Shown here: piece by piece, positions 1 to 64,000 of the stretch
Position numbering within the stretch: position 1 is the stretch's first letter
How the letters are laid out: each line of letters starts with the position of its first letter
Origin: Acidobacteriota bacterium
GTDB taxonomy: Bacteria > Acidobacteriota > Blastocatellia > Chloracidobacteriales > JADJPF01
Assembly: GCA_016213785.1 (NCBI GenBank)
Contig: JACQZQ010000063.1
Coordinates: 1-64,000 of the forward strand
Direction: 5' to 3'
DNA: 64,000 bases
Position numbers and translations under genes: made by a program
The notes under the pieces: generated by a model
The model's input: only the letters and a program-made list of their open reading frames with translations
The model's database searches: none
Told to the model about the DNA's origin: nothing

Positions 1-3000
1 GCGTAAGGAGTCATTAGAGATATAGCCAGAAGTAAAAGCACGACCACCAAGGCTAGGGTCAAGTGATTCGCCAAAGGGAAGAAAGTCTCTGCGTACAATA
101 ACCTTGCCATCAAAGTTAGTAATAACCCTAGGGCTACCTAGATGATCTGGTGTGTGGAAGTGAAGCGGGTCATTATTATCAGAAGTAGCAACAAGACCAC
201 TTGCACCATAATAATACTCTTTAGTAGGACTACTAAGAGGAGGAAGGTTCTCTCCTTCATACTCAGCGATTAATTGAGAGTTGTTGTAGATAAAATGAGT
301 AATAACTCCATTTGCAGTTTTTCTAACCCTCAAACCACTGCCATCATACTCATAAGTAGCAATTACACTAAAACCACTAAGAACTTTAATTAGCCTATTT
401 TCTCCATCATACTCATAAGACTTACCACTAGGGTCAGCTATTAAGTTACCAGCATTGTCATAGAGATAACCAGCATCAGTAATTCTATTTTTATTGGGTG
501 AAATAGTAAGTTGTTGCTCATTAAGTCCAATTACTTCCTTTCTATTTCCATATCTGTCATAAACATACTCTTGCTGCCAAGAAAGGTTTGTTGCAATATC
601 TAGATTAGTAGCAGAATCCTTTTCAACTTTACTAATCAGAGAATTGGCAGAGGGTGGAGTTGGCTGGAAGGAGTAAAGACTATCAACACCTGAACTATTG
701 GTTGCATATAGCCTGAAAGTTTCACAATCAACATTCTCCACTTTAGCAACTTGACCTTGCCCTGAACCTATAAATTCTCCTCTAACAATAACATTTGAAA
801 GACTTCCAAATATCTTAATAACCCCTTCACTAGGGTCATTAGGGTCAACATAATTAAATGTAACATCCCTAGCAGAACTACAAGGTAGTGTTGCATTACC
901 AAAGACTTTTGCTGGTACTTTAGTAGTACATATAAACTTAAGTTTTTTAGGAATACGAGCAATAACTTCGGGTAATTCTGTTTGAGAAGTATTATAGAAA
1001 ATACCTAAGCTTAGGTTAAACCTCACAACTCCACTAGCAGAATCCAGAATCAAAGTGGGTCTAAAAATATTAGTAAGACCAAAGTCAGAAGCTAAAGCGT
1101 CTATTGCCAAAGCATTAGGGTTATCAGCAGAGGCTGCAAAATATTCAAAAGATGCTGAACGGCGAGTATTGAAATCTTGGTTATCAATCTCAAAGTTTAC
1201 CCCATTAGTGTCAAGGTCTAAACCAGCAGAAACACGCGAAGTATTTGGAGGAATAACAACTGACAACCTCTCAGCTACAAGATAGAGATGTTGACCATTA
1301 CCTGCTTGACGATCACCTAAGTTAAGCTCAAAAGCAATGGTAGCTCCTGCTCCAGAATTATCTCCAGGACTAGAAAGAATCTCAAAATGAGTGTCAGTTT
1401 CTCTAACATTATCTGACTTAAATAAGACTCTATTGTCAAACTCACAAAACTGATTATTAGCATACTCACTAGCTTTAGATAAACGGTTAAGCTCATCATA
1501 CTTAAAGTCTTGTGTTATAGGGTCAGAAGAACCTGAAGTTAAAGTAATCCTAGCAATATTACCATTGTTTCTATTTTCTTGAACGATACCATTATCAGTA
1601 AGTGTACCATAGACATAATCTATTCTCATTTTATCGCTAGCAGAAGTAGAAACACTAGTGCCTAAACTAATGGAGGTTGGTTGTAATCTAGAATTGTACT
1701 TAATACTATGCTCAAGGCTATTACCTAAACTCTGTACACTAAGAGAACCACTAGCTGTGTACTCTATTTCTTTACTTAAAAGAAAACCATTTCGAGTAAC
1801 TTGAGATAATTGACCTGCAATATTATAGTTATGCGCTATCACCTTACCAGAAGGATAAGTATGTTGGGTAGGTAAAGATGCTAGGTTATAATCATTCTCA
1901 CTAGTATGATGTCTTCCACTGAGCAGTTGAGAGTTTTTAGTAATTCGTCCTCCAACATCATAAGTATGAAACCAAGCAGTAGCACTTTGGCTAGAAGTAC
2001 TAGCACTTGCCATAGCAGTTTTACGCCCAAGAGTGTTTTGGAAAGAAAAGCTTGGCGGTAGAAATACTCCTGAAGGTAACGAAGAAGGTATTACATCATA
2101 AAAGTAACTAACATCAGGAGTTGAATTAGAGTAGTTTTTTGTTGCTAAACGATTGAGCGAGTCATAAGTATAAATAGTAGTAATATTACGAGCATCAACT
2201 TTTCTAGTCAAATTGCTAGCATCATCATATTGATAAGTAGTAGTACCAGAAGAAAATTCAGAACCACTCTCAGGACTAGTAGCACTAATTAACCTGCTTA
2301 GAGCATCATAAGCAAAAGTACGAACTTGGACACCTTGATTTACTTGTTCTAGGTTGCTTCTAGCGTCATAACGATAGCTTGTTATTTGGTCTAGAATATT
2401 AAATTCTGAAGAAGGCTCATAAACTTTAACAAGTCTGCCTGCTGCATCTGTCTCACTCTTACGTTGCTTACCTGCTTGGTCTGTTACTGTTACTAAATTT
2501 GTATCATAAAGAGTATTAACTGTCCCTGTTAGATTATTTGCATTATCAAAGGTTTGAATCCTAAATACTCTGCTAAGGGCATCATATTGACTTATTGTAT
2601 ATCCATCTGTTGTAGATGAAGTTTGGCGAAAAGGATTTGTAATTTTTTCTACTCTTCCTAATGCATCATAGAAAGTTTCTGATTTTACTTCGCCATTAGG
2701 ATCTGTTCTTCTTTGTCTAGTTGTTCTTAAAAATCCATCAAACTCACTCTTAGAAGTTAACACCCTTCCATTATCTAAAGACGTTTTAACCTCCACAGTG
2801 TTTGGATAAGCACCCGGTGCACTATAAGTGTAACTAGTGCGTCCAAATCCTCCCTGTGCGTTATCTAGGGGTCTTATTTCCAAGGTTAGACGATCTAGCT
2901 GGTCGTTATATTGAAAACTTGTAATGTCTCCATTAAATCCTGTGCTAGAAAGTACTGCTCCTGTATCAAAATCAAAGCTCCTACTAGAAGTTAGAACCCG

Positions 3001-5295
3001 ATTTCCGCTTACTCCTCCACTTACATACTGCTTGGTTTGTTCTGGAAATGTGAATTGTGATGTCAATTCATAGATAGTTTCTGTTCTTTGCTCAGGATTT
3101 GGCCCTAACACTTCCACTACATTTCCTAATACATCATAGTGGGAGTAGAGTATAGATGCTTCTGGCTTTCCAACTCCTGTTGTTACACTAGTAACATTAC
3201 CTCTTTGTACCCTACTTGGACTTTGATAACGCTGTGCATGAGTATTTACTGTAAGGGTTCTTGGTACTAAAGCAGCATTATTTGTCCCACTATACTGGTC
3301 ATACTCATATTTTGCTGTATTTTCTGCATCACCTGACGCATTTTTTATCGTTTCAGTGTCAATAAGTGAACGTAAATGAGTGTCTAACACAGTCTCTAAG
3401 TCTTGTCCTTCTTGTGCATTCAGAGAGGTGTAATCTATTCCATTTAATGTACTTATATAAGTACGCTCTACTTGTCTTATGATTTCGTTATTGTAACCTG
3501 TTAATGTTTCCCTTGTGACGTTGTTAAACTGGTCATATTCATAGTCAGTTTTACTAGTTTTTGGCGTTGTACCATCAAGCAAACTATTAGTAATTTTAGT
3601 TACTCTTGGGTTATTTTCTGGCTGCGCTAATGTATTTTCATCTGCACCTGCTACCCACGCTACCCCAGATTGCTGTTTATATTTAGTAATAGTACGTCGC
3701 ATTGCGGTTGTACCATCAAAGTTAAATTGTTCTGTTTCAAGCTCTTTACCTTCTAACCAAGGTCGATATCCTGTTCGAGCTGGTGTCCCTCCCATTCTAT
3801 CTAATCCTCGCTTAGGATGACCCGAAAATTTATGCGTGCTTTTACTTAAAATCCTCTCTCCATCATTAGGATCTACCTCTGTTTGCTCAACAGTTACATC
3901 TCCATTATCTATTTTTGCTGGATCTGTTGGGTCAGAATACGTAACTTTACCTTCAATTGGCCCATTATCAGAAGGATATGTCCTTCTTGCCACCACCCGT
4001 CGGAAAATTTGATTCAAAATAGTGTCATAACCACCGTTATTTAGACCAATATTTGGCCCCATATCAAATTCAACTACACCTCTAGCTGGTGTTTTTACCC
4101 TTACTACTTCTCCATAACTGTTATATTTGAATTCCCATTCATGTCCCTCAGGGCTACCACTAGGGTCAGAGTCAGGTAAAATAACCTCACTTACTGTTCT
4201 AGGATTAAAAGAAAAACCTGGAACTGACATTTGAACTGCTTCAACTGGAAATAATTCATCTATATTCTTTCTAGATTCATTTGCAGCTAAATGATTCTCT
4301 AGTCTACCCCCTCTAATTGTAGTAACTCTTGCTTGTCCTAATATGCCTTTAACTGTAACTGTAGCTAAAATTCTGGCAGACACATCATAGCGAACTTCTA
4401 TTGTTCGCCCCATGTTGTCAGTCACTCTTTTTAAGCGATTGCCTTCATAAGTATATTCAATAATATTGCCATTATTATCTCGTTGCTTTACTACCCTACC
4501 TTGCTCTATACGAAAACGTGTTCCATCTCTAAGATACACATACCCGCTTATATTAGTGTTGCTTAGACTAAAGAACCCATCTTTGATTTCTGTATCACTA
4601 ACGAAAGTAGCAGAAGTCCCATCTTTTGACTCAAAACGTTTGCCTCTAGACACACCCTCACAGTTGACTAAAAACCTTGGTTCTCCATCATAAATTCTAT
4701 CTCTAAAGTCATAAGTTGTCCCATCTGGTGCAGTAAATGTAACTATACTAATGGTTTTCTCAGGTTTAACTGGTTGGACTCCTGGCCCTGGAAACACACA
4801 TGTTCGGTTTGCTTTGTTATATATGGCAGTGCTTACAACTCTTAGACTTCCTGCATGAATTGTCCATCCTGCTCCTAATGACGATATTTCAGGATCAGGC
4901 TCACTATAACTTGGTATATATGCAACACTCACAGTAGAAGGTTCATTTATTATCCTCGCTGTAACATCTGTTTCCACTTTATCCACATACCATAACTTAG
5001 AGTTATAACTAAGCACTACTCCTGCACTCATTCCCCCTCTGCTAGTTAAACTAGCTAAAGGAAAGGACATAGACACATTCCCATTAAAAAGATTTATTTT
5101 ATCAAAGTTGCTTCCTCCATAACTGCCTAAAGGATTTACTCCTTTAGCAAGCCCTGTAGGAATTGATTGTGTTGTAGGACTAGTAGTTATTACGTTAGGG
5201 GTTTGTCTTGGAGGTGGATTAGTTTGACCAACAACCAAAGTAACCATTTTTAACGCTATGAAGATTGCAACAATATTTCTTTTCCAACTAAACAT
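1..5295 (-). CDS. RHS-repeat secreted protein (3' end beyond window)
   Basis: An open frame of 1765 codons runs from an ATG at 5295 off the left edge, so the C-terminus is missing. The N-terminus has a short basic segment and a hydrophobic stretch (IVAIFIALKMVTLVVG), likely a signal peptide. Next comes the entry module common in RHS proteins (NLFNGNVSMSFPLASL), then many degenerate YD-type repeats. Near the cut edge it reads DHLGSPRVITNFDG followed by RRDFLPFGESL, the approach to the conserved RHS core, so the core and any C-terminal toxin or variable tip lie outside. RHS proteins form large beta-cage shells at the surface or around exported effectors. AAGGAA precedes the ATG by about 7 bases. 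The gene starts 21 bp after the PKD-repeat gene and probably shares its transcript. Family is certain; effector function is unknown. Confidence 0.9.
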   Translation of the reverse strand, partial: MFSWKRNIVAIFIALKMVTLVVGQTNPPPRQTPNVITTSPTTQSIPTGLAKGVNPLGSYGGSNFDKINLFNGNVSMSFPLASLTSRGGMSAGVVLSYNSKLWYVDKVETDVTARIINEPSTVSVAYIPSYSEPDPEISSLGAGWTIHAGSLRVVSTAIYNKANRTCVFPGPGVQPVKPEKTISIVTFTAPDGTTYDFRDRIYDGEPRFLVNCEGVSRGKRFESKDGTSATFVSDTEIKDGFFSLSNTNISGYVYLRDGTRFRIEQGRVVKQRDNNGNIIEYTYEGNRLKRVTDNMGRTIEVRYDVSARILATVTVKGILGQARVTTIRGGRLENHLAANESRKNIDELFPVEAVQMSVPGFSFNPRTVSEVILPDSDPSGSPEGHEWEFKYNSYGEVVRVKTPARGVVEFDMGPNIGLNNGGYDTILNQIFRRVVARRTYPSDNGPIEGKVTYSDPTDPAKIDNGDVTVEQTEVDPNDGERILSKSTHKFSGHPKRGLDRMGGTPARTGYRPWLEGKELETEQFNFDGTTAMRRTITKYKQQSGVAWVAGADENTLAQPENNPRVTKITNSLLDGTTPKTSKTDYEYDQFNNVTRETLTGYNNEIIRQVERTYISTLNGIDYTSLNAQEGQDLETVLDTHLRSLIDTETIKNASGDAENTAKYEYDQYSGTNNAALVPRTLTVNTHAQRYQSPSRVQRGNVTSVTTGVGKPEASILYSHYDVLGNVVEVLGPNPEQRTETIYELTSQFTFPEQTKQYVSGGVSGNRVLTSSRSFDFDTGAVLSSTGFNGDITSFQYNDQLDRLTLEIRPLDNAQGGFGRTSYTYSAPGAYPNTVEVKTSLDNGRVLTSKSEFDGFLRTTRQRRTDPNGEVKSETFYDALGRVEKITNPFRQTSSTTDGYTISQYDALSRVFRIQTFDNANNLTGTVNTLYDTNLVTVTDQAGKQRKSETDAAGRLVKVYEPSSEFNILDQITSYRYDARSNLEQVNQGVQVRTFAYDALSRLISATSPESGSEFSSGTTTYQYDDASNLTRKVDARNITTIYTYDSLNRLATKNYSNSTPDVSYFYDVIPSSLPSGVFLPPSFSFQNTLGRKTAMASASTSSQSATAWFHTYDVGGRITKNSQLLSGRHHTSENDYNLASLPTQHTYPSGKVIAHNYNIAGQLSQVTRNGFLLSKEIEYTASGSLSVQSLGNSLEHSIKYNSRLQPTSISLGTSVSTSASDKMRIDYVYGTLTDNGIVQENRNNGNIARITLTSGSSDPITQDFKYDELNRLSKASEYANNQFCEFDNRVLFKSDNVRETDTHFEILSSPGDNSGAGATIAFELNLGDRQAGNGQHLYLVAERLSVVIPPNTSRVSAGLDLDTNGVNFEIDNQDFNTRRSASFEYFAASADNPNALAIDALASDFGLTNIFRPTLILDSASGVVRFNLSLGIFYNTSQTELPEVIARIPKKLKFICTTKVPAKVFGNATLPCSSARDVTFNYVDPNDPSEGVIKIFGSLSNVIVRGEFIGSGQGQVAKVENVDCETFRLYATNSSGVDSLYSFQPTPPSANSLISKVEKDSATNLDIATNLSWQQEYVYDRYGNRKEVIGLNEQQLTISPNKNRITDAGYLYDNAGNLIADPSGKSYEYDGENRLIKVLSGFSVIATYEYDGSGLRVRKTANGVITHFIYNNSQLIAEYEGENLPPLSSPTKEYYYGASGLVATSDNNDPLHFHTPDHLGSPRVITNFDGKVIVRRDFLPFGESLDPSLGGRAFTSGYISNDSLR

Positions 5296-5316
5296 AATCT
5301 ATTTCCTTGTCTATAC

Positions 5317-8031
5317 TTAAGGTACTACTGTAATTGTGCATGTCCATTCAGGCCGACCTGACACTGTAATTGTCGCTGTTCCTACTTCCAAAGTAGCATC
5401 CATAAAAATGTCTTCCCCTGCTTTTGCTAACATACTTAAAGTTTGACTACCCTGTGTGAATACATAAGTGAGTTCTAATCCACTGCGATTGCGAATAATT
5501 ATAGTTTTTTCCCCTGCTTTTACTCTCAATTCATCAGACTCAAACCCATATCCATTTGAATAAAGAGGAAGATGCTTCCTCACTCTGAGATTGACTACCA
5601 TTTCATCACTTGAACTAAGCTGACCATCTGTAGCTGAAAATTTCAGTCTATAAACTCCAGCTAACTCAAAGACTACAAAAGTAGTTAAAGAATTAGGGTC
5701 ACTAAAACTAACATTTGAAGGGCCTTCAACCTTACTCCAAGTAAAACTAAGGTTAGACCCTACAGGAAATCCATCATCACTAGCTGTTGCACTTAAAGCT
5801 ATCACCTCAGGTAATAAAACATCTATATCCGCTCCTGCTGAAACCACAGGTGCTTGATTAGCACCAGCATTAACAATAACTATCACATCATCGCTAGATG
5901 ATAATGCGCTATCACTTGCTGTAAGTCTCAAAGTGTAAGTTCCTGCAACTAAAAATGATGCTTGTGTGATTGCTCCATTAGCATTAGTAAATGTAACTGC
6001 TCCAGGGCCTTCAACCCTACTCCAGGTAAGTGTTAATTGACTTGGAGGATTTGGGTTACCATCATCTGACACTTGTCCTTGCAAAGTTACTGAGTTAGGT
6101 AAATTAATAGTTTGATCCTGACCTGCATTTACTTGGGGAGCTTGGTTATTAACTTGTACTGGATTTACTGTGATTGTTAGATCATCTGTACCTGTTAATA
6201 TTGAATCTGTTGCACTTAACCTTAATACATAAACTCCTGCTTGGCTAAATGTTGCACTTGTTGTAGCTGTGTTTGCGCTAGAAAAACTTACTGTTCCACT
6301 TCCACTTACTTTGCTCCAAGATAGAGTAAGTTGGCTGGGGGGATTAGGTAGACCATCATCTGTCACTGTTGCAGTTAAATTAGCAACACTTGGTAAAGTT
6401 ATTGTTTGGTCTTGACCTGCTGAAACCACAGGCGCTTGATTTTGTGGTGGTTGCTGATTAACTGTAATTGTAACTGTGTCTGAAGCACTTAATTGACTAT
6501 CACTAGCCTCAAGTTTTAGAACATAATTACCAGCTGCACTAAAAGTCGCTGTTGTTGTAAGAGCATTAGCGTTACTAAACGTTACTGTTGCTCCTGATGG
6601 AGATGATACTTTACTCCAAGTTACTGTTACTTGCCCTGGAGGGTTAGGTAGACCATCGTCTGTTACAGTTGCTGCTAAATTTACTTTATTGGTTGGTAAA
6701 GTAATGCTTTGGTCAAGACCTGCATTTACACTAGGAGTTTGATTTATTCCATCTGTCCTAATTATATCTACTGTAGAAAGTCCTGAATTTCCAAATATAT
6801 CTGTTGCTGTTACTGTGATTGTATTATTGCCATTAGCAATAGGTATTGTGGCTGTATAATTGCTAGCAGTAATATTAGCAGTAACATTATTAACTTTAAC
6901 CTGTGTAACTACACTATCATCGCTAAAACTTCCTGTTACTATTATAGTTGCTGTATTTATAGTTTGATTAGGTGTAGGGCTAGAAATACTAACTTGAGGA
7001 GAAAGACTATCTTGAACAAAACCCTTTAATAGACTATTTGCATTTAAGTTTGCTCTATCACAAATAAGTAAGCCTGTTAATTTACTGTTAGAGTTAAGGT
7101 TTACTGTTCCTAGAGGTGCTTTTATTGCTCCATAAACCTCTGTATTTGAGTTAAGGGTTACTCCTCCATTAGATATGTTCAAAGACAAAGATACTGGACT
7201 TGAGGCATTGCCTACTTTTACATTACTACTTAAATTTACTGTATTTTGTATATTTAAGGTAACAGAACCCTTTACTTGTATCTCAGTGCTAGAATTAAGA
7301 TTTAGACCTTGTAAATTATATGTTGTGCTTTGGTTATCTACACCTAATATAAAACCAGAATTACTATTAGAAGTAATTTGTCCATAACTACCTGGAGGGA
7401 CAGCTAATAACCCATAACTGGAGTTAAGGGTTAAATTCCTAATAGTAGAAAAATCTCCAGGAGACTGATTTTTAGTTAAAGTAACATCTCTATTACCTTG
7501 AGGTGGAGCAACATTACCAAGATTGTTGATTACTATAGGATCTGTTTTTGTGATTATGTGATTAAGAGTAGTATTGCTATTAAGATTGATACTATAACCT
7601 GTAGGGTTTGAACTTCCTGTGCCTGCTATTGTTCCTCTATATGTACTATTACCACCTGCATTAATATTGATGTTAGGTGTTCCTGCAACATAGATATTTC
7701 CTGTTACAACCGTATTTGAATTAATACTAAAGGATTCTCCTTCTAATACTCTTATGGCCCCTTCAACTCTATTACCATTAAGATTAGGCGAATGTCTTGT
7801 TATTAAAACATCGGATGGAAATTGTAAGCTAGGACTAACACTAGTATTACTCTTAGAAACTGACTTATTTAGATTTTTGTTGTCATCTATTTTGTGCCCT
7901 GCTAAAGCTAAAACTTTAACATCTAGCAAATTTGTTATTAACAACAATGCTAACAAACACCTATTCCAAGCATTAAAGCGGTTCTTACTAACAGTCTTGT
8001 TTTGCTTAAAGTTGTCTTTTCTTTGATTCAT
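5317..8031 (-). CDS. Secreted PKD/Ig-repeat surface protein
   Basis: A 904-residue exported protein. A basic N-terminus and a hydrophobic segment around residues 25-45 look like a signal peptide. Residues ~60-340 are Asn/Ser-rich with recurrent LNSNT motifs, probably a beta-solenoid or polymer-forming fold. Residues ~346-430 resemble a bacterial Ig-like domain. Four PKD-like repeats follow, starting near 430, 531, 629 and 724; each begins NQ(A/T)P-V-AG-D and ends in a DTVTITVN-like strand. The last ~85 residues form a separate beta domain, possibly cupredoxin-like but without an obvious copper site. No catalytic motif was seen. It is immediately upstream of the RHS gene in the same orientation, so a joint role in surface display or adhesion is inferred. 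Confidence 0.85.
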   Translation of the reverse strand: MNQRKDNFKQNKTVSKNRFNAWNRCLLALLLITNLLDVKVLALAGHKIDDNKNLNKSVSKSNTSVSPSLQFPSDVLITRHSPNLNGNRVEGAIRVLEGESFSINSNTVVTGNIYVAGTPNININAGGNSTYRGTIAGTGSSNPTGYSINLNSNTTLNHIITKTDPIVINNLGNVAPPQGNRDVTLTKNQSPGDFSTIRNLTLNSSYGLLAVPPGSYGQITSNSNSGFILGVDNQSTTYNLQGLNLNSSTEIQVKGSVTLNIQNTVNLSSNVKVGNASSPVSLSLNISNGGVTLNSNTEVYGAIKAPLGTVNLNSNSKLTGLLICDRANLNANSLLKGFVQDSLSPQVSISSPTPNQTINTATIIVTGSFSDDSVVTQVKVNNVTANITASNYTATIPIANGNNTITVTATDIFGNSGLSTVDIIRTDGINQTPSVNAGLDQSITLPTNKVNLAATVTDDGLPNPPGQVTVTWSKVSSPSGATVTFSNANALTTTATFSAAGNYVLKLEASDSQLSASDTVTITVNQQPPQNQAPVVSAGQDQTITLPSVANLTATVTDDGLPNPPSQLTLSWSKVSGSGTVSFSSANTATTSATFSQAGVYVLRLSATDSILTGTDDLTITVNPVQVNNQAPQVNAGQDQTINLPNSVTLQGQVSDDGNPNPPSQLTLTWSRVEGPGAVTFTNANGAITQASFLVAGTYTLRLTASDSALSSSDDVIVIVNAGANQAPVVSAGADIDVLLPEVIALSATASDDGFPVGSNLSFTWSKVEGPSNVSFSDPNSLTTFVVFELAGVYRLKFSATDGQLSSSDEMVVNLRVRKHLPLYSNGYGFESDELRVKAGEKTIIIRNRSGLELTYVFTQGSQTLSMLAKAGEDIFMDATLEVGTATITVSGRPEWTCTITVVP

Positions 8032-8539
8032 ATTCCCTACTTAGCAATCTAATGAAAGATTTATTACTACTTCCTCAATATGTTATTTTTAGCTTAGTAT
8101 ACTTTCTTTAATACAAAGGAAAAGTCATTATACACATGTAGTTTTATCTTGCAACATAAATCTTAATTGTTTTGTTATAAATTATTATATACTGTATTAA
8201 ATACTATTGTTGGTTGGTTTGTAGTAGTCTTAATTTTGCTTCTTGGTTTCATCAAAAGCAAAAGCTATTTAGGGTAATTCACTTCTCCAAAGCCTTCAGT
8301 AAAACAATTGTTTTAGAATATTTGGAAAAGGTTCAGAGCAAGCTAGAGGTTGTATTAAAGTTGAAGGTAACACTAATATAATGGAGTGTTTTAGAGAATG
8401 AGAACAATAGAGGTAAATATTTATTACCTAGAATGCGGCTCACAAATTAAAGTTAGTAATAAGTAATAATTAGATAATAGGGGTGTTTCTTTTGTGATGT
8501 TGTATGAAAAAGACTAAGCTACTTTAATATTAAGAGTTA
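8032..8539. other. AT-rich intergenic region
   Basis: About 500 bases between the start of the PKD-repeat gene and the end of the KH-domain gene, both on the minus strand. I see no convincing coding frame, RNA gene or strong terminator. The part next to 8031 should hold the promoter of the PKD/RHS operon, but no unambiguous -35/-10 pair could be chosen. Confidence 0.5.
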
Positions 8540-8860
8540 TTACTCTTCTATTATGTCAACAATTGCATCAACATCAGCCTTAGCAGCAGCAACACGCATT
8601 AGGGTTCGCACAGTACCAATGGTTTTACCACCTCGGCCAAGTAATTTTCCCATATCTGTCTTTGCGACTTTAATTGTATAGTAGAATTTACCTTGTCTTT
8701 CGCGTTCCGTTACTACTACATCATCTTTACTATCAACTAAAGTGATAATTAAAAACTCCAATAGTTCTTTTAGCCGATGACGACGGCGCGGAGCAGGTCT
8801 TTCTGATATTCGGGGTTCTCTGTAAGTGTCAGGTCTATTACTAAATCTATGATTCCTCAT
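8540..8860 (-). CDS. khpA: KH-domain RNA-binding protein KhpA
   Basis: 106 residues. After a basic Arg-rich N-terminal extension (~1-30) comes a single type II KH domain with the GRGG loop at residues 75-78 inside MGKLLGRGGKTIGTVRTLM, the hallmark of the KhpA (YlqC) family. KhpA binds RNA, often with KhpB, and influences cell division and small-RNA regulation. In many genomes it lies between rpsP and rimM-trmD. Here those partners are absent and the gene follows an unrelated membrane-protein gene by about 140 bp. The ~30-residue basic extension is longer than in typical 75-80-residue KhpA. Assignment is firm. Confidence 0.9.
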   Translation of the reverse strand: MRNHRFSNRPDTYREPRISERPAPRRRHRLKELLEFLIITLVDSKDDVVVTERERQGKFYYTIKVAKTDMGKLLGRGGKTIGTVRTLMRVAAAKADVDAIVDIIEE

Positions 8861-8999
8861 GGTTTTTATTCCAAATTAGTGAATAAACTGGGTTTTTATT
8901 ATAAATAAAATAGAAGTTCTAATTATGTCTTTGAAGTGAGCAATGTTAACAAAAAAATAGTTATTACCCTAGCCTTATTAGCAGATTAGTTTTTCTTTA

Positions 9000-9782
9000 T
9001 TACAAAGTAGGTGATGATTTTCCTAGAGACTTTTCTAAATCAGTATTTACAAAACGACGATAACTTAAAACCGTAATTACACTACCAACAATACCATAAG
9101 CTAAAAGTAACAGGCTATCATAAAATCCCAGGTTTCCACCGCTAATTAAGCGTAAAAGTATAAAAGCTATTAAAAGTAAAATGGGGCTAGACATTAAAAC
9201 TACATTAATTGTTCTACCCCAACTAATCCAACGTAAGTATTTATTTTGGTTAGAAAGCTCTGACAAGCTAAGCAATAGAGTCCCTAAAAGAAGTAAAGGG
9301 ACAAAAGAAGGATCAGGAAAGAAAAACTTTAATGCAAACCCAATTGTTGCAAAAGCAATCATTATTAAGGGTTTTACTCTAAAGCTACTAACTTTACCTA
9401 TATAATCTAGTAGCTGGTATTTTAAGCTCATCCAAGTTATTACGTAGGCAATAGCTATAAAGCCTAGAATTTCATAACTCCAAAGGGTTGAAAGTGATAG
9501 CCCATAACCAAAAGAAAAACAAACTAGACCTAAAAGTTCTACAATCAAAGCAAATTGATGTTGCCAAGGAATTTCACGGTCTACTATTTGAAGCCTTGTA
9601 TATTCAATAATAGCCTCTATTTCTGGCTCGGTGATCTGCGGGTTTTGCTGTTTTATTTCTTCAATTTTAGCTCCATTTATTAAGGTTTCGACTAAAGGTA
9701 GAGCTAAAACCTGAGAAACGCGAAGTGTAGGCTGTCCTTTAGCTACTGCTGGATCAATAACAATTTGCTCTCTCCAACCCAT
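9000..9782 (-). CDS. DUF433 domain fused to a six-helix membrane protein
   Basis: 260 residues. Residues ~1-72 match DUF433: an IVIDPAVAKGQPTLRVSQVL start, then a helical stretch with NGAKIEEIKQQNPQITEPEIEAIIEY. DUF433 usually occurs as a small free-standing antitoxin-like protein, often beside a PIN-like toxin (DUF5615). From ~75 on, about six hydrophobic helices form an integral membrane domain I do not recognise. AGGG lies a few bases before the ATG at 9782. No toxin partner is adjacent. The fusion suggests a DNA- or protein-binding domain tethered to the membrane; the function is unknown. Confidence 0.7.
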   Translation of the reverse strand: MGWREQIVIDPAVAKGQPTLRVSQVLALPLVETLINGAKIEEIKQQNPQITEPEIEAIIEYTRLQIVDREIPWQHQFALIVELLGLVCFSFGYGLSLSTLWSYEILGFIAIAYVITWMSLKYQLLDYIGKVSSFRVKPLIMIAFATIGFALKFFFPDPSFVPLLLLGTLLLSLSELSNQNKYLRWISWGRTINVVLMSSPILLLIAFILLRLISGGNLGFYDSLLLLAYGIVGSVITVLSYRRFVNTDLEKSLGKSSPTL

Positions 9783-9972
9783 TTTTCCCTCTTTTCATAA
9801 GAATCTTAAGAAATTAGTGACTTTTAATTAGGACATTAAGAGATTAAGAATAAGATTATTATTATCTGATTTGTTAGCTCAAGCTTTGGTTCAAGCTTTT
9901 TCCTACACATGTTATTATTAGTTTTTCTTAAATAAATCAATAAAAATTTTATTAGGATTTAATCAATAACTT

Positions 9973-12900
9973 ATGAAGCAAAATAGAGTTGACGAGTTTA
10001 AAGAAATACTCTCCAAAAGAATTTTGGTATTAGATGGTGCAATGGGAACAAGCCTATTTGCTATGAAACTAACAGCCCAAGACTATGGTGGTAGTGAATA
10101 TGAGGGTTGTCCTGAACAGCTTAATTTTACTAAACCATCAGCAATTGAACAAATCCACCGTAGTTATTTAGAAGCTGGTGCAGATATTATTGAAACTAAT
10201 ACCTTTGGAGGAACTTCTGTAGTTTTAGCTGAGTATAATCTCCAAGATAAAGCATATGAAGTCAATTTAGCAGCAGCTAAAATTGCTCGTCGAATTGCAG
10301 ATGAATTTTCGACTAAAGAAAAGCCTCGCTTTGTTGCTGGTTCAATGGGGCCTACAACTAAATCTATTGCTGTTACAGAAAATATTACTTTTGATGAGCT
10401 TTCTAATTCTTACTATGAACAGGCAAATGGCCTTTTAGATGGGGGCGCAGATATTTTACTGGTAGAAACCTCTTTAGATACCTTAAATATGAAAGCTGCC
10501 GGAGTTGCTATTAAGAAAATCTTTAAAGAGCGTGGTGAAGCTTGGCCTCTTATGCTCTCAGCTACAATTGAGCCAATAGGTAGAGCAATGCTTGCTGGAC
10601 AAAAAGCTGATGCGCTTTTTACCTCGCTACATCACTTTAACCCTGTAAGTATTGGTCTTAACTGTGCTACTGGGCCTAGAGATATGACAGATCATATCCG
10701 TACATTAGCAGAGATGGCGGATGTTGCTGTAAGTTGTATTCCTAATGCGGGAATCCCTCAAGAAGGCGTTTTTACAGAAACCCCAGAGATGATGGGTGAT
10801 GTAATGGGCTATTTTATAGAAAAAGGTTGGTTAAATCTAGTTGGTGGGTGTTGTGGAACAACACCTGCACATATTAAACATATAGCTGAGCTTGTAAAAG
10901 GGAAAAAACCTCGCCAGCTTGCTAGATGGCAAGGAACGCAAGTCTCAGGCATTGAGTATCTAAAAATAGAGGAAGAAAACCGTCCTTATCAAGTTGGCGA
11001 AAGAATGAATGTTTTAGGAAGCCGTGCGTTTAAGGAACTAATTGCTAATGGCAAATATGAAGAGGCTTCAGAAATAGGTCGTAATCAAGTAAAAGCTGGT
11101 GCTGCAATTCTAGATGTTTGTCTCCAAGACCCTGACCGTGATGAAATGAGCGATATCTTAGCTGTGCTAAAACACCTAGTAAAAAAAGTTAAAGTCCCTA
11201 TTATGCTTGACTCTACGGATCATAAGGTTTTTGAACAGGCATTAAAGCTAATTCAAGGTAAAGCAATACTTAATTCAATAAACTTAGAAAATGGTGAAGA
11301 GCGTTTTGAACAAGTTTGTCCTATTATTCATAAATATGGCTGTGCTGTTGTAGTAGGTACAATTGATGAAGATCCAAAACAGGGAATGGGTGTAACTGTT
11401 GAACGTAAGTTAGAAATTGCTGAACGCTCCTATAAATTACTCACTGAAAAATATGGACTACTTCCAGATGATATTATTTTTGACCCACTTGTTTTCCCTT
11501 GTGGTACAGGCGATATAAACTATATAGGCTCAGCAGAACAAACTATTAAAGGTATTACAGCTATAAAACAACGATTTCCAAAGACTAAAACTATCTTAGG
11601 TATAAGTAATGTATCTTTTGGTTTACCTACAGCAGGACGTGAGGTTCTAAACTCAGTCTTTCTTTATCACTGTGTTAAAGCAGGGCTTGATTTAGCAATT
11701 GTTAATTCTCAAAAACTAGAACGCTACCCTTCTATTGCTGAGGAACAACGTAAACTTTGCGAAGATTTAATATTTTGGCGAGGCCAAGACCCTGTAGCGG
11801 CTTTTTCTGCCTACTTTAAAGACAAAAAGGCTGTTAAAAAAGTAGTCTTAGAAAACCGTACTGTAGAAGAACGGCTTGCAGACAACATTATCCAAGGCTC
11901 AAAAGAAGGATTAACTGATAATCTAAAAGAAGCTCTAACTAAGTATGAACCTTTAAGTGTAATAAATGGGCCTTTAATGAGTGGAATGAACGAAGTAGGT
12001 AGATTATTTAATAATAATGAGCTAATTGTAGCTGAAGTTTTGCAAAGTGCCGAAGCAATGAAGGCCGCAGTTGCCTTTCTAGAACCGCTAATGCCTAAAA
12101 ATGAAGGTAGCGGTAAGGGTAAAGTAATTCTTGCTACAGTAAAAGGCGATGTTCATGATATTGGTAAAAACTTAGTAGAAATAATTTTATCAAATAATGG
12201 TTATGAGATTATTAATTTAGGGATTAAAGTTACTTCAGATAAGCTAATTGAAGCAGTAAAAGAACATAGACCTCATATTATAGGACTCTCAGGGCTATTA
12301 GTAAAATCTACTTTAGAAATGGTTAATACGGCTCAAGACTTATCAGCCGTAGGAATTGAAATTCCAATTATGGTTGGTGGAGCCGCTTTAACTAAACGTT
12401 TTACTCTAACCCGTATTAAACCAGCCTATCAAGGGCTAGTAGTTTATGCTAAGGATGCTATGACTGGTCTAGATTTAGCTAATAAAATTCAATCTCCTAA
12501 TGGTAGAGAAGAGCTAGAAAAAACTACTCAAGTTGAGGCTGAATCAATTCATACACCAGTAAAGCCTGTAGAGTCCACTCAGGAAAAATTAGTAATTGAC
12601 TGGCAAGTCTCATTAAAACCTGCACCCGATTATATTGAGCATATTGAAGCAAATGCTGAGTTAGAAGAAATTTGGGATCTAGTTAACCCTAAGATGCTTT
12701 ATAACAAGCATTTAGGTTTTCGTGGTAATTTTGCTGAAATGCTTGCATCAGGTGATGAAAAGGCAGTTAAGCTTTTTGACCAAGTTAATGCAATTAAACA
12801 AGAAGTTATAGAAAAAGGTTATTTTAAGCCTCAAAGCATTTATCGTTTTTTTAAGGCTAATTCTGATGGTAATGATTTAATTATTTATGATCAAAATGCT

Positions 12901-13446
12901 AAAGAGCTAACAAGATTTAATTTCCCTCGCCAATCAAGAGGAAATCAGCTTTGTATAAGCGATTTTGTTAAACCCAAAGCTTTAGGAATGGGCGATGTAG
13001 CTTTCTTTGTAACAACTTGTGGTCAAGGTATTCGTGACTTATCAGAAAAATTTAAAACCACTGGTGAATACTTAAAATCTATTGCTTTACAAATATTAGC
13101 AATAGAGAGTGCTGAAGCTTATGCTGAGCTTGTACATAAAAAGATCCGTCGCGCTTGGGGAATTGCTGATGATCCAAGTTTAACAAAAGAAGATATTTTC
13201 CGTGCTGATTATCAAGGTGTAAGGGTTAGTTTTGGTTATCCAGCTTGTCCAAGGCTAGAAGATCAAGCAATACTTTGGGATTTGTTAAAACCTGAGCGTA
13301 TTGGAGTTAGTTTAACCGAAGGGTTTATGATGGAACCTGAAGCTAGCGTTTCAGCGCTAGTTTTCCAACATCCACAAGCGCGTTATTTTGCTGTAACAGC
13401 CGAAGATGTAGCTAGTTTTGAAAGAGCTACTTTTGTTACTCAATAA
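9973..13446 (+). CDS. metH: Cobalamin-dependent methionine synthase
   Basis: 1157 residues with the full MetH modular order. The homocysteine-binding barrel (~1-325) has the zinc cysteines in GLNCATG (~231) and GGCCGTTP (~293-294). The pterin-binding barrel spans ~340-600. The cobalamin cap and domain follow, with the cobalt-ligand His728 in GDVHDIGKN. The AdoMet-binding reactivation domain (~890-1157) contains RAWGIADDP and VSFGYPACPRLEDQ. The enzyme transfers the methyl group of 5-methyltetrahydrofolate to homocysteine in the cytoplasm. Length is slightly below the ~1220 residues of E. coli MetH. No B12 or SAM riboswitch is apparent in the 190-bp leader. A second homocysteine methyltransferase begins at 63149. 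Confidence 0.97.
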   Translation: MKQNRVDEFKEILSKRILVLDGAMGTSLFAMKLTAQDYGGSEYEGCPEQLNFTKPSAIEQIHRSYLEAGADIIETNTFGGTSVVLAEYNLQDKAYEVNLAAAKIARRIADEFSTKEKPRFVAGSMGPTTKSIAVTENITFDELSNSYYEQANGLLDGGADILLVETSLDTLNMKAAGVAIKKIFKERGEAWPLMLSATIEPIGRAMLAGQKADALFTSLHHFNPVSIGLNCATGPRDMTDHIRTLAEMADVAVSCIPNAGIPQEGVFTETPEMMGDVMGYFIEKGWLNLVGGCCGTTPAHIKHIAELVKGKKPRQLARWQGTQVSGIEYLKIEEENRPYQVGERMNVLGSRAFKELIANGKYEEASEIGRNQVKAGAAILDVCLQDPDRDEMSDILAVLKHLVKKVKVPIMLDSTDHKVFEQALKLIQGKAILNSINLENGEERFEQVCPIIHKYGCAVVVGTIDEDPKQGMGVTVERKLEIAERSYKLLTEKYGLLPDDIIFDPLVFPCGTGDINYIGSAEQTIKGITAIKQRFPKTKTILGISNVSFGLPTAGREVLNSVFLYHCVKAGLDLAIVNSQKLERYPSIAEEQRKLCEDLIFWRGQDPVAAFSAYFKDKKAVKKVVLENRTVEERLADNIIQGSKEGLTDNLKEALTKYEPLSVINGPLMSGMNEVGRLFNNNELIVAEVLQSAEAMKAAVAFLEPLMPKNEGSGKGKVILATVKGDVHDIGKNLVEIILSNNGYEIINLGIKVTSDKLIEAVKEHRPHIIGLSGLLVKSTLEMVNTAQDLSAVGIEIPIMVGGAALTKRFTLTRIKPAYQGLVVYAKDAMTGLDLANKIQSPNGREELEKTTQVEAESIHTPVKPVESTQEKLVIDWQVSLKPAPDYIEHIEANAELEEIWDLVNPKMLYNKHLGFRGNFAEMLASGDEKAVKLFDQVNAIKQEVIEKGYFKPQSIYRFFKANSDGNDLIIYDQNAKELTRFNFPRQSRGNQLCISDFVKPKALGMGDVAFFVTTCGQGIRDLSEKFKTTGEYLKSIALQILAIESAEAYAELVHKKIRRAWGIADDPSLTKEDIFRADYQGVRVSFGYPACPRLEDQAILWDLLKPERIGVSLTEGFMMEPEASVSALVFQHPQARYFAVTAEDVASFERATFVTQ

Positions 13447-13477
13447 AGATTTATTATCTTAAATTCTATTTATTTTT

Positions 13478-13495
13478 GAGCATTTATGCTCTTTT
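13478..13495 (+). terminator. Short hairpin after metH
   Basis: GAGCA, a TTTA loop, TGCTC, then TTTT. A small 5-bp stem located 32 bp after the metH stop. Probably a weak intrinsic terminator between metH and the S46 peptidase gene. Confidence 0.45.
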
Positions 13496-13531
13496 CAATT
13501 TTCCCTGATGGGGCTTTTTATAGGTGTGTTT

Positions 13532-15613
13532 ATGAAAACTCAAATCTTTCAAAAAATCTTTGCTATTATGTTATTTTTTGCTTTTACAGCTAGCTCTATG
13601 CTAATTGCTAGGGCTGATGAAGGGATGTGGATTTTTGGTAATCCCCCGCTTAAACAATTAAAAGAAAAATATAATTTTTCTCCTGATCAAGCTTGGCTTG
13701 ACCATGCAAGACTTGCAGCAGTGCGCTTTCCTAGTGGCTCAGGCTCTTTTGTTTCTGCTAATGGGCTGGTATTAACTAATCATCATATTGTGAGATCAAC
13801 ACTTGCTAAACTTTCCTCATCTGAGCGAAATCTCTTAAAAACAGGTTTTTATGCCTCAAACTTTAATGATGAGCTAAAATGTCCAGATGTAGAATTAAAT
13901 GTCTTAGTGCACCTAGAAAATATTACAGATAGACTTCAAGCCGCAACCCAAGGAAAGGATGCTAAAGCCGCTGAAGAACAGCGTAAAGTAGAAATTGCTA
14001 AGATAGAAAAAGAGTCTTTAGAAAAAACTGGGCTTAAATCTACAGTAGTCTCTTTTTATGAAGGTGGCGAATATTGGCTTTATCGTTATAAAAAATATAC
14101 TGATATAAGAATGGTTTTTGCGCCTGAAGCCCAAGCAGCCGAATTTGGCGGTGATTATGATAATTTTACCTATCCTCGTTATGCACTAGATTTTGCCCTT
14201 GTTAGAGCTTATGAAAATGATAAACCTGCAAAAGTAGAGCATTACTTTAAATGGAGCACTAAAGGAGCAGAAGAAAATGAGCTAATTTTTGTAATTGGTA
14301 ATCCAGGCTCTACAGATCGCTTACGTACAATAAGTCAAATTGAATACCAAAGAGATGTATCTAACCCTACTGCATTAAAGAGCTTAACCCGCCAAAGAGA
14401 TCTCTTAGTTAAGTATTCTGCTTTAGGTGCAGAACAAGAGCGTCGTGCATCAGATACAATTTCAGGTCTTAATAACACTCTTAAACGCTTAAATGGGCAA
14501 CAAGAAGGCTTGCTTACAGCAAAATTAATGCAACAAAAAGTACAAGAAGAAGATGATTTACGCCAAAAAGTAGCAGCAAATTCTGAACTCCAAAAAGCTT
14601 ATGGTGGGGCTTGGAATGAAATGAATCAAGCCTACTCTAATTTTGTTAGTGTAAGTAAACGAGTCTCTTATTCTAGCCTTTCATCTTCGCAACTAGCTAG
14701 ACTAGCCTTAAGTATTACTCAATATGTTATTGAAACTAAAAAACCTAATGGAGAGCGTTTACCTGCTTATAGGGACTCTAATCTTGAGTCACTTAGATTT
14801 CAGCTTCTATCCCCTGCTCCTATTTATACAGATCTGGAAGAGGTGTTACTAGCTGATAGACTACAAGAAATATTAGAAGAGCTTGGATATGCTGATCCTT
14901 TTGTTAAAGCCACCTTAAATGGCCGTTCATCTAAAGAAGCAGCTAAAGAATTTATTTCTGGAACTAAATTAGCTGATGTAAATTTCCGTAAAGCTTTATT
15001 AGAAGGCGATCTAGCAAATCTAGAAAAGAGCGCAGATCCTCTTGTTCAAATAGCATTAAAAATAGATCCTATAATTCGAGAACTAGATAAATTTTCACGA
15101 GAAAATTTTGATGCTTTAAGAGTCTCAGCAGGTGAAAAAGTAGCTAAAGCCCGTTTTGCTGTCTATGGTCGTTCAATTGCACCTGATGCTAACTTTACCC
15201 TACGTTTTAGCTATGGACAAGTAAAAGGCTATGAAGTAGGAACAACTCTAGTTCCTTATAAAACAACCTATGCAGGTCTTTATGATCGTGCATCTAGCTT
15301 TGATAATAAGTTTCCTTTTGAACTCTCACCTAAACTAGCAGCCAATAAATCAGCCGTTGACCAAAATGTTCCAATGAACTTTGTTTATACCGCCGACACA
15401 ATTGGAGGAAATTCTGGAAGCCCTGTAATTAATCGTCAAGGTGAAATTGTAGGAGTAAACTTTGATAGTAATGCTCATCGTTTTGTTTCACGCTATGTTT
15501 ATACAGAAGAGCGTGGTAGAGCAATGGCAGTTCATAGCGCTGGAATGCTAGAAGCATTACGTAAAATTTATAATGCTGGCGGCTTGGCTGATGAATTAGA
15601 AGGTAGAAAATAA
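13532..15613 (+). CDS. S46-family serine dipeptidyl-peptidase
   Basis: Start placed at the ATG at 13532 (AGGTG upstream) rather than the in-frame ATG at 13508, giving 693 residues. The N-terminus is a clear signal peptide, so the enzyme acts in the periplasm or outside. Family S46 (DPP7/DPP11) removes dipeptides from peptide N-termini. The catalytic triad is visible: His in TNHHIV (84/85), Asp220 in the segment after FGGDYDNFTYPRY, and Ser628 in GGNSGSPV. The usual NHHCG motif is NHHIV here. A helical middle domain (~250-550) matches the family layout. Substrate preference cannot be read from sequence alone. A strong terminator follows at once. Confidence 0.92.
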   Translation: MKTQIFQKIFAIMLFFAFTASSMLIARADEGMWIFGNPPLKQLKEKYNFSPDQAWLDHARLAAVRFPSGSGSFVSANGLVLTNHHIVRSTLAKLSSSERNLLKTGFYASNFNDELKCPDVELNVLVHLENITDRLQAATQGKDAKAAEEQRKVEIAKIEKESLEKTGLKSTVVSFYEGGEYWLYRYKKYTDIRMVFAPEAQAAEFGGDYDNFTYPRYALDFALVRAYENDKPAKVEHYFKWSTKGAEENELIFVIGNPGSTDRLRTISQIEYQRDVSNPTALKSLTRQRDLLVKYSALGAEQERRASDTISGLNNTLKRLNGQQEGLLTAKLMQQKVQEEDDLRQKVAANSELQKAYGGAWNEMNQAYSNFVSVSKRVSYSSLSSSQLARLALSITQYVIETKKPNGERLPAYRDSNLESLRFQLLSPAPIYTDLEEVLLADRLQEILEELGYADPFVKATLNGRSSKEAAKEFISGTKLADVNFRKALLEGDLANLEKSADPLVQIALKIDPIIRELDKFSRENFDALRVSAGEKVAKARFAVYGRSIAPDANFTLRFSYGQVKGYEVGTTLVPYKTTYAGLYDRASSFDNKFPFELSPKLAANKSAVDQNVPMNFVYTADTIGGNSGSPVINRQGEIVGVNFDSNAHRFVSRYVYTEERGRAMAVHSAGMLEALRKIYNAGGLADELEGRK

Positions 15614-15620
15614 ACTAGCA

Positions 15621-15655
15621 AAAATGGGCTAGTTACTATGCTAGCCCATTTTTTT
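15621..15655 (+). terminator. Rho-independent terminator of the S46 gene
   Basis: A perfect 12-bp stem, AAAATGGGCTAG with CTAGCCCATTTT, loop TTACTATG, followed by a T run. It begins 8 bp after the peptidase stop codon. This terminator is duplicated near 16957 (see the direct repeat). Confidence 0.9.
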
Positions 15656-15687
15656 ACAAATGTTTAGACATAACCATTTTACCAAAA
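15622..15687 (+). repeat. 66-bp direct repeat, copy 1
   Basis: The terminator plus the following ACAAATGTTTAGACATAACC segment and ACCAAAA recurs at 16957-17022 with a single mismatch (G to A in the second stem arm). The copies are 1335 bp apart and bracket the RelE remnant, the Uma2 gene and the attC-like sites. Confidence 0.92.
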
Positions 15688-15736
15688 GAAATATCCATCA
15701 ATAATCTTTTCTATAAAAATTTACTCTATCTACTAG

Positions 15737-16208
15737 TTCGACGGCTTACGGTATATTACTTATCATAATAAAAAGTTATTCATCAATTTCGTTAGCGTCA
15801 TCCTTTTTATCATGGTAGGCATCACGAAAATGCAAAACATTTACAGTATCATCACCTACAAGAAAAAGAACTCTGTATCGCTGAAAAATAATCTGCCTAA
15901 TCTCAATGTTAAATTCTTCACTTTCAGGTGCTAAAGGATGACGATTAGGAAAAGTTTCAAGTTTAGCTATTGCTTCCATTAATGTGTTAAACCATTTTTA
16001 GCTTGCCTACTCTTGTTAGCTTCATACTTTATCCTTACATTAAATTTAATCTGAATTTGATGTTATCAGCAAAATTATTTTTTGCAAAACCTTTGTTTTT
16101 AGTTAGACTTATCTAAATCTAAGTAAAAATTAAAAGTATCAAAAACAGCCATTTTGAGAAAATTTTGCTTCTATTAGCCGTCGAACAAACGTTGCAGCGG
16201 ACTTGGGG
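15737..16208 (+). mobile_element. Integron-type gene cassette 1 (decayed RelE)
   Basis: The segment starts at G^TTCGACGGCT (G at 15736) and ends with AGCCGTCGAAC (16176-16186) plus an attC-like tail to the next G^TT at 16208. The first 11 bases are a perfect reverse complement of the R'' element at the other end. That is expected if the two ends were joined as one attC palindrome in a circular cassette. Its only recognisable gene, a RelE/ParE toxin remnant, lies antisense. No integrase is present in the window. Confidence 0.6.
15776..16062 (-). pseudogene. RelE/ParE-family toxin remnant, frameshifted
   Basis: The 67 residues from 15979 match the C-terminal two-thirds of a RelE/ParE toxin: EAIAKLETFPNRHPLA, then EIRQIIFQRYRVLFLV and VNVLHFR. 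Upstream, in another frame, IKFNVRIKYEANKSRQAK reads as the missing N-terminal part. It joins at a run of five A near 15997 where one added base would restore the frame. No start codon remains at the expected place near 16062 and no antitoxin gene is adjacent. It is best read as an inactivated toxin carried by a cassette. If the frameshift were a sequencing error, a short intact toxin could still exist. Confidence 0.65.
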
Positions 16209-16213
16209 TTCGA
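16176..16213 (+). repeat. attC-like site A (short)
   Basis: R''-like TCGAAC (16181-16186), then AAACGTTGCAGCGGAC (L''-like), then R'-like GTTCGA (16208-16213), the exact complement of TCGAAC. It lacks the long central hairpin seen in site B. It lies between the RelE remnant and the Uma2 gene. Confidence 0.55.
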
Positions 16214-16287
16214 TTGCTGAAAGAGGTGCGCACTAAAGGAGGTGAAAAATAAAGGAGAAAGAGGTATATTAAAGAAGGAGGTATAAA

Positions 16288-16836
16288 ATGATGAGTATAA
16301 GAATTGAAGAAGTAAAAGACGAACTTTATAGGGTTAAAGAAAAAGCAGAAATAGTAAAAGGAGAAATAGTAAAAATGTCACCAACAGGAGGAAAACCTGG
16401 TCGTGCAGGAGGGAAGATTTATACTAGCTTGGATAGATATGAACAAGAAACAGGTAGAGGATATGCTTTTCCAGATAATGTTGGTTTTATAGTTAATTTA
16501 CCTAATAGAGATAGTTTTAGCCCAGACGCAGCATTTTATACTGGTACTTCTATCACAGAAGATTTTTTAGAAGGAGCACCTATTTTTGCTGTTGAAGTAA
16601 GAAGCAAAATTGATTATGGTGATAAAGCTGATCAAAAAATATTAGAAAAAATCTTAGACTACTTTGCTGCTGGTACTTTAGTTGTTTGGGATGTTGATGT
16701 CATCAAATCTGAAACTATCAAAGTTTATCGTTCTACTAATCCCCTTAATCCTACTATTTATCATCGTGGCGAGTTGGCTGAAGCAGAACCCGCTTTACCT
16801 GGTTGGTCTTTTTCTCTTGATTCTCTCTTTCGATAA
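16288..16836 (+). CDS. Uma2-family (DUF820) PD-(D/E)XK nuclease-like protein
   Basis: 182 residues, start ATG at 16288 preceded by an excellent AAGGAGG. The Uma2 pattern is present: GGKPGRAGGKI, then NRDSFSPDAAFY with the metal-binding Asp80, FAVEVRSK with Glu103, then a conserved Lys/Gln helix and LVVWDVD. Uma2 proteins are predicted restriction-like endonucleases, often multicopy in cyanobacteria and related phyla; their cellular role is unsettled. The gene occupies its own small cassette between attC-like sites A and B in the same orientation, so horizontal gain is likely. Family assignment is firm; activity is not shown. Confidence 0.88.
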   Translation: MMSIRIEEVKDELYRVKEKAEIVKGEIVKMSPTGGKPGRAGGKIYTSLDRYEQETGRGYAFPDNVGFIVNLPNRDSFSPDAAFYTGTSITEDFLEGAPIFAVEVRSKIDYGDKADQKILEKILDYFAAGTLVVWDVDVIKSETIKVYRSTNPLNPTIYHRGELAEAEPALPGWSFSLDSLFR

Positions 16837-16847
16837 TCTAACAGTAG

Positions 16848-16933
16848 GCAACCAAACAAATGTTGCAGCAGACTCGGATTGTCGGCTCGCTAACGCTCGC
16901 CGAACTTTCCTCGCCACTGAACTTTTGGTTCGG
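16848..16933 (+). repeat. attC-like site B (full length)
   Basis: The site begins GCAACCAAAC (R''-like), continues with AAATGTTGCAGCAGAC (L''), a central hairpin around GGCTCGCTAACGCTCGCC, then CACTGAAC (L') and GGTTCGG (R'). GTTGCAG pairs with CTGAAC leaving one unpaired G, like the extra-helical base of integron attC sites. It directly follows the Uma2 stop codon, as expected for a cassette. R''/R' pairing has a mismatch. Confidence 0.6.
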
Positions 16934-16956
16934 TGCAATGATAATTTATTTGAACC

Positions 16957-17022
16957 AAATGGGCTAGTTACTATGCTAACCCATTTTTTTACAAATGTTT
17001 AGACATAACCATTTTACCAAAA
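16957..17022. repeat. 66-bp direct repeat, copy 2, with terminator
   Basis: A second copy of the S46 terminator segment, differing from copy 1 at one base in the second stem arm (CTAACCC instead of CTAGCCC). It now lies between the end of cassette 2 and the convergent stop codon of the secreted protein at 17034, and may act as terminator for either strand. Confidence 0.9.
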
Positions 17023-17033
17023 AAGTAACACTT

Positions 17034-17717
17034 TTAATCTACACATTTAAGTCGAACAAAACGAGTTCTTTCATTACAATAAAAAGATTTAATTCCACCA
17101 TACCCCCGACATGTAGCTATAGCATTATCACCCGCGACTTCACAAAAGGATCTGTTTTTTATATAAACATAGCGTGCAATTATCGGTTCTCCATTTATCA
17201 AATTCGGTATTAGATTACGATCAATAACCAATCCAGTTATTTGTGAAGATGTTGCTTGTTGAGAAGTAACACCATGTTTTTTTTCTACTGGCGCTTTTGT
17301 ACTAACTTCAACATAATCAATTACCATTGCGTAGCGATGAGAGCCATCTAAAAATATCCTGTCATCTATCTCTAGAAAAATAGAATTCCCCCCTTGTGGA
17401 TTTACTTCCCAAGCAGCAAATCCAAACGGACGATTATCTGCATCTATAGTAAACAAAGTAGCCACAAATGATTTAACCACTGTTCCATAAGTATTATTGT
17501 CATAATTTATATTAATCCCAACTCGTTCATCAGAAACAAGTTCAGCTTGAACAAGAGTAAGCGGCATATTTTGGGCATTATAGCAAGGTATTTGTATAGA
17601 CGTTGATTGTATTAAAGAGTTCTTTAATAGATTTGTGGTATTTGGTCTAATATTAGCGGAAGAAATATCAGCTAAGATAATAATCGCAAGACAAACTATA
17701 ATAAAAATCTTTTTCAT
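17034..17717 (-). CDS. Secreted protein of unknown function
   Basis: 227 residues. A classic signal peptide (MKKIFIIVCLAIIILADISSA) shows export. The mature part is mainly predicted beta strand, with one Cys near the N-terminus and a cluster of four Cys near the C-terminus (RSFCEVAGD, ATCRGYGG, FYCNERTR and the final KCVD) that could form disulfides. I recognise no domain. It is separated from the next genes by ~115 bp with no partner. Its stop lies 11 bp from the duplicated terminator. Confidence 0.7.
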   Translation of the reverse strand: MKKIFIIVCLAIIILADISSANIRPNTTNLLKNSLIQSTSIQIPCYNAQNMPLTLVQAELVSDERVGININYDNNTYGTVVKSFVATLFTIDADNRPFGFAAWEVNPQGGNSIFLEIDDRIFLDGSHRYAMVIDYVEVSTKAPVEKKHGVTSQQATSSQITGLVIDRNLIPNLINGEPIIARYVYIKNRSFCEVAGDNAIATCRGYGGIKSFYCNERTRFVRLKCVD

Positions 17718-17834
17718 TTTTGAGAACCTCTTTTAAGATCTATTGCAAAAAATTATTTTTGTTTTAATTCTTTAATAAGTAAGTGAGAGGTTTTCTAAAA
17801 TGTATCGATTAAATTTGCAACTTACTTGGATTTT

Positions 17835-18269
17835 TTAAAATAAAGAAAGTTGCTCCCCTAATTTATCCTGCGAAGATTTAGAGTTTTGTTTACCATAAAG
17901 ATGCTCTATCTCTAACTTAAAGAAATCACATAAGATAGAAGCAACTTGATTACGATGGCATTTTTCATGGTTATAGCAAGCGCATAGTAATATTACTGGT
18001 CGAACCTTTATAATAGGCTCTATTTTTAGAATGCCTCCTTGAGGGTTAGCGACTTTAATCGAACCTATTTTATAATTTTCATTTCCAAACTCTTTTATAT
18101 GCAAATATTTATCAGCAAAAAGCTGTTTAAGATTTGTTTGTATCCAACGATAATCTTTACTATAAGGGTTTATTCTTATATCTACTAGTTTTGCTTCAAG
18201 AGAATTTACTAGGTTAATTAATTCCTCTGGCGTTGTACTAGTATATCCTATTGTATATATTTTACTCAT
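17835..18269 (-). CDS. DUF488-family protein
   Basis: 144 residues with the DUF488 signature: IYTIGYTSTTPEELINLV at the start, VDIRINPYSKDY in the middle, and VILLCACYNHEKCHRN near the end with its Cys/His pairs. The function of DUF488 is not established; it often sits near DNA-repair or stress genes. The start lies 9 bp after the NUDIX stop, so it is probably the last gene of the kinase-PhzF-NUDIX-DUF488 run. Confidence 0.85.
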   Translation of the reverse strand: MSKIYTIGYTSTTPEELINLVNSLEAKLVDIRINPYSKDYRWIQTNLKQLFADKYLHIKEFGNENYKIGSIKVANPQGGILKIEPIIKVRPVILLCACYNHEKCHRNQVASILCDFFKLEIEHLYGKQNSKSSQDKLGEQLSLF

Positions 18270-18278
18270 ATAATTTTA

Positions 18279-18764
18279 TTATCTACGATAAACAACATGT
18301 TCTATTGACTTAGGTAAGTCTTGGATAGATGTTTGTAAAAAAGCAGGAAAAAGCGGTAGACTAGATAAAATATCGGGTTCATTTTTAACCCATTTAAATA
18401 TTAGCTTTGTGCCTTCGTCCTCAGCTAGAAAAGGGCCTGGTTCAAGAACATATTTAGAATTACTAGGTAGTTCTATTAGAAAATAAAGAGCAACCTCATG
18501 ATAATCCATATCTACATAAGTGAAAAAATTCTCAACAAACCAAAGTAGCCGACTTATTTTTATATCAATATTAAGTTCTTCTTTAAATTCACGTTTAAGT
18601 GTTTGTTCAGCAGTTTCCCCTATTTCCGCTCTACCACCAGGAAAAGTCCAAAAATTATCAAATTCTGCCTTATGTATAAACACTGAGCCATTATTTATTG
18701 CAATTCCTACAACTCTATAATTAAAACGCTTATTACCTTGGTCTATTCTAATCATTTGTCTCAT
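18279..18764 (-). CDS. NUDIX hydrolase
   Basis: 161 residues. The Nudix box is at about residues 44-66: GRAEIGE, seven residues, then REFKEELNI. It matches GX5EX7REUXEEXGU except that the last Gly is Asn. Such enzymes cleave nucleoside diphosphates linked to another group (oxidised nucleotides, ADP-ribose and similar); the substrate cannot be told from sequence. It lies 20 bp after phzF and 9 bp before the DUF488 gene, in one apparent transcript. Confidence 0.9.
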   Translation of the reverse strand: MRQMIRIDQGNKRFNYRVVGIAINNGSVFIHKAEFDNFWTFPGGRAEIGETAEQTLKREFKEELNIDIKISRLLWFVENFFTYVDMDYHEVALYFLIELPSNSKYVLEPGPFLAEDEGTKLIFKWVKNEPDILSSLPLFPAFLQTSIQDLPKSIEHVVYRR

Positions 18765-18784
18765 GTGTTTAATAACTTCCCTAT

Positions 18785-19576
18785 TTACAATAATTCACCT
18801 TGTAAAACGGTAATAGCTTTACCACTAAGATATACACGGTCTTTATCAAGTTTAATCCAAAGGGTTCCGCCACGAGCGGAGGCTTGATAAGCTGTAAAAG
18901 TATTTTTAGATAAACGCTTGCTCCAAAATGGGGCTAGAGCACAGTGAGCCGAGCCTGTTACAGGATCTTCATCAATACCTGAACCTGGGGCAAAAAATCT
19001 AGAAATAAAATCAAAGGAGTTAGAATCGCTTTGGCTAGTAACAATAATGCCTCTAACAGGTAATTTTCTTAGCCTTGTAAAATCAGGGGTTAGCGATTTA
19101 ACGATTTCAGGAGAATCTAGCTCAAGAATATAATCAAATTTTGTTTTCCCTATATATTTTGCTTTTACGCCTAAAGCCTCCTCTAAGCCATCTGGAGGGG
19201 GAGTTTGTGTTTCTGGCGTAGCAGGAAAGTTTAACTCTATTAAATCATTGTTAAGTTTAGCAGTTAGGAGTCCGCTACGAGTATAAAATCTTGCTTGTTC
19301 ATTAGGAGCAAGCAAACCTATTTGCCAAAGTATATGTGCACTAGCTAAAGTAGCATGCCCACATAAATCAACTTCTAGCAGAGGAGTAAACCAACGAAGA
19401 TTAAATCCATCTTGATTTTTAACAAGAAAAGCTGTTTCTGAAAGGTTCATTTCAGAGGCTAGTTGCTGCATCCATTCTTCATTAACTGGTTCTGGTAAAA
19501 CACAGACAGCAGCAGGATTTCCATGAAATTTTTTATCTGTAAAAGCATCTACTTGATATATTTTTAATCCCATCAT
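18785..19576 (-). CDS. PhzF-family isomerase
   Basis: 263 residues. The PhzF fold markers are present: VDAFTDKKFHGNPAAVCVL at the N-terminus, the catalytic Glu47 in MNLSETAFLV, DLCGHATLASAH near 72-83, and DPVTGSAHCALAPFW in the second half. PhzF of phenazine synthesis isomerises DHHA, but most family members sit outside phenazine pathways and their substrates are unknown. No other phenazine gene is present, so a phenazine role is not supported. The start could be either of two adjacent Met codons. Confidence 0.9.
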   Translation of the reverse strand: MMGLKIYQVDAFTDKKFHGNPAAVCVLPEPVNEEWMQQLASEMNLSETAFLVKNQDGFNLRWFTPLLEVDLCGHATLASAHILWQIGLLAPNEQARFYTRSGLLTAKLNNDLIELNFPATPETQTPPPDGLEEALGVKAKYIGKTKFDYILELDSPEIVKSLTPDFTRLRKLPVRGIIVTSQSDSNSFDFISRFFAPGSGIDEDPVTGSAHCALAPFWSKRLSKNTFTAYQASARGGTLWIKLDKDRVYLSGKAITVLQGELL

Positions 19577-19607
19577 TATTCCTTACCTTAAGTAATAGTT
19601 CTAAATA

Positions 19608-20459
19608 TTAAAGAGTTGCTAAGTGATTTTCTAAAATCATTTTCATTTCATTAGCCGATGAATAGCGGTCTTCAGGCTTAATGGAAACAGCTTTTACTAG
19701 TATCTCATCCAGTTGCTTAGAAATTCTAGGGTTAAGTTTACAAGGACGAGGATGAAAAGCAAAATTAAAGCCAAAATTAGGATGAAATGGGGGACATCTA
19801 CCTACAAGTAAATGTATTAGTGTTGCGCCTAGAGAATAAATATCTGTTGCTGGGCTAATAGAGCCTTCAAAAAGTTCTGGTGGAGCATATCCTAGAGTAC
19901 CTACGGCAGTAACTCCACTAGCATTTAATGCAGCAATAAACCGAGCCGTTCCAAAATCTACTAAATATAATCTTTCCAATACTTCATCATAAATTATATT
20001 AGCTGGTTTCATATCACGATAAATAATTGGAGGGTTATAAGAATGTATATAATTTAATACATCACATAGTTGAATTCCCCAACTAACAACTTTCTTTTCT
20101 GAAAAAGGCTGGCGTGTTATATCTAATATTTCTAAAAGATCCTGTCCTGTTAAATAATCCATTACTAAATAATAAAATCCATCTTCTATAAAATAACCAT
20201 GGAAGGCAGGAATTAGAGGATGATTAATTTTTGAGAGTAATTCAGCCTCACGACGAAAATCACTAACGGCTTTAGTATATTCTGAGAGGTCAATATTTTC
20301 TCCATTTTCTGTGCTAAGTTGTTTTATTGCTCTTAAAACATTCTGTTTTTTATCTTTAGCTAAATAAACTACACCTATGCCTCCACTACCTATTACATTC
20401 AAAATCTTAAACCGATTAGCTAAGAGCGTTCCCAAAGGCAACATACTTTCAGAATACAT
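19608..20459 (-). CDS. Soluble Ser/Thr protein kinase
   Basis: 283 residues that are almost only a Hanks-type kinase domain. The glycine loop is GSGGIGVVYLAKD, the ATP lysine is in RAIKQLS, the catalytic loop reads IIYRDMKPANIIYD (HRD replaced by YRD), the metal motif is VDFGTAR, and GTLGYAPPELFEG stands for the APE segment. There is no transmembrane or sensor region, unlike the two large kinases nearby. It is the first gene of a minus-strand run with PhzF, NUDIX and DUF488 (gap 31 bp). It is divergent from the ECF sigma gene across 240 bp, so shared control is possible. Confidence 0.92.
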   Translation of the reverse strand: MYSESMLPLGTLLANRFKILNVIGSGGIGVVYLAKDKKQNVLRAIKQLSTENGENIDLSEYTKAVSDFRREAELLSKINHPLIPAFHGYFIEDGFYYLVMDYLTGQDLLEILDITRQPFSEKKVVSWGIQLCDVLNYIHSYNPPIIYRDMKPANIIYDEVLERLYLVDFGTARFIAALNASGVTAVGTLGYAPPELFEGSISPATDIYSLGATLIHLLVGRCPPFHPNFGFNFAFHPRPCKLNPRISKQLDEILVKAVSIKPEDRYSSANEMKMILENHLATL

Positions 20460-20699
20460 AAGATATACACCTACTTAGTTTTAAGCGAAAAATTTACATA
20501 TTACAGTTTAAGAAAGCTTAGAAATTATGCCATATAAACCACCTACAATTATTTATGAAGAAAGATACCCGATATTTAATAAATTAAGAAAGTCTATTTG
20601 GCATTATTAGTTAACTTATTAATGAAAAATTAAGCTAAAATAGCTTAAACTAACCTAAACTATCCAAAACATTAAAGATTAAATTGATAAGGATAAAAT

Positions 20700-21269
20700 A
20701 TGCAATCATCAAGCAATGTGACTCAGATGCTACTTGATTGTAGCAAAGGCGATAAAGAAGCCTTAAGAAACTTAATGGATGTTGTCTACGATGAACTGCA
20801 TAAGCTAGCAAATTACTATATGAACCTAGAGAGGGAAAATCATACTCTCCAAGCTACAGCATTAGTTCATGAGGTTTATCTTAGATTAATAGATCAATCT
20901 CAAGTAGACTGGAAAAACCGTTCTCATTTTTTTGGGGCTGCTGCACAATTAATGCGTAGGATTTTAATTGACTATGCTAGAGGTCGTAACAGAATTAAAC
21001 GAGGTGGGAGTGAGAAAAAAGTTTCATTAGAAACCGTTGTTGGTCTTTCTGAAGCACCCCCAGATGTAGATTTACTTGCACTTGATGATGCATTAACTCG
21101 TTTAGCTACACAAGACCCTATTCAAAGCCAGATTGTAGAACTACGTTTTTTTGGAGGTCTATCTATAGAAGAAACCGCTGAAGTCCTTGGAATTTCCCCT
21201 GCAACCGCCAATAGAGAATGGAGTATGGCTAAAGCTAGGCTTTACCGAGAGTTAAAAGGAACAAAATAA
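20700..21269 (+). CDS. ECF-type RNA polymerase sigma factor
   Basis: 189 residues with region 2 (~25-95, including YDELHKLANYYMNLER and LIDYARGRNR) and a region 4 helix-turn-helix (~125-185, FFGGLSIEETAEVLGISPATANREW). The pattern ATALVHEVYLRLIDQ with RRILIDYARGRNRIKRGG is that of the small ECF family common in Acidobacteria and Planctomycetes (TIGR02999-like). These genes are often linked to Ser/Thr kinases rather than to classical anti-sigma factors. Here the next gene, 140 bp downstream, is a large receptor kinase. AAGGATAAAAT precedes the ATG. Confidence 0.92.
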   Translation: MQSSSNVTQMLLDCSKGDKEALRNLMDVVYDELHKLANYYMNLERENHTLQATALVHEVYLRLIDQSQVDWKNRSHFFGAAAQLMRRILIDYARGRNRIKRGGSEKKVSLETVVGLSEAPPDVDLLALDDALTRLATQDPIQSQIVELRFFGGLSIEETAEVLGISPATANREWSMAKARLYRELKGTK

Positions 21270-21277
21270 AATTATTA

Positions 21278-21406
21278 AAAACGTCCTTTAAACTTTTATT
21301 TTTTGAGACAAAAATTTTTGTTATGTCGCCATGTAGTTAAAAGCAAAGTTCTAAAGTTTTTAAGGCAGCTAAAAATAGTAAGTCTTCTAATATAAAAGGA
21401 CGTTTT
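21278..21406 (+). promoter_or_regulatory. Inverted repeat pairing with the kinase ribosome-binding site
   Basis: AAAACGTCCTTT (21278-21289), just after the sigma stop, is the exact reverse complement of AAAGGACGTTTT (21395-21406), which contains the AAGGA ribosome-binding site of the kinase gene. On a read-through transcript the two arms could pair and hide that site. A transcript starting between them would escape. This is an inference from sequence only. Confidence 0.45.
21309..21336 (+). promoter_or_regulatory. A/T tract plus TCGCCATGTAG element upstream of receptor kinase A
   Basis: CAAAAATTTTTG is followed by TTATG and TCGCCATGTAG (21326-21336), 84 bp before the kinase ATG. A similar arrangement stands upstream of both paralogues (TCGCATGT at 30354 and TCGCCATGTATT at 36267, each 60 bp before the ATG of the longest frame). 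It is a candidate promoter of the neighbouring ECF sigma factor. Confidence 0.4.
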
Positions 21407-21409
21407 ATT

Positions 21410-24400
21410 ATGCCCTCAGATAGAGAAAAAAAAATTAAAGAGCTTTTCTGGACAGCAACAGAAATGGCAAAAGAAAATAGACCGGCTTTTTTGTCTCAAG
21501 AATGCTTAGGCGATAAAGAAATGTATGAGGAAGTCCTCTCACTTCTAGAATCACATCAAGAGGCAGAATCCTTTCTTGAAACACCTGTAGCTAATATAGC
21601 CGCTAAACTAGCCAAAACCGGTAATACTAGTGAAACTACTACTAGCAAAGAGGCTTTTCTAGAACAATTATCTGGCCGTGTATTAGAAGGCAAATATTTA
21701 GTAGAAAAACAACTTGGTCAGGGTGGGATGGGAGCAGTTTATCAAGCTATTCACTTAGGAACTAAACGCCCTGTAGCCTTAAAGGTAATTGCACCTCAAT
21801 TTATGACTCATGCCGAGTTTGTTGAACGCTTTAAGCGTGAAGCAGAAGCCGCTGGAAGACTTTCACACCCTAATGTTGTTAATGTTACTGATTTTGGTGT
21901 TGCTAGTTTTGGCTCAGCTAAAGTTGCTTATTTAGTAATGGAATATCTTAAGGGCTTTACTCTTGGCGAGCTACTTAAGAAAAAAAGTAAGCTGCCTATT
22001 AGTTTTACAATTGAAATAATAGAGCAAGTCTGCTCTGCAATTACCGAAGCTCATAACCAAGGAATAATTCATCGAGACTTAAAGCCTGATAATATTTGGC
22101 TTGAACCTGATGGTAGAGGTTCTTACTATGTTAAAGTCCTAGATTTTGGACTAGCTAAACTTCACTCTAGTAATTTAGCAGATGAAAAATTAAATGCTCT
22201 TCCAAATATACAAAACAGTTTATTAGGTATAAGTTCTAGCCCTTCTTTTTCTGGTGATTATACAAAAAAAATACAACCCTTTATTACTGGTCAACAATCT
22301 GGAGACTTAACAGAAGCAAAAACTCAACTTATTGATGAAAAAGCTACTAAGGTTTTTACTAATGTTAATACTGCTGGTAATATTGATCCTCGTTCTGTTC
22401 CTGAATGGATGACTCGTGTTGGAATGGTTTTAGGAACACCTCTTTATATGTCTCCAGAACAATGTCATGGAAAAGAATTAGACCCAAGAACCGATATTTA
22501 TAGCTTAGGTGTAATTGCTTATCAAATGCTTTCTGGTGAAACACCATTTAGTGGTGATATGTATCAATTAATCCATAAACATTCAGAAATGCCACCACCA
22601 CCATTGCAAAAGAAACGCCGTGATATTCCTAAAGCAATAGCAGAACTAGTAATGACCGCACTATCTAAAAACCCTACAGATCGTTTCCCTACAGCAAGAG
22701 CTTTTGCTACAGCTTTACGCGCTAATTTAGAAGGAGATATTCCACTACTTCATGAAGCATTTGGTATTTATTGGAAACATTTTCTACAAATACAAAGAAT
22801 TTCTCTACCAATAAATTTATTTTTTGTATTTATTATCAGCTTAATATCAACTACTTTACTGGCAACAAAATTTAATTTTGTTGGTAATAATTGGGTACAA
22901 GGAGTTTGGTGGGTTTTACCAATAGTAGGTTTACTTTTCTTTGGTGAATTAAGTACTGGAGCTATTTCTTTAGCAATCAAAGAATTACAAGAAACAGGAA
23001 AAATTTCCGTTAATAAAGTTTCTCTAAAATTAACAAAAAGTTTTTCTAAACTTTTTCATTCTATTTTAGAAAGCCATTTTTTAGCTCTATCACAAATTTG
23101 GAAATTAGTCTTACCAGCATTTCGCACAAGCGTCCAATATTCTTTAATTAGCCCTATAGAAGTTCTAGAAAATAAAGAGAAAACTTTAGAAAGATCTAAA
23201 GATTTAGTAACAGAGCTTTACTCTATTGCCTCTTCAATAAAATTAAGAAGTTTTTTGATTAAGAGCATTGCTTATGGGTTATTTTTAGCGACTTTTATGG
23301 TAAATTCCTTTTTATATAGTGGGTTAGAGTTAGATTTTGTTTCTCAATTTGCCACTATGACATTTACTACATTTATACTTCCAGGACTATTTTTAGCTAT
23401 TGTTAATCCATTGATAGATATAACGCTTGTCCTATTTTATTTTAAGGCTCGCGAAGCTAAAGGTGAAAACATTTATCAGCAAAAGAGCTTAGAAGAAATA
23501 GAAATTGTAGAAAAAATAAAACTAGCTCCTAAACGTAAAACAGCTTTAGCATTTCTTTTAATTCTTTCAATATTATTTTCTTCTCTTTCATATTCTCTAA
23601 TAATTCCACCTTTCGGAGAAATTCCTAAGGTAATACGTCCTATTATTGAAAAAGTGCCTAATTCAGAAAATGCTTGGATTAGTTATAATCTTGCAATTCA
23701 AGACTTAATAGATTTTCCTGTAGCATTTAATAATCCCAGCAATAAATCTATACAAGAAATTATAGGAAACCTTTCTGTTCAACAGTTGCAAAGCCCTACT
23801 TATGGTAGCTTAGAAAAAGTTGCTTTAGGCTTTGATAAGTTTGATGAAAAGCAATTGGCATATATTGATAGCCATCAAAAAGCTATAAATCATTTACTAG
23901 AAGGAGCTAAAAAACCCAAAGTTCAGTTTTATTCTGAAGCGCCAACAGCCTATTCACCTGTGCCTAATTTGCTACAAATGAGAGCTTTAACTATACTTGC
24001 AGCAGCACAAGTGCGTTATTTAGCACAAAATGGAAAGCTTGAGCAAGCCCTAGATTTAGCTCTAGCAAATTATGAAATGGCTACCGATATTGGAGCAGAC
24101 GAAAACTGCTCTTTAATATCGGGCTTAATTTCTGTGGTTTGTCGCAGTATTGCAGCTAGATCAATTTTTGTTTTAATAAATTCTGGTAAAACTACAGTAG
24201 AAATGGATAAAGAGATTGCTAGTTTTGTAACAGAACAAGACAACCGTATGCCCAATGCTTATCAATTATTTAAACATGAAAGAGAAGCTACTGAAGCAAC
24301 TTTTGAAGATATATTAATAAAACAAACTACAACTGATTTAGATGTTATTTTTTATAATAACTCTGTCATATTAAAATTTTTAGTTAATGCTTTTCCTGGC

Positions 24401-24943
24401 TTACGTGTTAATATCTATAAAAGATATTATGTATTAAGCAGACAGAAACTAGAATTACTTCGTAATAACACAGAAAATTGGGATTTTGTTAAAGCAGAAA
24501 AAGATAATGAAAGAATTGTTAAAGAAGCTAATCCTTGGAATTGGGGCTGGACTCCTTCTGGTCTTATGGCTTCAGCAGTTTTTTACATTGCACTACCAAA
24601 TACAACTGCAACAATGAAAAGTTTATATACAGATAATTGTATAGGAAAGACTTTAGTCACTTTTGCAGCTTGTTCAGCCTATAAAAAAGCACATAATGAG
24701 TTTCCTGCTACTTTAAGTGCAGCAATGCTTGAAGTTAATCTAGCGCTCCCAATAGATTTAGCTACAAGTCAAAGAATTGGCTACAAGCTAGAAAATAATC
24801 TTCCTGTAGTATGGTTTGCAGGTGTTGATGGAATTAATGATGGAGGAGAAAAAGCTTATAGCCCAACAGAGCGACATAGACCTACACCAGGAAGAGACTT
24901 TGTATTTTCTTACGGTCAACTGCCTTTATATGATTATAAATAA
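21410..24943 (+). CDS. Receptor-like Ser/Thr kinase A
   Basis: 1177 residues. Residues 1-75 form the helical lead segment (REKKIKELFWTATEMA, then LLESHQEAESFLETP) common in acidobacterial kinases. The kinase domain (~90-440) has Lys125, HRD Asp223, DFG Asp245 and GTPLYMSPEQ at ~342. The activation loop is unusual: about 97 residues lie between DFG and GTP, against ~20 normally, rich in Ser/Thr. About five hydrophobic helices follow (~465-730); the middle (ERSKDLV, then ILPGLFLAIVNPLIDI and FYFKAREAKGE) resembles membrane domains of the glycerophosphodiesterase-associated/YciC kind. The final ~430 residues are predicted extracytoplasmic: an Ala-rich helical repeat part, then an end resembling type II secretion pseudopilin C-termini (FPATLSAAM, WFAGVDGINDGG, DFVFSYG). 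Likely an envelope sensor kinase; the ligand is unknown. Confidence 0.88.
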   Translation: MPSDREKKIKELFWTATEMAKENRPAFLSQECLGDKEMYEEVLSLLESHQEAESFLETPVANIAAKLAKTGNTSETTTSKEAFLEQLSGRVLEGKYLVEKQLGQGGMGAVYQAIHLGTKRPVALKVIAPQFMTHAEFVERFKREAEAAGRLSHPNVVNVTDFGVASFGSAKVAYLVMEYLKGFTLGELLKKKSKLPISFTIEIIEQVCSAITEAHNQGIIHRDLKPDNIWLEPDGRGSYYVKVLDFGLAKLHSSNLADEKLNALPNIQNSLLGISSSPSFSGDYTKKIQPFITGQQSGDLTEAKTQLIDEKATKVFTNVNTAGNIDPRSVPEWMTRVGMVLGTPLYMSPEQCHGKELDPRTDIYSLGVIAYQMLSGETPFSGDMYQLIHKHSEMPPPPLQKKRRDIPKAIAELVMTALSKNPTDRFPTARAFATALRANLEGDIPLLHEAFGIYWKHFLQIQRISLPINLFFVFIISLISTTLLATKFNFVGNNWVQGVWWVLPIVGLLFFGELSTGAISLAIKELQETGKISVNKVSLKLTKSFSKLFHSILESHFLALSQIWKLVLPAFRTSVQYSLISPIEVLENKEKTLERSKDLVTELYSIASSIKLRSFLIKSIAYGLFLATFMVNSFLYSGLELDFVSQFATMTFTTFILPGLFLAIVNPLIDITLVLFYFKAREAKGENIYQQKSLEEIEIVEKIKLAPKRKTALAFLLILSILFSSLSYSLIIPPFGEIPKVIRPIIEKVPNSENAWISYNLAIQDLIDFPVAFNNPSNKSIQEIIGNLSVQQLQSPTYGSLEKVALGFDKFDEKQLAYIDSHQKAINHLLEGAKKPKVQFYSEAPTAYSPVPNLLQMRALTILAAAQVRYLAQNGKLEQALDLALANYEMATDIGADENCSLISGLISVVCRSIAARSIFVLINSGKTTVEMDKEIASFVTEQDNRMPNAYQLFKHEREATEATFEDILIKQTTTDLDVIFYNNSVILKFLVNAFPGLRVNIYKRYYVLSRQKLELLRNNTENWDFVKAEKDNERIVKEANPWNWGWTPSGLMASAVFYIALPNTTATMKSLYTDNCIGKTLVTFAACSAYKKAHNEFPATLSAAMLEVNLALPIDLATSQRIGYKLENNLPVVWFAGVDGINDGGEKAYSPTERHRPTPGRDFVFSYGQLPLYDYK

Positions 24944-25073
24944 GAATCTAGGAATTATCTCTTTATTACTCTAAATAATCATTTTCTCAAGGGTTTGTGC
25001 TAGAAATAAAACTCTGTTAGCATAATCAAGCTAGATTAATTAAACAACTCTACCAAAAACCTTTGGAGAAAAA

Positions 25074-25214
25074 ATGAAGATTATTTTGTGGGTTATGATT
25101 TTTGCTACCCTTTTAGTATCTTGTAAAATGCAAGAAATATCTCCTACTAATAACACTATAAACTTAGCTCAAAACCAAACAATAACTAATGAAAAAATTG
25201 ATCTAAAAGATATG
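25074..25214 (+). pseudogene. DUF3124 lipoprotein gene, 5' fragment
   Basis: Starts with a lipoprotein signal (MKIILWVMIFATLLVSC, lipobox LVSC), then reads QNQTITNEKIDLKDMV, which matches the region before VYVPVYSH in DUF3124 proteins. At the Val codon (GTT, 25215-25217) the frame enters the R'-like cassette end and runs on with unrelated residues to a stop at 25280. The rest of DUF3124 resumes at about 25962. The gene was therefore split by an insertion. Confidence 0.75.
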
Positions 25215-25970
25215 GTTCGGCGCAGTGAGTGTGGCGAATCTAGCATGGTAGAGGTTGATAATGAAAATACCAGTTTTTAATGGGCTTGAAAATTATAATG
25301 AGTATTCAGAAAGTGAAATGAAAGAACGAGCAAGTTCTTTCAGCCAAGAAATGAGAAAAAGGAGAACAGTGAGAGATTTTTCGGAAAGAGAAGTTGAATT
25401 AGAAATAATAGAAAAATGTATAGAAGCAGCAGCAAGTGCGCCAAGTGGAGCTAATCTTCAACCATGGCACTTTGTAGTTGTAAGAGATGCTGAAATAAAA
25501 AGACAAATACGAGTAGCCGCCGAAGAAGAAGAGCGAGAATTCTACAACAAGCGGGCAACTAAAGAATGGTTAGAGGCATTAAGTTTACTAGGTACAGATG
25601 AACACAAACCTTTTTTGGAGAAAGCTCCATATCTAATCGCAATTTTTGTGCAATCTTATGGAGTTACTGAGAACGGATCTAAAGTAAAGCACTACTACGC
25701 TCTTGAATCAGTTGGAATAGCAACAGGTATATTAATAACAGCTATTCATCATTGTGGTCTTGTCTGCTTAACTCATACTCCAAGTCCTATGGGATTTCTT
25801 AACAAGATCCTTGGCAGGCCAAATAATGAGCGACCTTTTTTACTCCTTGTAGTTGGTTATCCTGAAGTCGATTCTGTTGTTCCTAAAATAAGCAAGAAGT
25901 CTCTTCAGGACATCTGTACAATTTTATGAAATTTATCTAAAATCTGCGCCGAACAAACCTTGCAGCCGCG
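25215..25970 (+). mobile_element. Integron-type gene cassette carrying a deiodinase-like gene
   Basis: The left end GTTCGGCGCAG (25215-25225) and the right end CTGCGCCGAAC (25944-25954) are perfect 11-bp inverted repeats, the relation expected between the start of a cassette and its own R'' element. The right end continues AAACCTTGCAGCCG, like the L'' part of attC-like sites A and B. The second half (L', R') is missing and DUF3124 coding resumes, so the right junction has probably suffered a deletion. The single gene inside points in the usual cassette orientation. The exact right boundary is uncertain within ~25955-25975. Confidence 0.6.
25261..25929 (+). CDS. Iodotyrosine-deiodinase-like nitroreductase-fold flavoprotein
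   Basis: Start placed at the ATG at 25261 (GAGG 6 bp before it) rather than the TTG two codons upstream; 222 residues. It has the nitroreductase fold with FMN-binding [10 protein letters not shown] (~32-41) and [13 protein letters not shown] (~59-71). It resembles the IYD subfamily rather than ordinary nitroreductases: Glu91 and Tyr95 in EREFY and Lys116 in HKPFLE match the lid residues that bind the halotyrosine zwitterion, and [30 protein letters not shown] and VVGYP complete the pattern. IYD enzymes reductively dehalogenate halogenated tyrosines using FMN. The true bacterial substrate is unknown. The gene looks more GC-rich than its neighbours and lies inside a cassette, so transfer is likely. 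Confidence 0.82.
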
Positions 25971-26300
25971 ACTTTAAGTATAAGAAATACAGAGTTTACC
26001 AATACAATTATAATCAACTCTGTAAATTACTATGATTCTGATGGCAAACTTGTGCGTAATTATCTTAATCAACCTTTAGAAATAGCACCAATGGCATCAA
26101 AAGAATATGTTGTTGAAGAAGAAGATACAACTGGAGGAGTAGGAGCAAATTTTGTTGTAGAATGGTCAGCTAAAACTACTGTTACTGAACCTGTAGTTGA
26201 AGCAGTAATGATTACAGCTAGATCATCCCAAGGCATATCCTTTATAAGCACTGGGCGAGTTATAAAAAAATGGTCTAAAGAAAGCTCTAAGGACAATTAA
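25962..26300 (+). pseudogene. DUF3124 gene, 3' fragment
   Basis: From about 25962 the frame reads AAATLSIRNTEFTNTIII, NSVNYYDSDGKLVRNYL, then IAPMASKEYVVEEEDTTGGV, GANFVVEW and GISFISTGRVI. This is the body of a DUF3124 domain in the correct order up to the natural end. About 20 residues (the VPVYSHIYYG region) that should link it to the 5' fragment at 25214 are missing. An ATG at 26052 could start a short product without a signal peptide, which is unlikely to be functional. Confidence 0.75.
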
Positions 26301-26319
26301 GCTCAATCAAATAAGAAAG

Positions 26320-28155
26320 TTATTCAGACTTTATTTCTGTCCAGTAGCGATCATAAGTTTGAATAGCTGAGCCTACATCTTTAATAAATTCACAATTCTT
26401 TAAGCTCTCATCAGAAGGAAAAAGTGCTGGATTATTAAGTATTTCTGGCTTAATAAACTCTTTAGCTGCTTTATTAGGCGTAGAATAAGCCGTTATATTA
26501 GTATTTTCACCTGATATTTGAGGATCTAAAATAAAATTTATAAATAATACTGCTAAATCTGAATTAGGAGCACCTTTTGGAATACAAATATTATCAGTCC
26601 AAATTGTAGCACCTTCTTTTGGAATAAAATAAGCAATATTTGGGTTTTCAGCCATAGCCTTGCCTATTTGACCACTATAACCTTGAACTAAATAAGCATC
26701 GCCAGAAAGAAGTAGTTCAGCAAATGTTGCACTATCATAGACTTTAACTAAAGATTTTTGCTCTTTTAATAAATTAGCTGTTTTAGCAATTTGATTAGAA
26801 TCAGTAACATTAAGCGATAGACCTTGTTTTTTAAGCGCTGCTCCAAAAACCTCGCGTACATCATCTAACAATGCAATACGGTCTTTATATTTTTCATCCC
26901 AAAGCACAGACCAACTATCAAAATTTCCATTAATCTTATCTTTGCGATAACCTATGCCTGTAGTTCCCCAAGTATAAGGTATTGAGTAGCGATTTTCTGG
27001 ATCAAAAGGTAGAGCTAGAAAACGTGTATCTAAATTTGCTAGATTAGGTAAACTATCTCGGTCTATAGGCTGTAATAAATTTTGTTTAATCAGAATACTA
27101 ACCATATAATCACTTGGGACGATTAGATCATAATCTACAAGTCCTGTTTGTAATTTAGCTAGCAAAGCCTCATTTGAATCATATAAATCAACTCTTACTT
27201 TAACATTATAGCGCTCTTCAAATTTCTTTAGCATTTCAGCAGATGCATAATTTGACCAAATATATAAATTAAGCTGTCGAGTTTGATTATTTGTTGTTAC
27301 TCCACCAACTGCAAAAGAGCCAAGTAAAATTGTGACTAAAACAACTATGGCTAAGGCTGATTTAGGAGGCTGTTCTCTTTGAAGCTGATGAGATAAATAA
27401 ACTAAGACTATTGTAACTACAAGTAACACGCTTGAAATAGCGTTAATCTCTGGGGTTACACCAGTTTTAACCATAGAGTAAATTTGTAATGGTAAGGTAG
27501 TAGCATTACTACCAGCAACAAAACTTGTTATTACATAATCATCTAAAGAAATAGTAAAAACCAGTAAAGAGGCTGAAATAATCCCTGGCATAAGTAGAGG
27601 CAAAGTAACTCTAAAAAATGTTTGTAGCTCATTTGCTCCTAAATCCATAGAGGCTTCTTCTAAACTTCTATCCATTCCTACAAGTCTTGCACGCACTACA
27701 AAAACTACATAAGAAACACTAAAAGCTACATGTGCAATTACTATTGAGGAGATGCCTAGCTTAAAACCTATTAGGCCAAAAAAGATTACTGTGGCAAATC
27801 CAATTACTATTTCTGGAATTATTACAGGTAAATAAAAAAGCGTGTCATAAAAAGCTCGTAAGCGTAGCTCATAACGTGTAAGTGCTAGCGCACCTAAAGT
27901 GCCAAGTACAGTAGAAAATATGGTTGAAAGTAGCGCTACAACAAGGCTTACCCTTACTGATTGAATTACTGCTATATCTCGCCAAGCAATTTCATACCAT
28001 TTAAGTGTAAAACCTTGCCAAACAACATTAAGTTTTGATTGGTTAAATGAAAAAATAACTAAAATTACAATAGGAGCATAAAGAAAAAGATAAACAAGTG
28101 CTGAAAAGGCTTTTAGCCCTAAATTCCTTTCTTGATAAGCTTTTTGCTGGCCCAT
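26320..28155 (-). CDS. potCD: PotC-PotD fusion: polyamine ABC permease plus substrate-binding protein
   Basis: 611 residues joining two proteins that are usually separate. Residues ~1-265 are a PotC-type permease with six helices and the EAA loop (MDLGANELQTFFRVTLPLLMPGI). A further hydrophobic helix (~268-288, LAIVVLVTILLGSFAVGG) replaces the signal peptide and tethers the ~320-residue PotD-like binding protein (LNLYIWSNYASAEML, LVPSDYMVSIL, YTWGTTGIGYR, WTDNICIPKGA) outside the membrane. It should import spermidine or putrescine with PotA and PotB. It follows potB directly. Such fusions are known in several phyla. The substrate is inferred from family. Confidence 0.92.
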   Translation of the reverse strand: MGQQKAYQERNLGLKAFSALVYLFLYAPIVILVIFSFNQSKLNVVWQGFTLKWYEIAWRDIAVIQSVRVSLVVALLSTIFSTVLGTLGALALTRYELRLRAFYDTLFYLPVIIPEIVIGFATVIFFGLIGFKLGISSIVIAHVAFSVSYVVFVVRARLVGMDRSLEEASMDLGANELQTFFRVTLPLLMPGIISASLLVFTISLDDYVITSFVAGSNATTLPLQIYSMVKTGVTPEINAISSVLLVVTIVLVYLSHQLQREQPPKSALAIVVLVTILLGSFAVGGVTTNNQTRQLNLYIWSNYASAEMLKKFEERYNVKVRVDLYDSNEALLAKLQTGLVDYDLIVPSDYMVSILIKQNLLQPIDRDSLPNLANLDTRFLALPFDPENRYSIPYTWGTTGIGYRKDKINGNFDSWSVLWDEKYKDRIALLDDVREVFGAALKKQGLSLNVTDSNQIAKTANLLKEQKSLVKVYDSATFAELLLSGDAYLVQGYSGQIGKAMAENPNIAYFIPKEGATIWTDNICIPKGAPNSDLAVLFINFILDPQISGENTNITAYSTPNKAAKEFIKPEILNNPALFPSDESLKNCEFIKDVGSAIQTYDRYWTEIKSE

Positions 28156-28156
28156 T

Positions 28157-29041
28157 TTATTTTTCCTCTACCTTTACTCCTGCTCGCAGTCCTATCCAAA
28201 GCAATATTAATACTAGCGCTGTAAGTAAAAAAGAAAGTGCTGCTCCAAAGGGTTGATTACGTTGTACAAATTGATTTTGAATTAAATTCCCAATCATAAT
28301 TGATTTTGCTCCACCTAAAACATCAGGAGTCACAAAAGCGCCTAATGAAGGGATAAAAACTAAAATAATCCCTGTAATAATCCCTACTTTACTTAAAGGA
28401 ACTGTGACTTTAAGAAAAGTTTTTATTCTGTTTGCTCCAAGATCCATTGCTGCTTCTAAAAGCCTTGTATCTAATTTTTCAAGCGAGGCATAAAGAGGCA
28501 AAATCATAAAAGGTAACTCACCATAAATAAGCCCAATTAATACTGCCCAATCTGTATAAAGCATCTTAAAAGGCGTATCAATTATATGGAGTTTTAAGAG
28601 CAGGCTATTAAGTAGTCCTTCGGTTCTAAGTAGCATCATCCAGGCATAGGTTCTAATTAAAAAGCTTGTCCAAAAAGGAACAACAGCCAAAATTAACAAA
28701 ATGCTTTTCCATTTTTTATCTACTTTTAAGGCAATAAAATAAGCTACTGGATAGCTAACAAGTAAACAAACTATTGTTGTTAGCCCAGCAATCCAAATTG
28801 AACGCCAATAAATCATTAAATATAAAGTATTAAAAGACTGTAAGTAATTCCATAGACCAAAAATATATTCAACTCCGCCATACTCTCCACGACTAGCAAA
28901 ACTATAAAGTAACATTACTGTAATAGGGCAAATAAAAAATAGTCCAAGCCATAATATTACTGGCCCAAGTAAAGTAAGTTTTTGTGCTTTAACCCGTTTA
29001 TAATAAAAGTTTGTAATATGTTCTGTTATTGGGGGTTTCAT
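28157..29041 (-). CDS. potB: Polyamine ABC transporter permease PotB
   Basis: 294 residues with six predicted membrane helices and the EAA loop AAMDLGANRIKTFLKVTVPLS, which contacts the ATPase. It pairs with the permease half of the downstream fusion. The start ATG overlaps the potA stop by one base (TAATG), implying translational coupling, and its stop lies next to the fusion gene start. The N-terminus carries a ~25-residue cytoplasmic extension before the first helix. Confidence 0.93.
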   Translation of the reverse strand: MKPPITEHITNFYYKRVKAQKLTLLGPVILWLGLFFICPITVMLLYSFASRGEYGGVEYIFGLWNYLQSFNTLYLMIYWRSIWIAGLTTIVCLLVSYPVAYFIALKVDKKWKSILLILAVVPFWTSFLIRTYAWMMLLRTEGLLNSLLLKLHIIDTPFKMLYTDWAVLIGLIYGELPFMILPLYASLEKLDTRLLEAAMDLGANRIKTFLKVTVPLSKVGIITGIILVFIPSLGAFVTPDVLGGAKSIMIGNLIQNQFVQRNQPFGAALSFLLTALVLILLWIGLRAGVKVEEK

Positions 29042-30126
29042 TATTTTGCATCCTCGCTAAGAATCACATTACTTTCTTCATCCCAACTTAAGTAAACCTC
29101 TTGATTAACGCTATAGGTGTTACTAGCACTGCGATTTTGCTCATAAACAATAATAGAAGTTAAATCACTAAGTTTAACCCTCCATTGTGTGTTAGTACCA
29201 AAATAAACTTTTTCTTCTATTACACCTTTTACTATTGAATTTTCTGATAAAGTTGAAAGAGTGATTTTTTCTGGACGTATAACAAGTTTAACTTTTGAGC
29301 CTACTTTTAAGTTTTGACTAACTTGACTGGTAGAAAGAGTTAGTTCTTTGCCATCAAGAGATAAAGAAAAAGTCTTTCCAGTTATATTAAGTACTTCTGT
29401 TTCTAGTAAGTTAGACACGCCGATAAAATTAGCCACAAATTCAGTATTTGGCCGCTCATAAATTTCTGTAGCGCTTCCAAGTTGCTCAATTTTGCCTCGA
29501 CTCATTACAGCAATACGATCTGACATAACTAGGGCTTCTTCTTGGTCATGAGTTACAAAAACAAAACTAATACCTAGTTTTTGCTGAAGTTTTTTTAACT
29601 CTACTTGCATTTCTTTACGAAGTTTAAGATCTAAGGCTCCTAAAGGTTCATCTAAAAGCAACACCCTAGGCTCAAGAACTAGGGCGCGTGCAATTGCAAT
29701 TCGTTGTTGTTGACCACCAGATAATTCTTTAGGGTAACGATTCTCAAAACCTTGTAATTGAACCATTTCCAGCACTTTATCGATTTTTTCTTTTATTAGA
29801 GTTTTAGTTAAACCTTTTAATTCAAGACCAAAAGCAATATTACCTGCAACAGTGCGATGAGGAAATAAAGCATACTGTTGAAAGACTGTATGAACATTTC
29901 GCTTATATGGTGGAAGGTAAGTAACGTCCACCCCTCCAAGCATAATTTTACCTGAGGTTGGGTGCTCAAAGCCTGCAATCATACGTAGCAGAGTTGTTTT
30001 ACCACACCCAGAAGGCCCAAGAAGTGTAAGGAACTCTCCAGATCTTATTTGAAGAGAAACATTATTTACCGCATTAGTATTGCCAAAAGTTTTTACAACC
30101 TGGGATAATTCAATATCAAATGTCAT
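29041..30126 (-). CDS. potA: Polyamine ABC transporter ATPase PotA
   Basis: 361 residues. Walker A is GPSGCGKTT (~residues 38-46), the signature LSGGQQQRIAIARAL, Walker B VLLLDEPLGALD, and the H-loop THDQEEAL. The C-terminal ~110 residues form the TOBE regulatory domain found in PotA-type importers. It is the first gene of potA-potB-potCD. The upstream 287 bp separate it from the divergent kinase B gene and must hold both promoters; no operator is obvious. Confidence 0.95.
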   Translation of the reverse strand: MTFDIELSQVVKTFGNTNAVNNVSLQIRSGEFLTLLGPSGCGKTTLLRMIAGFEHPTSGKIMLGGVDVTYLPPYKRNVHTVFQQYALFPHRTVAGNIAFGLELKGLTKTLIKEKIDKVLEMVQLQGFENRYPKELSGGQQQRIAIARALVLEPRVLLLDEPLGALDLKLRKEMQVELKKLQQKLGISFVFVTHDQEEALVMSDRIAVMSRGKIEQLGSATEIYERPNTEFVANFIGVSNLLETEVLNITGKTFSLSLDGKELTLSTSQVSQNLKVGSKVKLVIRPEKITLSTLSENSIVKGVIEEKVYFGTNTQWRVKLSDLTSIIVYEQNRSASNTYSVNQEVYLSWDEESNVILSEDAK

Positions 30127-30343
30127 AAGTTTGTAGAAAATACCTGCGAAAGCCTTTATTAATAAGTAATTCTAGGCTGTTGCTAACAAAAATTAAATTA
30201 AACATTAATAAAAGAAACATAATATAGTGTTTTTTATTGGTTTTAAATGTTTTAAATTTAGAGAGCAAATGTCATGACAATAAGTAAAAAACCTATTACT
30301 ATTACCTAAGCAAAATTGTTATTCTAATATTTGCTACAAACCA

Positions 30344-30366
30344 ACTAAAAAAATCGCATGTTATAA
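30344..30366 (+). promoter_or_regulatory. A tract plus TCGCATGTTATA element upstream of kinase B
   Basis: CTAAAAAAATCGCATGTTATA, with the TCGC at 30354, 60 bp before the upstream ATG at 30414. It is a weaker version of the element upstream of the two paralogous genes and a candidate shared promoter. Confidence 0.3.
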
Positions 30367-30419
30367 CAAGAGTAAAAATTAAACAGTAGCAGAACAAATG
30401 TAGAGCAAAGGATATGGTT

Positions 30420-33400
30420 ATGACCATAGAAAGAGAAAAAATAGTTAAAGAATTATTTGGTCAAGCCTTAGAAAAACCTTTTGCCGCTCAAAAAAGCTTT
30501 CTTTTAGAAGTTTGTAATAATGATAGCGTTTATAGAGAAGTCCTATCACTGCTAAACTCTCACCAAGAAGCACAAACCTTTTTAGAACAACCTGTTGCCA
30601 ACTTAGCAGCCAAACTAATTCAAAAAAACTTACAACCTACAAAAAAAACAACCTTTTTAGAACAACTAATAGGGCAAACTCTTGAGGGTAAATATCTAAT
30701 AGAAAAGCTTTTAGGTTGTGGTGGAATGGGAGCAGTTTATAAAGCTATTCATTTAGGAACCGATCGCCCCGTAGCATTAAAAATAATAACTCCTGAGTTT
30801 ATGAGTAATAATGAATTTGTAGAACGCTTTAAGCGTGAAGCAAAAGCCGCAGGTCAACTATCTCATCCTAATGTAGTTAATGTTACTGATTTTGGTATTA
30901 CTAGCTTAGGAACTAACCAAATAGCTTATTTAGTAATGGAATATCTAAAAGGCATTACTTTAAGTAATCTCTTAGAAGAAAAAGGTAAACTACCTATTAG
31001 TTTTACAATTGAAATAGTAGAACAAGTCTGCTCTGCAATTTTTCAAGCACATAAACAAGGAATAATTCACCGAGACTTAAAGCCTGATAATATTTGGCTT
31101 GAACCTACAGGTTTAGGTAATTACCATGTAAAAGTCTTGGATTTTGGGTTAGCTAAATTTTATAACCCTACTAATCCTATTAATCCTACTATTAATTCTA
31201 TTAATTCTGAGCAAAATAATATAATTAAGTTAAAAACTGTTATTAAAAATAATGCTAAAAATAATATAAATGAACAAGACACAATTAGACTTCTTGGTGG
31301 TTCTACAACTAAAAATCTAAATTCTGATGAAGCAGAAACAAAAATTATTCCAAAACCAAATGACGAAAAACTCCCTAATATTCCTAATATTCCTAACACT
31401 TGTAATACTGTAGATACAGCACTAGAAAAAACCTTAATTAGAGATGATAGCCGCTTAACCCTAGAAACCCAAGTAGGGACAATACTTGGAACACCTCTTT
31501 ATATGTCACCTGAGCAATGTCAAGGTAAAATACTTGATTCTCGCTCCGATATATATAGCTTAGGTATTATCATATATTATATGTTAAATGGCTCACCTCC
31601 TTTTAAGTGTGATTCTCTTTATCAATATATTTATAAACATGCTAAAGAAGCTCCTGCTCCATTAAAACATATCCCAAAAGCTCTATCTAATTTAGTAATG
31701 TCTACACTAGAAAAAGACCCATGTAAACGGCCTGCAAATGCTCAAGCCTTTGCAATTGCCTTACGTACTATTTTAGAAGGTGAAAATACTTTATTAAAAG
31801 AATCTGTAGACTTTTATAAAAATAATTTTCTTAAGATTTTTACTATTTCTTTTGTAATAAACTCATTATTTATGTTCTTTAATGGTATATTAATTACATT
31901 TTTATTTCACACAAAATTTAATTTAGCTCTTGCTACAATTATTGAATCTTTATGGATAATTCTACCTTTGCTTTCTTTGCTAATTGCCACAGAAATAAAC
32001 ACTGCGGCATTTACTTTAGCAATTGAGCAGTCAAGTTATTCTAGTAGTAAGACTATATCTATAAAAAATATTTTTCTTGGTTTAAAACAGGTTTTTCCTA
32101 GACTAATTATCAATTTAATAGCTAGCTATTTATTATCTTTATTAAAAATTTGGAAATTTATTTACCCTTCATTTACTACTTATGTTGAACATTCTTTTTG
32201 CTCATCAATAATAATTTTAGAAAAAAAGAATTTTAAGGAAACATTTAATCGATCAAGACAATTAGTAGCAAATTTTTACTCACTAGCACTCTCACTAAAG
32301 CTACGTAGCTTTTTAGTAAAATTTATGGCTATGATAGTTTTATGTTTAGTATTTTTTCTAGATATAAATTTAGATAATTATTATAGAGAGACAAGCCTAG
32401 TTGAAAAGTTATTTCTATTTATTCCATCTATTTTGTTACTGCCTGGTTTTTTTATAAGCCTAGCTAGCCCAATAGTTGATATAGCAATAGCAAAACTCTA
32501 CTTTAAGGCTAGAGAATCTATAGGTGAGTTAATAAATGATAAGTTTAATTATCAAGAAGATATAAAAATTTCTGAAACAGCTAAATTTAGTTTTATTTAT
32601 AAAGCTATTACAGGCGCAACTTTAATGATATCAATTTTTTTCTTTAATATTTTTTATATTTTAATGGTGCCTCCATTTGTGTCCCCCCCTAAATTAGCCC
32701 GTCCTAAAATTGAAAAAATACCAGACTCTGAAAATGCTTGGGTAGAGTATGATCTTGCAATACAAGATCTTTTAGAAATTCCTACAGTCAGCTTGTTAGC
32801 TACTAATAGTTCTAGAGCAAAATCTCTAGAAACCATAGTTAGTAAAAAAACTTTGGATCTAGCAAAAAATCCTGCAAGTTCTGCTAACCTAGAAGATGTA
32901 GCTAAGGGTTATGTAGAGTTCAATGACGAGCAACTTGCTTATCTTGATAAACATAGAGGTGCAATTGAGCATTTACTAGCTGCAAGCAAACGTCCCTATG
33001 CACAATATAATAATAGCGAAGAAGTTTTAGTAGGTTCTAGTGAACCTAATTTTTTTCAACTTAAAGTTTTAACTAATGTTGCTTGTGCAAAAGCTCAACA
33101 ACTAAATTTACAAGGAAAACATAAAGAAGCCATAGAGTTAGCCTTAGCTGCTTATCGGCTATCGATAGATATTGGAGCAGAACCTTATGCAAGTTTCTTG
33201 GCGCTTTTCACTAGTACAGTTTGTCGTGGTATTGCCACAGCAACTCTATTTAATATACTTAATTCATCTCAAACAGAGGCTCAAACAGATTTAGAAATTG
33301 CCCATCAAATTGCACTACATCAAAATCGTTCAATTAATGCCTATCAGTTTTTAGAATGGGAATTTCAGTCTATCTCTATCATTTTAGAGGATATTACAGT

Positions 33401-34103
33401 AAACCAGCAGTTTGATAAATTGGAACAAATATCTTTAGATAACTATATGGATGAAGATAAAAAGAGTTCTTTTAGACCTAAGACTTGGCTAATACGTACT
33501 TTTCCTGGGCTACGGCTAAGAGTTTATAATAGCTATCTAGTTCAAAAAGATAGCTTATTAGATACTTTTCAGAAAAATGGTCTAGCAACCTGGAACTATC
33601 AAAAAGTAAAACAAATCTGTAAGGAAATTAGCCAGCAATATGTTGGTAATAGCAGTTTATCTAAAGCTATTGTAACGGGTAAACAGATTTTATTCTTTGA
33701 TTTAGATAAAGCTATAGCTCATGAATTAACTAAACCACCACACAACACTTTATCAAATATGATGAGTCTCTATAATACTTACACCCTATCAACAGCTTTA
33801 GAAATATTTGCTATATGCTCTGCTTATAAAAAAACAAATGGGGAGTTCCCTGCTAACTTAGAGCAAGCAATGAAATTTGCTAGGCTTGATATACCTAAAA
33901 ATCTAACTAACAATAAAGCCGTTGGTTATCGCTTAGAGAATGGGGTTCCTGTTATTTGGTTTACAGGCTTAGATGGAAAAGATGATATGGGAAAAAAAGG
34001 CTATTCAAGAAAAGAGACTTTATCAGCATTTATAGCTGATAAAGATATTATTTTTGAGTTTGGAAAAATGCCTCTTTATTTCCCACCACCTAATAATCAA
34101 TAA
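30420..34103 (+). CDS. Receptor-like Ser/Thr kinase B (paralogue of A)
   Basis: The ATG at 30420 (AAAGGA ~9 bp upstream) is preferred over that at 30414; 1227 residues. The plan is the same as kinase A: helical lead segment, kinase domain with Lys121, HRD Asp219, DFG Asp241 and GTPLYMSPEQ at ~357. The activation loop is even longer (~116 residues), low in complexity, with Asn/Thr/Ile/Pro repeats and Thr-centred motifs such as EQDTIRLL, EAETKI and EKTLIR. Then come membrane helices and an extracytoplasmic region with ENAWVEYDLAIQDLLEIP, the Ala-rich helical repeat and the FPANLEQAM to WFTGLDGKDD end. Similarity to A spans the whole protein, so an old duplication is likely. A terminator follows. 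Confidence 0.88.
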   Translation: MTIEREKIVKELFGQALEKPFAAQKSFLLEVCNNDSVYREVLSLLNSHQEAQTFLEQPVANLAAKLIQKNLQPTKKTTFLEQLIGQTLEGKYLIEKLLGCGGMGAVYKAIHLGTDRPVALKIITPEFMSNNEFVERFKREAKAAGQLSHPNVVNVTDFGITSLGTNQIAYLVMEYLKGITLSNLLEEKGKLPISFTIEIVEQVCSAIFQAHKQGIIHRDLKPDNIWLEPTGLGNYHVKVLDFGLAKFYNPTNPINPTINSINSEQNNIIKLKTVIKNNAKNNINEQDTIRLLGGSTTKNLNSDEAETKIIPKPNDEKLPNIPNIPNTCNTVDTALEKTLIRDDSRLTLETQVGTILGTPLYMSPEQCQGKILDSRSDIYSLGIIIYYMLNGSPPFKCDSLYQYIYKHAKEAPAPLKHIPKALSNLVMSTLEKDPCKRPANAQAFAIALRTILEGENTLLKESVDFYKNNFLKIFTISFVINSLFMFFNGILITFLFHTKFNLALATIIESLWIILPLLSLLIATEINTAAFTLAIEQSSYSSSKTISIKNIFLGLKQVFPRLIINLIASYLLSLLKIWKFIYPSFTTYVEHSFCSSIIILEKKNFKETFNRSRQLVANFYSLALSLKLRSFLVKFMAMIVLCLVFFLDINLDNYYRETSLVEKLFLFIPSILLLPGFFISLASPIVDIAIAKLYFKARESIGELINDKFNYQEDIKISETAKFSFIYKAITGATLMISIFFFNIFYILMVPPFVSPPKLARPKIEKIPDSENAWVEYDLAIQDLLEIPTVSLLATNSSRAKSLETIVSKKTLDLAKNPASSANLEDVAKGYVEFNDEQLAYLDKHRGAIEHLLAASKRPYAQYNNSEEVLVGSSEPNFFQLKVLTNVACAKAQQLNLQGKHKEAIELALAAYRLSIDIGAEPYASFLALFTSTVCRGIATATLFNILNSSQTEAQTDLEIAHQIALHQNRSINAYQFLEWEFQSISIILEDITVNQQFDKLEQISLDNYMDEDKKSSFRPKTWLIRTFPGLRLRVYNSYLVQKDSLLDTFQKNGLATWNYQKVKQICKEISQQYVGNSSLSKAIVTGKQILFFDLDKAIAHELTKPPHNTLSNMMSLYNTYTLSTALEIFAICSAYKKTNGEFPANLEQAMKFARLDIPKNLTNNKAVGYRLENGVPVIWFTGLDGKDDMGKKGYSRKETLSAFIADKDIIFEFGKMPLYFPPPNNQ

Positions 34104-34109
34104 GTCCCA

Positions 34110-34143
34110 AACTGCCCTGCCTTTGCAGCCTTTCAGGGCAGTT
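34110..34143 (+). terminator. Hairpin after kinase B
   Basis: A perfect 10-bp stem AACTGCCCTG / CAGGGCAGTT with a 14-base loop, 7 bp after the stop codon, followed by GAGATTTTATT rather than a pure T run. Probable intrinsic terminator. Confidence 0.6.
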
Positions 34144-34259
34144 GAGATTTTATTAAAGGCTCTAAAATTAATATTTTTCTTATAAATGCTTATTAGTATT
34201 TATAAGCTTTTTCCTATTTTACTCAGTTCTAAAAAGGGTAATGCTGCAAAGCCTATTTT

Positions 34260-35255
34260 TTAAGAGGCTGCATGCATTTTATACCAGTCCCTAGCCTTTG
34301 TTTGTACAGCCTTTTGTACTTGCTCCCAAGTTAGATTTGAGGCAGCCAACTCAGCTTTAGACTCTTTACGAACATCTTCGCTAACCCAGGTAATAAATTT
34401 TCCTATGTTTCGCATATCATAAACTTCGTTGCAAGCTTGGGTAAGACCTTGAAATAGACGAGCTTCAGTAACCATAAGTGTTACAAATTCATTTGTATTT
34501 CCAACAACCGAGGCTTCTACTTGAACTGCTGTCTTTGTATTTGCAGTACGGTGTTTCTCACCTTTTGCCTTAAACATTAATTGTGTAAACCCTGTAGGAT
34601 CTCTAGGTATAGTCCCATCTTTTAGGCTAATGGGATAAAAAACCAGCCCTTCTCCAAGACCTGAGATACCAAAGTTTTTTTTCACCCAAGGATCTTCCTG
34701 TTCAACATTTACAACTGAGTCATTAATTATGGGAACTATTGCCTCTAAATCTGACTTGGATGAGTAGTTTAAGGTAAGGTCTATATTTTCCCAAGGAAGC
34801 ACAAAAATATCAGCACTAGTTTCCCCTAATACCAGTTGAATCTCTTCTGGATCGGTTACAATATAGGCATTTTCTGCTTCTCCATATTGAAGAGCAAAGA
34901 CTGCAAAAATTTTATTTTTTATTTTAGAAATTGCTGTCCCACCTTCAACACCTGGCCCACACCATTCCCCAAAAATAGTCAGAGTCTGGGGCAGGGTTCT
35001 AAAGTAGGTTTCTTGTGAGCAAACCCATTTGGCAAACCCTTTAAGGTCAGAGTTTACAGAAAGCATAATGGTACGACTTTGCGCAAAAATTCCATCTGGT
35101 CTTATTTGAACAGCACAATTAGTCCCATGAAGTTTGACTTTTGGTTTGTAATGGATAGTTGGGAAAGGGCGATTATCAAAGTTATGTAAATGTGTGAGTG
35201 TAGTGATTACATTATGAAGTAGTTCAATGCTATTCCAGCTGATGTGTTTAGACAT
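34260..35255 (-). CDS. RNA ligase (Rnl2/DRB0094-like nucleotidyltransferase)
   Basis: Start set at the ATG at 35255, preceded by GGAGG; the longer frame to 35303 lacks such a site. 331 residues. The covalent nucleotidyltransferase motifs appear in order: motif I KLHGTN with the AMP-accepting Lys41, motif III TIFGEWCG, motif IV GEGLVFYP, motif V FKAKGEKH. This fits ATP-dependent RNA ligases of the Rnl2/DRB0094 kind, which seal 3'-OH/5'-phosphate RNA ends; a DNA ligase would carry an OB domain that I do not see. The ~80-residue helical tail is unassigned. It has its own promoter and a hairpin-rich leader. The biological substrate is unknown. Confidence 0.82.
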   Translation of the reverse strand: MSKHISWNSIELLHNVITTLTHLHNFDNRPFPTIHYKPKVKLHGTNCAVQIRPDGIFAQSRTIMLSVNSDLKGFAKWVCSQETYFRTLPQTLTIFGEWCGPGVEGGTAISKIKNKIFAVFALQYGEAENAYIVTDPEEIQLVLGETSADIFVLPWENIDLTLNYSSKSDLEAIVPIINDSVVNVEQEDPWVKKNFGISGLGEGLVFYPISLKDGTIPRDPTGFTQLMFKAKGEKHRTANTKTAVQVEASVVGNTNEFVTLMVTEARLFQGLTQACNEVYDMRNIGKFITWVSEDVRKESKAELAASNLTWEQVQKAVQTKARDWYKMHAAS

Positions 35256-35322
35256 GAGAATATATCCTCCATGTTTATTTACATTCCCTTGGGGAACGTC
35301 CACCAGCGTTTTACGCAGCTTT

Positions 35323-35352
35323 ATTAAACTCTCTTGTTTGCTGTTTTGTCAA
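35323..35352 (-). promoter_or_regulatory. Sigma70-type promoter of the RNA ligase gene
   Basis: On the minus strand TTGACA (35347-35352), an 18-base spacer and TTTAAT (35323-35328). The predicted leader of about 60 bases contains a hairpin ACGTTCCC-CAA-GGGAATGT just before GGAGG and the start codon at 35255. Confidence 0.55.
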
Positions 35353-35407
35353 GACAAAAAATTAAGACCTGCGTAGAAAATTTATAACAACCTATAATGC
35401 AAAGCTC

Positions 35408-35470
35408 AGTGGCGATGGAAATCGGCGAGTCTTGATTAGCCAACTGATGAGACGACAACCCAAGCCCACT
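35408..35470. other. Possible structured RNA between HAD and RNA ligase genes
   Basis: A GC-richer non-coding stretch that folds by eye into a junction. The outer stem is AGTGG (35408-35412) with CCACT (35466-35470). A hairpin CGAT-GGAA-ATCG with a GNRA-type loop follows, then a second hairpin GTCTT / GAGAC (35429-35453). It is either part of the HAD gene's 3' region or a separate small RNA. No known RNA family is matched. Confidence 0.3.
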
Positions 35471-35478
35471 ACAACCTT

Positions 35479-36105
35479 TTAGAGAATCTTTTCAATAATC
35501 TCATCAACACAATAAAACACTTCTGAAGGAGAATGCGTTAGGAGAGTGTCCATTCTAGTGTAACCCCAAGAAACAGCCCCAAAAGGAATGTTTTCAGCTT
35601 TAGCAGAGGTTAAATCCCTAATTTCATCACCAATGTAGATGGCTTTACTTGAATCAATCTTAGATTTTCTCAAAATATTTTTTAATTTAGAGCGTTTTCC
35701 AAACAAAGAAGTACCACATTGATGCTCAAACATAAGACCCATGTTATTAGGGTTTAATACCTTGCAAACATTGTCATAAGAATTACTAGTTATAAGACTT
35801 AATATAATTCCTCTGTTAGATAAAACCTGTAACATATTTTCCACACCTGCAAACAAGGAAATTTCTTCAATTTTTTCAGCCATTTTCCTTCTAAAACCAT
35901 TTGCTACAATAGGTACTTTCCACAGAGGTAAACCTAAATAATTCATCAATTGCATTGCATCATAGCCTCGCAAACTTTCTACTTCTTTCATATCCATTTT
36001 CTTGAACTTATATTCATCTGCTAGCTCATTCACTGTTTTTAGAAAAAAAGGAAAAGAATCTGCTAATGTACCATCAAAATCAAACACTACTAACTTATAT
36101 TTCAT
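35479..36105 (-). CDS. HAD-superfamily phosphatase
   Basis: 208 residues with the HAD motifs: DFDGTLADS (nucleophile Asp and acid/base Asp) at the N-terminus, Thr/Ser in LITSN, a Lys region around RSKLKNIL, and YIGDEIRDL near the end. An alpha-helical cap sits between motifs I and II, as in phosphoglycolate-phosphatase-like (HAD-2) enzymes. The substrate is not evident. It lies upstream of the RNA ligase in the same orientation, but that gene has its own promoter, so a functional link is only a possibility. Confidence 0.85.
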   Translation of the reverse strand: MKYKLVVFDFDGTLADSFPFFLKTVNELADEYKFKKMDMKEVESLRGYDAMQLMNYLGLPLWKVPIVANGFRRKMAEKIEEISLFAGVENMLQVLSNRGIILSLITSNSYDNVCKVLNPNNMGLMFEHQCGTSLFGKRSKLKNILRKSKIDSSKAIYIGDEIRDLTSAKAENIPFGAVSWGYTRMDTLLTHSPSEVFYCVDEIIEKIL

Positions 36106-36248
36106 ATAACCCTACACTTTCAACTTCTCTTTAATTTATACCACTTTAACGGATGCCAAACTACTTTTTAGGCATGTTAGGCTTGACGCTTATTTTTAGA
36201 GACTTAGAAAAAATTTAAAAATTTGCAAAAAATTTGCAAATTTTTTGA

Positions 36249-36278
36249 TAGAAAAAAATTTTTCTATCGCCATGTATT
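36249..36278 (+). promoter_or_regulatory. A/T tract plus TCGCCATGTATT element
   Basis: AGAAAAAAATTTTTCTA followed by TCGCCATGTATT (36267-36278), 60 bp before the ATG of the kinase-less paralogue. The TCGCCATGTA core is identical to that upstream of kinase A. Confidence 0.4.
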
Positions 36279-36326
36279 AGTGAAAAGACAATAACACTAA
36301 ATTAAATATAAGGAAGGTATAAAACT

Positions 36327-38081
36327 ATGAAAAACTCTCAAGATTTTGCAACTAAATTCTACTCTTTAACATTTTCATTAAAACTAAGAAGTGCATTTAT
36401 CAGACTAAGTGCATTTGCTTTAACTATAGCTATTTTCTTTATAAATATGTCTTGGACAGATGTTTCAGAAACAAGCTTTTTCTCACGTATGGCTAGCACA
36501 GTTGCAGCAACTTTAATTATACCAGGGCTTTTTATGGTAATGTCTAGCCCATTAACTAGTATGGCAATTTCTTCTCTTTACCTTAAAGCACGCCAAACTA
36601 AAAGCGGAAACCATAGCGGAACAGCAGAAGAAGCTGAAATTTCCCAAAAAACTTTATTTACAACTAAACGCAAAATTTTTACAGGCATAGCCTTAGCGTT
36701 ATCACTACTTACTAGCAATATTGCTTATGGGCTAATGGTTCCTTCCTCTACTAAAGTTATTGCTGCTCCTCGTGTACAAATTGAAAAAATTGCAGATTCA
36801 GAAAATGCTTGGGTTCAATATGACTTAGCCATACGTGATTTATTGGAATTACCAATGCTTAGTAAATCTATGGGTAAAAAATTATATGAAGTAGTTGGTG
36901 ATGCAACTGTTAAACAAATGACCAACCCTATTTATGGAAGTTTAGAAAAATATGCTTTTGGATTAGAAGAGCTTACTGATAAGCAAATTGAATATATAAA
37001 TAAACACGAAAATGCAATAGAGCATTTGTTAGTAGGTGCAAAACTTTCTAAGGCACAATACTATACTGGAACTCCAAATATTTCTACACCAGTACCAAAT
37101 CTTTTACAAATGAGAGCTTTGGCTAATTTAGCTGCCGCTAAAGCTCGTTATTTACAAAAACAAGGGAAAGTCCAAGAAGCTGTAGAACTTGCATTAGCAA
37201 ACTATAAAATGGCTACTGATATTGGTTCAGAAACAAATGGTTCTTTGATCTCTGGTTTAATTTCTGTAGTTTGCCGCAATATTGCAGCTAAATCATTATT
37301 AACATTAATACATTCTGGAGCAACCACAGCAGAAATGGATAAAGAGATCGCTCGTTTTGTAGCAGAACAAGATAGCCGTATGCTTAATGTTTATCAATTT
37401 ATCTCTTCAGAAAGACAAGCAACATTAGTTTCCTTTGAAGATGCTTTAATAAAACAAAACTACAATAGTGATACTATTGATACTGATGATCTTTTCTTTA
37501 ATAACTCTACAGCACTAAAAGAACTAATTAAATCTTCTCCTGGCTTACGTACAAGAATTTATACTAAATACTATGAGTTAAGCCAAGAAACCCTTAACCT
37601 AATGCGTGAAAGTACTGAAAATTGGGATTTTGTTCAAGCAGAAAAAGTTGGTAAAGAAATTCTTACACAAGCTGATCCCTGGAATTGGAACTGGTCTCCT
37701 GCTGATTTCATAGCTACAGCATTATTTTATGTAGGAGTGCCTAATGCATCTGCGTCAATGAAATCACTTTACACTGATAATACAATGGGAAAAACTGTAA
37801 CTACTTTTGCAGCCTGTTCAGCTTATAAAAAGAATCACAATGGATTTCCTAGCGATTTAGCTTTAGCAATGACTGAAGTTGGTCTTTCAATACCACAAGA
37901 TCTTACTACTAATAAAGCTATTGGTTATCGTCTAGAAAATGGCAATCCTGTAGTTTGGTTTGCTGGTATTGATGGAATGAATGATGGTGGCACTCAAGCT
38001 TATGAAAGTGTAAAACGTCATATTGCAAGCCCTGGCAAGGACTTTATTTTCTCTTACGGACAACTCCCCTTCCAACAATAA
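36327..38081 (+). CDS. Kinase-less paralogue of the receptor kinases
   Basis: 584 residues collinear with the C-terminal half of kinases A and B. It starts in the middle of their membrane domain (FATKFYSLTFSLKLRSAFIRL, then IPGLFMVMSSPLTSMAISSLYLKARQ), has about three hydrophobic helices, and keeps the full extracytoplasmic part: ENAWVQYDLAIRDLLELP, PNLLQMRALANLAAAKARYL, ISVVCRNIAAKS, and the end FPSDLALAM to WFAGIDGMNDGG and DFIFSYGQLP. The kinase and its lead segment are absent and no remnant is seen upstream, where an A/T-rich promoter element and AGGAAGG ribosome site stand instead. It looks like a functional stand-alone sensor or decoy rather than debris. It is closer to A than to B by eye. 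Confidence 0.82.
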   Translation: MKNSQDFATKFYSLTFSLKLRSAFIRLSAFALTIAIFFINMSWTDVSETSFFSRMASTVAATLIIPGLFMVMSSPLTSMAISSLYLKARQTKSGNHSGTAEEAEISQKTLFTTKRKIFTGIALALSLLTSNIAYGLMVPSSTKVIAAPRVQIEKIADSENAWVQYDLAIRDLLELPMLSKSMGKKLYEVVGDATVKQMTNPIYGSLEKYAFGLEELTDKQIEYINKHENAIEHLLVGAKLSKAQYYTGTPNISTPVPNLLQMRALANLAAAKARYLQKQGKVQEAVELALANYKMATDIGSETNGSLISGLISVVCRNIAAKSLLTLIHSGATTAEMDKEIARFVAEQDSRMLNVYQFISSERQATLVSFEDALIKQNYNSDTIDTDDLFFNNSTALKELIKSSPGLRTRIYTKYYELSQETLNLMRESTENWDFVQAEKVGKEILTQADPWNWNWSPADFIATALFYVGVPNASASMKSLYTDNTMGKTVTTFAACSAYKKNHNGFPSDLALAMTEVGLSIPQDLTTNKAIGYRLENGNPVVWFAGIDGMNDGGTQAYESVKRHIASPGKDFIFSYGQLPFQQ

Positions 38082-38128
38082 TAAACCTATAACTACTAAT
38101 CACTAACTACCAATAGCTCTATATCGAC

Positions 38129-38165
38129 AAGCCCTAACCTCTAAGGTTAGGGCTTATTTTATTTT
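38129..38165 (+). terminator. Strong rho-independent terminator
   Basis: A 12-bp stem AAGCCCTAACCT / AGGTTAGGGCTT with a 3-base loop, then ATTTTATTTTA. It ends the transcript of the kinase-less paralogue, 48 bp after its stop. Confidence 0.9.
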
Positions 38166-38250
38166 ATGCCTAGCCCATTATTAACTTTTTCATTACAATA
38201 AAAACCGCAATCTTAAATCTTAATCTTTATTTGATAAATCTAGATTTATT

Positions 38251-38297
38251 AAAAATTTTGTCTAGGTGTAAAAAATTTTGTCTAGGTGTAAAAAATT
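38251..38297 (+). repeat. Tandem 20-bp repeat in front of the NDH-2 gene
   Basis: The unit AAAAATTTTGTCTAGGTGTA occurs twice and begins a third time, ending only 4 bp before the start codon. Each unit carries AGGTG, so the last one may serve as the ribosome-binding site (spacing ~12). Copy-number change would alter the leader directly. Confidence 0.8.
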
Positions 38298-38300
38298 CTT

Positions 38301-39617
38301 ATGGCTGAAAATAATAAACCACATATAGTGATTATAGGCGGAGGATTTGGAGGGCTTAAAGCAGCCAAATCTCTAAAACAGACCTCTGCAAAAGTTACTT
38401 TAGTAGACAGAACAAATCATCACCTTTTTCAACCTCTGCTTTATCAAGTAGCTATGGCTGGGCTTTCTCCAGCAGAAATTGCTTCTCCTCTAAGATCAAT
38501 ACTTCGTAGACAAAAAAATACAACTGTTGTACTAGATGAAGTACTTAATATTGATGTAAAGAACCGCTCTATAACAATGAGTAATGGAACTCTTACATAT
38601 GATTATCTGATTGTATCAACTGGAGTACAAAATAGTTATTTTGGGAATAATCATTGGGCTAAGTATGCAATAGGATTAAAAGACTTAGATGATGCAATAG
38701 AAATACGTCGGCGAGTTTTAGTAGCATTTGAAGAAGCAGAGCGTGAACAAACGCCTGAGAGAGAAAAACAATTATTAACTTTTGTAGTAATAGGAGGAGG
38801 CCCAACAGGAGTAGAACTTGCTGGTACACTCTCAGAACTTGCTCGTTATGTTCTAAAACGTGATTTTCGTAGTATAAACCCTAAATCTACAAGAGTAATT
38901 CTAGTTGAAAGAGGAGAAAGGATCCTAACATCATTTCCTAAAACCCTTTCTATTAAAGCAACTGAGCAGCTAAGACATTTAGGGGTAGAAGTTCTTACTG
39001 AAGTTGGGGTTACAGATATTACGGCTGAAGGAGTAGAGCTAGGGGATAAATTTATTCCTGCTGCAACCGTACTTTGGGGTGCTGGGGTTCAAAGTAATGC
39101 TATAACCAAAACTCTTGGTGTAGATTTAGATCGCTCTGGACGAGTAATAGTTGAAAAAGACCTAACTATTGCAGGCTACCCAGAAGTTTATGTTATTGGA
39201 GATGCAGCTTGTTATACCCATCAAACAGGACAACCCCTTCCAGGTGTTGCACCCGTAGCAATGCAGCAAGGCGTGATGGCGGCTCAAAACATTCTTAATA
39301 CTATTGAAGGAAAACCTAGAGAAAAATTTCATTATGTAGATAAAGGAAGTATGGCAACAATTGGTCGCTCTGCGGCTGTAGCTTATGCAGAAAGTCTAGA
39401 GTTTAGTGGATTTCTTGCTTGGGTAATGTGGCTTACAGTACATATTATATTTCTTATAGGATTTCATAATAGAGCGATTGTCTTTTTCCAATGGGTTTGG
39501 TCTTACTTTACCTATAAACGTGGTGCAAGACTTATTACAGGACATCGCTTACACGCTGGCGCACCAGAAAAAGACTTTGAGCCAACTACGGAGAGCACTA
39601 AATTGACAAATAAATAG
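38301..39617 (+). CDS. ndh: Type II NADH:quinone oxidoreductase (NDH-2)
   Basis: 438 residues. Two Rossmann motifs are visible: IIGGGFGGLKAAKSL for FAD at the N-terminus and VIGGGPTGVELAGTLSELA for NADH near 160. VYVIGDAACY marks the FAD pyrophosphate region near 300, and HHLFQPLLYQVAMAGLSPAEIA is typical of NDH-2. The hydrophobic/amphipathic C-terminus (ILAWVMWLTVHIIFLIGFHNR-like) anchors it to the membrane. It passes electrons from NADH to quinone without pumping protons. Monocistronic by spacing. Confidence 0.95.
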   Translation: MAENNKPHIVIIGGGFGGLKAAKSLKQTSAKVTLVDRTNHHLFQPLLYQVAMAGLSPAEIASPLRSILRRQKNTTVVLDEVLNIDVKNRSITMSNGTLTYDYLIVSTGVQNSYFGNNHWAKYAIGLKDLDDAIEIRRRVLVAFEEAEREQTPEREKQLLTFVVIGGGPTGVELAGTLSELARYVLKRDFRSINPKSTRVILVERGERILTSFPKTLSIKATEQLRHLGVEVLTEVGVTDITAEGVELGDKFIPAATVLWGAGVQSNAITKTLGVDLDRSGRVIVEKDLTIAGYPEVYVIGDAACYTHQTGQPLPGVAPVAMQQGVMAAQNILNTIEGKPREKFHYVDKGSMATIGRSAAVAYAESLEFSGFLAWVMWLTVHIIFLIGFHNRAIVFFQWVWSYFTYKRGARLITGHRLHAGAPEKDFEPTTESTKLTNK

Positions 39618-39690
39618 ATCTTAAAAGACTTTAAGCTAAAAATATAATAAGCCCATTATTTACAACAATAAAAATTTTTATTAAAAAGTT

Positions 39691-39715
39691 GCAAATTTTT
39701 CCGACTTTGTGTATG
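39691..39715 (+). promoter_or_regulatory. A/T tract element upstream of the zinc-finger/TPR gene
   Basis: GCAAATTTTTCCGACTTTGT followed by GTATG. A loose relative of the A/T-tract plus CG--TGTA elements upstream of the receptor paralogues; about 125 bp before the chosen start. Confidence 0.22.
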
Positions 39716-39841
39716 TTTTTTTACTACAATAAACGACTTATTATTATATAACTACTATTTATGCTCTAAAATTATCAAATTTATAGTTATACACTCTAAA
39801 GTAATATTTCTTTGACTTTTAAGAAGAGGGCTAAAACAACA

Positions 39842-41629
39842 ATGTACTCAAAAAATAAAGGAAATTTCTGGAATACAAACTATAAATGTACAGACGGTAA
39901 TATTTATCTGTTTGTTAAATATATACAAGGTGAACTACTTAGGGCTGAAGAATGCGCATTAGATCGCCATATTCAAAATTGTGAGAACTGCCTTATTAAC
40001 TTCTCCTATGTTGAAGAAATAGTTTTAGGTAAACAAACTCTTTCTACAGATCAAAAAACTTTACTAATTAAGTATTTATCTGACCCAATCTGGCAATCTG
40101 CTATAGAAAAAACTAAACAAGAAATTGTTAATGAAGTAAAAGTTTCACTAAAAGACTCTTTATCTAATAGTAACCCTATTTCAAAACCTGTAGATAATAA
40201 TGATAATAATATTGATAAAACCTATAAAAATTCTTATAAAAATGCCTCTAATTATAACTATCCTCCTCTTTACAAAAGACCTACTTTTATTACAACAGCC
40301 TTTGTTACAGTATTTTTCTCTTTAACTCTAGCTAATTACCTAATGATTTTCCATAGCCAACAAAAAACTAATCTTTTATCTAATTCCACTCCAAGTTCAA
40401 TAGTTATAGCAAATGAAGTATCAGTAAATAGGAATTTATATCAAGAATTAGATAAAGCTATTGACGAGTATCTATTATTAAAAAATACTCTTCCCTTAAA
40501 AAACGCCAAGAAAATCGCTAAAGAGATGAAAGAAAGCTATGGGGAAAATTATGGAATAGATTTAGTTAGCTATTATAAATCATTGCCTTTATCAGACTTA
40601 GATAAATTATTAGTTTATCGTAAAGAGATGTTTGATTTATTAGATCAAGCGGTTGGTAGCAAATATGAAGAAAGATTAAAGCGAAGCCAAGAGCTAGAAA
40701 AAAACTTTTTAAGTGTCGGCAATAAAGTTGAGGCTTATAGAGCCAAAACACTTATAAGCAAAGCTCAGCATTTTCTTTATGATAAAAATTTTGAGTCCTC
40801 AACTAAAGAGGGTTTGACTTTTTCCCAAAACAACAATTATTTATTTTTGGAAGGCTATTTTCTACTATGGCAAGCCAAACACTTAAGTGATACTGCTAGT
40901 TTCAAAGAAGCAGATGACGCTTTTCAACAAACTATTAATATAGGCAAAAGAATTAATCTAGACGATATAATTAGTAGTTCTAATGTTTCCTTGGTTACGC
41001 TTTATCATCTTAATAATGATGACCAAAGATGTTTAGAGACAGTAGAAAACCTATTATTTAGCCCTAAAAAGATAAAGAAAGATCGGTTAGCTTCATTAAT
41101 GCAAATAGCAGGTTTAGCAGCAGCTAACTTACAGAAAAAAGACTTATCAGAAAAATACTTAAACAAATCTGTTAAATTAGCTGAAGAACTACAAAACTCA
41201 GTAATTCTAGCTAAATCTTATACGTTTTTATCTTTAACTGCTGCTAAAGAAGCTAACCTATCACAAAGTAATTATTACTACCTAAAATCACTTGAGGCTA
41301 TTGGTAAAATAGAAGATAGAGCCACTAGAAACATCTCTATGTTTATTAGTTTAGGCTACTATGGAAAAACTAAATCGCTTGAAGGTGATTATTCTCAAGC
41401 AGCCAAAGCATATGAGCAAGCACTAGAAATAGCAAAAACTATAGACCTAAAAAGTAACCTAGAGCTAAGCCAAATAAATCAAGGGCTAGCAGTAGCTAAT
41501 AAAGAGCTTAAAAACTATAAAGAGGCGGATCAATACTTTGCTACTGCAAGTTACTATGGCAATTTAGCAAAAAAACATAAAGAGATTACAAATTGTTTGC
41601 TCTCATTTATACCTAATCCTTGTCAATAG
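39842..41629 (+). CDS. Zinc-finger, single-span membrane protein with TPR repeats
   Basis: The ATG at 39842 (AGAGGG upstream) is preferred to a TTG ten codons earlier; 595 residues. Residues ~20-55 have an anti-sigma-like zinc finger (HIQNCENC within ALDRHIQNCENCLINF). After an Asn-rich linker there is one membrane helix (FITTAFVTVFFSLTLANYLMI, ~145-165). The outer ~420 residues are helical, with TPR-like repeats toward the end (AKTLISKAQHFLYDK, AAKAYEQALEIAKTIDL, YKEADQYFATASYYGNLAK). The plan resembles an anti-sigma factor with an external sensing domain, but no sigma gene is adjacent; the ECF gene at 20700 is the nearest. Function inferred. Confidence 0.7.
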   Translation: MYSKNKGNFWNTNYKCTDGNIYLFVKYIQGELLRAEECALDRHIQNCENCLINFSYVEEIVLGKQTLSTDQKTLLIKYLSDPIWQSAIEKTKQEIVNEVKVSLKDSLSNSNPISKPVDNNDNNIDKTYKNSYKNASNYNYPPLYKRPTFITTAFVTVFFSLTLANYLMIFHSQQKTNLLSNSTPSSIVIANEVSVNRNLYQELDKAIDEYLLLKNTLPLKNAKKIAKEMKESYGENYGIDLVSYYKSLPLSDLDKLLVYRKEMFDLLDQAVGSKYEERLKRSQELEKNFLSVGNKVEAYRAKTLISKAQHFLYDKNFESSTKEGLTFSQNNNYLFLEGYFLLWQAKHLSDTASFKEADDAFQQTINIGKRINLDDIISSSNVSLVTLYHLNNDDQRCLETVENLLFSPKKIKKDRLASLMQIAGLAAANLQKKDLSEKYLNKSVKLAEELQNSVILAKSYTFLSLTAAKEANLSQSNYYYLKSLEAIGKIEDRATRNISMFISLGYYGKTKSLEGDYSQAAKAYEQALEIAKTIDLKSNLELSQINQGLAVANKELKNYKEADQYFATASYYGNLAKKHKEITNCLLSFIPNPCQ

Positions 41630-41639
41630 AATCAGTATT

Positions 41640-42446
41640 TTAGTTTATGCTTGATTTACCAAAAATAGCTGCTTCACAAACTATTGGTAGAGGAGAAAAA
41701 GTAGCCTTTTGAACAGGTGCAGGCATAAACCTAGGCACAGTTGTTTTAACTGCGTCATAGTAGAAAGTAAAATGATTAATATTCATCATATCCTTTGGAG
41801 GTAAATTATTAATAGAAATAGAATAATTTACCCCTACCTCATAAGGTAATCTTATCTCTTCACCTAATCCACTTATAACTAAATTTTCCTTTTGACTTAA
41901 CTCTATTTTAAGAGTAGGTCTACCGATTTGACGATTAAATGAATGTAATTTACTTCCAGCAACAAATTGATACTTCCCTTCTGTAATATTCTCAGCATAA
42001 AAAGTTCCTGTATTAAAGTGAATTTTGGTTAAGAAATTATCTTTTAAGTAAAGCTGCTTTTGAAATAGATCACTTTCTATATCTAAACACCAACGAAAAT
42101 CTTGTTTATCTTTATTCATATCAGGAGAAAAATATCTTACTGGTTCAAGTTGTCTGTTAGGCACAGCTACATTTAGTACTTTTTTATATAATTCATTTCC
42201 AGATATATTATTAATTACTTTTTCTTTACCTTTTTCAATCTTTTTTATCAATATTTGTGGTGTATGGTGATGAGCATCTAGTATCCCGTCTGTTACTCTA
42301 GTAGAATTGCCAAAAGCAATAGCTTGAAGACCATCAAAATTAATTTTCACTTCACATTTTCCTAAAGCATTAACTGTATTCATACTACTTACCGCAGTAG
42401 AAACACATATAGCCATAAATAATACTAAAATAGACACTTTCTTCAT
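41640..42446 (-). CDS. Secreted protein of unknown function
   Basis: 268 residues with a signal peptide (MKKVSILVLFMAICVSTAVSS). The mature part appears beta-rich. It begins with KCEVKINFDGLQAIAFGNSTRV and a His-rich DAHHHTP that could bind metal, and later has LPYEVGVNYSISINNLPP. No known domain was recognised. It is convergent with the zinc-finger/TPR gene (10 bp between stops) and is followed upstream by ~245 bp of AT-rich sequence. Export is confident; the role is unknown. Confidence 0.7.
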   Translation of the reverse strand: MKKVSILVLFMAICVSTAVSSMNTVNALGKCEVKINFDGLQAIAFGNSTRVTDGILDAHHHTPQILIKKIEKGKEKVINNISGNELYKKVLNVAVPNRQLEPVRYFSPDMNKDKQDFRWCLDIESDLFQKQLYLKDNFLTKIHFNTGTFYAENITEGKYQFVAGSKLHSFNRQIGRPTLKIELSQKENLVISGLGEEIRLPYEVGVNYSISINNLPPKDMMNINHFTFYYDAVKTTVPRFMPAPVQKATFSPLPIVCEAAIFGKSSIN

Positions 42447-42692
42447 ATTTTTCTCCCATTTAATTAAATTTAGTTTATAAAAAGTGGTTATTTTTTTATT
42501 GCCACTGGAAATAAGATAGCATATTAAAAGGTATGTTATTCAACTTAATTAGTTTACTTAGTGTATATAAAAAAGATATAGACACACTGATCCTGAGATC
42601 AATTATTTGATCATTTATTTTATTATTTATTTTAATTATTTTTTTCGTTTTTTTACTGTCGTAAAAATTCTTTTTTTATATTAAATTGATAC

Positions 42693-43394
42693 TTATTGAC
42701 CTTCTTTTAGAGTAAAAGGATTAAAGTTTGTTTTATAATCATAAAAATCTTCATTTTCTGCTCTTTTTAGAAAACCTACGATTAAGTAAGTAAATGGGGT
42801 CATAAAAACTTCCCATAAAACTTTTAATACAAAATTTGTTATCATAACTTTGATAACAAGTTCTGTTTGCCATAAACCATAAAAAGCTACAGGGTAGAAA
42901 ATTAAAGAGTCTACGCCTTCCCCACCAATAGTTGAACCAACGGTTCTAACCCAAAGAAAGCGCCCTTTAGTAATAATTTTTAGTTTTGCTAAAATAAATG
43001 AGTTAGTAAATTCACCAGCAAAAAAAGCAATTAATGAGGCTAAAACAATTCGATAAGTTGAACCAAAAGCTGTTTCTAAAGCAGCTTGATTAGGCCAACC
43101 CTCTGCTGGAGGCATTGCTAGTACAACGTAGGCCATAAAAGAAGCAAAAATCTGTGCAGTAAACCCTGCCCAAACCACTCTACGAGAACGGCTATAACCA
43201 TAAACTTCTGTTAAAATATCTCCAAAAATATAGCTTAATGGAAAAAATAATATCCCTGCTCCAAAAGTAAAACCTGCAATTGAGCAGACTTTAGATGCTC
43301 CTATTAAATTTGAACAAAGTAAAACGGTTACAAAACTAGCCATAACAAAATCAAAATATTTGTATCTATGAAAAGATTGTTTAGTTTCAGACAT
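42693..43394 (-). CDS. yhhQ: Queuosine precursor transporter (YhhQ/VUT family)
   Basis: 233 residues with about six membrane helices and the family pattern LLCSNLIGASKVCSIAGFTF, LSYIFGDILTEVYGYSRSRR and FGSTYRIVLASLIAFFAGEF. YhhQ imports queuosine precursors such as preQ0/preQ1 for tRNA modification. I looked for a preQ1 riboswitch in the ~300-bp leader and saw none. No que genes are adjacent. Confidence 0.88.
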   Translation of the reverse strand: MSETKQSFHRYKYFDFVMASFVTVLLCSNLIGASKVCSIAGFTFGAGILFFPLSYIFGDILTEVYGYSRSRRVVWAGFTAQIFASFMAYVVLAMPPAEGWPNQAALETAFGSTYRIVLASLIAFFAGEFTNSFILAKLKIITKGRFLWVRTVGSTIGGEGVDSLIFYPVAFYGLWQTELVIKVMITNFVLKVLWEVFMTPFTYLIVGFLKRAENEDFYDYKTNFNPFTLKEGQ

Positions 43395-43701
43395 TTCTAT
43401 ATTCCTTTACCTTATTAATTTTTTGATTACTTTTATAAGTAGACTTTTTTACCAACATTGCTATTTAAGCGCAACTGCCTTTCCTCATAAATAATTGTTG
43501 TGTGATATAATCGCCAAAATCCTACTGATAGGAATTAATCTTTATAAGTAAATAAAAATTTTAGAGGTTTAAGAAAATATCTATAAATCCTTAAACTCTT
43601 TATTTTTCAAACTTTTGCCCTATTAAGGGCACCTAACAATAACCCAGTTATTTATGGCTGGAGAATTAAAAGAAAAAATCTAGTTAGTGAGGTTTGGTGT
43701 T
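43395..43701. other. Intergenic region between divergent genes
   Basis: About 300 AT-rich bases between the divergent transporter and aminotransferase genes. It must contain both promoters. No riboswitch, repeat or coding frame was recognised. GAGG at 43689 is placed as the aminotransferase ribosome-binding site. Confidence 0.4.
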
Positions 43702-44850
43702 GTGACCAAAAAATCTAAACCCGATATTCGTATGATTACCAGGCTAGTGCCTCCAAGCGGCAATCTAGTACAAGGTCAATCTGAAGTAGCACTCCATCCT
43801 GCTTTAGTTAGCGCGCTTAGTGATGTGATTAATGATGGACTAAATCATTACTCTTTATTTGAAGGCGTACCAGAACTAAGAAAAGCTGTAGCAGAAAAAA
43901 TAAGGCGTTTTAATAAAATTGAAGTTGATATAAATCGTAAACCCTACGAAGTTATTATTACTCCTGGAGCAACTGGTGCATTAGTAGCAATTGCACATAC
44001 TTATTTAACTAATGCCTCAATGATTTTATTTGAACCCTATTACCCCTATCATAAAAAAATCCTAGAAACCTGTAATGCCCAAGCCGATGTAGTAGAACTT
44101 GGAGAAGACCTAAGCCTAGACATAAACCAACTGCGCAAGCGTTGCCGTATAGGTAAAGATCGTAAAGACTATCCACTTAAAGCGATTTTAGTTTGTAGCC
44201 CAACTAACCCAACCGGCAAAGTCTTTACTAGAGAAGAGTTAACAGCAATTGCTGATTGTTGTAAGGAATTTGACCTTCTTTGTATTTCTGATGAAGTTTA
44301 TGAGCATTTTGTGCTTTCAGAACAAGATCATATCTCAATTGCAACTCTAGCAGACATGCGATCAAGAACTATCACTTGTAACTCTTTTTCTAAATCCTGG
44401 GCTGTTTCTGGTTGGCGCTTAGGCTATGTTTTTGGTGGCGGAGAACTTGTTGGGCCTCTACATAATGTAGGGAATATTTTTTATGTCTGTACCCCAACCC
44501 CACTCCAACACGCACTATCAAGAGTCTTAATGACAGATGAAAACTATTATGTCAATTTACGAGATGTCTATAAAATTAAGCGTGATATTTTAGCTAAAGC
44601 TTTAACTCAAGTAGGCTTTACTCTTTATGATTCACGCTCTACTTTTTATATGTGGGCGCGTATTCCTGAAAGATTTGATGACTCAGAAACATTAAATAAT
44701 TTCCTAATTGAAAAAGCAAAAGTGGCTGGTGTTCCTGGTACAGCCTTTACTGATGGTATAATAGGCGAAAAATATATGCGCTTTTGCTTTGCTAGAGAAG
44801 AAGCTATGCTAACTCGTGCAGCAGAACAAATTGTTGATGCGCTTAGTTAA
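43702..44850 (+). CDS. PLP-dependent class I/II aminotransferase
   Basis: The GTG at 43702 with GAGG nine bases upstream is preferred to the GTG at 43687; 382 residues. Fold-type I features: the PLP lysine Lys231 in NSFSKSWAVSGWRLGYVFG, the cofactor-binding CSPTNPTGKVF, and ISDEVYEHFVL. The GYxxxxG-like N-terminal part (HYSLFEGVPELRKAVAEKI) and a C-terminal MRFCFA complete it. It resembles aspartate/aromatic aminotransferases; substrate not determinable. It ends at a shared bidirectional hairpin. Confidence 0.92.
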   Translation: MTKKSKPDIRMITRLVPPSGNLVQGQSEVALHPALVSALSDVINDGLNHYSLFEGVPELRKAVAEKIRRFNKIEVDINRKPYEVIITPGATGALVAIAHTYLTNASMILFEPYYPYHKKILETCNAQADVVELGEDLSLDINQLRKRCRIGKDRKDYPLKAILVCSPTNPTGKVFTREELTAIADCCKEFDLLCISDEVYEHFVLSEQDHISIATLADMRSRTITCNSFSKSWAVSGWRLGYVFGGGELVGPLHNVGNIFYVCTPTPLQHALSRVLMTDENYYVNLRDVYKIKRDILAKALTQVGFTLYDSRSTFYMWARIPERFDDSETLNNFLIEKAKVAGVPGTAFTDGIIGEKYMRFCFAREEAMLTRAAEQIVDALS

Positions 44851-44859
44851 GTGTAGCTT

Positions 44860-44920
44860 AAAACACATATGTATATACATATTTTAGAAAAATTCCCATT
44901 TGCATATACATATGTGTTTT
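44860..44920. terminator. Bidirectional terminator hairpin
   Basis: Perfect 17-base arms AAAACACATATGTATAT (44860-44876) and ATATACATATGTGTTTT (44904-44920) between the convergent aminotransferase and NAD-kinase-like genes. A leading A run and trailing T run allow termination in both directions. Confidence 0.75.
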
Positions 44921-44951
44921 GATATCCAACTCTAAATCTATTCTACAAAAA

Positions 44952-45872
44952 TCATCCTACAACTAGTTTAGCAGCATTTTTAGAAGCATTAATTTTTGCT
45001 ATAAAACCTGAGTTAAAAGGTAGATAATCCCTTTCAATCCCATCACTAAAAATCACTCCTCCAGAAGGCATAAGTGACTCTAAAACCAAGGTTTGTCCAG
45101 GTTCTAAAATCCCTGTAATTAGACTTGCTCTTGAGTATTTACTAATAAAGGGTTCTCTAACAACAAATATAAGACGAGGATCTTCCCAAGCTAACTTAAT
45201 TTCTTTTCCACAACTTCCACCAAAAAAAGTAGTAACACTTGAGGCCATATTAAAGATTGAAGAAAGCCACCCTGTTGAACCTGCACCAGTAGAAACTATA
45301 ACCCCACTAGATGATTGAGCCTCAGTTTTTGAACCATACTTAATGTTATACCGAGCAGAAATATGTGTCTGTGCACCAATAAAAAGATCATTAAAAGCAA
45401 GTAAGCGCTGTCCATCATTTAAGCTGACCTCTGCAAGTGTCACAGATCTGATTTTCATTTTATTTTGTGACACTATTTCAATAATTTTTTCTCTTTGTGA
45501 CAGTTGAAAAGGAAGTAAAATCCCATCAAATCTAACTGGATCAGGGTTAACAGCAATAATAGGTTGCGAGGTGACATATTTAGCTGTATTAGCCACTAAA
45601 CCATCTTGTCCAAGTGTCACAATTAAATCCTTTTCCGTAAATAAAAAAGTAGGTAAAAACTCACGATCAATAACTTGCAGTTTTAAGCCTATTTCAAGCG
45701 ACTGTCTTAAAGTGTCTAGGGATTGTTGGTAAACAGTGTCTTCTTCTACATAATCTGAAAAATCACCTCCAGAATGTTCAATATAAAATTTTGCTTGCCC
45801 ACGACTATTAAAGCGTTCTATTAGCTCTAATAAACGAGTTTTCCTTGTCACAATAACGATTTTCTCATACAT
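44952..45872 (-). CDS. NAD-kinase-like protein
   Basis: 306 residues resembling NAD kinase in its C-terminal half: FNDLFIGAQTHISARY followed by GVIVSTGAGSTGW, the NAD-binding conserved segment. The N-terminal catalytic GGDG is altered to GQDG (residues 88-91, TLGQDGLVAN); the key Asp90 is kept. It may phosphorylate NAD or be a diverged diacylglycerol-kinase-fold enzyme. It starts 2 bp after the SPFH gene ends, so the two are almost certainly co-expressed, and a membrane-platform role is possible. Whether the genome has a second canonical NAD kinase is not visible here. Confidence 0.75.
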   Translation of the reverse strand: MYEKIVIVTRKTRLLELIERFNSRGQAKFYIEHSGGDFSDYVEEDTVYQQSLDTLRQSLEIGLKLQVIDREFLPTFLFTEKDLIVTLGQDGLVANTAKYVTSQPIIAVNPDPVRFDGILLPFQLSQREKIIEIVSQNKMKIRSVTLAEVSLNDGQRLLAFNDLFIGAQTHISARYNIKYGSKTEAQSSSGVIVSTGAGSTGWLSSIFNMASSVTTFFGGSCGKEIKLAWEDPRLIFVVREPFISKYSRASLITGILEPGQTLVLESLMPSGGVIFSDGIERDYLPFNSGFIAKINASKNAAKLVVG

Positions 45873-45874
45873 AA

Positions 45875-46849
45875 TTACTTCTTTCTTGTATCTAACCTTG
45901 TATCTAGTAATGTATTAAGTAAATCTGGGGTAATATTTAATTCCCCTATTTTTTGTGCATTTTCAGCAAGTTCACGAAAAGCTAAAGAGATCATTAATTT
46001 TGAATCCCCTGCTCCACTACTTACCGCCATTAAAGTCTTCCAATCCATATTGCGAAGTGGTGCAAGAGTAGTTTCTAAAGCATAGGCTCGGCTATCAGTA
46101 TCTTTACGGTCATTTTCTACACGTTGGTCAATAAGTAAAGCACGTTGTTCTTCAATAGCAATTTCAGCAGCCATTTGAGTTTCACGAATTTTGCGACGTT
46201 TTTCTTCTACAGCAATTTCAGTATTTAATTCACTTTCCTTAATCATTCTTTCTTGTTCTACTGCTGCGTTACGCCTAGCATAAATCGCTTCATCGCTTTT
46301 ACGCTGAAAAGCTTCTCTAGCCTCTGCTTCCATTGCCCTAGCCATTTCTGGTGTAGGCCGAATTGAAAGAATTGAAAAACCAATAACATCAACACCTAGC
46401 ATTTTTACAGAATCAGCATTTTTTAATTCATTTATTACTTCATTAACAATGCTAGTAGAACTAACTAAGGCTTCTCTTAAAACCAAACGTTGTACTACAG
46501 ATTTAGTAGCAACTTGAGCAGTGCCTATTAACCTTTGTTTAAGCAGTTCAGGGTCATCACAACGATACTTTCCATTTAGTGCAAGACTAAAATCCAAGAG
46601 TTTTGATAACTGCCTAGCATCACTAATCCTATAAGTGATTTGTCCCTGAATAGTTACAGATTGAAAATCAGCCGTAATCTCATTAAATACATAAGGCAAG
46701 TCTGAGCTAGCAATAGGAATAGAAACAATAGTTGAAAAAGGTGCATAGTAAAAAAAAGAAAGTCCCACCCCTTCACGTTTTATTTTTCCATTGCTATAGT
46801 GCAAGACATAAGTAGTTGGATTTGCTTTCATAAACTTAATACCAAACAT
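45875..46849 (-). CDS. SPFH/band 7 domain protein
   Basis: 324 residues. The SPFH domain covers ~15-190 (FNEITADFQSVTIQGQITYRISDARQL, then AREAFQRKSDEAIYARRNAAVE). A long charged coiled coil follows (~185-250, rich in Glu/Arg), with a short C-terminal tail. Unlike flotillins it lacks an N-terminal membrane helix, so it may be peripheral. AGGAGG precedes the ATG. SPFH proteins form oligomeric membrane scaffolds. It is paired tightly with the NAD-kinase-like gene. Confidence 0.88.
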   Translation of the reverse strand: MFGIKFMKANPTTYVLHYSNGKIKREGVGLSFFYYAPFSTIVSIPIASSDLPYVFNEITADFQSVTIQGQITYRISDARQLSKLLDFSLALNGKYRCDDPELLKQRLIGTAQVATKSVVQRLVLREALVSSTSIVNEVINELKNADSVKMLGVDVIGFSILSIRPTPEMARAMEAEAREAFQRKSDEAIYARRNAAVEQERMIKESELNTEIAVEEKRRKIRETQMAAEIAIEEQRALLIDQRVENDRKDTDSRAYALETTLAPLRNMDWKTLMAVSSGAGDSKLMISLAFRELAENAQKIGELNITPDLLNTLLDTRLDTRKK

Positions 46850-47112
46850 ATTTACCTCCTAAATACTATGTCCTAATCTAGTTAATTAGTTAGTGTCAGT
46901 ATTACACTATTCATTATTTTTTGCTAGAAAAATCTTTGGTATTGTATTATTACTAGTGTTTGACAACCTATCAACATCAGCAATAAACCTTAATACAACT
47001 ATTTCTTCTACAAACTTTTGAGCAATCTTGGGCGTTGCGCATCCTACGACTACATTTGGCGAAGCCAAATTAGTCGATAGACAAGCAACGCAAGCACGAA
47101 AGTGCTTAAATA

Positions 47113-47550
47113 CTAGGTATCAAAATTAGGTTGTGGGGGAGGAGAATCCTGATCTTGAATATAATCAATAAGCTTCTCAAGAGGAGGGCGGCCACCAACA
47201 GAAACAACAGCATAAGCGTTATTCCAGAAATAAGGCTTCCAAAAATAAGGACGTAAATACTCGGAAAATTCCTGACGAATACGACGGGCAGAAACAGTTT
47301 TCAAATTACCAATCATACGAGACAAATCCATAGAAGGATGAGCCTCTACCAATAAATGAACATGATCAGCCTCACCACCAAACTCTATAAGGCGACACCG
47401 CCATTTTCTTAATACATCGTCAAAAATGGTTTTAAGACGAGAAAGCATATGAGAAGTAATGCATTTATGTCGATACTTAACTGTGAATACAATATGATAA
47501 AACAGTTTATAAGCTGAATGAGAAGAAGTATTTAGTTGTTGTATATCCAT
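47113..47550 (-). CDS. tnpA: IS200-like transposase TnpA (HUH/Y1), copy 1
   Basis: 145 residues. The HUH pair is in EADHVHLLVEAHP and the catalytic Tyr is probably in LIDYIQDQ near the C-terminus. NLKTVSARRIRQEF and PYFWKPYFWNNAYAVVSVGG are standard for the family. It cuts and joins single-stranded IS ends using subterminal hairpins. The protein seems intact, so the element may be mobile. tnpB starts 26 bp away on the other strand. Confidence 0.95.
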   Translation of the reverse strand: MDIQQLNTSSHSAYKLFYHIVFTVKYRHKCITSHMLSRLKTIFDDVLRKWRCRLIEFGGEADHVHLLVEAHPSMDLSRMIGNLKTVSARRIRQEFSEYLRPYFWKPYFWNNAYAVVSVGGRPPLEKLIDYIQDQDSPPPQPNFDT

Positions 47551-47575
47551 AGTGATTTAATATATAATACAAATT

Positions 47576-48967
47576 ATGAACAAAAACAAGAAAACTCCAC
47601 AAATGCCAGAAAATATACGTACAGATAAGTGGAAGCTCTTTCCAAATCAACTACAGTTAAGTTACCTAGAAGAAACGGTAGCTATTTATAGAGCATTAGT
47701 AAGGGCATTAATAGGAGTAATTTATGTTCATTGGAAAGAAATACAACAATCTTCTAGTGCTTGCGCTACAGTAGAATGTCTTATACATTGTACTAACAAA
47801 AATCCTAATCCTCGTTATAAATACTTTGAAGAAAAGTTTTATAAATTTCCATCATACCTGCGTCGAGCAGCAATAGAAGTAGCAATTGGTCAAGTGAGTT
47901 CTTTCATTACCCGTTATGATAAATGGCAAGCTGGAATTAGAAGACATAAGGATGAGCAACCACCAAAATTAACAGCAAAAGTTAATGTATATCCAGTACT
48001 CTACTTAGGACAGTGCATTAAATATTTAGATAACTACCAAATAGCTAATGTTAAAGTATTTAATGGCAGTGATTGGGTTTGGACTCAAGTGCAAATAGCA
48101 GGCAAGAGAAAACGACATACAGTAGAAACTAATAAACAATTATCTCCAAGCCTGATTGTTAAGGGGAAAAAAGTTCATCTCTCAGTACCATTTCGTATTA
48201 ATCCAATTAAACTCAACAACAAGCAACAAGTAGTAGCTAGTGTAGACTTAGGAATAAACACTGCTGCAACTTGCTCAATAGTCTCTCTAATTGGCACTGT
48301 GACTGCTAGGTTATTCTTAAACTTAGCAGCCGACATAGACCAAAGGGACAGGAGACTTAAATTAATCAGCAAAAAAGCAAGTCTAACAATGGGACAGGGT
48401 GGAAAACTACGAAAAGGTTTCTGCCAGTCTCTTTATCGTAAAGCAAGAAATATAAATCAGCATATTGCTCAAAAAGTTTCTTCTGAAATTGTAAAATTTG
48501 CTCTAGAAAACAATGTTTCAACTATCGTCTTTGAACACTTAGCAGGATTCAGGCCAAGGGGTGGCAAAAAAGCCTCTACTTTAAGACAGCGTTTCCACTC
48601 TTGGTTACATCGTCGTATTGTTGAATTGGTCAAAGAAAAGTTCTTAGAAAAAGGTGGAAAAGTAGAGTTTGTAAGTCCCGCTAACACTTCTAAGTACGCT
48701 TTTGATGGTAGTGGTCAAGTCAAACGTAATAAGGATAACTACTCCTTAGCTAAGTTCTCTAATGGAAAAGTTTACAATTGTGATCTTAGTGCTTGCTACA
48801 ACATTGCCGCTAAATTTCTTGTTTCTAAGTTTAAACTCGTTGGTGGAAACAGCCACGAGGCGTTTGTGGGCAGAAGTTCCCGCTACGTACCGAGGATGCC
48901 GGTCACTCTCTCATCTTTGTGGCACTTTGCACAAGTTGCGGACAGTGAAGCCCCGACTACAGTTTGA
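47576..48967 (+). CDS. tnpB: RNA-guided nuclease TnpB, copy 1, zinc ribbon lost
   Basis: 463 residues. The RuvC active site is complete: Asp224 in ASVDLGINTAA, Glu320 in IVFEHLAGFRPRGG, and Asp403 in YNCDLSACYNIAAKF. The zinc-ribbon cysteines normally placed between the second and third RuvC motifs are absent: SPANTSKYAFDGSG stands where the CxxC knuckle should be and no second CxxC follows. TnpB uses an omega RNA from the right end of the element to cut DNA and retain the IS. The last ~40 codons overlap the structured right end that would encode that RNA. Confidence 0.9.
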   Translation: MNKNKKTPQMPENIRTDKWKLFPNQLQLSYLEETVAIYRALVRALIGVIYVHWKEIQQSSSACATVECLIHCTNKNPNPRYKYFEEKFYKFPSYLRRAAIEVAIGQVSSFITRYDKWQAGIRRHKDEQPPKLTAKVNVYPVLYLGQCIKYLDNYQIANVKVFNGSDWVWTQVQIAGKRKRHTVETNKQLSPSLIVKGKKVHLSVPFRINPIKLNNKQQVVASVDLGINTAATCSIVSLIGTVTARLFLNLAADIDQRDRRLKLISKKASLTMGQGGKLRKGFCQSLYRKARNINQHIAQKVSSEIVKFALENNVSTIVFEHLAGFRPRGGKKASTLRQRFHSWLHRRIVELVKEKFLEKGGKVEFVSPANTSKYAFDGSGQVKRNKDNYSLAKFSNGKVYNCDLSACYNIAAKFLVSKFKLVGGNSHEAFVGRSSRYVPRMPVTLSSLWHFAQVADSEAPTTV

Positions 48968-49000
48968 GCATAGCGAAAACTTAGTCGTCGGTGCATTCAC

Positions 49001-49296
49001 ATTGTGAAGACAAAGGAAATGGTTATGAAGCAGGAAACAGTCAAATAAATACGCTTGATGAAGTTTCGATTAGTGAGGCAACAGTACAAAATCTAAATAT
49101 CCAAAACAGTAGTGTTACTATTTTTAACTTCCCAATTTTAATTGATGCAACCACAAAAGTGGTAAAAGCTAATGGAAGAATAAGCACTTTGAAGGCTCTA
49201 AAGCCTGGCAAGCAAGTAGTTCTAACCGCTCAGGAGCGGAAAAGTAATAGCCAAAAACATTACAATTCTAAAGAAATCTGGTTCTCAGATTATTGA
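49001..49296 (+). pseudogene. C-terminal remnant of a secreted DUF5666-like protein
   Basis: The frame runs straight out of the IS right end (its only ATG lies inside the IS), so the true 5' part is missing. The remaining ~97 residues contain KVVKANGRISTLKALKPGKQVVLTA, resembling DUF5666/OB-like repeats that track metal or stress lipoproteins, and a C-terminal KEIWF. No matching N-terminal half was found at the other IS junctions. The family guess is tentative. Confidence 0.5.
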
Positions 49297-49383
49297 AATA
49301 AAAATTTGTTCTTTACCTGTTTTTGACCCAGCTTGTAAATAGTAAATACAACGTAAAGTAAGTAAGACTAAATTCTTATCTCC

Positions 49384-49591
49384 CAAGCCCCAGCGGGGCG
49401 AAATAATTGTAGCCAAGGGTGTAAACCTTTGGAATGTAATGAATTAGAAGAAAAAGCCGCAAAGCGGCGAAAGAATAAAAAAATAGAATAGAATGTTTAT
49501 TATGTCGCCCCGCTGGGGCTTGAAGAGCTAACTAACTGAAAACCCGAGCGCTTAGGCACTGGGCTACAAATATTTCGCTCCCTTGGGGCTT
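49384..49591. repeat. REP-like palindromic repeat cluster
   Basis: CAAGCCCCAGCGGGGCG (49384-49400) has a perfect inverted copy at 49506-49522. Next to the first copy stands AAATAATTGTAGCCAAGGGT. A degenerate inverted version lies at ~49550-49591 (GGGCTACAAATATTTCGCTC then CCTTGGGGCTT). The motif, GC-rich knob plus ATAATTGTAGCCCAGGGT-like tail, is a widespread intergenic repeat of Gram-negative phyla. The ~370-bp stretch 49297-49670 holds only these repeats and no gene. Confidence 0.75.
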
Positions 49592-49670
49592 AAAAATTAA
49601 GAATCTATGCTTTTTTAGTTTACTGAGTAGTAAATATGTTTCTTGCCAAAAGTTTTTAGTTTGCTATAAG

Positions 49671-51104
49671 CTATTTAGATTTATCTATATCTAATCCTAA
49701 ATCTATAGGGCCGCTATTAGTAAGATTTAAGGGGCCAGTATTTCCTGTAATAGGATCTTCTTCTAGTGGAGGCAATTCTAATGGAGGTAAATTATTGTCA
49801 AATATCAGGTTAGTGTCCTCTTCTTTTGTTTTTTGTTTTACTTGTTCGTCTACTCCCTGTTTTGTTTCAGAGTTTGTTTCAGAGTTTGTTTCAGGGTCAA
49901 ATGTTAAGGGTTCATCTTTATTAGGCTCAAAAACTGGCTCTATTAAACTTGTTATACTTGGCAACTCAAATAATGGTGTTGATGAAGCAAGGTCTGGTTC
50001 AAAAATTGGCCCAGAAGGTGAAAGATCTGGCTCAAAAGCTGGTGTAGCAATTCCTATTGTTTTATCTTCTTCTGTTTCTACAACTTTATTTTCTAGGACT
50101 TGTTTTATATTTTGTTTTGCAGCTAATTCTTTATAAGGAATGGGGATTTCCGCAGAAGTACGGTAAAATTCAGGTGGTTTTTCTAACATAGCACTCTTTG
50201 CTTGTTCTTGAATTTCTACTGCTGCTTCACTAGTTTTAATTTCAGTAACATTAGATTTCATTTCACTTACACTACTCTTTACCTCAATAACATTAGGGTT
50301 ATCCCCATTAATACTAGCTATACTAATATTGCCAACAACATTAGCACTTGATAATAATTTTTCTTCTTGAGGACTACTTTGAAATTCACGAATTAGTCCA
50401 GTAAGTGCAGGTATTTTTTCTAGGAAAGTTATAGGAGACAACATCCCTACAATACTATTAGGTTCAGACGGGGCAGTACCATCTAGACAAACTATAACTC
50501 CTTGTGTTTGAGGTGTTACACGTAAGTTTTTTGCAGAGAGATAGTCAATATCTACCTGTTTTGCAGATAAATAAGCTTCTGCATGTGCTGTAAGCTTACC
50601 TACTTTTACTAATCCTCTTAGCTGAAAATCAACATGTGTTCCTGTTACTACTTGGACTTGGGCGTTATCACCTGAAAAATGAGCGTCTTCTTGCACGCCT
50701 ACATGTTGACCGTTAAAATCTGTACCTGAAAAGTGTAAGGAATAAGCAGAAATAGCATTAACTTGCAATTTTCCTCTGTTAAATGTTATCTCTCCATCTA
50801 AGCGTATCGATTTAGTTTGTAGAAAACGCACATCAGCAAACACTTCTTTAGCCCGAATTTCTGCTATTTCAAAGTCTTCACCTAAAATTTTTACTAATCC
50901 TTTTGGGGCTTCAATATTAGCGAATGTCTGCTTTTCACCACTAGAGAAAATATGCACATCCCCATTTAAAGAACGTATGCTTGCATTAGGAAATTTTGCC
51001 CTAATAATAATATCTCCATCATTAACTATTTCAATACCTCGATCAGTAATAGAGATTTGTACATTTTCAGGTAAGATTAACGCATTTTGTTTTTCTGTAG
51101 GCAT
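49671..51104 (-). CDS. Beta-helix-like protein with acidic repeat tail
   Basis: 477 residues, no signal peptide or membrane helix. Residues ~1-210 repeat short beta units (GDIIIRAKFPNASIRSLNGD, VHIFSSGE, FTNIEA-like and KGLVKILGEDFEIAEIRAKE), suggesting a right-handed beta-helix related to bactofilin-like polymers. The second half (~265-477) is low-complexity and acidic, with repeated FEPDL/FELP/EPVFEP motifs, a SETNSETK repeat and PPLELPPLEED, probably disordered. I recognise no family. It lies inside the segment bounded by the two inverted IS copies. Confidence 0.6.
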   Translation of the reverse strand: MPTEKQNALILPENVQISITDRGIEIVNDGDIIIRAKFPNASIRSLNGDVHIFSSGEKQTFANIEAPKGLVKILGEDFEIAEIRAKEVFADVRFLQTKSIRLDGEITFNRGKLQVNAISAYSLHFSGTDFNGQHVGVQEDAHFSGDNAQVQVVTGTHVDFQLRGLVKVGKLTAHAEAYLSAKQVDIDYLSAKNLRVTPQTQGVIVCLDGTAPSEPNSIVGMLSPITFLEKIPALTGLIREFQSSPQEEKLLSSANVVGNISIASINGDNPNVIEVKSSVSEMKSNVTEIKTSEAAVEIQEQAKSAMLEKPPEFYRTSAEIPIPYKELAAKQNIKQVLENKVVETEEDKTIGIATPAFEPDLSPSGPIFEPDLASSTPLFELPSITSLIEPVFEPNKDEPLTFDPETNSETNSETKQGVDEQVKQKTKEEDTNLIFDNNLPPLELPPLEEDPITGNTGPLNLTNSGPIDLGLDIDKSK

Positions 51105-51222
51105 TATAAAAGCGTCTCCTAATATTGATTTATGATAAAGGGGCTAAGCCGTAATTTACCTATAAATCTTTTTCAGGTCAATTGTTGATTATCTCTAGTT
51201 AATAGTTAGACAAAACCATCAA

Positions 51223-51957
51223 CTATTTCCAATTTAATTGCTTTATAAAACTCTCAGAAAAAAAAGTAAAACTAATAGCAAGTGTGACTAAACCTAATCC
51301 CATAAGTGCAAAGGATAGTTCGATTAACCTAAACCATACTAACCCAATTAAACCTAGAAAACCTATTAGAAAAAATAAAGAAAAGATAACTAGAATCCAA
51401 GAAAGTTTATAAGGTGTAGGTAAAAAAATTGTTGATAGTAATATTAGTGAGACAAAACTTGTTCCCCATTTAATTAAAGTAGCCCAACGCAATTGTTGAA
51501 ACACTATTTTTAAGCTATCTGGGCTAAAATCTTGATTTGAAAGAGGTTGGTTAATAAGCTGTTTAATATAATAATTCTCTACAAAATCGCTGCCCGCTGC
51601 TATTGTCCCTAAAAGCCAAGCTAAAATAGCTATAACTAAAGTGCCAGGTAGGTTTCGTTGGGCAAGTAAAATACTCATACATAAAAATAATGCCCAATAT
51701 AAAATAATAAATACAGTATCATAACTTAAACTATCTTTTATACTTTGGCGATTTTTTGAAGGTTCTTTACCAAAAATAATTTCTAAACCCTCTTTATTTT
51801 CAACAAATTCCATAGCAAGAATAGCAGTATTAAACCCCCCAGGCCAGCCCCTAGAAGGCTTATCAAATTTAAGTCTAGAAACAGGAATATTAATTAATAT
51901 AGCTAAAAAGGCTATAACTCCTGTTATTTTTATTAATAGTGGCATAGCATTTCCCAA
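51223..51957 (-). CDS. Multi-spanning membrane protein of unknown function
   Basis: 244 residues with about six hydrophobic helices (LLIKITGVIAFLAILINIPV, TVFIILYWALFLCMSILLA, LVIAILAWLLGTIAAG, then three more). A conserved-looking loop follows the first helix (RGWPGGFNTAILAMEFVENKE). No domain recognised. It lies upstream of and co-oriented with the beta-helix-like gene (118 bp between them) inside the IS-bounded segment. Confidence 0.6.
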   Translation of the reverse strand: MGNAMPLLIKITGVIAFLAILINIPVSRLKFDKPSRGWPGGFNTAILAMEFVENKEGLEIIFGKEPSKNRQSIKDSLSYDTVFIILYWALFLCMSILLAQRNLPGTLVIAILAWLLGTIAAGSDFVENYYIKQLINQPLSNQDFSPDSLKIVFQQLRWATLIKWGTSFVSLILLSTIFLPTPYKLSWILVIFSLFFLIGFLGLIGLVWFRLIELSFALMGLGLVTLAISFTFFSESFIKQLNWK

Positions 51958-52073
51958 CCTAATATAGTTTTTTTAGATGAAATATGAATTGAAAAATCAG
52001 TTGTTCTAGACAGTTAAATTAAAAATAGGTACTCCCACAAGTGAATGCACCGACGACTAAGCTTTCGCTGCGC

Positions 52074-53465
52074 TCAAGCTGTAGTCGGGGCTTCACTGTC
52101 CGCAACCTGTGCAAAGTGCCACAGAGATGAGAGAGTGACCGGCATCCTCGGTACGCTGCGGGAACTTCTGCCTACATGCGCCTCCTGGCTGTTTCCACCA
52201 AGGAGTTTAAACTTAGAAGTAAGAAATTTAGCAGCAATATTGTAACTAGCACTAAGGTCAGAATTGTAAAGTTTGCAATTAGGAAACTTAGCTAACGAGT
52301 AATTTGACTTATCACGTTTAACTAGACCACTACCATCAAAAGCGTATTTAGAAGTGTTAGCAGGATTTACAAATTCAACACGACCACCAATTTCTAAGAA
52401 CTTTTCTTTAACTAATTCAACAATTCTACGGTGCAACCAAGAGTGGAAACGCTGCCTTAAAGTAGAAGCTTTTTTGCCACCTCTTGGCCTAAATCCTTGA
52501 AGGTGTTCAAGGACTATTGTTGAAACATTGTTTTCTAGAGCGAATTTTACAATTTGAGTAGAAACCCTTTGAGCAATTTGCTGATTTATATTTCTCGCTT
52601 TACGATATAAAGATTGGCAGAAACCTTTCTGGAGTTTTCCACCCTGTCCCATTGTTAGACTTGCTTTTTTACTAATGAGTTTAAGTCGTCTATCTCTTTG
52701 GTCTATGTCGGCTGCTAGCTTTAAGAACAACCTAGCAGTCACAGTGCCAATTAGAGAGACTACTGAACAAGTTGCAGCAGTGTTTATTCCTAAGTCTACA
52801 CTAGCCACTACTTGTTTTTTATTATCCAAATTGATTGGATTTATACGAAATGGTACTGAGAGATGAACTTTTTTCCCTTTAAGAATAAGGTTTGGAGATA
52901 ATTGTTTATTACTTTCTACTAAGTGACGTTTTCTCTTGCCTTCTATCTTTACTTGAGTCCAAACCCAATCACTGCCATTAAATATTTTGATATTAGCTAT
53001 TTGGTAGTTATCTAAATATTGAATGCACTGTCCTAAGTAGAGTGTTGGATACACATTAACTTTTGCTGTTAACTTTGGTGGTTGTTCGTCACGACGTTTT
53101 CTAATACCACACTGCCACTTATCATAACGAGTAATAAAAGAACTAACTTGACCAATTGCTACTTCTATTGCTGCTCGTCTGAGGTATGAAGGGAGCTTAT
53201 AAAACTTTTCTTCAAAGTAACTGTACTTAGGGTTTGGATTTTTATTAGTACGATGTATTAGTTTTTCCACCGTACCACAAGCACTAGTAGAAAGTTGTAT
53301 TTTTTTCCAATGAACGTAGATTACCCCTATCAATGCTCTTACCAATGCTCTATAAATTTCTACTGTCTCTTGTAAGTAAGTTAACTGTAGTTGAGTTGGA
53401 GACAACTTCCACTTATCTGTACGTATATTTTTTGGCATTGATGAAGTTTTCTTGTTTTTGCTCAT
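52074..53465 (-). CDS. tnpB: RNA-guided nuclease TnpB, copy 2, zinc ribbon lost
   Basis: 463 residues, same length as copy 1. The RuvC residues are kept in ASVDLGINTAA, IVLEHLQGFRPRGG and YNSDLSASYNIAAKF. As in copy 1, the zinc-ribbon cysteines are missing (NPANTSKYAFDGSG), and the Cys that precede and follow the last RuvC Asp in copy 1 are Ser here, confirming they are not metal ligands. Intact frame; likely able to act if its omega RNA is made. Confidence 0.9.
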   Translation of the reverse strand: MSKNKKTSSMPKNIRTDKWKLSPTQLQLTYLQETVEIYRALVRALIGVIYVHWKKIQLSTSACGTVEKLIHRTNKNPNPKYSYFEEKFYKLPSYLRRAAIEVAIGQVSSFITRYDKWQCGIRKRRDEQPPKLTAKVNVYPTLYLGQCIQYLDNYQIANIKIFNGSDWVWTQVKIEGKRKRHLVESNKQLSPNLILKGKKVHLSVPFRINPINLDNKKQVVASVDLGINTAATCSVVSLIGTVTARLFLKLAADIDQRDRRLKLISKKASLTMGQGGKLQKGFCQSLYRKARNINQQIAQRVSTQIVKFALENNVSTIVLEHLQGFRPRGGKKASTLRQRFHSWLHRRIVELVKEKFLEIGGRVEFVNPANTSKYAFDGSGLVKRDKSNYSLAKFPNCKLYNSDLSASYNIAAKFLTSKFKLLGGNSQEAHVGRSSRSVPRMPVTLSSLWHFAQVADSEAPTTA

Positions 53466-53490
53466 ATTTTATATTATATATTAAATCATT

Positions 53491-53922
53491 ATGGATACAC
53501 AACAATTAAATATCTCTTCTCACTCAGCTTATAAACTTTTTTATCATATTGTATTCACAGTTAAATATCGCCATAAATGCATTACTTCTCAGATGCTTTC
53601 TCGTCTTAAAACCATTTTTGATGATGTACTAAGAAAATGGCGTTGTCGTTTACTTGAGTTTGGTGGTGAAGCAGACCACGTTCATTTGCTCATAGAAGCT
53701 CATCCTTCTATGGATCTATCTCGTATGATTGGGAATTTGAAGACTGTTTCTGCTCGTCGCGTTCGTCAGGAGTTTTCTGAACACTTGCGTCCTTATTTTT
53801 GGAAACCCTACTTTTGGAATAACGCTTATGCTGTTGTCTCTGTTGGTGGTCGCGCTCCTCTTGAGAAACTTATTCAATACATTCAAGATCAAGATTCTCC
53901 TCCTCCACAACCTAATACTTAG
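53491..53922 (+). CDS. tnpA: IS200-like transposase TnpA (HUH/Y1), copy 2
   Basis: 143 residues, near-identical to copy 1, with HVHLLIEAHP as the HUH site and LIQYIQDQ near the C-terminus. Intact. The left-end hairpin downstream has GTGAGCC at the loop region in place of the GAAGCC of copy 1. Divergent from its tnpB by 26 bp. Confidence 0.95.
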   Translation: MDTQQLNISSHSAYKLFYHIVFTVKYRHKCITSQMLSRLKTIFDDVLRKWRCRLLEFGGEADHVHLLIEAHPSMDLSRMIGNLKTVSARRVRQEFSEHLRPYFWKPYFWNNAYAVVSVGGRAPLEKLIQYIQDQDSPPPQPNT

Positions 53923-54026
53923 TCTATCTTCTTTAAGCGCATTCGCGCTTGCGTTGCTTGTCTACCGACTAATTTGGCTCACGCCAAATGTAGTCGTAGG
54001 ATGCGCAACGCTCAAGATTGCTCAAA

Positions 54027-54345
54027 TGCGTAACCCTATCTTATTACCAGAAACATTACTTTTATTGATAAACTTGAATCCATAATTAGTTTAGGCCAAG
54101 CGCAAAAAGTTTTTTCTAATAACTTGCGGCCTTATTTGGTAGCACAAATTCTAGTTACTAGTTTGCACAGCCTATTCAGAGTAATTTAGGATTATCATAC
54201 CTTAAAGTTGAAGAAAAAGAAATTAAACAACTTGCTCATAGAATAGTAGGATTACCAGTGCAATATACTAATAAAAGTATAAATGCTGAAGTAACTTGCA
54301 TTAACTATGAAAATTACTGCTGTACTGCTAACAAATACTATTCAA
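54027..54345 (+). pseudogene. Possible gene remnant beside the IS
   Basis: Directly after the IS left end a plus-strand frame reads IDKLESIISLGQAQKVFSNN then LRPYLVAQILVTS. After a one-base shift near 54155 it continues FAQPIQSNLGLSYLKVEEKE and IKQLAHRIVGLPVQY. It looks protein-like but has no start, is frameshifted and matches nothing I know. It may be the rest of a gene cut by the IS. The last part overlaps the minus-strand 56-residue frame. Confidence 0.28.
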
Positions 54346-54498
54346 CTTACGAAGTATTTCCTGTTTGGGTTGCGCATATCCATCTTTGCCTAAGCTTTCT
54401 TTTAGACCCTTAATTTTATCCCAATCAATTTGAATACCAGCAACTACTAAAAAATTATTACTAATCTTTTTTCCATCACGAGTTATTTGATAAATCAT
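54328..54498 (-). CDS. Small 56-residue protein, coupled to the MBL-rhodanese gene
   Basis: Reads MIYQITRDGKKISNNFLVVA, then GIQIDWDKIKGLKESLG and ends KLNSIC. Its ATG overlaps the stop codon of the MBL-rhodanese gene by one base (TAATG), the typical sign of translational coupling, which is why I treat it as possibly real despite its size. No family recognised. It would be the last gene of the sulfur operon. Confidence 0.45.
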   Translation of the reverse strand: MIYQITRDGKKISNNFLVVAGIQIDWDKIKGLKESLGKDGYAQPKQEILRKLNSIC

Positions 54499-55901
54499 TA
54501 CTTAGTACAAGCTGCTGCTTGTTGTTGGGTAGGATAATTAGCATTAATCCAAGCAGTAGTTCCACCTACAACATTGTAAAGCTGCTTAAACCCATTACGA
54601 GCTAGCAAACTAGCTGCAATACCAGAACGATAGCCACTGGCACAAATTATTGCTGTTGGACGCTCAGCATCAAGCTTTGAGAGTTCTTTTTCTAAGTATG
54701 CTAATTGGATATTAATAGCACTAGGAGCGTGTCCTGTTTGGTACTCTGCTGGACGGCGAACATCTACAAGTTGTAAGTTAGCTTTTTCTTCTAACTGACT
54801 ATGTAAATCACTTACAGTTATTTGCATAACTTGATTAACATCTAAATTAGCTTTATCCCAAGCAAATATTTCGCCATCTAAATAACCTTTAACATTTTCT
54901 ATTCCAACTCGTGCTAGTCTAGTAACAGCTTCATTTATTTTCTCTAAATTTTCTGCAACTAATATGATAGGAGTGTTTAGAGAAATAATTGTTCCTGCCC
55001 AGGAAGCAAATTGTCCACTTAAACCAATATTAATTGAACCAGGAATATTACCTGCTCCAAATGCTGATGCTGGACGCACATCCAAAATTAAATGGCCTTG
55101 TTGAGAAAGCTTGTTTACCTCTTCTAGTGTCATTGCTAAGAGTTTAGGTAATTCTTGAAGTGCTTTTGCACCACTGCGATTAATTTCAGCATCTTTAGGG
55201 AAATAAGCTGGCACTTCAGGTAAATCAACAGTCATCATTTTGACAAACTCATCTTTATCCATCACTTTTAATGCATAATTAAATTTCTTTTGTTCTCCAA
55301 TAGTAGAAGAAGTTTCTTTTGACATACTACGTCCACAAAGTGATCCTGCTCCATGTGCTGGATATACTTCTACTGTATCAGGAAGTTTTAGAAGCTTCTC
55401 ATGTAAGCTGTTATAAAGCATTCCAGCCATTACTTGTGCTGTATAGCCTTTTGAGCCAACAAGATCTGGTCGCCCTACGTCACCAATAAACAAAGTATCT
55501 CCTGTTAATACTTTTTGAGGTTCATTAGAAATATTTGTATCAGTAACAGTAATAGAGATGCTTTCAGGCGTATGTCCAGGCGTTTCTAACACTTTTAAGG
55601 CTAATTTTCCTAGCTTGAGTTCATCACCATCTTTCATTGCTAAATGTGGAAAAGTTGCATTAGCCTTTGCTCCAAAAACAATTTCTGCTCCAGTTCGTGC
55701 AGCTAATTCACAATGCCCACTAACAAAATCCGCATGTAAGTGGGTTTCGATTATATATTTAATCTTAAGGTTTTGTTTTTCGGCTTCTTCCACATATTGT
55801 TCTACATCGCGTTGTGGATCGACAACGGCGGCTTCTCCTTCAGAACCGATTAAATATGAAGCATGTGCTAAACATCCTAAGTAAAATTGTTTGAAATACA
55901 T
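54498..55901 (-). CDS. Persulfide dioxygenase-rhodanese fusion (MBL fold)
   Basis: 467 residues. The metallo-beta-lactamase domain (~1-250) has THLHADFVSGH with His54, His56, Asp58 and His63, plus GHTPESI and TGDTLFIGDVGRPDL, as in ETHE1-type persulfide dioxygenases. Two rhodanese domains follow. The first (~265-350, LILDVRPASAFGAGNIPGS) lacks the catalytic Cys. The second (~370-460) has the active Cys in AIICASGYRS. Such fusions oxidise glutathione persulfide to sulfite and handle thiosulfate. AGGAGG precedes the ATG. It is third in the run rhodanese-TauE-MBL. Confidence 0.93.
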   Translation of the reverse strand: MYFKQFYLGCLAHASYLIGSEGEAAVVDPQRDVEQYVEEAEKQNLKIKYIIETHLHADFVSGHCELAARTGAEIVFGAKANATFPHLAMKDGDELKLGKLALKVLETPGHTPESISITVTDTNISNEPQKVLTGDTLFIGDVGRPDLVGSKGYTAQVMAGMLYNSLHEKLLKLPDTVEVYPAHGAGSLCGRSMSKETSSTIGEQKKFNYALKVMDKDEFVKMMTVDLPEVPAYFPKDAEINRSGAKALQELPKLLAMTLEEVNKLSQQGHLILDVRPASAFGAGNIPGSINIGLSGQFASWAGTIISLNTPIILVAENLEKINEAVTRLARVGIENVKGYLDGEIFAWDKANLDVNQVMQITVSDLHSQLEEKANLQLVDVRRPAEYQTGHAPSAINIQLAYLEKELSKLDAERPTAIICASGYRSGIAASLLARNGFKQLYNVVGGTTAWINANYPTQQQAAACTK

Positions 55902-55909
55902 AAAACCTC

Positions 55910-56671
55910 CTAAAAAATAAAATGATAGTTTTTGACGATTAAAAATATTCCTACTACCAAGACAAAAGCAGCAAACCCTGTTTTTAATTTAGTAGGGGAA
56001 ATTTGATAAGAAAGTTTTGTGCCTAAAAGTGTCCCAAAAACAGCAATTATGGTTATCAGTAAAGTTAAACGTAGGTCGAAATAACTATGATGAAGATGTC
56101 CAATTAGTCCAGCCACACAGTTTATAGCAATTACTAATAAAGATGTGCCTATTGCGTCTTTCATCGCTAGGCCACCAAATAAAACTAGTGCTGGAACTAT
56201 TAAAAAACCGCCTCCAACACCAAGAAAGCCTGTAAGTAGTCCAACTATTAGACTTGCAATGATAGCTTTACCAATATTGGTTTCCTTAACACTTTTATCC
56301 ATTTGGTCACTACTTTTTAGTAACATAACTAAAGCAATAGCAATCATCAAAAAAGCAAATATAAAAAGTAAAGTTTCTGGTAAAAATAAATAGGTTAGAT
56401 TTGAACCAAGATAAGCACCAACCATTCCTATTAGACCAAAAAGTGTTCCAGTAGTTAGATTTACAGAACCTTTTTGATAATGAAGTACAGCCCCAATCAA
56501 ACTAGTTACAGCTACTATAGCTAAAGACATTCCAATAGCTTGATGCGCCTCTACTCCCATCACATAAACTAATATTGGTACAGTAATGGTTGAGCCTCCA
56601 CCACCTATTAATCCTAGAGAAAAACCAATCGCTGCACTTAGTATCAATCCTACTAATAGCTGGACACTCAT
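55910..56671 (-). CDS. TauE/SafE-family sulfite/sulfur-anion exporter
   Basis: 253 residues with about eight membrane helices and the internal duplication of the family: GLGGGGSTITVP-like LIGGGGSTITVPIL at the N-terminus and FLGVGGGFLIVPALVLFGG in the second half. TauE/SafE proteins export sulfite or related organosulfur anions. Next to a persulfide dioxygenase, which produces sulfite, removal of that product is the likely job. Its start lies 3 bp after the upstream rhodanese stop and its stop 9 bp before the MBL gene. Confidence 0.92.
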   Translation of the reverse strand: MSVQLLVGLILSAAIGFSLGLIGGGGSTITVPILVYVMGVEAHQAIGMSLAIVAVTSLIGAVLHYQKGSVNLTTGTLFGLIGMVGAYLGSNLTYLFLPETLLFIFAFLMIAIALVMLLKSSDQMDKSVKETNIGKAIIASLIVGLLTGFLGVGGGFLIVPALVLFGGLAMKDAIGTSLLVIAINCVAGLIGHLHHSYFDLRLTLLITIIAVFGTLLGTKLSYQISPTKLKTGFAAFVLVVGIFLIVKNYHFIF

Positions 56672-56673
56672 AA

Positions 56674-57243
56674 TTAGCCTCTTTGAGTTTTATCTTCAAA
56701 AGAGCAAGTTGTTTGGTGCGCCTTGTTCCAAGGCATATGGGTTAGAAACATTGCCATAGCACAACTATCTGTTACGGCAGCAAATATTAAACCTGCCCCT
56801 ACAAAGGCTGAGAGCCAAATAAAAGACTGTGCAATAAAAACGCTTAATAGAACTCCTATTAATACTAATAAACCAGCAACAAACCTTACCTGTCTCTCTA
56901 ATGTCCAAGGGGCTTTTTGCTCCCGCTCAATGGGAAAGCCTGCCTTTTGCCATGCTAACATTCCACCAACAACATTACGAACATCCAAAAAGCCTAAAGC
57001 CAATAACCTCTCTTGTGCTTCACTTGAACGTCGTCCACTTCGGCAAATAACATATATTGGTAAAGATCTATCTAGTTGATTAACTCTCTTTTCTAAGTCT
57101 GCAACAGAAATAAGTACTGATTGGGGAATTCTTCCTGCCGCATACTCTGGGTACTCTCTTACATCAATTACTATGCCCCCCTCTTTGTTTGTTAACGATT
57201 TATAAAGTTCGTTTACTTCACAATTAAGCTTTTTATTTAACAT
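56674..57243 (-). CDS. Rhodanese with DUF2892 membrane tail (YgaP-like)
   Basis: 189 residues. The rhodanese domain (~10-105) has IDVREYPEYAAGRIP and the active Cys in YVICRSGRRSSEAQ. The C-terminal DUF2892 part has two membrane helices (RFVAGLLVLIGVLLSVFIA and IWLSAFVGAGLIFAAVTDSCAMAMFL) and ends with MPWNK. This is the YgaP plan: membrane-bound sulfurtransferase facing the cytoplasm. First gene of the sulfur operon, 229 bp downstream of the ArsR gene. Confidence 0.93.
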   Translation of the reverse strand: MLNKKLNCEVNELYKSLTNKEGGIVIDVREYPEYAAGRIPQSVLISVADLEKRVNQLDRSLPIYVICRSGRRSSEAQERLLALGFLDVRNVVGGMLAWQKAGFPIEREQKAPWTLERQVRFVAGLLVLIGVLLSVFIAQSFIWLSAFVGAGLIFAAVTDSCAMAMFLTHMPWNKAHQTTCSFEDKTQRG

Positions 57244-57271
57244 ATCTATTTATTTCAAATAACGCTCAATG

Positions 57272-57290
57272 ATTATATTCTTATATGACT
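57272..57290. promoter_or_regulatory. Possible ArsR operator before the sulfur operon
   Basis: ATTATATTCTTATATGACT, 29 bp upstream of the rhodanese start, resembles the AT-rich imperfect palindrome at 57843-57866 upstream of the arsR-type gene (AACTATATGAATATATAATT on the other strand). A shared ATATTC-N-TATA core suggests one regulator, but the AT richness makes chance matches likely. Confidence 0.3.
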
Positions 57291-57471
57291 ATAAAGGCAT
57301 TTAAGAATATTGTCAACTACTTTTATGCTTTAATTAGGGATTTTTCTTTGTGTTTAAGTTAATTAAAGGAATGGATGTTTTATGTTGGTTACATTACTTG
57401 GGCAAAATCAAATAAGGCATATGTATTAATTAGAGAGTAAAGGATTTTACGGCTCAATTAATAAAGGGAAG

Positions 57472-57828
57472 TTACTTTAATTTAAAACCAAGAGCATCAG
57501 CTTTGGCAGAAAATTTTTCTCTTAAAGAGTTGCAAACAATCTCACAAATATCAAAAATAACTTTATCAGAAATAGAATAATAAACCGTATTAGCTTCCTG
57601 TCGTCGAGCTAGTAAACCAGCATCTTGTAATAGTTTTAGGTGCTTGCTGACATTAGGCTGACTAGATTCTATTTTTTGTGTAATTTCTGATACGCTCATT
57701 TCTCCTTCGTGCAGTTCTTGCAAGATACGTAGTCTTATTGGTTCAGACAAAGCTTTAAAGCGTTCTGCTACTAATTCTAATGCCTCTAGTGACATATTTG
57801 ACTTATTAGTAGGTTTAGTCATAAACAT
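57472..57828 (-). CDS. ArsR-family regulator, probably of the sulfur operon
   Basis: 118 residues with a winged helix: FKALSEPIRLRILQELHEG, recognition helix SSQPNVSKHLKLLQDAGLL, wing RRQEANTVYYSI. It resembles the BigR/SqrR/YgaV group that senses persulfides beside rhodanese and persulfide dioxygenase genes. However, the canonical cysteine in helix 2 is missing; the only two cysteines are Cys95 and Cys99 in the last helix (FDICEIVCNSL). Sensing may use a disulfide or polysulfide between these, or a metal. Same orientation as the sulfur operon. Confidence 0.88.
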   Translation of the reverse strand: MFMTKPTNKSNMSLEALELVAERFKALSEPIRLRILQELHEGEMSVSEITQKIESSQPNVSKHLKLLQDAGLLARRQEANTVYYSISDKVIFDICEIVCNSLREKFSAKADALGFKLK

Positions 57829-57842
57829 TACTCCTATCTGAC

Positions 57843-57866
57843 AATATAACTATATGAATATATAAT
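57843..57866. promoter_or_regulatory. Possible autoregulatory operator of the ArsR gene
   Basis: TATAACTATATGAATATATA lies 15 bp upstream of the start codon and is an imperfect palindrome centred on ATATGAATAT. Compare with 57272-57290. Confidence 0.3.
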
Positions 57867-58093
57867 TAATTTACTAAAATAGTATATTATAACTACTAAG
57901 TTATTTGCAATAAAAATAATTATAGAAAATAAGAAGGTAAGAAAATAAGAAGATAATTATTATAGTATTTAACTTAAACTAGGAGCATAAAGCACAATAA
58001 CCTTAAGATAAACCATAAGGTTATTATTAAATGTCAAAGCAAAAAATTGAAAAACTAGGATAAAACAATAATCTAGAACCTATTGTTTACTGC

Positions 58094-59620
58094 TTATGAT
58101 TTTTTCTTTTTAGTCTTTTGCCAGGTTTTAACCCCTTCTTTTGCAAGACTATAAATCACACGTCGGTTTTGAAAGAATAAATCTAGCCAAGCTTGCTTGG
58201 TCATTTGTGGGAAATAAATACCTCGAAAGAAAAACCGAGCAATAAGATGGCTAATACGGTACTGAATGGGTTTATCACTTATTGAATCTATTGCAAACGC
58301 ATTACGTTCTGGGCTGTAAGAGTTTGACCAAGCATATCTTACTTCTTGTCCAGCTTCGGCAACAGTCATTTTTAGTGGGGCATGTGCCATTTCAAAAGGA
58401 GCGAAATCCATCCAGTGTTTTGGCCTTGCCAATCGCCCTGCTTTTTCTAATCTCTCATAAAGAGGAGTAGCAGGAAAAGGGGTCAATTGTCCAAAAACAG
58501 GTAATCCTGGAGGCCAACTACTAATTTCTTCTAGAGTACGTTCTGCTACGCCTAATGTATCGTTGTCCATTCCAAAAATAAATGATGTGATTGCATAAAT
58601 ATTACGTTGAGCTAATCGCGCAAGTACTGAACCATACTCAGAAGGTTTACTAAACCCTTTATTTACATCTTTCATATTAATTGGATCAATTGATTCCATA
58701 CCAATAAAAATCCACTTACCACCAGATTCTGCAATAAGATCGACTAACTCTTCATCTCGTAACAAATTAGCACTAATTTGTGCTACCCAAGGCAACTGCG
58801 CCTCAGCTTTAATTATATCTCTTAACAAAGACTTTGTACGTTTGATATTAATAGCAAGGTTATCATCAATAAAAAATACGGCTATCTGCCCTTTTTCTTT
58901 TCTAGCACGGGCTTTAAGCGATAAAAGTTCTTCAATAACACTTTCGTTTGTACGAAAACGGATAGAATCACCAAAAAAGCCTGTTACAGTGCAAAACTCA
59001 CATCCATAAGGACAACCTCTTCCTGTTTCCATAGGAACAACATGAAAGCTTCCCCAACCTTCTCCTAAGCCTTTTAATAATGGGTGAAAGAATTTAGGGA
59101 TAAGATTAAACTGAGTAAGATTAAGTTTTTCCCAAGGAATAATTGGGTAAGTTTGCAAACTTGGCTTTCTAGCTTTGCCACTTAAGTCTGCTTTGGGTTC
59201 ATATATATCTTTAAGTTGTCCTTGTGCAGCATCCTCAACAATAATAGGCCAAGTTTCGTCTGCCTCTCCAAGAGCTACTGCATCAGCATGACGCGGGCCT
59301 CCGTTTCGACCAAGAGCTTCATCTGGAACCTCTGTAACATGAGGCCCTCCCATCACTACAAGAATGCCAGCAGCACGTAAAGCATCCGCCATACGGTAGG
59401 CTTTAGCAATCATTCTAGTCATTGCACCAATTCCAACAAGACCTATTTTTTGTTCTCGAACAAAATTTACTAACTCTTCTTCATTCATTGCATGAGTATT
59501 ACCATCAACTAGTATAACCTCATGTTCAGGAGGTGTTAGGCTTTGTAGAAGAAACATCCAAAGGTGAGGCATAAAATTACGTGTTACGCCATTGTCAGGG
59601 TTGTAGAGCAATATTCGCAT
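58094..59620 (-). CDS. B12-binding-domain radical SAM protein
   Basis: 508 residues. The N-terminal ~150 residues form a cobalamin-binding-like Rossmann domain (MRILLYNPDNGVTRNF; VIDG-type VILVDGNTHAMNEEEL; VVMGGPHVTEVPDEAL). The radical SAM barrel (~195-400) holds the 4Fe-4S cysteines C203, C207 and C210 in GRGCPYGCEFC. A conserved HWMDFAPFEM region follows. The protein belongs to the large group close to methylthiotransferase/hopanoid-type B12 radical SAM enzymes; the reaction is unknown. AAGGAA precedes the ATG. No pathway genes adjoin. Confidence 0.9.
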   Translation of the reverse strand: MRILLYNPDNGVTRNFMPHLWMFLLQSLTPPEHEVILVDGNTHAMNEEELVNFVREQKIGLVGIGAMTRMIAKAYRMADALRAAGILVVMGGPHVTEVPDEALGRNGGPRHADAVALGEADETWPIIVEDAAQGQLKDIYEPKADLSGKARKPSLQTYPIIPWEKLNLTQFNLIPKFFHPLLKGLGEGWGSFHVVPMETGRGCPYGCEFCTVTGFFGDSIRFRTNESVIEELLSLKARARKEKGQIAVFFIDDNLAINIKRTKSLLRDIIKAEAQLPWVAQISANLLRDEELVDLIAESGGKWIFIGMESIDPINMKDVNKGFSKPSEYGSVLARLAQRNIYAITSFIFGMDNDTLGVAERTLEEISSWPPGLPVFGQLTPFPATPLYERLEKAGRLARPKHWMDFAPFEMAHAPLKMTVAEAGQEVRYAWSNSYSPERNAFAIDSISDKPIQYRISHLIARFFFRGIYFPQMTKQAWLDLFFQNRRVIYSLAKEGVKTWQKTKKKKS

Positions 59621-60269
59621 ATATTCCTTGTCATCTTGGATTTATTTTAAAGCTTTATGCTAGAAGTTGAAAAACTATAAAAAATAACACATTAAATACT
59701 AAGAAAATAAAATGCCGTTCAATTTTTCAACATAAACTATTGAGAAAAGTGAATTTCTTATCTCAATAAATTTAGCGCCCTAATGTATAAAAAAAATGTT
59801 GCCACCATAAACACTCTACAACTATTTGTACTCAAACATGCCATAAAACATTTTTTACTTACCTACAAGATTAATAAGTAGAGTTTATAGGATTAGTAAG
59901 AGAGCCTCAAAAGCATAGCATACTCCTAAAAAAAGGGGACTACCTTTCTGCGATATAAGCGGAAAACCTAAGTGCTTAAAACCATAAACTAACATCTAAT
60001 AGGATATAGGATATGTTGGTTGCCTCAACTTAATAAATAATGAATAGGCAACTTAAAGTAAATAAGTTGTTAATCTTATAAAAACTGTTAACCAAACTAA
60101 TATATCTTTTTCGCTTGTGCTTATACCACACAAAGTCAACAACCTATTACTTTCTCACACAAACAGTATTCCTGTTTTAACTGGACTACTACCCAATTAA
60201 TAGCCTTAACAAAATCATGTTTTAAGTAAGGAAAATTAAAGGCGATTTTTTGCAAAAGGAGTGTTCTAA
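59621..60269. other. 650-bp intergenic region, no gene seen
   Basis: AT-rich sequence between the divergent radical SAM gene and a small plus-strand gene. It contains CTCCTAAAAAAAGGGGA (~59930), which could form a small hairpin, and GCTTGTGCTTATACCACAC near 60113, but no convincing RNA family, terminator or coding frame. Promoters of both neighbours must lie here. Confidence 0.4.
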
Positions 60270-60512
60270 GTGTCAGAAGTTAAAACTAAACCACATCAAC
60301 AACAACAAACCACCTCCCCAACCATAGTAAGAGAAGAAATAGCTTCTATTGAAAGTGAAATCATAAGGCTAGAGAAAAAAGAGACTAACTCATTTATTTT
60401 GTTTCAAATGTTAAGAAAATGGATATCCTTTACTCCAGTTAAAGAAAAACTACAATGGGCTAGATTTAAACTAAAACTTAAAGAGGAAGAATTATTTGTG
60501 CTCTTACATTAA
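60270..60512 (+). CDS. Small hypothetical protein
   Basis: 80 residues from a GTG with AAGGAG about 9 bp upstream. The N-terminus is Gln/Thr-rich (HQQQQTTSPT). The rest is charged and helical (EEIASIESEIIRLEKKE, then KLQWARFKLKLKEEELFV), probably a coiled coil. No domain recognised. It is followed after 80 bp by another small gene on the same strand. Confidence 0.55.
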   Translation: MSEVKTKPHQQQQTTSPTIVREEIASIESEIIRLEKKETNSFILFQMLRKWISFTPVKEKLQWARFKLKLKEEELFVLLH

Positions 60513-60593
60513 TAAAAACTCTAATCACTAAATCACTAAGTCTAGAAAAATACATTTAGCTCTAAATGAAAACTACTTGTTAAGAGGTATAAA

Positions 60594-60959
60594 ATGATAG
60601 AAAATAAAGAACCTAAAGAATTAATACTAGAAAAGCTAATTAAGCTAGTTTTAATAGGTCGTATGAATAGTCATAGCGATCATACTGCTAGTAAGTATAT
60701 ATATAATCAAGTGCCTTTTCGGATAACTATGATAGCTCCGTCTACAAAAGCTCCCTCAGATTTAGAAATTAGCTGCTCTATTTTTCAAAAAGAGATAAAC
60801 CCTTGCAAAGTATTTACAGCCTATTTTCTTGAGGTTGAAAGGCATTGGCGAGTTGTTCAATATCACTATGGTAAATGGGTTAATGAGCTTTCAAAAACTC
60901 TTGAGCAATTGGAATCTCAAAATTTTTCTGACACTGACGATGCTAAGTTCTTTAATTAA
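60594..60959 (+). CDS. Hypothetical protein
   Basis: 121 residues, ATG preceded by AAGAGGT. A mixed alpha/beta sequence without signal peptide or membrane helix: LEKLIKLVLIGRMNSHSDH, then VPFRITMIAPSTKAPSDLEI and VFTAYFLEVERHWRVVQYHY. No family recognised. Its stop codon lies inside a perfect 34-bp palindrome and it converges on the patatin gene. Confidence 0.6.
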   Translation: MIENKEPKELILEKLIKLVLIGRMNSHSDHTASKYIYNQVPFRITMIAPSTKAPSDLEISCSIFQKEINPCKVFTAYFLEVERHWRVVQYHYGKWVNELSKTLEQLESQNFSDTDDAKFFN

Positions 60960-60972
60960 AGAACTTAGCATC
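60939..60972. terminator. Perfect 34-bp palindrome between convergent genes
   Basis: GATGCTAAGTTCTTTAA (60939-60955) followed directly by its exact complement (60956-60972), with no spacer. It covers the last codons of the plus-strand gene and ends 16 bp before the patatin stop. Probably a bidirectional terminator; T runs are short. Confidence 0.6.
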
Positions 60973-60987
60973 CTTTAAGTCTAACTT

Positions 60988-62967
60988 CTAGTAGTTTTTA
61001 TCATCATATGTTCCAAAATCGGGAGACATTATTAACAATGGCTTTGGTTTTGGTAAATTGCTACTTGCTGATTGTTTTTGGATGTTGTCGATATAGTTTT
61101 TCTCTTTATTACTTAACTTTTCACCAGCAAAAATCTTGCTACAAATTTGTAATTTTTCTAAAATTCCTCTTGCCCAATCCTTATCTTTATCATTATAGTA
61201 AGGAAAATCTTTATTTACTTTATCTAACAACTCTTTATAGCATTTAAGTATATCTTCTTTATTTGCTAAATGCTCTTCTAGTTGGCCTGCCAGAGTTAAG
61301 AATCTTACCCATTGATGATGCTCAAGCTCAAATGTAAGTAATTTTGTTCCTGCTTCTTTTCCTTTTTCTTTCATTTTTGTTATTGTCTTTTTAGGCATCA
61401 TTAAATTAAGCCCACCCTCAGAACTATTAAGCCTAATATAAGCAATTCTTTCTCTATATCCTGGAAGTATAGATTGCATATTATCACTATAATTTAGCGT
61501 AGAAATCATTGCTTCAAAAAAACCTATAAGATCTTTAATATCTGTAAATTCTACAGCCATTTCATCATTTGGTTTTACCCTTGATATAGCACTAAGAATG
61601 CTACTAGAAGTTTCTAAATCATCTCTCATAGTTTTAGTACTAACAAAATTATCTTCTTCCATTTTATTATCTTCATCAATAGCTTTTTTATAATCATCAG
61701 GCATTGAAGTAAGATTTATTCCAAAAGTTGGCCTTGTTGGTAGCCAATCATCAAAAAAATGTATAGGAAAATTACGACAAACCCCACCATCACTAAACCA
61801 GTTCTTTTGTAGATCCTTTTCCTCTAAATTAAACTTCTTACTCTTATCTGTTTCAACTTCTTTTGCTAGAGAAATGGCTTTCATGCTTATTGTATAAAGC
61901 GGGATAGCACAAAGTAGTATAGGAAAACTAAGTGATAAACGCATTGCCACTATTACAGGCATATATTCACTGGGCATAAAGAAATAACCTTCAGGAAGAT
62001 TAAAGTTTTTAGTTGTAGTTCCCCCATTTTTAAGATACTTAACAACATCCTCATTAAAAAACTCTTTCATTTCTCTTTCCTTAAAAATAAACTCTTCTCT
62101 TTCAAAAGGAAGCTTAAATGGTTGGTTTTGGCTTAAGTTAGTAGTCATCATTCTTAAAATTATCTTATGCTTTTTCAAATCACAAAAAGTTAAGGGAACA
62201 TTCTCTGGCTTTCCAGACATTTTTTGTAACCTTTGATAAAACCAATCAGTTAAAGGGGGCTGTTGATCTTCTTTATGCTTTTTACTATGACCTGTACACA
62301 TACCATATTTTTCATTTGGTAGGTGATTAATAAATATATCCGCTATTACTTTTAAACTAGCTAATTGATTAATTAATATTAATGTAGTAATTACCATAGC
62401 TATAAGAATTAAGTAAAGCCAATTGCCTATCCCTGCAAAAAAATAGCGATCAACTATAGCGCCAAAAAGCCCAAAGGCTATGGCTATTAAAAATAATATT
62501 AGTAAGCTTTTGTTTATAAAATAGGTTTTTACATTTTCTAGAATACCGCTGGATTTATTTTTTGATATTTTATTTTCCACTTTTAATATTGTCTTTTTAG
62601 CTAAATCCATTAGCGGTTTAGTATTTTCAGAAGCTTGGAATAAATTAATTAAAAAACCTTCTTTACAAATCTCATCATTAAGTTCTTTAAGCCCATTAAA
62701 CCCTACTTTTTTTTCATCTATGTTTTTTTCTAGATTAGATCCTAATTTTTGTTGTCGTCCAAATTCAGCCACAGCCGTTGCAGTTGCAGCTATTGCCCCT
62801 GCTGAAGTCCCTGCTATTGAAAAAAATCTATAAGTTTTACTAAGCTCTAAAATGGCTGAAGGATAAACTATTCCACTAGCAATCCCTCCTTCCATTACTA
62901 AATCACAATCTTTTTCTGTAGAAGTATTTAAATCAACAAAATGATTATCAGATGAAGGGTTTTGCAT
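60988..62967 (-). CDS. Patatin-like phospholipase with membrane segments
   Basis: 659 residues. The patatin dyad and oxyanion loop are visible: GGIASGIVYP (27-36), nucleophile Ser55 in GTSAG, and the catalytic Asp393 in WFSDGGVCRNFP. Two hydrophobic helices (~155-205, LLILFLIAIAFGLFGAIVD and WLYLILIAMVITTLILI) interrupt the lipase domain between dyad residues, so the enzyme is membrane-anchored. The C-terminal ~250 residues are helical and unassigned. Patatins hydrolyse acyl lipids; some act in phage defence or envelope remodelling. No defence partner is adjacent, so that role is unsupported. Confidence 0.87.
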   Translation of the reverse strand: MQNPSSDNHFVDLNTSTEKDCDLVMEGGIASGIVYPSAILELSKTYRFFSIAGTSAGAIAATATAVAEFGRQQKLGSNLEKNIDEKKVGFNGLKELNDEICKEGFLINLFQASENTKPLMDLAKKTILKVENKISKNKSSGILENVKTYFINKSLLILFLIAIAFGLFGAIVDRYFFAGIGNWLYLILIAMVITTLILINQLASLKVIADIFINHLPNEKYGMCTGHSKKHKEDQQPPLTDWFYQRLQKMSGKPENVPLTFCDLKKHKIILRMMTTNLSQNQPFKLPFEREEFIFKEREMKEFFNEDVVKYLKNGGTTTKNFNLPEGYFFMPSEYMPVIVAMRLSLSFPILLCAIPLYTISMKAISLAKEVETDKSKKFNLEEKDLQKNWFSDGGVCRNFPIHFFDDWLPTRPTFGINLTSMPDDYKKAIDEDNKMEEDNFVSTKTMRDDLETSSSILSAISRVKPNDEMAVEFTDIKDLIGFFEAMISTLNYSDNMQSILPGYRERIAYIRLNSSEGGLNLMMPKKTITKMKEKGKEAGTKLLTFELEHHQWVRFLTLAGQLEEHLANKEDILKCYKELLDKVNKDFPYYNDKDKDWARGILEKLQICSKIFAGEKLSNKEKNYIDNIQKQSASSNLPKPKPLLIMSPDFGTYDDKNY

Positions 62968-63148
62968 AATTTCTTAACCTGCTCCTAACTTAAATAAACT
63001 TAAGTCTACTAGCCTAATGACGCATTTTATTTTCTAAAGCATACAAATTTGGTTAAAACTTTAGATGCCATTAAACATTGCACTAACTAAATAAGATCAA
63101 TAAAATGTCAACTCATTGAAGATTCAATAGTTATAGAAATGAGGCATA

Positions 63149-64000
63149 ATGGCTAGACAAACCTTAGATTTTCTTTCTGCTTTAGATAAAGAAGTGCTTT
63201 TAGCTGATGGTGCAAAATCTACGATTTGGCTTGAGCAGGGTTTGAGTCCTGCTAGTTCTATGGAGCAAAACCTATCTAACCCTGAAAACGTAATTAAGCT
63301 GCATTTAGAATATATTGAAGCAGGTGCAAGAATTATTGAAACTAACACATTTCGAGCTAACCGCCTTCAACTAGCACGTTTTGGCCTGGCAGACGAACTA
63401 GAAAACATCAATTTTGCTGGTGTAAAACTTGTTAAAGAAGCTATTAAAAGAAGTGGTCGCCGAAATATTTTTATTGCTGGCTCTGTCGGGCCATTAGGAG
63501 CTTTGGTTAAACCTTATGGGAATATTACTCTAGCAGAACTAGGAGCAATTTACCAAGAACAAATTAAAATCCTTTATGAAGCTGGCGTAGATGTCCTTAT
63601 TATTGAAAGCCATCCAAGCTTACTAGAAGCCTTAGAAGCTGTCCGAGCCGCTCGTACTCTAGACTCACGCCCAATTATTGCACAAATGACATTTCTAGAA
63701 GATGGATTATCTAAATTTGGTGATGAACCTCGCCGTGCTCTAGAAGCACTAGCTGCTGCTGATGCCGATGTAGTAGGCCTAAACTGTGCCATTGGCCCAC
63801 ATCATATGTATAACTTAATAGCAGATTTTCTTAGACTTACCAATTTACGTATTTCAGTTCAACCTAATGCAGGTCAACCTCAATTAATTAGTGGTCGTCA
63901 AATCTATCTAACTTCTCCTGATTATCTACAAGAATATGCAAAACTTTTTGTTGAAGCAGGGGCTAATATTATCGGTGGATGTTGTGGAACCACTCCAGAA
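63149..64000 (+). CDS. Homocysteine S-methyltransferase domain protein (3' end beyond window)
   Basis: An open frame from ATG 63149 (GAGG 4 bp upstream) to the window edge: 284 codons. It is a homocysteine methyltransferase barrel: LLADGAKSTIWLEQG, ETNTFRANRLQLARFG, zinc-site Cys in GLNCAIGP (~213), and GGCCGTTPE at the cut edge. It lacks the pterin and B12 domains so far. The likely full form is the bifunctional homocysteine methyltransferase/methylenetetrahydrofolate reductase (YitJ-like), but a single-domain MmuM/BHMT-type enzyme is equally possible without the rest. It may supply methyl groups beside MetH at 9973. Confidence 0.85.
   Translation, partial: MARQTLDFLSALDKEVLLADGAKSTIWLEQGLSPASSMEQNLSNPENVIKLHLEYIEAGARIIETNTFRANRLQLARFGLADELENINFAGVKLVKEAIKRSGRRNIFIAGSVGPLGALVKPYGNITLAELGAIYQEQIKILYEAGVDVLIIESHPSLLEALEAVRAARTLDSRPIIAQMTFLEDGLSKFGDEPRRALEALAAADADVVGLNCAIGPHHMYNLIADFLRLTNLRISVQPNAGQPQLISGRQIYLTSPDYLQEYAKLFVEAGANIIGGCCGTTPE

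Follow-up and report, generated by a model that had tools for sequence, protein, structure and literature searches.

CALINs (clusters of attC sites lacking an integron integrase), in which attC-bearing cassettes lie far from intI, are common in Xanthomonas, where they occur at several loci (PMC12444791). Off-target insertion by IntI is one proposed origin of CALINs and genomic rearrangement is a further published source (PMC8618304). Insertion into genomes is also served by attG sites, which papers citing Loot et al. (2024) describe as divergent from attI and attC (PMC12901181, PMC12444791), and crossover separates the G of the GTT in R' from the first T (PMC12901181). Fused cassettes arise by loss of the first attC, such a truncated attC being no substrate for excision (PMC4670013). 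The Acidobacteriota are among the integron-bearing phyla listed (PMC8618304) and an attC model for Acidobacteria was built previously (PMC8352920); in a limited literature collection, no report of integron gene cassettes in the Blastocatellia was found.

The stretch of DNA analysed here (the window) comprises bases 1-64000 of contig C44 of a 6.4-Mb genome (132 contigs) belonging to the Blastocatellia (Acidobacteriota), with the same-genus genome G001 used for comparison of locus synteny. It possesses two neighbouring cassettes, carrying a RelE remnant and a Uma2 gene respectively, both of which have the same attC family as an integron of about 100 cassettes elsewhere in the genome. They are off-array cassettes in an integron-bearing genome, not relics in an integron-free one, and clearly illustrate, in nature, a type of event that is already known; they do not represent a new system. 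Their source is very probably the sedentary chromosomal integron of the host itself, through IntI-mediated off-array insertion at an attG-type GTT followed by attC decay. In the initial annotation they were termed integrase-less integron-type cassettes. The second part of this term is supported by a covariance model built from attC sites of this genome, while the first holds for the window's contig, which has no match to TIGR02249, but not for the genome, which has a full IntI on contig C39. An Rfam search of the window returned no family reaching its gathering score.

The host genome contains a sedentary chromosomal integron, as evidenced by its ~98 array attC sites and full IntI. The initial annotation had conceded that its reading would fail if attC structures did not rise above background or if the motifs had no link to gene boundaries; the L'' motif AACAAANGTTGCAGCNGACT, however, has 113 genomic copies (with three mismatches or fewer) compared to none in the reversed control, and the array, present on at least 14 contigs (~69 kb summed), has one cassette between successive attC sites with a median cassette of 690 bp. 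A covariance model (R1) was built from 82 aligned array attC sites with a mean column identity of 81%. This gave 107 matches in the genome, ~98 of them on array contigs. The full core consensus RYYYAAC/GTTRRRY is absent from the window cassettes, which keep GTT/AAC with a core of GTTCGG(T/C). The array core consensus is GCCGAAC/GTTCGGC or GCATAAC/GTTATGC, and the cores of window and array are both one position off GTTRRRY; as the array itself departs likewise, this is considered a lineage variant. The 35 array genes of ~95 aa or more matched nine Pfam families with one member each, several being of unknown function. Many array contigs (L068, L069, L071, L076, L079, L080) have at their ends a near-identical cassette start (TTATGCCCCCTAG...AAAAGTAG), probably belonging to a cassette with several copies at which the assembly broke.

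The search for an IntI-type integrase, also proposed initially, identified a full-length IntI of 319 aa on C39 (TIGR02249, 469.1 bits versus a cut-off of 265). The predicted protein possesses a segment of 20 residues which we take to be part of the integron-specific added domain. Its gene (C39:11839-12798, equivalent to L074:11839-12798) lies ~9 kb from the array edge near C39:3007, with other genes and insertion elements in between. Reading frames judged by eye in this interval include a group-II-intron-type reverse transcriptase with an HNH frame (L074:4406-5964) and an IS1-like transposase (6439-7193 on L074). G001 also has an intI (L122:3984-4943), which stands alone, with 81% identical DNA limited to the gene and ~20 bp and with unrelated flanks. 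Isolated attC sites of visibly different sequence type were observed in G001 at L205:492-586 (-) and L206:5376-5469 (+), scoring 68.0 and 39.4 bits.

Cassette 2 (720 bp, 16208-16928, + strand) starts with GTTCGATTGC at 16208 and ends in a full attC. It encodes, co-directionally, a Uma2-family protein of 182 aa (16288-16836, + strand; PF05685, E-value 4e-25, 88.7 bits). The attC (16845-16940, + strand) extends from ~16848 to the R' GTT at 16928 and possesses paired R''/R' and L''/L' as well as an extra-helical G in L''. It scores 84.6 bits with R1 (E-value 2.1e-26 in the 64-kb window) and is 88% identical to the array attC sites. It had been claimed that the two ends of this cassette correspond with two mismatches, in an attC-like site with an unpaired G, and this is confirmed: GCAACCAAAC at 16848-16857 differs at two positions from the expected GCAATCGAAC. 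These two mismatches are within the first ten bases, with end complementarity after mutation being 8/12 overall. As a single strand the site folds at -15.1 kcal/mol (z -1.39), array sites folding more strongly (z -5.2, -3.9). Single-strand folding was consequently rejected as a stand-alone attC test, being strong for array sites but weak for that of the window. The 28 bp past the last crossover point (16929-16956, + strand) start with TTCGGTGCAATG and resemble a cassette start. The right side of this crossover reads TTCGGTGC. More array cassettes start with TTCGG than with any other sequence, and only 5 of the 2486 GTT triplets in the window have the continuation GTTCGG. These bases are more likely to be the start of a lost third cassette than a host right half-site.

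Cassette 1 (472 bp, 15736-16207, + strand) begins with GTTCGACGGCT at the GTT of position 15736 and ends in a truncated attC, one base ahead of the GTT at 16208. Antisense within it is the C-terminal remnant, 67 aa in length, of a ParE/RelE-type toxin (15776-15979, - strand). Its match to Pfam ParE_toxin (16 bits, E-value 0.019) is under the 23-bit cut-off and covers only profile positions 34-84, and no antitoxin was seen. The start of this cassette was reported as the exact reverse complement of its R'' element, and letters and positions were verified, with GTTCGACGGCT at 15736-15746 pairing at 11 of 11 bases with AGCCGTCGAAC at 16176-16186. Its attC (16174-16220, + strand; R1 27.1 bits, E-value 1.7e-6 in the 64-kb window) is internally deleted, with ~48 nt absent between GGACT and (GA)ACTTGGGG. 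The attC is thus complete in cassette 2 but not in cassette 1. At the deletion joint, R''-L'' is fused to the last bases before R', GGACT abutting the bases which normally come after GAACTT, and GGACT and GAACT have ACT in common there. The fold of this site as a single strand is no better than that of shuffled sequences (z -0.09). The central stem-loop has been lost through a short deletion, owing to which cassettes 1 and 2 look fused.

The complementarity of cassette ends had been explained by both ends once forming one attC in a circular cassette. This reasoning is correct for the array, where the starts of 73 cassettes are on average complementary to their own R'' at 10.96 of 12 positions, in comparison to 7.8 (maximum 8.4) where ends were shuffled between cassettes. 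It had also been regarded as more specific evidence than repeat similarity, and in this respect the claim holds in part. A first-order Markov simulation gives ~1.0 11-nt GTT...AAC pair per strand per 64-kb window, with three being observed, and in view of this chance rate complementary ends were not accepted as sufficient proof. An 11-nt end complement is strong evidence only together with attC sequence and the same rule in the array. When 1.3 Mb of the genome was sampled, three sites with the L'' motif had a matching cassette start (nine or more of 11 positions) and the reversed control had none; the three are cassette 1, the C75 cassette and the cassette at 25215 in the window.

Other single-cassette loci, which the initial annotation had suggested looking for, are present in the genome. 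Besides the window pair there are at least seven off-array attC loci, two of these within the window, with R1 identifying sites on contigs C75, C46, C122, C130, C120 and C21 and at 35386-35490 of the window. Contig C75 has, within L078:4900-7000, a single DUF6348 cassette of 850 bp, located between ...AACAGTGAG and TTAAACATCG. It sits at a clean G/TT in a cmr2 remnant adjoining a Cas_APE2256 gene, and both of its flanks are non-att. With the flanks joined and the G of the crossover point counted, the cmr2 frame is open for ~50 codons further, this continuation having no Pfam match. On C21, two decayed attC-like sites were observed in opposite orientation ~600 bp apart (L204:6205-6284, + strand and 6803-6868, - strand).

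Within the window, a nitroreductase cassette (25215-25970, + strand; gene 25255-25929) was missed by R1 and surfaced through the end-complement test. It has perfect 11-nt ends, starting with GTTCGGCGCAG and having its R'' CTGCGCCGAAC at 25944-25954, with its attC cut after L''. This cassette is inside a lipoprotein/DUF3124 gene (25074-26300), the leader of which begins at 25074 and the remainder of which runs to 26300. Past the R''-L'' part follows the DUF3124 body (profile positions 26-123), with positions 1-25 lost. It appears that the cassette entered the gene and that a later deletion took the right half of the attC along with ~25 codons. The other locus is a HAD-hydrolase cassette (35386-36105, - strand), whose gene (35479-36105, - strand; PF13419, E-value 1.3e-31) is followed by a decayed attC (35386-35490, - strand; R1 35.5 bits, E-value 2.1e-9). 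Its cassette start is not recognisable. Three off-array loci are therefore found in ~20 kb of the window, although this clustering is a post hoc observation.

Regarding the insertion site of the window pair, the left boundary is an exact cassette start beside non-attC sequence. The AT-rich left flank (15688-15736, + strand) ends in the G of the G/TT crossover and is a putative attG-type left half, having neither attC-like sequence nor a similar copy among the retrieved loci. Of the attG-type pattern, a G/TT with non-att host sequence on both sides, the left half is seen at the pair, while on the right the sequence resembles a cassette start; C75 is clean on both sides. Integrase and cassette donor are present in the one genome. 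The pair is also flanked by a 66-bp direct repeat with 98% identity. Copy 1 (15622-15687) consists of the terminator hairpin of an S46-peptidase gene and the following bases, while copy 2 (16957-17022) has one mismatch which breaks the hairpin. Copy 1 is taken as the original, as the hairpin is conserved behind the orthologous gene in G001 (93.5% over 31 bp). A repeated terminator family was considered and rejected, there being just two copies genome-wide. Since no comparable flanking duplication is present at the other off-array sites examined, the repeat is treated as a separate event, which may have been a rearrangement such as template switching or duplication followed by deletion. The S46-peptidase gene of G001 and its terminator are followed downstream by a kinase gene, a different Uma2 gene on the opposite strand being all that lies between. 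The same interval in the window has the two cassettes, the second terminator copy and four further genes. As both flanking genes are almost adjacent in G001, extra DNA entered the window locus. The 48-bp left flank has no match in G001, which keeps both flanking genes without cassettes, and the DUF3124 piece has no match in 19 relatives. An exact empty site was not found in relatives searched via the S46 peptidase, the downstream genes and the DUF3124 piece, G001 giving partial synteny only.

In the proposed mechanism, IntI encoded elsewhere in the chromosome would recombine the folded bottom strand of an attC with a non-classical GTT of the attG type, the target being the AT-rich space behind the S46-peptidase gene. 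The second cassette may have been imported together with the first or added later at its end. A short deletion would then remove the stem-loop of the intervening attC, fixing the RelE-remnant and Uma2 cassettes as a fused unit, with the outer attC of cassette 2 drifting by point mutations. The cassettes on C75 and at 25215 support this model, as they are comparable insertions in the same genome. The published crossover position (PMC12901181) also fits the exact left boundary in the window and both C75 boundaries. Against it are the right boundary, which is no clean host half-site, the lack of an exact empty site in the relatives searched, the four further genes between the cassettes and the kinase, and the 66-bp flanking repeat, which is a feature neither of attC x attG recombination nor of the other off-array cassettes. 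Furthermore, no relatives of the Uma2, RelE or HAD cassette genes were found in the assembled array.

Some of these points could be accommodated if the pair were the remainder of a longer array, or of the end of an array, moved or deleted by rearrangement, with the 66-bp repeat and the third-cassette start as scars. The cassette-like right end, the terminator duplication, which shows that some rearrangement occurred, the IS elements and group II intron at the C39 array edge, and the published role of rearrangement as a CALIN source (PMC8618304) are all compatible with this. Nevertheless, the flanking genes match those in G001, the left boundary coincides precisely with a cassette start, and the single off-array cassettes within genes (C75 and 25215) are too precise for rearranged arrays, making such a remnant unlikely. 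The repeat could instead be no separate accident but a trace left by insertion itself or by its replicative resolution, in a lineage whose IntI would often insert across the chromosome and whose off-array cassettes would cluster (three loci, ~20 kb) and become fixed by attC deletion. This more far-reaching proposal is regarded as very doubtful.

The assembled resident array contains no relatives of the two cassette genes, which might alternatively point to import from another bacterium with flanking DNA, as a transposon or plasmid fragment, with no involvement of the resident IntI. The attC sites are, however, of the resident family (88% identity), whereas those of the same-genus G001 visibly differ; there are no mobile-element genes in 15613-17034, and G+C is similar to that of the array and window. 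Import is accordingly held to be extremely improbable. A chance inverted repeat with sequence similarity has a basis in the 11-nt GTT...AAC end complements, of which chance alone gives roughly one on each strand in 64 kb, but is refuted by the model scores, given an attC E-value of 2e-26 and a genome with 113 copies that form regular arrays; its probability is negligible. IntI-mediated insertion of cassettes from the host's own integron thus remains the preferred explanation of the locus.

Array, off-array insertion and decay are visible in one genome, whose lineage is distant from Vibrio and from clinical integrons. The C75 cassette illustrates a clean insertion in a gene remnant, that at 25215 an insertion in a gene and a subsequent deletion, and the site at 16174 an attC loss locking cassettes in place. 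The idea that integrons supply new genes to the rest of the chromosome becomes directly testable here by strain comparison within the genus.

Like Vibrio-type superintegrons, the host integron has one IntI, ~98 near-identical attC sites and ~690-bp cassettes with mostly unknown-function genes. It differs in that ~9 kb separate intI from the array edge that was identified and in that intI is apparently not beside attI; in G001 intI is between other genes. As in CALINs, the window cassettes bear attC sites far from intI; however, with one complete and one internally deleted attC, the two-attC threshold is reached only by counting the damaged site. With attG insertions, as these are described in papers citing Loot et al. 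(2024), the window pair shares a left G/TT boundary beside sequence unlike attI or attC and the presence of many loci per genome. It differs from that description in being deduced from sequence, in its host of uncultured-type Blastocatellia, in its flanking 66-bp duplication and in its cassette-like right end. Finally, it resembles fused cassettes such as blaGES-1/aacA4 (PMC4670013), in which partial loss of the intervening attC yields one mobile unit, but differs in that the pair is outside an array and its first gene is a reversed remnant.
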